Positions 1-22,157 of a stretch of 22,157 bases of DNA are shown one piece after another (the stretch's first letter is position 1; each line of letters begins with the position of its first letter). Source of the DNA: a virus; the IMG/VR virus record IMGVR_UViG_3300009152_000235, positions 1 to 22,157 of that record. One strand, 5' to 3'. Under the pieces are notes generated by a model. That model saw nothing but the letters and a program-made list of their open reading frames with translations, made no database searches and was not told the origin of the DNA. The translations under genes were made by a program, and so were the position numbers.

Positions 1-2556
1 ACTATATGAATTAAATTTTCTTAATATTTCTAAGCTTCCTGATAATTCTTTAATATCACTTTTAAGTCTTCTATCTGAAGTAGTTATAAAATTGTCAGCA
101 GTTACAAATTGACTTGTTTGTATATTCCCTGAAAATGTAGCTGTTACACCTGTTGCATTACCCGCAGTATATGATGTATTAATTTGACCTAACCTAGTTA
201 TTAAATTAGCTACTGATACGTCTACATCAGTACTTGAGCCCTGCGCTCCTGTTGTACCTTGTAAACCTGTAGGCCCTTGATTACCTTGAGCTCCTGCTGT
301 ACCCTGTAAACCTGTTATACCTTGATTTCCTTGAGTTCCCTGCCTTCCTTGAAATCCTTGTGTGCCAATTGTACCTTGTATACCTTGATTTCCTTGAGTT
401 CCTACAGTGCCTTGTAGACCTATTGTTCCTTGAGTACCTTGGTTACCTTGAGCTCCTGCTGTACCCTGTAAACCTGTTATACCTTGATTTCCTTGATTTC
501 CTTGATTTCCTTGAGCTCCTTGTGTTCCTTGCCTTCCTTGAAATCCTTGCACACCTTGAAATCCTTGCACACCTTGAACTCCTTGTGAACCTAATCCAGT
601 AATTACTCCTCTAAGAGTTGCACTACTATTTATTGTATTTATAAGTAATTTCTCATCTAAGGTTGAATTACTATTTAATGTTATACTTTGTGTAGTTATA
701 TTTAGATTAGTAGGATTTCCATTTTTGCCTATAAAATCAACTACAAATACATACTCCTCATCTATTTTATTTACAGGTAAGTTATCTAATGGAATCATCA
801 CACAGAATTCCTTTGGAGAATTACCTGACGGTGATGACGGTTCTACCTTCATACCTGAGAAATCCCAAATACCTGTATTTAATACTAGTGATAACTTTAT
901 TTTATCAGAATCTGATGCTGCTGTGAAGAAATATTCTAAATTATCTTGTCTTTCTCCATTACCACCCTCTAGGGTATCTATTAATGTGCCGAAGGAGTTG
1001 GATGTGTCACCTCCCTCCTCGATTGATGGGCCGTTTATAAATATCTGAGCAGTTGGTTTTGTTTTTGTTGCATCATATTTTGAAAATGCATTCAATGATA
1101 TCTTATACTTAGTTCCTGCCTTAGCTGAACCTAAAAATTGGTCTTTAACTGATAATGCTGTTACATTTGATTCAGCTAATGGTGATTCAAAACTTATAGC
1201 ATTTGTTACATTTGTACTACTCTGTACAGGATTTGGTACTGATAATCCTCCACTTGCTAATTCAAAGTTGTAGTTATCAAATGAATTAGAATTTGCATTA
1301 GTATTTACTTTGTATTCATTGTAATTAAAATAATTTGAGATGTCATTACTTGATGTGACCTCTCCCACACTTTTGTAGTCTATACCTAATTTAGGGTCAA
1401 ATGTATAACTCCCCGTATCTTGCATCTTGTTTGGAGGCATAACATCAAAATCACCTATAAACATAGGTGCTCCAATTGAACCAACAGGCTTTGCAGATAC
1501 TTTTACCTTATCAATAACTCCATTGGATGTTGCTACATTGTCAAAACACATTTTAGCATATCCTGTAACTTTTTGACCTTCAGATGTCTTTACATTTTTA
1601 TTATAATTTATAGAATATATATCTGATACAAATGAATCAACAACAAATTTAGTTGTATTACTTGTTATATTATGGAAAAATAAATTATCAACAACGATAG
1701 TTGTTGAGTTTAAGACTTCTAATATATTACCTACATATTCTGAAACAGAACCTATTTGAGACTGTAAATTAGGTGGGACTCTATCTATTACTATTGGAGT
1801 AGCTGTTATAGTTCCTCCAACCATATCTGATATGAATTCGGCTATCGTGCTAACTATTGTAGGATTTCCTTCAGTTGATACACTAGAACTTATACCCGTT
1901 GCAGATGACTGCTCTTCTACTTTTGATATTGAAGTATTATTTATATTAGATATAACTGATGGTTTATTTAAAATATTATTAGATGTTGTACTTGACTGAA
2001 TTATTGGAAAATATGTTAGCTTTCCTGTACCTGATTTTGTGGAAGGTCTATCTGTGGACTTATCCCTATATGATATATCTATAGGCGTTATTCTAACAGA
2101 TATATCTTTTGGATTTTTCTCGAATACTATATCATCAGGATTATTAGGTGTCTTAAATTCCTCTACAGCAGTATTTATTTGAGTTAATCCTCTCCATATT
2201 AAGTTCTGTCTTGATTGGTCTAGTGCTCTTAAGGTATCAACATCTCTAAATGCTTTACCTAATATTATTAGCTTTCCTGTACCTTTTGTTACAGTATCTT
2301 TTATGTCAATATGTAATATTATACTGCCACCTGAAGTTACTTGGTTTGTATATTCTACAGGAATATTTTTACCACTCCTATCTAATAACTCTACAGAAAT
2401 ACTAGAACCTGCTACTATTATTGGGTCAGGAGATAATGTGATAGTATTTTTACCTTTTTTTAATACCGTGAAATTTCTTGATACATTAAAGTATTTTAAT
2501 GAATAAGTATCTCCATCCCATCTCGCACCGTTTTTTACATACGATTCTAAACCCAT
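1..2556 (-). CDS. Collagen-like tail fibre protein with S74 chaperone start (3' end outside window)
   Basis: Reading from the ATG at 2556 the frame stays open to base 1, giving 852 residues with the C-terminus outside the window. The N-terminal ~150 residues look like Ig/beta-sandwich modules used by marine T4-like phage fibres (for example KGKNTITLSPDPIIVAG). The middle is beta-rich and may hold a carbohydrate-binding-like module. Residues 659-773 are 38 uninterrupted Gly-X-Y triplets, mostly Gly-X-Gln with almost no proline. Near residues 823-835 lies NFITTSDRRLKSD, the start of a peptidase S74 intramolecular chaperone, with candidate catalytic Ser827 and Lys832. In known S74 proteins the domain trimerises the fibre and then cuts itself off before that serine. 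The leader (AATATAAAATAAATATTAA) has no Shine-Dalgarno. Likely a trimeric receptor-binding fibre; the exact virion position cannot be read from sequence. Confidence 0.85.
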   Translation of the reverse strand, partial: MGLESYVKNGARWDGDTYSLKYFNVSRNFTVLKKGKNTITLSPDPIIVAGSSISVELLDRSGKNIPVEYTNQVTSGGSIILHIDIKDTVTKGTGKLIILGKAFRDVDTLRALDQSRQNLIWRGLTQINTAVEEFKTPNNPDDIVFEKNPKDISVRITPIDISYRDKSTDRPSTKSGTGKLTYFPIIQSSTTSNNILNKPSVISNINNTSISKVEEQSSATGISSSVSTEGNPTIVSTIAEFISDMVGGTITATPIVIDRVPPNLQSQIGSVSEYVGNILEVLNSTTIVVDNLFFHNITSNTTKFVVDSFVSDIYSINYNKNVKTSEGQKVTGYAKMCFDNVATSNGVIDKVKVSAKPVGSIGAPMFIGDFDVMPPNKMQDTGSYTFDPKLGIDYKSVGEVTSSNDISNYFNYNEYKVNTNANSNSFDNYNFELASGGLSVPNPVQSSTNVTNAISFESPLAESNVTALSVKDQFLGSAKAGTKYKISLNAFSKYDATKTKPTAQIFINGPSIEEGGDTSNSFGTLIDTLEGGNGERQDNLEYFFTAASDSDKIKLSLVLNTGIWDFSGMKVEPSSPSGNSPKEFCVMIPLDNLPVNKIDEEYVFVVDFIGKNGNPTNLNITTQSITLNSNSTLDEKLLINTINSSATLRGVITGLGSQGVQGVQGFQGVQGFQGRQGTQGAQGNQGNQGNQGITGLQGTAGAQGNQGTQGTIGLQGTVGTQGNQGIQGTIGTQGFQGRQGTQGNQGITGLQGTAGAQGNQGPTGLQGTTGAQGSSTDVDVSVANLITRLGQINTSYTAGNATGVTATFSGNIQTSQFVTADNFITTSDRRLKSDIKELSGSLEILRKFNSYS
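61..84 (-). other. Predicted S74 self-cleavage site (TSDRRLK motif)
   Basis: The minus-strand codons here read TTSDRRLK. The Ser codon (76-78) and Lys codon (61-63) are five residues apart, the same spacing as the Ser911/Lys916 dyad of phage K1F endosialidase. Cleavage would fall just before the serine, releasing the chaperone domain that begins here. The rest of that domain is outside the window. Confidence 0.75.
281..334. repeat. 54-base exact direct repeat, copy 1 (copy 2 at 443-496)
   Basis: Bases 281-334 and 443-496 are identical over 54 bases. The offset of 162 bases equals exactly 18 collagen triplets, so duplication or loss between them keeps the reading frame. The pair is a likely site for length change of the collagen stalk by recombination or slippage. 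Confidence 0.85.
443..496. repeat. 54-base exact direct repeat, copy 2 (copy 1 at 281-334)
   Basis: Second copy of the in-frame direct repeat in the collagen-like segment, identical to 281-334 and bounded by mismatches on both sides (442 against 280, 497 against 335). Confidence 0.85.
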
Positions 2557-2584
2557 TTAATATTTATTTTATATTGATATGTTT

Positions 2585-3511
2585 TCACATATTAATCTTT
2601 GAAAACAGTTTATATCTATAAATATCATTTTCAGTAACTATATTGCTATTATTTATATATTCCCATACATTTTTAGTTCCTAATGAAGATGGGTCTTCTC
2701 CTACAGGCATATTAACAAAGTATGGATTCTTTCCAACATCTAAAACATATTTTGCTATTTTCAATATTGAATCTAACTCTCCTCCATCTAATGCTATATA
2801 AAAATTTTGGCAAGATGAACTAACAATCCTCTCCTTTACCTTATCATTAAGAAATTTTCCAAATAAAGGTATAGCATTTCTCTTTACTGCAATCGCATCA
2901 AAAATACCTTCCACAATAACTATATCATGACTCCAATCTATTATCGATTCTAAAAATACTTTATCTTTAGAGCATTTAGGATTGTTATACTTATTAGTTA
3001 CTATATTTTTAGATATGTAATAGTTTAAATTAAAAGAACTATCATAACTTGGTATAACTATGCTATCAGTAGTGTTATCTTCTGCGTATCCTATATTATA
3101 CTTTATGATATCATCATCTGATACATTTCTCGATTTCAAGTAATTTCGTAATCTGTTAGTATAAAAATTATCAATACATTTATCAAATGGAATAAAATTA
3201 CTAGGTAAGCTTACATTTTCATCAGTGCTCTTCTCAAATCTAACATTAGTATTTTCTAATTTAGAAATCTTTGCAATATCGCTGCTTTCAGCAGATACTT
3301 TTCGTAACAATTTAGTTAGGGTGTTACCACTTGACTTGCATACCCAACAATTCCATAGCCCACTGCTTAACTCAATCTCTAGTTTCTTTTTGTGATGATT
3401 ACAGAATGGACATGCAAGTGCTACATTCGTAGAACTTCTAGGTGAATAATCACCTAAATATTTGCTAACTATTCGAAGCTTTTCTATTTGCTCCATGGTG
3501 TAACTGCTCAT
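2585..3511 (-). CDS. DNA primase, T4 gp61-like (zinc finger plus TOPRIM)
   Basis: 308 residues, near the length of T4 gp61 (342). A four-cysteine zinc-binding site is formed by CPFC (34-37) and CWVC (55-58). A linker follows, then a TOPRIM-type core: IVIVEGIFDAIAV (197-209) with Glu201 as the expected acidic residue, FYIALDGGELDS (237-248), and NMPVGEDPSSLG (267-278), which matches the usual 'P.G.DP..LG' end of DnaG-type domains. The second acidic motif is odd: where most primases have D-x-D, this one has D-G-G-E-L-D. There is no helicase domain, so a partner helicase should be encoded elsewhere. The start ATG overlaps the stop of the upstream gene as ATGA, suggesting translational coupling; AAAGG just upstream could act as a weak ribosome site. 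A replication gene among virion genes is unexpected. Confidence 0.85.
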   Translation of the reverse strand: MSSYTMEQIEKLRIVSKYLGDYSPRSSTNVALACPFCNHHKKKLEIELSSGLWNCWVCKSSGNTLTKLLRKVSAESSDIAKISKLENTNVRFEKSTDENVSLPSNFIPFDKCIDNFYTNRLRNYLKSRNVSDDDIIKYNIGYAEDNTTDSIVIPSYDSSFNLNYYISKNIVTNKYNNPKCSKDKVFLESIIDWSHDIVIVEGIFDAIAVKRNAIPLFGKFLNDKVKERIVSSSCQNFYIALDGGELDSILKIAKYVLDVGKNPYFVNMPVGEDPSSLGTKNVWEYINNSNIVTENDIYRYKLFSKINM

Positions 3512-3915
3512 ATTCGACCTTTATAAAACTTTCCTAATATGTTAATGTTCAGATAATTATCTTTCTCTAAAACTTCTCTTATAAATTGATACTTGGTTTC
3601 TAAGTATGTCAATTCAATTTTGGAATAGGCAAATATAAGTATTTCTCTTTTAAATTCAGAATGTTTTTTTTCTTTTAATAGATTTTTTATTACATCATTA
3701 GAACCGTAATAGCTAATCCAATTTGATTCCTTTTCTACTAATCTTTTTTTCTTTGTTCCTTTTAATGGTGGTAACTTCCTATGGTATTTTATAACCTTTT
3801 TACCAATATACTTTTTATTTGTAGGAGTGTGTGTAACTTCATATATAAATCCATATACGTCTTCATTCGGCATATCTGATATCGTTTTTATTTCTCTACC
3901 CTCGAATATCCACAT
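3508..3915 (-). CDS. GIY-YIG-like nuclease-family phage protein
   Basis: 135 residues. YGFIYEVTHTPTNKKYIGKK (21-40) resembles the paired 'GIY ... YIG' strands of GIY-YIG nucleases, with FIY and YIG spaced as expected. WISYYGSNDVI (66-76), FKREIL (88-93) and a conserved-looking glutamate segment ELTYLETKY (101-109) follow, as in many short phage proteins annotated as GIY-YIG-like or Seg-like. The first strand lacks the canonical Gly-Ile-Tyr, and I cannot show that the catalytic Arg/Glu pair is intact. No DNA-binding domain is visible after the core, so a free-standing homing endonuclease is only one possibility; a repair or DNA-processing role is another. It overlaps the primase start by 4 bases. 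The leader is A-rich with no Shine-Dalgarno. Confidence 0.6.
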   Translation of the reverse strand: MWIFEGREIKTISDMPNEDVYGFIYEVTHTPTNKKYIGKKVIKYHRKLPPLKGTKKKRLVEKESNWISYYGSNDVIKNLLKEKKHSEFKREILIFAYSKIELTYLETKYQFIREVLEKDNYLNINILGKFYKGRI

Positions 3916-3933
3916 ATTTTTATATTATTTTTA

Positions 3934-4200
3934 CTAGACGTATTTTGTTAATTCCAATACTACATAACCATTACCTTTTAGTAATCTATGGTAAACATTT
4001 TTTTTTATATAAGTGTTGTCTATCGGCTTCGGTAATTCATTATCTAATTGTATTAACCAATTATCTCCACCGTCTAATACTTTCAATAACCTATCCTCAG
4101 CATCCCTATGCCATACAAGTTCTGAATCATCTATATTTTCTGAGAATAATCTTGTGTATATGACGTTAGATATCTTAGTTTCCGAGTATGTATTAATCAT
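3934..4200 (-). CDS. Small cupin-like phage protein (WHRD...YHRL family)
   Basis: 88 residues. The pattern LVWHRDAEDR (28-37), DNWLIQLDNELP (46-57) and VYHRLLKG (69-76) matches a small protein family I recall from marine T4-like phages and some bacteria, often described as cupin-like. In that family the two histidines (here His31 and His71) and nearby acidic residues could bind a metal, but the biochemical role is unknown to me. It sits between the epimerase (28-base gap) and the GIY-YIG-like gene (18-base gap), in the same operon-like run. The start at 4200 is preceded by an A-rich, purine-rich leader without a Shine-Dalgarno. Confidence 0.65.
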   Translation of the reverse strand: MINTYSETKISNVIYTRLFSENIDDSELVWHRDAEDRLLKVLDGGDNWLIQLDNELPKPIDNTYIKKNVYHRLLKGNGYVVLELTKYV

Positions 4201-4228
4201 TATCTTTGTTTTTCAATGTATGCTAAGA

Positions 4229-5176
4229 CTAACTAAAATCTAATTTTAGCCATTCATAAAATTTACTAATACCATCATTCAATTTTACTGATGGTTGATA
4301 TCCTAAAATATTAATGGCTTTATCAATATTTGCATAAGTAACAGGAACATCTCCCATTTGAACCGAAAGTTTGTTATAAATTGCTTTTTTTCCAACTACC
4401 CTTTCAATAGTTTGAATAAGTTCAAGCAAAGTAACAGGGGAATTATTTCCTAAATTGATAATTTCATATAATGAGGATTCATATTTTAAACAAGAGACAA
4501 TACCATTTACAATATCATCAACATAAGTATAATCTCTTTTACTATTCCCATCTCCATATAAAGGAATTGGTTGTTCATTTGCTATCAGTTTTGTAAACTT
4601 ATGAATAGCCAAATCGGGTCTTTGCCTAGGCCCATACACAGTAAAGAAACGTAAGGCAAGAAATTGAATTTGGTATAAAGAGGAATATACCTGACCAATT
4701 AATTCGCCACTTACTTTGGAAGCAGCATAAGGACTTATTGGCTTAAGCACATTATCACTTTCTGACCATGGTACATTTTTATTTACTCCATAAACACTAC
4801 TTGAAGATGCAAATATGAATTTCTTAATATTTCTTTGTTTAGCAAATTCAAGTAGATTTTGTGTCCCAACTATATTTGTTTGGGTATACTTGAGTGGTTC
4901 TTCAATACTGAGGAGTACACCTGCCTTTGCTGCCAAATGTACAATTGTATCAAACCGTTGATTTAAAGATTCCAAATCTTTAATATTATTAATATCAAGC
5001 TCCTCAAATGTATAATTTTTATTAGTTAATGCAATTTCAATATTTTTTCTTTTTACATCTGAAGAATATAAAGTATCAAAATTATCAATGGCAGTAATTA
5101 TATGCCCTTCACTTAATAGTTTTTCTGAAAGATGACTTCCAATAAAACCTGCTGCTCCTGTTATTAGTATATTCAC
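4229..5176 (-). CDS. NAD-dependent sugar-nucleotide epimerase, UDP-glucuronate 4-epimerase-like
   Basis: 315 residues, complete for the extended short-chain dehydrogenase family. The Rossmann fingerprint GAAGFIG is at 7-13, and Asp31 at the end of the second strand is expected to bind the NAD ribose. HLAAKAGV (80-87) and the serine run before VYG (124-130) precede the catalytic YAASK (Tyr150, Lys154). RFFTVYGPRQRPDLAI (176-191) and YGDGNSKRDYTYVDD (207-221) are typical of UDP-glucuronate 4-epimerases and their relatives. It probably makes an activated sugar such as UDP-galacturonate, used either to change host surface polysaccharide or to decorate the virion; substrate is inferred, not shown. 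Four sampled 60-base lines average 36% G+C, against about 19% in three sampled lines of neighbouring genes, suggesting recent acquisition. The leader is nevertheless A-rich like the phage's own. Confidence 0.85.
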   Translation of the reverse strand: MNILITGAAGFIGSHLSEKLLSEGHIITAIDNFDTLYSSDVKRKNIEIALTNKNYTFEELDINNIKDLESLNQRFDTIVHLAAKAGVLLSIEEPLKYTQTNIVGTQNLLEFAKQRNIKKFIFASSSSVYGVNKNVPWSESDNVLKPISPYAASKVSGELIGQVYSSLYQIQFLALRFFTVYGPRQRPDLAIHKFTKLIANEQPIPLYGDGNSKRDYTYVDDIVNGIVSCLKYESSLYEIINLGNNSPVTLLELIQTIERVVGKKAIYNKLSVQMGDVPVTYANIDKAINILGYQPSVKLNDGISKFYEWLKLDFS

Positions 5177-5194
5177 ATTTTATAAATTAATATA

Positions 5195-5758
5195 TTACCA
5201 ATATCCTGAATAGTTTCTTCCTCCCCCCAAAGATTTCCAATATCTTGTTATTCTACATGCCCAATATCCTGAGGATGTTCTATCTGTTTTGTCACTACAA
5301 TTATGCCTATCTGCAAATGCTTTCCTCCTTTTAGGGTCATTTAATTTTACAGATAGTTTTCCTCCCCCATCTTTAGCACCAAACGATACTTTTTTAATAT
5401 TATCTGATTTAGGGTCTCTGACATATACATAGAATTTTTTACTTCCACCTCTTTTAGGTTTACCTAAATCTACATCTTTACCTTGATATTCTGATTCTTG
5501 TAATGGCATATCTAAAGGTACTTTCTCTCCCTCATATATACCATACTTACCGATATCTGTGTTTTCTAGTAGATGGATATCATCTTCGCAAAAATTTACT
5601 TTATTTTCAAAATGTAATTTACGACATTCTTCAAATAATTCTAAAAATTTTTCAGATGAGTACCTATAAATATTTTCCATTATAGGTATTTTATTATCTA
5701 TGTGATATTTCAACCCTTCTGAGATTGGTATTAACTCTTTAAGTTTTATCATATACAT
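5195..5758 (-). CDS. Phage protein with RHNC/GYWACR domain; possible packaged protein
   Basis: 187 residues. The C-terminal part contains KKFYVYVRDPKSDNIKKVSF (107-126), DPKRRKAFADRHNC (141-154) and SSGYWACR (162-169), ending in a Gly/aromatic tail. I recall this domain from many marine and freshwater T4-like phages, where its function is unknown; His152, Cys154 and Cys168 could bind a metal. The N-terminus, KLKELIPISEGLKY, has ISE-G at residues 12-15 and fits the (I/L)xE-(G/A) rule for T4 gp21-type prohead protease sites, so the protein may be packaged in the head and trimmed. The start could be the ATG at 5758 or the one at 5752 (MIKLKEL). The second resembles MIKIKH at the start of the neighbouring paralogue. 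Confidence 0.65.
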   Translation of the reverse strand: MYMIKLKELIPISEGLKYHIDNKIPIMENIYRYSSEKFLELFEECRKLHFENKVNFCEDDIHLLENTDIGKYGIYEGEKVPLDMPLQESEYQGKDVDLGKPKRGGSKKFYVYVRDPKSDNIKKVSFGAKDGGGKLSVKLNDPKRRKAFADRHNCSDKTDRTSSGYWACRITRYWKSLGGGRNYSGYW

Positions 5759-5766
5759 TTTATTTT

Positions 5767-7569
5767 TTACTTAGCATATTCTTTATATCTTTCTTTTTGT
5801 TCAGGAGTTGCTGCTTCGAGTTCATAGTCTTGTAAGTTCCCATAATGAGCCTTTAGTAGTTTATCAATCCATTTTTCTTTTTGTTCTTGTGTTGCTTCCT
5901 CAAATTCGTATTTTTGTATGTCCCTATTGTTTTTTATTTTAGAATCTATATATTTTTCTTTCTGTTTTTGAGTTGCTACTTTGAAATGAAAGTCTTTTAG
6001 ATAATATCCTTTATTTAATGTCCAATCTATATAGTCTTCTTTCTGTTTTTGAGATGCTGCTTCGAATTCATAATCTCCTAATAAATCTTCGCTTTCCATC
6101 CTCCAATCTATATAATCTTCTTTCTGTTTTTGAGGTGCTGCTTCGAATTCATATTTTTCAAGTTTATATCTATTTTTAATCTTAGCATCTATATATTTTT
6201 CTATTTGTTCGGGAGTTGCAAAATCTAATTCATATTTTTCAAATCTATGATATCTATCATCAATCTTACTATTTATAAATCTTGTCTTTTGTTGTTCCGT
6301 TGCTGCTTTAAATTCATAAGATGTTAAAAATATGTCTTTATCTAATTTAATATTAATACTTTCCTCTTTTTGTTCAGGAGTTGCTAAATCTAATTCATAT
6401 TCTCGTAAAGGTTTTTTATATTCCAATTTTTTAGATATTATTTCACTTCTAATATCTTTAGGAGCTCCTTTAAATTCATAATCTTTTATTTCTCGCTCAT
6501 CTTTTAAAAGTATTCTTATATATTCTTTTTTTTGACTCTGAGATGCAAAATTATATTGAAAGTCATATAGTCTAAGCTCTCCTTTTATTAATCTATCGAT
6601 ATATTGTCTTTTATCTTTTAAAGGGAGAGATACAAATTCTGCTTTAGATAATCCTTCTTTATCTTGCAATTTTTTTAATGCTCTTTTTTGTATAGTTTCT
6701 CTGTCTTCAATTTCACCTCTTTGACTATCTTTGTATAAACATCCTAATCTTTCATAGCTTCCCGACAACTTTTGTGTTTTTTCCATGTAGTCATCTACTT
6801 CATCCATAAATTTTTCAGGATTTGGTATAGAACCGTAAGTTTTATATTCAGGATATAATACTACGTCTTCTTCGTTTTCTGTGTTTATATATGGTTTTAT
6901 TAAAACTCTTCCTAAAGGTTTTTTTAAATTAGTGTCACTTAATGTAGTTAAGTAACATATTATAGAACCTTCTTTTATATCTAACTTTACATAGTGTCTA
7001 TTGCTTCCTCTAATAACATTCATACAACTGTCCCAATAAGAATCTCTATCTGTAGACATTCCTATAATATCATATTTAGCACTTGAAAATATAATCATCA
7101 AGTCCTCATCTTTTTTAGTAGCACCTTTGCTTTTTATAGCCGCATATCTATCTATTAATTCTTTAGCATCTGATTCTTTTTTTGATACTATGTTTAATGC
7201 TTTTCCTAATGATATTTCTCTGTTACTTTTAGTATCTAATGCTACTCCATCTTTGTAATCTTTTATAGAAAAGTTGTATGGTTCTAGTACAGCTTGTATT
7301 TCAAATTCAGTGGAATCTTCTGCATATGGAAATGCTATTCTCCAACCACGCTTGTCTATTTGACGTGCATTTGGTAATGATTTTAATTTATTGAATACTT
7401 CTTTTATTCTTGTTTCTGCTTCAGGACTTCTTTCTATAGTCATGTATTCTTTAGCTACTGAATACGGAACTGCTTCAGTAAGTTTAACATAGTCATATGC
7501 TTCAGTTAAAATATTTAGTATATTCTTTAGGTAATTATTTTTCATATCTTTATGTTTAATCTTTAGCAT
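5767..7569 (-). CDS. Tandem repeat paralogue A (600 aa), putative internal head protein
   Basis: Unrecognised function. Residues 1-23 form a leader ending ILTE; Ala24 follows, and KLTE-A recurs at 30-33. Both fit the (I/L)xE-A cleavage rule of T4-type prohead proteases. Residues ~34-300 are a conserved domain shared with the two upstream paralogues. It includes RIAFPYAEDSTEFEIQAVLE (77-96), FSSAKYDIIGMST (161-173), YWDSCMNVI (178-186, Cys182), GSIICYLTTLSDTNL (201-215) and LGRVLIKPY (219-227). Residues ~307-600 are about 11 degenerate ~27-residue repeats, consensus L-x-x-YEFEAATPEQKEKYID-x-KI, likely paired helices. It overlaps the end of paralogue B by 14 bases, and Met9 is an alternative start. 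It could be a host-takeover protein injected with DNA or a structural head component; neither is shown. Confidence 0.7.
   Translation of the reverse strand: MLKIKHKDMKNNYLKNILNILTEAYDYVKLTEAVPYSVAKEYMTIERSPEAETRIKEVFNKLKSLPNARQIDKRGWRIAFPYAEDSTEFEIQAVLEPYNFSIKDYKDGVALDTKSNREISLGKALNIVSKKESDAKELIDRYAAIKSKGATKKDEDLMIIFSSAKYDIIGMSTDRDSYWDSCMNVIRGSNRHYVKLDIKEGSIICYLTTLSDTNLKKPLGRVLIKPYINTENEEDVVLYPEYKTYGSIPNPEKFMDEVDDYMEKTQKLSGSYERLGCLYKDSQRGEIEDRETIQKRALKKLQDKEGLSKAEFVSLPLKDKRQYIDRLIKGELRLYDFQYNFASQSQKKEYIRILLKDEREIKDYEFKGAPKDIRSEIISKKLEYKKPLREYELDLATPEQKEESINIKLDKDIFLTSYEFKAATEQQKTRFINSKIDDRYHRFEKYELDFATPEQIEKYIDAKIKNRYKLEKYEFEAAPQKQKEDYIDWRMESEDLLGDYEFEAASQKQKEDYIDWTLNKGYYLKDFHFKVATQKQKEKYIDSKIKNNRDIQKYEFEEATQEQKEKWIDKLLKAHYGNLQDYELEAATPEQKERYKEYAK
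5770..6651 (-). repeat. About 11 degenerate ~27-residue YEFEAATPEQKEKYID repeats (paralogue A)
   Basis: The C-terminal half of paralogue A is built from units such as YELDLATPEQKEESINIKLD, YEFEAASQKQKEDYID and YELEAATPEQKERY. The aromatic/acidic YEF, the A-A-T-x-E-Q-K and the Y-I-D positions recur every 27 or so residues. The first units (SEFVSLP- and FASQSQKK-like) are shared in order with the other paralogues. The unit length and helix-favouring residues suggest a solenoid of two short helices per repeat. I do not recognise the family. Confidence 0.85.
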
Positions 7570-9538
7570 ATTCTTTGTATCTTTCTTTTTGCTCAGGAGT
7601 CGCTGCTTTAAGTTCGTAGTCTTTTAATTTTTCTTTTCCCCTAAGAATATAATTTATATAGTTTTCTTTTTGGTTTTTTGAGATTGCATTAAATTCATAC
7701 TCTGCTAATGAATATCCTATCTTAATTCTTCTATTTATATATTCGTCTATCTCATTTTGTGTCAAATGTATAAAGTCTTTAGTTTCTAATCTTTCTCCTT
7801 CATCACGTTTACTGTTAATATACGTTTTCTTTTGTTTAGAATTTCCATATTCTATAATCCAATCAGGTATGCTAATTTCTTTAGAAAGCAAATAATCAAT
7901 ATATCTCTCTTGGTCTTTTTTAGATGCTTTAGCAAGATTATTCGAATGTACTAATTCTTCGTATTGGTCTGTTTCTATTAATTTATTTATATATTTTTCA
8001 ATTTGTTTTTCGGTTAAGTCATATCGAGAACTACGTTTTCTTATCTCATGAATATGGTTTTCTATTATGTAATCTACTAAAATTTCCATATTTCTACCTG
8101 ATAAATTATCTGCCGTATCTTGATATATAGATTCATTATTTTTGTATAAATTAGATATATAGTTTAGGAATTGGTCTTCTGACATTAAACGTATTTCAAA
8201 ATTTGAAAAATGTTTTTTACCTTTCTCTAATACCCTTTCTATATAAAATTTTTGTTGCTTATCTGATAATTCTTGTAGATACGATTCAGGTATACTCATA
8301 AACTTTTTTGCTATTTGTTTATCTATATATCTATCTTTTTGTTCAGTGGTTGCTGCTTCAAATTCATAGTGATATATGCTACCTACATCATTTTCTAATT
8401 TGTAATCAATTATTTCATATTTTAATTCTTTATGTGCTAATTTAAATTCATAACCTTCTATATATTCCTCATTTTTTAAACGTCTTCTTATGTAAAATTT
8501 CTTTTGACTTTGTGTAGCAAATGAATATATTACCTTTGAAAGTCTTTTCTCCTCTTTATTCAATTCATCTATATAAATCTTTTTATTTTTTGATGGAAGA
8601 GATACAAATTCCATAGAAGTTAAACTATTCCCTTCCTTTACTTTATTTAATGCTCTTTTTTGTACAGTTTCTTTACTTTCTACAGAAGTTCTGTCACTAT
8701 CATTATATAAACATCCTAATCTGTCATAAACTCCTGAAATAGATTGAGTTTTTTCCATATACTCATCTACAATATCTATAAATTTTTCAGGATTTGGTAT
8801 AGAACCATAAGTTTTATACTCTGCATATAGTATTACATCTTTAGGATTTTCTGAATTTAAGTATGGTTTTATTAATATTCTTCCTAAAGGTTTTTTTAAA
8901 TTAGTGTCACTTAATGTAGTTAAGTAACATATTATAGAACCTTCTCGTATATCTGCCTTTATATAGTGTCTATTGCTTCCTTTAATAACATTCATACAAC
9001 TGTCCCAATAGGAGTCTCTACCTGTTGACATTCCTATGATATCATACTTAGCACTTGAAAATACTATCATCAAATCACTATCTTTCTTTGTAGCACCTTT
9101 GCTTTTTATAGCCGCATATTTATCCATTAAATCTTTTGCATCAGGTTCTTTTTTTGAAACTATGTTTAATGCTTTTCCTAATGATATTTCTCTATTGTTC
9201 TTGGTATCTAATGCTACTCCATCTTTGTAATCTTTTATAGAGAAGTTGTATGGTTCTAGTACAGCTTGTATTTCAAATTCAGTAGAGTCCTCCGCATATG
9301 GAAATGCTATTCTCCAACCACGCTTGTCTATTTGAAGAGCATTCGGTAATGATTTGAGTTTGCTGAATACTTCTTTGATTATTGATTCTGCTTCAGGACT
9401 TCTTTCTATAGTCATGTATTCTTTAGCTACTGAGTATGGAACTGCTTCAGTAAGTTTGACATAGTCATATGCTTCAGTGAGTACGTTTAGTATACTTTTT
9501 AAGTATATGTATGTATTTGTATGTTTAATCTTTATCAT
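7556..9538 (-). CDS. Tandem repeat paralogue B (660 aa), putative internal head protein
   Basis: Middle copy of the family. Its leader reads MIKIKHTNTYIYLKSILN and ends VLTE, with Ala23 after the predicted cut. The domain at ~33-300 matches paralogues A and C closely: YAEDSTEFEIQAVLE, SSAKYDIIGMSTGR (161-174), YWDSCMNVI (Cys181) and ILIKPYLN. About 13 repeats follow; they are the most diverged of the three arrays, and several units lose the YEFEAAT core (for example residues ~395-560), while the last unit returns to YELKAATPEQKERY. The start overlaps the end of paralogue C by 14 bases and its own end overlaps paralogue A by 14 bases. The alike junctions suggest that the duplicated unit ran from start to start. 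Function unknown; packaging in the head is inferred from the leader. Confidence 0.7.
   Translation of the reverse strand: MIKIKHTNTYIYLKSILNVLTEAYDYVKLTEAVPYSVAKEYMTIERSPEAESIIKEVFSKLKSLPNALQIDKRGWRIAFPYAEDSTEFEIQAVLEPYNFSIKDYKDGVALDTKNNREISLGKALNIVSKKEPDAKDLMDKYAAIKSKGATKKDSDLMIVFSSAKYDIIGMSTGRDSYWDSCMNVIKGSNRHYIKADIREGSIICYLTTLSDTNLKKPLGRILIKPYLNSENPKDVILYAEYKTYGSIPNPEKFIDIVDEYMEKTQSISGVYDRLGCLYNDSDRTSVESKETVQKRALNKVKEGNSLTSMEFVSLPSKNKKIYIDELNKEEKRLSKVIYSFATQSQKKFYIRRRLKNEEYIEGYEFKLAHKELKYEIIDYKLENDVGSIYHYEFEAATTEQKDRYIDKQIAKKFMSIPESYLQELSDKQQKFYIERVLEKGKKHFSNFEIRLMSEDQFLNYISNLYKNNESIYQDTADNLSGRNMEILVDYIIENHIHEIRKRSSRYDLTEKQIEKYINKLIETDQYEELVHSNNLAKASKKDQERYIDYLLSKEISIPDWIIEYGNSKQKKTYINSKRDEGERLETKDFIHLTQNEIDEYINRRIKIGYSLAEYEFNAISKNQKENYINYILRGKEKLKDYELKAATPEQKERYKEYAKD
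7559..8623 (-). repeat. About 13 diverged ~27-residue repeats (paralogue B)
   Basis: Beginning near MEFVSLPSKNKKIYIDEL and ending in YELKAATPEQKERYKEYAKD, this region keeps the ~27-residue period (recurring Y-I-D/N or Y-I-E/S every unit), but the side chains of the central units differ widely. This suggests older or relaxed repeats compared with those of paralogue A. Confidence 0.75.
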
Positions 9539-11612
9539 ATTCTTGGTATCTTTCTTTTTGTTCAGGAGTTGCTTCTATATATTCAAAAGAGTTTAATTGT
9601 TCCTTGTTATTTATTTTTTTTTCAATATACTTTTCTTTTTGTTCAGGAGTAGCATCTTTAAACATATCATAACTCAAAATCATATCATATTTTACTGAAT
9701 AATTTCTAATTATCCAATTAATATATTTTTCTTTTTGTTCTTTAGTTGCTATATTATATTCATAATTTCGTAATATTTTACTATCCTTCATTCTTAAATT
9801 AATATACTTTTCTTTTTTTTCAGCACTTATGAAATCCAAATCAGTTTCGCTAAGTCCCAAATAGCGTTCTGATTTAATATTAAAATATTCCTCCCATGTT
9901 TCTTTAGATAATACCATAAGTTCATTTTGATGTAAATAATTACCACTCCTGATAATTAACTTAACATATTTTATTTGTTGTTCTGTAGTAGCTATTAAAA
10001 GTTCATAGTCTTGTAATCTTTTATTACTGTCTATTAAATATTCAATATACTTTTCTTTTATATTTTGTGACATATACTTAACATATGAATCACTAGCTCT
10101 ATATCCGTTTTGTATATACCAATTAAAATGTTTTTCCTTTTGTTTTTCTGTTGCTATAGCAAATTCGTAGTCTTCTAAATTTGTACTATATATTATACTA
10201 TCAATATACTTTTCTTTTAAATTTTGTGACATATACTCAAATGAATACTTATTGAGTCTTTTTCCGTTTTTTATAACTACATTATAATATTTTTCTCGTT
10301 GCTCTTCTGTTGCTAACTCAAGTTCATCGTTTTGTAAAAAATTTCCATCTTCTATTTTTATATCCATATGTTTTCCTCTTTGCTCAGGAGTAGCTTGTTT
10401 ATATTCATAGTCTTCTAATTGTACCTTGTTATTTAATTTATAATCTATTATTTCTTTTTTTGAATCTTTAGGTGCTCCATTAAATAAAAAAGGATATATT
10501 CTCTCTTTATTTTTAATAAAAGTTTTTATAATATTTTTCTTTTGACTCTGTGATGCGTATGAATACTTAATGGGAATTATATAACCATACAACTCTAAAT
10601 TATTTTTAATAAAATCATCTATACTCTTTCTTTTTATTTCTAATGGAAGTGATACGAATTCTGAATCTTCTAGTTCTTCACCATTTTCAAACTTTTTTAA
10701 TGCTCTTGTTCTTATAGTTTCTTTCCCTTCTATGGTATCTCTTTCACTATCAGGATATAAACATCCTAATCTTTCATAGCTTCCCGACAACTTTTGTGTT
10801 TTTTCCATGTAGTCATCTACTTCATCCATAAATTTTTGAGGATTTGGTATAGAACCATAAGTTTTAAGTTCAGCATACAATACTACGTCTTTTTTATCTT
10901 CTGTGTTCAAATATGGTTTTACTAGAACTCTTCCTAATGCTCTTTGTAGGTTAGTATCACTGACTGTAGTCAAGTAACATATTATAGAACCTTCTTGTAT
11001 ATCTAGCTTTACATAACGACTATTGCTTCCTTTAATAACATTCATACAACTGTCCCAATCACCAAATTCAGGTAAGTTTCTACCTGTAGACATTCCCGCA
11101 ATGTCGTATTTAGCACTTGAAAATATAATCATCAAGTCCTCATCTTTCTTTGAAGCACCTTTACCTTTGATAGCTGCATACCTGTCTATTAATTCTTTAG
11201 CATCAGGTTCTTTTTTTGAAACTATATTGAGTGCTTTCCCCAATGATATTTCTCTATTGTTCTTGGTATCTAATGCTACTCCATCTTTGTAATCTTTTAT
11301 AGAAAAGTTGTATGGTTCTAGTACAGCTTGTATTTCAAATTCAGTGGAATCTTCTGCATATGGAAATGCTATTCTGTATCCACGCTTGTCTATTTGACGT
11401 GCATTTGGTAATGATTTGAGTTTACTAAATACTTCTTTTATTCTTGTTTCTGCTTCAGGACTTCTTTCTATTTCAAGATATTCTTTAGCTACTGAATATG
11501 GAACTGCTTCAGTAAGTTTAACATAGTCATATGCTTCGGTAAGTATGCTTATTATAGAATGTATTCTTAAATCTGTACTATTTCTTAAATTTTTGGTATA
11601 GGAAACTTTCAT
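9525..11612 (-). CDS. Tandem repeat paralogue C (695 aa), putative internal head protein
   Basis: First-transcribed and longest copy. The first 24 residues (MKVSYTKNLRNSTDLRIHSI...) are unlike the A and B leaders, yet the sequence then joins the invariant ILTEAYDYVKLTEAVPYSVA. A variable leader before a fixed (I/L)xE-A site is what a removable targeting peptide would look like. The conserved domain carries a small insertion (NLPEFG, 179-184) in the loop between MSTGR and WDSCM (Cys189). About 14 repeats follow from residue ~314, ending YIEATPEQKERYQEYDKD. The start at 11612 is preceded by TATAAAAGAATATATAA, without a Shine-Dalgarno, in the longest intergenic gap of the window. That gap may carry a promoter for the triplet. 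Enzymatic function of the conserved domain cannot be named from sequence. Confidence 0.7.
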   Translation of the reverse strand: MKVSYTKNLRNSTDLRIHSIISILTEAYDYVKLTEAVPYSVAKEYLEIERSPEAETRIKEVFSKLKSLPNARQIDKRGYRIAFPYAEDSTEFEIQAVLEPYNFSIKDYKDGVALDTKNNREISLGKALNIVSKKEPDAKELIDRYAAIKGKGASKKDEDLMIIFSSAKYDIAGMSTGRNLPEFGDWDSCMNVIKGSNSRYVKLDIQEGSIICYLTTVSDTNLQRALGRVLVKPYLNTEDKKDVVLYAELKTYGSIPNPQKFMDEVDDYMEKTQKLSGSYERLGCLYPDSERDTIEGKETIRTRALKKFENGEELEDSEFVSLPLEIKRKSIDDFIKNNLELYGYIIPIKYSYASQSQKKNIIKTFIKNKERIYPFLFNGAPKDSKKEIIDYKLNNKVQLEDYEYKQATPEQRGKHMDIKIEDGNFLQNDELELATEEQREKYYNVVIKNGKRLNKYSFEYMSQNLKEKYIDSIIYSTNLEDYEFAIATEKQKEKHFNWYIQNGYRASDSYVKYMSQNIKEKYIEYLIDSNKRLQDYELLIATTEQQIKYVKLIIRSGNYLHQNELMVLSKETWEEYFNIKSERYLGLSETDLDFISAEKKEKYINLRMKDSKILRNYEYNIATKEQKEKYINWIIRNYSVKYDMILSYDMFKDATPEQKEKYIEKKINNKEQLNSFEYIEATPEQKERYQEYDKD
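9528..10673 (-). repeat. About 14 degenerate ~27-residue repeats (paralogue C)
   Basis: Units include YEYKQATPEQRGKHMD, DELELATEEQREKYYN, YEFAIATEKQKEKHFN and YEYNIATKEQKEKYIN. They alternate with a second flavour containing MSQNLKEKYIDSII or MSQNIKEKYIEYLI. The two near-identical MSQN units are three repeats or fewer apart, suggesting internal duplication of a multi-repeat block. Confidence 0.8.
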
Positions 11613-11673
11613 TTATATATTCTTTTATATAAATATAGTGTATATTGAGTATATATTCTTATTAGTGTTGTAT
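11613..11673 (-). promoter_or_regulatory. Longest intergenic gap; possible promoter for the paralogue triplet
   Basis: These 61 bases between the LamG-protein stop and the start of paralogue C are almost pure A/T. They contain an 11-base direct repeat (tatatattctt on the plus strand at 11614-11624 and 11650-11660) and a loose AATATA...TATATT inverted pair. No clear T4 late box (TATAAATA) occurs in the coding orientation, and no strong terminator hairpin with a T-run is seen. Called only because it is the largest gap in a tightly packed run. Confidence 0.25.
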
Positions 11674-13347
11674 TTAGTAGTCCATACGAATAATAACATT
11701 CATATCTACGTCATCTCTCATCTTAAGAGGTCTTCCAAATTTAGCAACAGCTACTAATTCAAAATTTTTATTGTATAATCCTATGGTTGTCGCATAGGGT
11801 GCTAATGAACCTGTAAAATCATTTAGATATAAATTTGATTTTGGACTTTGTATAGATGTTGGATTCATTGTCTTATTAAATGAACCTGCTTTAATTCTAA
11901 CTAAAGTCTCATATTCATATATAGTATATCTATTTTTATAAGTAAGATTCCATTGATTATTTTTTAAAATATTATGATACTTTTTTATAGGGGATGTTAT
12001 GACTACTTCACCTCTTCTATAATACACATTACCTACATTAGTAGTTTGATATGCTAATATGTTTGATGAATTAGCTAATGATTGTGATATCTCAGTATTT
12101 GACGCAGCCTTGCTGTAAAATCTAAATTCATCTATAGAACCTGAATATTGTTTCGTTCCATTTCTATCTTCTGCACCTATTATTATTGTATTAGCATTGA
12201 TAGGTTCATTATTTAGGTCTGAACCTGATGATTGTAGTATGCCATCTACATATAATCTTAATATTTTACTATTTTTAGTTACACAAACATGATGGAATGC
12301 TCCATCATTAATGGTTGAATTACTTGTTAATGATGCTGTTTTAATACCATCAGACCTTCTAAATAATAATTTTCCTTTATTTCCACCTGCTGTCTGATTA
12401 TATATTGATATATCATATGGATAATATTCTACAGGCATATATGTCACACTCGAACTTACATAGTTTCTCTTGTATGAATATCCTGTATCTGATATTGTAT
12501 CAAATTCACCTGATTGGAGTATATTGCTATATCTTTTTTTAGTTAGTATAGAATTTATATTAGAAGTTACATTACTTTGACTTATTGGTGCTTTTGTCCA
12601 AAAACTTATTGTAAAATTCTCTTCTAATTCATACGATAGTTGTTCAAAATGTGGTATTTCAACATAACTTGTACCTATAAAATCAATTTTAGCTCCGCTT
12701 CCCGTATTATTTATACGTATTCCACTACTTAACCCTACATTATGAACCTTATAACCAACAGAATCACCTATTGTATTCGATTCAAATAGAGAACTTTTTG
12801 ATATTCCTGTTCCAAAACCTCTTTTTGTATGTTTATATAAATCTTGAAATCCTAGATAAGCATCTAAATAATTTTTATCTACTATACTCGATGAATTTAT
12901 ACTGTAATCATATATATTGTTATGAAAATCATCTTTTAAAGATACATTAGAACTTACTAAGTTAATAGTACCTTTCTTGAATCCATCCCCCATATCTAAA
13001 TAAGGAGCAGATACTATACTTGCCGTAAGATATAATCTTTTTTCAGTATATCTCTTTGAATTACCTTCCCAAGATTCATAGGAATCATAAGCATTTCGAT
13101 AATACATATGATTAGTAACTCTCCAATTTAAATAGTTATATGAACCATCAGAACTTGTAGGTGCATTTCTTACATCACTCTTTGATGAACTTATTGGTAG
13201 TGAGTCCTTATAATAGTTAGCTATTTTATATGAATATCCTAAAGATTCTAATTTATTAGAATTTATAGAATATGTCTTATTTGCTTCATATGGAAGTACA
13301 GCATAATCTGACTTCTTAATTTTTTCAAATACCGAAAGTTCATACAT
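11674..13347 (-). CDS. Virion structural protein with LamG/concanavalin-like domain
   Basis: 557 residues. The N-terminal ~220 residues are beta-rich and of no recognised family. Residues ~225-426 form a LamG-type jelly roll: YVEIPHF at 228-234, FTISFWTKAP (245-254), FHHVCVTKNSKILRLYVDG (351-369) and YSGSIDEFRFYSKA (401-414), the usual order of the Laminin_G_3 fold. The last ~80 residues, with YATTIGLYNKNFELVAVAKF (518-537), are shared with the two upstream proteins and look like a common virion attachment or assembly module. Probable role: sugar or surface binding on the tail or capsid. It begins 4 bases after the stop of the 1015-residue gene. The leader AAAATTAAAGTTCTAAGAAT has no Shine-Dalgarno. 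Confidence 0.75.
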   Translation of the reverse strand: MYELSVFEKIKKSDYAVLPYEANKTYSINSNKLESLGYSYKIANYYKDSLPISSSKSDVRNAPTSSDGSYNYLNWRVTNHMYYRNAYDSYESWEGNSKRYTEKRLYLTASIVSAPYLDMGDGFKKGTINLVSSNVSLKDDFHNNIYDYSINSSSIVDKNYLDAYLGFQDLYKHTKRGFGTGISKSSLFESNTIGDSVGYKVHNVGLSSGIRINNTGSGAKIDFIGTSYVEIPHFEQLSYELEENFTISFWTKAPISQSNVTSNINSILTKKRYSNILQSGEFDTISDTGYSYKRNYVSSSVTYMPVEYYPYDISIYNQTAGGNKGKLLFRRSDGIKTASLTSNSTINDGAFHHVCVTKNSKILRLYVDGILQSSGSDLNNEPINANTIIIGAEDRNGTKQYSGSIDEFRFYSKAASNTEISQSLANSSNILAYQTTNVGNVYYRRGEVVITSPIKKYHNILKNNQWNLTYKNRYTIYEYETLVRIKAGSFNKTMNPTSIQSPKSNLYLNDFTGSLAPYATTIGLYNKNFELVAVAKFGRPLKMRDDVDMNVIIRMDY

Positions 13348-13351
13348 ATTC

Positions 13352-16300
13352 TTAGAACTTTAATTTTACAGTAAACATTACTTCTTCAGTAAAATTGTTT
13401 AACTCAGCTTTACTAACTTTTCCTACAGCAACCAAATTTCTATTCTCATCATACAATCCTATAGTAGTTATGTATGTTGTTGGTCTATCTATAAATGTAT
13501 TACTTAATACAGCCGTGTTATCCAAAACTTCGGGAGCTACGCTAACATCATTAGGAACTCCATACTGCAAATATTGTAATCCATCTGTATTATATATACT
13601 TGGATTGTTACTAAAATTAAATTCTTTATTCTTAACATGTAAATAATAGTAATATGTTAGCTCCTCTTCAGTTGCTCTTGCTTTCATACCTAACTTATCA
13701 CCACTTATATCAGTATACAATGCAGCACCTGATACAGCTGTAAACAGTTTTAATTGGTTTTTACCATCAATTTCTCTACTTGTTACTGTTCCAAATGATG
13801 CAGATACATCAAGTTTATTAGCATCAAGTAATACAACTCCTAAACTAGGATATAATTTGCCATAATAATGTGGAGAACTAGTATTATATACTCCATCCTC
13901 TATAGAACCTGATACAATATTATATTCTAATGGTGCTGATGGTACTGCTTTCTGAGGATTATCATTTATTTTATAGTCAGATATCAATCTTAATACTCTG
14001 CCTCTTCCCCCCAATCTAACATTAGACCCCGTATGATATCTCATATTAGAACTTGCAATGAATTGAGAGCCTGATAAGTGGGCTATATTCAATTCTAAGG
14101 CATTATAATCAGCTCTAGTATCTCTTCTATCCTTTTGATATGAAACAACGTAGAAATGCTTTGTAGGCGTTCCTGATAGATTTAATCTATCTTGACCGTT
14201 TCCTACTATAATGTTCTTGTACTGCCCATATATGGCTCTTGTAGGAGTATCGTTATACTGACCTCCCTCATCATTTGAACCTGAGCCTTCACTATGTCCA
14301 TAAGCTACACTGAATTGTATAGATGATGTAGCATATCTTGTACGTTCATGGTATATATGAGTGTAGTGATTATCTATTGAATCTGATATACTTGATTTAT
14401 AAAATGAAACCATATTTGCTATACCATTTGAAAACATACCTTTGGTTATTACCGAGTTATATTTCATTTGGTCTACAGAATCTATTTTCTTTAGCCAATA
14501 ATTTGTTGGTAATGCTACTCCTGTATATGTAACATCAATTTCAGTATTAGTACATATGTTAATTGATATCTTTCTCTCTTTAGGAGTTACGAATATCATC
14601 CCCGCAACTTTTATAGGTTCAAAATACAAGGTATAATCACCTGTATCTAAACTATAATTGTTTATAGAACCCTCTCCAATTTGTCCTACATTGGTAATAT
14701 ATACTTTAGGTTTGATATTTAAACCTGCTATATTCGGTGCAAGATTAACTCTTACTGATAAAAGTCCTTTTATTTTTGAAAATGAAGGATAAAAATAACT
14801 CTCAAATAAAGTTTGAGAACTTGATACTGTAAATGTGTAACTACTTGGACTTCCATCACTAAATGTAAAATATGGGTGACTTGGTTTATTAAATACTACA
14901 GTATGAGATGTACCAACAACTAATGTTGCAGTTGCTTGACCTGAACCTATTGATACTCCATCAAGTATTATATTCCCTAGAATTAAAGAACCTAACATAG
15001 GGTCTAATGACCTTCCACATTTATTTCTAATAATCTCAGCTAAGTCATCAGCAATAACTGACAAAAATGTTATAGAAACCGTACCATCTACGGGTGGGGG
15101 TGTAGGTGGAAGTGTAGGTGGGTCTATAGTTTCAATTATAACGCCTTCCGAAGGACATCCATATTGTCCTGCTAATGGTCTTAGATTTGGATTGAAATTT
15201 TTAGGTCTAATACCAAATCTTTTATCAGCACCGTCAACAAAATAATAATATGCTGTGGTAGGTGATATTCGCAAAGATGTATCTACATACCTCTGTGCCT
15301 CATCCCCTCGTATTTGTGTATAAACTTCTGCACCTAAACTACTATCTTTTGTACATTCTCTTAATAAAAAATATTGGTCATTACTAGGTGCAGGGTCTAC
15401 AGGATTTATTAAATCTGTCCTATCCTCAGTATTAGTTGGACAATTGAATAGACCTGCTAACGGTATATATGTAGAATCATATTGAGAAGGTGGAGTACTA
15501 GTAGATATACTTCTACCTGAAAATGTATATATAGGTCTACCTAATGAAAGTCTAGTGGTATTACTAAATCTTTGATTACGTGATGCGTTAGTAGTTGTAT
15601 ACTTTATATCACTTCCATTACAATTTACTAATTCATAGTAAGTTGTTTTAATTTCTTCAGTTCCACCACCGCCACCCGTAGAACCACCGCCACCGCTACC
15701 GCCATCTTTATCTGCTGTACAGTTTTGTCTTCCAAAAACTTTCTGTATGCTTCCATTGAAAAAATTAGGAACATCTGAAAGGTCTCTTACACTACCTGTA
15801 TAAACATAGAATTGATTAGTTATAGGGTCTATGTAAGTTTGGTTAGGTGTGTCAGGTCTAATCGTAGTAAACGCATAACCACCATTACATCCATTTAATT
15901 CATAGTATCTTACAGTTACAGGTATCGGAGTAGGTGTTGGAACGGGAGCACAATCAAAACTATTTGTACAACTTTTACCTGAAGATACTATCGATGCATT
16001 TGAATTACTTGAAGGTGTTGTGCCGTTTCTAACACATATACTTCTTGTCTGACTATAAAATACACTAATAGTTGTAACTGAACCTGAGCATGATACATAA
16101 GATACTACAGCTTCGTTACTTTCTAAATCATCATTTGTTATACTATAACACTGACATCCTGAACCTAATATAGGTAAAGGTGTTGGTGTAGGAGTTGGAT
16201 TAAAACCTCTACTTACACCTCCCCCACCTTCAGGAGCTTGACTATCTTCATTATTGTTGGAAGAACCTCCTAATAAATATGCATTTAAATCTGCCCTAAA

Positions 16301-16399
16301 TTGAACCCTATCGCCTTCATTAGGAAATAATTGTTGCAAGTATCTTTCTCGAAGTGATTCGGGAAGTGCTAAATAATTTTCAAATAATATAGGATTCAT
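13352..16399 (-). CDS. Multidomain virion protein with Cys-bounded modules and paralogous C-terminal region
   Basis: 1015 residues. After a short helical start (ENYLALPESLRERYLQQL), the N-terminal 420 residues hold cysteine-bounded modules at about 82-150, 165-227, 254-320 and 343-415. The last three open with YYEL- or YFLL-type strands, then Cys, and close with NC or GC. Linkers are Pro/Thr-rich (PTPTPTPLP, PVPTPTPIP, PPTLPPTPPP) or Gly-rich (232-248). Residues ~438-630 look like two beta-sandwich domains. From ~650 to the end it matches the 360-residue neighbour: MFSNGIANMVSFY, FSVAYGHSEGSGS, LSGSQFI, TGSNVRLG and TTIGLYDENRNLVAVGK. The repeated modules with flexible linkers resemble a surface-exposed adhesin grafted on a virion-anchoring part. 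No signal peptide or membrane segment is seen. Confidence 0.75.
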   Translation of the reverse strand: MNPILFENYLALPESLRERYLQQLFPNEGDRVQFRADLNAYLLGGSSNNNEDSQAPEGGGGVSRGFNPTPTPTPLPILGSGCQCYSITNDDLESNEAVVSYVSCSGSVTTISVFYSQTRSICVRNGTTPSSNSNASIVSSGKSCTNSFDCAPVPTPTPIPVTVRYYELNGCNGGYAFTTIRPDTPNQTYIDPITNQFYVYTGSVRDLSDVPNFFNGSIQKVFGRQNCTADKDGGSGGGGSTGGGGGTEEIKTTYYELVNCNGSDIKYTTTNASRNQRFSNTTRLSLGRPIYTFSGRSISTSTPPSQYDSTYIPLAGLFNCPTNTEDRTDLINPVDPAPSNDQYFLLRECTKDSSLGAEVYTQIRGDEAQRYVDTSLRISPTTAYYYFVDGADKRFGIRPKNFNPNLRPLAGQYGCPSEGVIIETIDPPTLPPTPPPVDGTVSITFLSVIADDLAEIIRNKCGRSLDPMLGSLILGNIILDGVSIGSGQATATLVVGTSHTVVFNKPSHPYFTFSDGSPSSYTFTVSSSQTLFESYFYPSFSKIKGLLSVRVNLAPNIAGLNIKPKVYITNVGQIGEGSINNYSLDTGDYTLYFEPIKVAGMIFVTPKERKISINICTNTEIDVTYTGVALPTNYWLKKIDSVDQMKYNSVITKGMFSNGIANMVSFYKSSISDSIDNHYTHIYHERTRYATSSIQFSVAYGHSEGSGSNDEGGQYNDTPTRAIYGQYKNIIVGNGQDRLNLSGTPTKHFYVVSYQKDRRDTRADYNALELNIAHLSGSQFIASSNMRYHTGSNVRLGGRGRVLRLISDYKINDNPQKAVPSAPLEYNIVSGSIEDGVYNTSSPHYYGKLYPSLGVVLLDANKLDVSASFGTVTSREIDGKNQLKLFTAVSGAALYTDISGDKLGMKARATEEELTYYYYLHVKNKEFNFSNNPSIYNTDGLQYLQYGVPNDVSVAPEVLDNTAVLSNTFIDRPTTYITTIGLYDENRNLVAVGKVSKAELNNFTEEVMFTVKLKF
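15155..15907 (-). repeat. Three related Cys-bounded modules (YYEL...NC type)
   Basis: Residues 165-227, 254-320 and 343-415 of the 1015-residue protein each start with Y-Y-E-L or Y-F-L-L followed within a few residues by Cys, and end with Cys about 60-70 residues later. The last two share P-L-A-G-x-(F/Y)-x-C-P before the linker. An interior Y-x-F/Y strand followed by a variable loop is common to all three. I recognise no named family. Confidence 0.65.
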
Positions 16400-16409
16400 T
16401 TAGTATTTT

Positions 16410-17492
16410 TTAATAATCTAACTTTACTTCAATCAGAGTTTCTTTTCTGAATGATTTCTGTATTGGTTTACTTGATTTTGCAACAGCTAACAAATTTTTA
16501 TTGTCATCGTATAATCCTATGGTTGTAAGATATACTTTTGGGTCATTTATAAAATCTGAGATGGCTAAATCACCATCAGAACCTGTTACAAATGTAGGAT
16601 TGTTAGAGAAATTAAATTGAGATGCTCTAGCTCTTACAAAATAATGAGTTGATTTAACATACTCTTTACTTCTTGCAGATAATCCTAATTTATCTCCACT
16701 TAAATCTGTCAATTTTGCTGCTGAACCTGATATTGATTTATATAACTTAAAAGCATTATCACCTGCAACATTTGAGCCTGTTACTGTTCCAAAAGATGCA
16801 GATAAATCTAATTTGCGACCATCTAATACAACTACACCTAGTCTTGGGAATATCTTACCATAATATTTCGGGGATGCTGAACTAAATACTCCATTCTCTA
16901 TAGAACCTGAAACTATGTTATACACTTCTCCCGCAGATGTCATTGTTGCCGATGCTATTTTACTATCATCAACTAATCTTAATGCTCTTGCATTACCTAA
17001 CTTAACGTTAGAACCTGTATGTGCAGAGTTTGTGCCCGGCCCTCCAATATACTGAGACCCTGATAAATGATGCAGATTAATCTCAATATTTCCTTCGTCA
17101 ATACCATCTTTAAGTCTTGACCTATTAAAATTAAATACATATATAAAATTAGAATTAGCACCATCATTTGTAAAAGATTTAATACCCGCATCTAAACATA
17201 ATTGTCTATATTGTGAATATATAGCTCTTGATGGTGTATCATCTACTTGACCTCCCTCACCCGCAGACCCTGAACCGAATCTATGTCCAAAAGCAATAGA
17301 AAACTGAGCTTCTGCTGTTGGTGACCTAGATGCACTATTAAACAATTCGTAATAGTATGTCTTTTGAGCTGCTGTTTGAGCAGAGGATGTGAAAAACGTA
17401 ATTAAGTTACCTACGTTATTCGAAAACATTGCTCTTGTTACAGTTTCCTGTTGATTTGGAACAATATCATCAGCTTGGAATCTAACGAACAT
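16410..17492 (-). CDS. Virion structural protein of marine T4-like type
   Basis: 360 residues. It contains TRAMFSNNVGNLITFF (19-34), FSIAFGHRFGSGS (64-76), SRAIYSQYRQL (88-98), FNRSRLKDGIDEGNIEINLH (122-141), HTGSNVKLG (158-166) and TTIGLYDDNKNLLAVAK (323-339). I recall this pattern from virion structural proteins of T4-like phages of marine bacteria; the exact tail or baseplate position is unknown to me. It matches residues ~650-1015 of the next gene from end to end, so that gene looks like this one fused to an added N-terminal half. The gene is 10 bases from its paralogue and 14 from the upstream gene. The leader (GTATAATAAAATAAAAAAAT) is A-rich, with no Shine-Dalgarno. Confidence 0.75.
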   Translation of the reverse strand: MFVRFQADDIVPNQQETVTRAMFSNNVGNLITFFTSSAQTAAQKTYYYELFNSASRSPTAEAQFSIAFGHRFGSGSAGEGGQVDDTPSRAIYSQYRQLCLDAGIKSFTNDGANSNFIYVFNFNRSRLKDGIDEGNIEINLHHLSGSQYIGGPGTNSAHTGSNVKLGNARALRLVDDSKIASATMTSAGEVYNIVSGSIENGVFSSASPKYYGKIFPRLGVVVLDGRKLDLSASFGTVTGSNVAGDNAFKLYKSISGSAAKLTDLSGDKLGLSARSKEYVKSTHYFVRARASQFNFSNNPTFVTGSDGDLAISDFINDPKVYLTTIGLYDDNKNLLAVAKSSKPIQKSFRKETLIEVKLDY

Positions 17493-17506
17493 ATTTTTTT
17501 ATTTTA

Positions 17507-18193
17507 TTATACAGTAATATTTGCAGCAGAAGAGTTTGTTTGAGTCAGTCTATTTACTGTCAATTCAATAGTAACTCTACCACCTGTTTCATTTCCTATA
17601 ATAGTCAATGTTGACTTCTTTGACCTAATAGTGGAAAACTTACCTGAAAGAACAAATGAAGTTCCACTAACAGTTACTGTTTGAGATGATTCTAAATCAC
17701 TAATAGCTAATGGTACACTACTAGCTGTATCTTGACCTGATGCTTGAGCAGGTGATGGTGATACTGAAACAAATGTTGCTACATCACTATCACTTAATAC
17801 AGCTGTATACCCCAATGCAATATTTCCACTTGGAAAGTTTACAGTGTTGGGAGTTATAGTTATTCTATCTGTTGGAGATTTGAATGTATATGAATTTTGA
17901 GCTACTGATACCACAGGAATTCTAATAGTATTCTTAGGTAGGGTAACTAATGGGTATTTCATAACTTGAGTTTCATCGGTAACTGCTTCTGTAATCGGAA
18001 GATTTTCTATAGTTCTTCCGTAATATGCACTTCCTAGTGGATGGTCACTATTCCACAAAGTATAGTCTATTTCGTCATCTGCTAATGCGAAATACGTTAC
18101 TCTAAATTCATTTTGTCCTCTTGCCAACAATTCTCTGCCTTTTTTTGTAAGAACTGCATCAATAACAATCGAGGAATTGTTTAAATATCCCAT
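17507..18193 (-). CDS. Conserved phage structural protein (VLTKKGRELLARGQ family)
   Basis: 228 residues. The first ~75 are the conserved part: MGYLNNSSIVIDAVLTKKGR, then ELLARGQNEFRVTYFALADD (21-40), HPLGSAYYG (51-59) and IENLPITEA (62-70). I recall this block from structural proteins of T4-like and other large phages of marine and Bacteroidota hosts. The remainder (about 85-228) is Ser/Thr/Val-rich and predicted by eye to be Ig-like beta sandwich, ending in TIELTVNRL. It lies between the giant structural gene and the 360-residue protein, consistent with a neck, tail or baseplate component. The leader ATAATAAAAAAACTTTAAT has no Shine-Dalgarno. The exact place in the virion is not known. Confidence 0.7.
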   Translation of the reverse strand: MGYLNNSSIVIDAVLTKKGRELLARGQNEFRVTYFALADDEIDYTLWNSDHPLGSAYYGRTIENLPITEAVTDETQVMKYPLVTLPKNTIRIPVVSVAQNSYTFKSPTDRITITPNTVNFPSGNIALGYTAVLSDSDVATFVSVSPSPAQASGQDTASSVPLAISDLESSQTVTVSGTSFVLSGKFSTIRSKKSTLTIIGNETGGRVTIELTVNRLTQTNSSAANITV

Positions 18194-18233
18194 ATTAAAG
18201 TTTTTTTATTATAAATATATACTTTCTTTCAAA
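18194..18233 (-). promoter_or_regulatory. 40-base A/T-rich gap before the 228-residue gene
   Basis: Between the stop of the giant gene and the next start the coding strand reads as A/T-rich sequence with TATATTTATAATAAAAAAAC. It could supply an A-rich translation leader and possibly a promoter-like box, but no strong consensus is visible and no hairpin terminator is seen. Confidence 0.2.
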
Positions 18234-21200
18234 TTATTGAACTATTATTTCATTTTCATTTACAATTTTAACAGATACGACAGGCCCACCGTAAACAGTT
18301 TCCGTAGAATCTATATTTATACCTGCTCCCGAAATTTTAGAACCTCTAAATCTAACCCTCATAGTATTACTATCTTCCACATACTGATAATTAGAATATA
18401 CAAGTGATGATGAGTAATGTGCTTTATATTCTTTATTAATTTTATAATATAATTCTCTGTTAAAATCATTACTATAACCTCCAACATTTGATAAATAAAC
18501 AGGAGATTTTAACATATTTGGAGATGTTTGACCTAGTACAAAATTTCCCGAACTTGAATAATAATATTCAACTTTTCTATATTTGCTGTTAATACTAGAA
18601 CCACTTATATGTTGATTTATAATACCTCCCCCATTTTGTTTTCTAAATATTGTATTATTTTTATTAAATACTGTATAATTATACTTATCTAAAAATTCCT
18701 TATATAAAATACCTTTTAAACTTTTTTCCACTGATATGTTAGGTTGGAAAGTCTTGAAATAAAATGTATAATCCATACTATTTAATTGAATTTCATTGAA
18801 TTCAACTATAGTTGATGATATGTTTCTAACATAGAATGAACCAATTGCATTTTCATTTATATTTAATAAATTATTTTTATTTAAATTTCTTTTAGTTACA
18901 TTAGTATTTATTCTATAAGGCTTATATACATAATCTGATACTGTTTTTTGTCTTACTACTCCATTTATATCTTTATATGTATAACTTACCGTATCTAATA
19001 TAACATCAGCATTCTGTAAAGGTTGTACTTTTCTAAAATATGTATCATTTAATTTTAAATTTGCATTTATTGTAACAGCATTATTATTACTATCTAATAC
19101 TAAATTTAATATATCATTAGAATTTAATACATTATTATAATAATTTTTTAAATCTAATTTAGCATCTAGTAAAGATACTCTACCTATTGAATCTATTTTT
19201 AAATTACTATTTGCTACTGTATTGTCTATACTGTATACATTGATATTTTTAGATGCTTTATGTTTACTCCTTTCTACTTCAATGTCTAATTTAAATTTAT
19301 ATTTTGATTTTATTTTACTTCTTTCAAGTTCTAATTGTGGAGAATATTTTAAAGATGTTTTATTTTTAGACTTTTGAATTTCTACTTCTAATGGATATTT
19401 TAAATTACCAATGTTATTGGGTACTAAATTAGAGTTTATATCCATTACAGCACCCTCCAATATCGTATCTTGTTTTGGAAAACTTACTATTGGGAATTTT
19501 CTACCTATCTTAGACCTTTCAAGTATTGATGGCTCTATTAATACACCTGTAATCAAATTCGAACGTGCAGGAACTAGCTGTTTTACTTGTTCAAATACTG
19601 AATAATCATATAAACTGAATACTTCTATGTATTTTCCAATGTCATTAGCTCTCGCAAACTTTTTGAAATAATCATTTCTAGCAGAATCTAGTGACTTATA
19701 ACTATTTGATGTTCCATCTTTAGGGTCTCCTACAAAATTCTCAAAATTATAAGCACCGAATTGATTTGATATATCTTTATTAAGTTGGTCTGTTGGAGAA
19801 AATACTATAGCTAATCTATTACTATCTTTCTGCTCTTTATCGTATCTACTAACTGTAGCCTTCCTATCAGGTGCTAAATCAGTCAATAATTCAGTAGATT
19901 CAAACCTAATTTTATTTGACTTCGGATTGTTTGCTCCTAATGATGGATACTGCCTATAATGAGTTTCTGTTTTTGATGTATACTGAGCTGCTTGAGTTCC
20001 ACTAAAATTTCTAAATTTAGCAGGATTAGTTCCATAAAAATTTTGATTTGGATGACTTGAACTAACATTTGAGTATCTAGAGTGGTTATCTCTAATATTA
20101 TCAATTCCTAAAGGATAATATCTAAATAATTCATCATATGATGATGTATATGCATTAGCATTATAACTTGAAGGATTTAATACATGGGCATCAAATACAT
20201 TTTTGCTGTATTTACCGAAATATTCTTTATATGATTGCAGTGAACCACTAAATCTAACGGAATTACTTCCTGTAGTTCCTCCAAGAATAACTTTATGCCC
20301 TGTAGGCAATATAGTTTTTGTTGCTCCTAATGAATATAATAAGCTACTTGGACTTGCAGATATGCTAAAACTTGATGAAATTGATATTCTATTATCAACA
20401 AAATCACTTGCCTTAGCACAATCTATATTAATTAATCCATTAAATGAAGAACCACTGTATATAGGTTGATTGCTGTGTATTCTAATAGTCCATATATCAT
20501 TATCATATAATGGCATAAGACTACTTGTAGATTGTATTGTCTTAAAATTTCCTAAAGAACCTGTCTTTAGAGTATATTTTAAATAACCATAGGTTTTTTT
20601 ACCGTATAATGAATGTGGATATCTTACTATTTGTAAATTCTGAAGTATGTTATTCTTATTAGCATAATCCTCAACAGCCCACAAACTCATGCTGACACTT
20701 CCTGTATACTGAGTTCTAAATCTAAACTCGGTAGTTTGTGGTACTTTACTTATATTATCTATAGATGATGTATATAACCTTCTTGGTATGTGTATATACT
20801 GATTTTGTTTAAAATTTAATAAATATTGAAACTTATCTTCTGCTAGTAAAGGTGGATTATCTTCATCTATTTGAGGGCCTCCATATTCTTTTACTCCTAT
20901 CAAGGTAAACGGAATTCCATATATTGAAAAAAGTGCTCTTACAGACCTTATAGAACCTTTTGTTTTTAGTAAATAAGGTAAATTATTAACAATTCTTCTC
21001 CAAATTTGATGTGTTAAATTTTCATAAGATTTACTTACTAAGTCTCCCGATGGTTCTTTATAGCTTCCTGTTGAATTAGTTCCTAACTTATATAACCATA
21101 AATCACTTAAATTACGTGTATTTTGAATTTTCCACCCCAAAGATTTTACATAATACGGTAATAAATTATTTGGTATACCTCTCTCAGGATGTTCATCTCG

Positions 21201-22157
21201 TTCATGAATACTTGTTAACTTCCGTATAAAATTGTAAGTATTGTCAAAATGCTGCCCAATCATATGTAAGAACATTACATATTGACTATTTCTATCATCT
21301 CTTAATATATGGTCAGGAGTATTGTAGTAAAAACTTGTATAATTAGTTCTATCAAATTCAGTAGCTATATTTACATTTTTTTGATACCAAGATATATATT
21401 GTGAACTTGTTGTATGTAAATTTATATATTTTCCACTTCGAATATATTTTGGATTAGGTTCTATACTACCCGAAATATCATAACTAAATAAACTTCCTGT
21501 TTTTTCATGTAAAAAAACTTCAAATCTATCAAAACTACTTTTAATTTTATTAATTTTGCTATTATAATTATCTGCTGATTTTACAGCATATGTTGAACCT
21601 GAAACAGAAGTATTTGCTTGTGTATATTGAATTTTATAATACTCTATTAATTTTAATTTATAATCATAATTTTTTATTCTTTCTAAAGCAGAGCCATAGT
21701 GTACAAAATTTTTGTAATTTGTAAAATCTATATTTAAGTCTATATTTGCTGAGCCTGAAAATATTTTATTTAGAATACTATTGGTAGTATCTGTATTACT
21801 ATCTAATAAAGAATTCCAATTTTTTACATCTGTTTCATTACTAACTTCATTATCTGAACATAGTATGAAATTAGAATTGCTTAATATTTTTACAGAATTT
21901 GGATATTTCGATAAATCATTTATTGAATTGTTAGTAGACCTTACATTAAATACATCAATATAATCCTCTAGTACTTTATATGCTATATGACAATTATCAT
22001 TGTTTAATGTATCACTTGGCAGAGGTGAGTATAATTTAATATATAATACTATTCTTTCTCTACAATCAACTTTTACATTTACTACTTGATTTACTCTATT
22101 TTGATTGAAGTTTAAAACTAAATTATTTAATAAGTTTTTTACTTTGAGACTTCCCGC
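18234..22157 (-). CDS. Giant tail/baseplate-type structural protein (5' end outside window)
   Basis: The frame is open from the right edge to the stop at 18234-18236, so at least 1307 residues are visible and the true start lies upstream. An internal ATG at 21275 is not the likely start, because clearly coding sequence (for example SIEPNPKYIRSGKYI) continues upstream. NNLPYLLKTKGSIRSVRALF then SIYGIPFTL (coding about 20891-20984) and VPARSNLITGV (19531-19569) are landmarks I recall from very large structural proteins of T4-like phages of marine and Bacteroidota hosts. The stretch after the first landmark (~20200-20830) looks LamG-like, with FRFRTQYTGSVSMSLWAVED and NDIWTIRIHS. Many SGS tripeptides occur. 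The C-terminal third is Asn/Lys-rich with almost no G+C. Probably a tail or baseplate protein; no enzymatic motif is seen. Confidence 0.75.
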   Translation of the reverse strand, partial: AGSLKVKNLLNNLVLNFNQNRVNQVVNVKVDCRERIVLYIKLYSPLPSDTLNNDNCHIAYKVLEDYIDVFNVRSTNNSINDLSKYPNSVKILSNSNFILCSDNEVSNETDVKNWNSLLDSNTDTTNSILNKIFSGSANIDLNIDFTNYKNFVHYGSALERIKNYDYKLKLIEYYKIQYTQANTSVSGSTYAVKSADNYNSKINKIKSSFDRFEVFLHEKTGSLFSYDISGSIEPNPKYIRSGKYINLHTTSSQYISWYQKNVNIATEFDRTNYTSFYYNTPDHILRDDRNSQYVMFLHMIGQHFDNTYNFIRKLTSIHERDEHPERGIPNNLLPYYVKSLGWKIQNTRNLSDLWLYKLGTNSTGSYKEPSGDLVSKSYENLTHQIWRRIVNNLPYLLKTKGSIRSVRALFSIYGIPFTLIGVKEYGGPQIDEDNPPLLAEDKFQYLLNFKQNQYIHIPRRLYTSSIDNISKVPQTTEFRFRTQYTGSVSMSLWAVEDYANKNNILQNLQIVRYPHSLYGKKTYGYLKYTLKTGSLGNFKTIQSTSSLMPLYDNDIWTIRIHSNQPIYSGSSFNGLINIDCAKASDFVDNRISISSSFSISASPSSLLYSLGATKTILPTGHKVILGGTTGSNSVRFSGSLQSYKEYFGKYSKNVFDAHVLNPSSYNANAYTSSYDELFRYYPLGIDNIRDNHSRYSNVSSSHPNQNFYGTNPAKFRNFSGTQAAQYTSKTETHYRQYPSLGANNPKSNKIRFESTELLTDLAPDRKATVSRYDKEQKDSNRLAIVFSPTDQLNKDISNQFGAYNFENFVGDPKDGTSNSYKSLDSARNDYFKKFARANDIGKYIEVFSLYDYSVFEQVKQLVPARSNLITGVLIEPSILERSKIGRKFPIVSFPKQDTILEGAVMDINSNLVPNNIGNLKYPLEVEIQKSKNKTSLKYSPQLELERSKIKSKYKFKLDIEVERSKHKASKNINVYSIDNTVANSNLKIDSIGRVSLLDAKLDLKNYYNNVLNSNDILNLVLDSNNNAVTINANLKLNDTYFRKVQPLQNADVILDTVSYTYKDINGVVRQKTVSDYVYKPYRINTNVTKRNLNKNNLLNINENAIGSFYVRNISSTIVEFNEIQLNSMDYTFYFKTFQPNISVEKSLKGILYKEFLDKYNYTVFNKNNTIFRKQNGGGIINQHISGSSINSKYRKVEYYYSSSGNFVLGQTSPNMLKSPVYLSNVGGYSNDFNRELYYKINKEYKAHYSSSLVYSNYQYVEDSNTMRVRFRGSKISGAGINIDSTETVYGGPVVSVKIVNENEIIVQ
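19257..19523 (-). repeat. Short charged repeat (LExERSKxK) in the giant structural protein
   Basis: LERSKIGRK, VEIQKSKNK, LELERSKIK and IEVERSKHK occur in order. The last three are spaced exactly 17 residues apart (starts at 631, 648 and 665, counting from the internal Met at 21275). Alternating hydrophobic/acidic then basic residues suggest a short beta repeat or a charged stalk. Confidence 0.6.

Follow-up and report, generated by a model that had tools for sequence, protein, structure and literature searches.

A sugar-nucleotide epimerase gene of bacterial ancestry between two usually adjoining late genes of an aquatic phage: sequence support for a lineage-specific capture

Genes at the locus

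The window, meaning the whole 22,157-base virus record that was analysed, comes from a phage of aquatic bacteria, and its main genes all lie on the minus strand (Table 1). They comprise tail and virion genes, three related 600-695-aa proteins, a 187-aa gene, an epimerase gene (hereafter EPI), an 88-aa gene, a GIY-YIG protein, a primase and a collagen-repeat tail protein. EPI is an intact ORF of 315 aa with a GTG start, found exactly where a previous sequence-only reading had located an epimerase gene in operon orientation. The product matches the Pfam families Epimerase and GDP_Man_Dehyd (E about 1e-59) and phrog_540, nucleotide-sugar epimerase (6e-84). The A-rich leader described in that reading is right in kind, the gap that precedes the GTG being made entirely of A and T.

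Table 1. Features of the epimerase locus and of related loci. Positions are those of the window unless a locus (L number) is given.
Feature	Position	Strand	Evidence or remark
EPI, sugar-nucleotide epimerase gene, putatively captured	4229..5176	(-)	Matches in Pfam and PHROG; best solved-structure matches; conserved catalytic and carboxylate-binding residues
Left junction region, gap from 187-aa gene stop to EPI GTG	5177..5194	(-)	18 nt, all A/T; alignment with L084-L086
Right junction region, gap from EPI stop to 88-aa gene	4201..4228	(-)	28 nt, A-rich
Upstream neighbour, 187 aa, phrog_7595 (function unknown in PHROG)	5195..5758	(-)	Usually adjoins the 88-aa gene
Downstream neighbour, 88 aa, no family match	3934..4200	(-)	Pfam scan and comparison with relatives
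GIY-YIG protein, PF19835 SegE_GIY-YIG	3508..3915	(-)	Pfam; also in L084-L089
DNA primase-like protein, phrog_47	2585..3511	(-)	Pfam/PHROG scan
Collagen-repeat tail protein, truncated by the record end	1..2556	(-)	Pfam/PHROG; in relatives, followed by Thr-Pro-rich protein and glycosylation gene cassette
Glycosylation cassette	L084:8935-14173, L085:5750-10181, L086:6679-11428		Directly after Thr-Pro-rich protein and collagen-like tail gene
Leader-bearing cargo-like proteins	5195-5758 and 5767-11612; L089:6019-8377; L013:16418-18790		Candidates by shared N-terminal leader motifs

Some neighbouring genes call for comment in their own right. The label "NAD synthetase" that phrog_447 attaches to the GIY-YIG protein conflicts with its Pfam assignment and is probably wrong. 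The 600-695-aa proteins are three tandem paralogues (5767-11612) whose copy number and position differ among relatives, some lying after the primase; the 600-aa copy, the one scanned, matched no family in Pfam or PHROG. Short N-terminal leaders with (L/I)-x-E motifs (MIKLKEILQEA, NILTEA, LLKES) recur among cargo proteins that are unrelated to one another, and we take these motifs to resemble the cleavage motif of T4 internal head protein propeptides. One of these proteins has an HD domain and another is ART-like by eye, with no Pfam match; EPI has no such leader. By analogy with the capsid-targeting sequences of T4 internal head proteins, as treated in part of PMC9026906, the leader-bearing proteins may be packaged and injected.

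Empty sites, composition and codon usage

Three viral contigs (L084, L085 and L086) whose flanking proteins are 94-99% identical to those of the window lack EPI, and in them the 187-aa gene runs directly into the 88-aa gene; the net insert relative to these contigs, computed from lengths, is 991 bp. The 187-aa protein was found in 80 loci, 77 of which have both neighbours (78 with L089); several of the 78 duplicate others or are only remotely similar, with identities as low as about 41%. The gap between the 187-aa and 88-aa genes is below 150 bp in 59 of the 78 and wider in 19, none of which holds an epimerase: 18 contain other genes and one (197 bp) has no ORF of 40 aa. Searching 275 loci of the phage group with EPI returned a single match, L438, at 29% identity. 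Given the empty site in relatives, the tight adjacency of the neighbours and this lone distant match, a gain of EPI in this lineage appears far likelier than loss in the others. That EPI was ancestral to the group and lost wherever it is now absent is, in our view, very unlikely. Only one genome carries the gene, and by itself that genome cannot separate gain from loss; against a loss stand the neighbours that adjoin in 59 of 78 loci across this range of identity, the lack of any relative with an epimerase at the site and a codon usage unlike that of the remaining genes (see below).

The same gap can evidently take up other genes. In L089 a GIY-YIG/NUMOD1 endonuclease gene (L089:8379-9317) occupies the place that EPI has in the window, and this, together with the widened gaps elsewhere, would suit a passenger gene of little benefit whose insertion this permissive intergenic site tolerates. 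The intact reading frame and the retained catalytic residues of EPI speak against it, and we consider this reading quite improbable. Still less probable, indeed the least probable of the alternatives weighed here, is an assembly chimera in which bacterial DNA was joined into a viral contig. EPI is known from one metagenomic contig, with no second close copy in IMG/VR, but the insert consists of one gene that points the same way as the operon and joins phage genes cleanly on either side, whereas a chimera usually joins two contig ends.

No target-site duplication was seen at the junctions, nor any mobile-element signature, the two junction regions having no common word of at least 8 nt. When aligned with L084, the 88-aa gene is identical at 18 of its first 30 nt and 97-100% identical over the remainder, and the imported segment probably reaches about 30 nt into this gene. 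Such local divergence is also seen elsewhere than at the junction, the 187-aa gene matching at 42 of its first 60 nt. Because the diverged stretch enters the 88-aa gene and no target duplication accompanies it, we infer that the segment may have been imported by recombination, the partner being a related phage in which EPI was already present.

Foreign base composition had been the original ground for proposing a capture: 36% G+C in sampled lines of the gene against 19% in its surroundings. This contrast is absent from the sequence. The whole gene has 29.7% G+C and the window 29.4%, an equality with the average that the sequence-only reading had itself named as counting against its claim, and foreign G+C is hereby ruled out as evidence of capture. 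The GC3 of EPI is 15.2%, other genes having 13-28%, and EPI is equalled or exceeded in G+C by 40% of sliding 948-bp windows. Among full 60-base lines, the 15 inside EPI average 30.2% G+C and the 352 outside 29.4%; in random draws, four EPI lines reached at least 87 G+C in 3.7% of cases, and three outside lines held 35 or fewer in 0.5%. Such low frequencies indicate that the two sampled values came from unrepresentative lines or from an error in hand counting. EPI thus lacks the base composition unlike the recipient that marks a recent capture, a mark that is dispensable if the donor was AT-rich too. The composition test in fact has little power here, since some of the nearest bacterial genes have a G+C of 31-35%. 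A capture can escape G+C analysis when donor and recipient are both AT-rich, and it is codon choice (ATA versus ATT) that exposes EPI.

The full-gene codon comparison proposed in the sequence-only reading came out in its favour. EPI shows the largest deviation in synonymous codon usage of the 14 window genes (z 5.4), followed by the primase (3.7). The chief term is isoleucine, written ATA at 7 of 32 positions in EPI (22%) and at 380 of 553 elsewhere in the window (Fisher p 1.7e-7). A caution is that ATA usage is also low in the virion gene at 17507-18193 (5/16), so that strong expression, too, could shift this codon. Among 27 bacterial relatives with gene G+C below 37% (one of them counted twice, as L167 and L246), the ATA fraction ranges from 0.03 to 0.45 and brackets the 0.22 of EPI. 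By these measures the synonymous codon choice of EPI is foreign to the phage. As a separate observation, the phage writes 69% of its isoleucines outside EPI as ATA; no tRNA gene was found in the window.

Ancestry of the epimerase

Among the matches listed, the closest bacterial proteins are 56-60% identical to EPI and belong to Saprospiraceae, Chitinophagaceae, other Bacteroidota and two candidate-phyla genomes, while the best viral ones are L002 (50%) and L263-L266 (48-49%), named phages reaching up to 39.6%. The L002 epimerase lies at a contig end in an orientation opposite to the adjoining genes and may be host DNA; it was scored as viral in the tree. The maximum-likelihood tree has 95 rows, including 45 bacterial and 47 viral, thinned from a pool of 181. 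The minus-strand-match loci L249, L253, L254, L256, L259 and L261 were left out of this pool, and the tree omits L246, which duplicates L167. The sequence-only reading had asked for a phylogeny against Bacteroidota and held that a place deep among phage epimerases would speak against it. EPI falls instead in a clade of 31 rows (support 100/98) that consists of EPI and 30 bacterial sequences, mostly Bacteroidota, with none of the 47 viral rows. Within it, the grouping with the two candidate-phyla sequences is weak (83/89). In AU tests, a position of EPI as sister to the 30-row bacterial clade rather than inside it was not rejected (p 0.259), and a grouping with the viral L264 and L266 was borderline (p 0.050). 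On this phylogenetic evidence, we regard EPI as being of bacterial descent.

Neither the targeted genome samples nor the matches listed in collection scans included a donor above 60% identity. In the Bacteroidota sample, 17 of 395 genomes had matches at E<=1e-105, and among 396 genomes from the order to which the Saprospiraceae hit belongs, 4 did at E<=1e-116, none above 60% identity in either case. Of 395 genomes from the order of the Chryseobacterium hit, none matched at E<=1e-112; in the class of the Microgenomates hit, the one genome among 281 that passed E<=1e-105 was the query genome itself. A donor closer than 60% may exist beyond the matches listed. The claim that the capture was recent therefore holds in one direction: relative to the 94-99%-identical sister phages it stands, but the nearest bacterial relative among the matches listed is only 60% identical.

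Taken at the level of sequence, the record offers an intact enzyme gene, bacterial ancestry, absence from near-identical relatives and deviating codon usage, and a lineage-specific capture of a bacterial sugar-nucleotide epimerase gene is supported. The earlier idea of a captured bacterial gene is thereby retained on grounds other than the G+C difference first offered for it, namely the empty site, the tight adjacency of the flanking genes, the bacterial clade and the codon usage. We consider it fairly probable that EPI represents the lateral acquisition of a UDP-glucuronate 4-epimerase from a Bacteroidota-like bacterium, either directly or via another phage, between two late-region genes that usually adjoin. 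Phage-borne sugar epimerases are well known; what is unusual in this otherwise familiar type of event is how clean the empty-site comparison is. Occupied and empty sites in sisters this similar amount to a nearly isogenic pair, which makes the effect of one captured gene on phage or host glycans testable.

Predicted enzyme, fate of its sugar and comparison with known systems

The AlphaFold model of EPI has a mean pLDDT of 96.3, and its top four Foldseek matches among solved structures are all of the Bacillus cereus UDP-glucuronic acid 4-epimerase (TM 0.95, 40% identity), in which we take Lys153 to be a catalytic partner. EPI carries the Rossmann glycine motif (G7, G10, G13) and the Tyr-x-x-x-Lys pair (Y150, K154). 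According to the parts of PMC7984243 and PMC12338863 that deal with the B. cereus enzyme, Tyr149 is the base, the carboxylate is held by Thr126, Ser127, Ser128 and Thr178, and Arg185 stabilises the product; decarboxylases have Glu at the Ser128 position (PMC7984243, same part). EPI is identical at Tyr149, Lys153, Ser127, Ser128, Thr178 and Arg185, its own residues being Tyr150, Lys154, Ser126, Ser127, Thr179 and Arg186, so that the Glu marking decarboxylases is absent and Ser127 takes its place. The Thr126 position is Ser125 in EPI, and Ser is also present there in all 45 bacterial rows and in 5u4q. As sequence, predicted fold and carboxylate-holding residues agree, EPI is predicted to be, probably, a UDP-glucuronate 4-epimerase of the extended SDR type with UDP-galacturonate as product.

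The best NCBIfam match is to another activity, galE (TIGR01179), although its 180.4 bits fall below the cut-off of 262.3; no model among the best 25 of 34 reached its cut-off. A GalE-type UDP-glucose/UDP-galactose or UDP-GlcNAc 4-epimerase would have an outlet in the relatives L084-L086, whose UDP-galactopyranose mutase could turn UDP-galactose towards galactofuranose glycans. We nevertheless find this assignment unlikely: EPI keeps the UDP-glucuronic acid 4-epimerase residues, Thr179 and Arg186 of EPI are replaced by Asn and Asp in the UDP-GalNAc epimerase WbgU, and the closest folds are UDP-glucuronic acid 4-epimerases.

Under the preferred assignment to UDP-glucuronate 4-epimerase, EPI, inserted between the 187-aa and 88-aa genes and oriented for reading with both, would encode an NAD-bound short-chain dehydrogenase that oxidises C4 of UDP-glucuronate via Tyr150/Lys154. 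The keto-sugar would then turn, its carboxylate held by Ser125-Ser126-Ser127 and afterwards by Arg186, and reduction would yield UDP-galacturonate, with the host UDP-glucuronate pool as the presumed substrate source. No UDP-glucose dehydrogenase gene was recognised in the window, and a UDP-glucose dehydrogenase-like match lies within about 4 kb of only 4 of the 80 nearest bacterial relatives, which therefore lend no support to this enzyme as a functional neighbour. On the viral side, 39 of the 80 epimerase loci L263-L342 have such a match within about 5 kb, which suggests virus-encoded two-step routes to UDP-galacturonate.

More speculatively, the sugar could supply glycosyltransferases in late infection. 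Behind the collagen-like tail protein of L084-L086 come a Thr-Pro-rich protein, a PF11397 (GlcNAc) glycosyltransferase, a 394-aa protein and a UDP-galactopyranose mutase. The Pfam scan covered the L084 copies, those of L085 and L086 being matched by N-terminal sequence and length; the 394-aa protein had no Pfam family match (L084 copy), and the L084 cassette has an extra weak glycosyltransferase-25 match below cut-off (E 0.001). The cassette is known from these three contigs, several genes away from the EPI site, and the window record ends inside the collagen gene. Since these glycosylation genes come right after the collagen-like and Thr-Pro-rich proteins, virion decoration by the sugar of EPI is plausible, roughly on a par with host polysaccharide and leaning to the virion. 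The likeliest users would then be the phage's own cassette of the L084-L086 kind, giving decorated tail adhesins.

Alternatively, the same captured enzyme may serve to alter the host surface polysaccharide (capsule or LPS), for example excluding competing phages, with no part in the virion. The bacterial relatives of EPI seem to be set among glycosyltransferase and capsule genes (neighbours read by eye), and in the portions of PMC7824862 and PMC9602691 that treat phage sugar-epimerase clusters these are cast as host-surface modifiers, a role invoked there more often than virion decoration. The position of the glycosylation genes in close relatives, adjoining Thr-Pro-rich and collagen-like proteins, fits protein decoration instead, and the window shows no recognisable gene for a polymerase or for export; we hold host-surface modification to be possible, if not likely. 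Returning to the virion, a wider proposal is that the phages of this group glycosylate their collagen-like and Thr-Pro-rich tail adhesins by a pathway of their own, and that the present genome added galacturonate, a new sugar, to its coat via a captured bacterial epimerase. We put this forward tentatively and with some doubt; if true, it would be a natural case of phage glyco-diversification through single-gene capture.

Compared with known systems, EPI differs from the B. cereus UDP-glucuronic acid 4-epimerase (PDB 6zl6 and related entries) in having Ala for Pro85 and Ser for Gln211, and in coming from a virus record. The Bacteroidota UDP-sugar epimerases (L166, L167, L168, L169 and relatives) are 56-59% identical to EPI over the full length and share its 100/98 clade, but they reside in bacterial genome contigs with flanking genes unlike those of EPI, and the donor is not among them. 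The phage nucleotide-sugar epimerases, represented by phrog_540 and by those of cyanophages S-H68 and ACG-2014f, phage C48C1 and Immutovirus, belong to the same broad family and have a probable glycan role in common with EPI, yet the four named are 29-40% identical to it and sit on other branches of the tree; as far as the tree can tell, EPI is an acquisition separate from the named phage epimerases. In phage C48C1 the epimerase stands beside a primase and a UDP-glucose dehydrogenase, and Immutovirus, whose virion proteins are related to those of the window, has a glycosylation cluster with an epimerase 29% identical to EPI.
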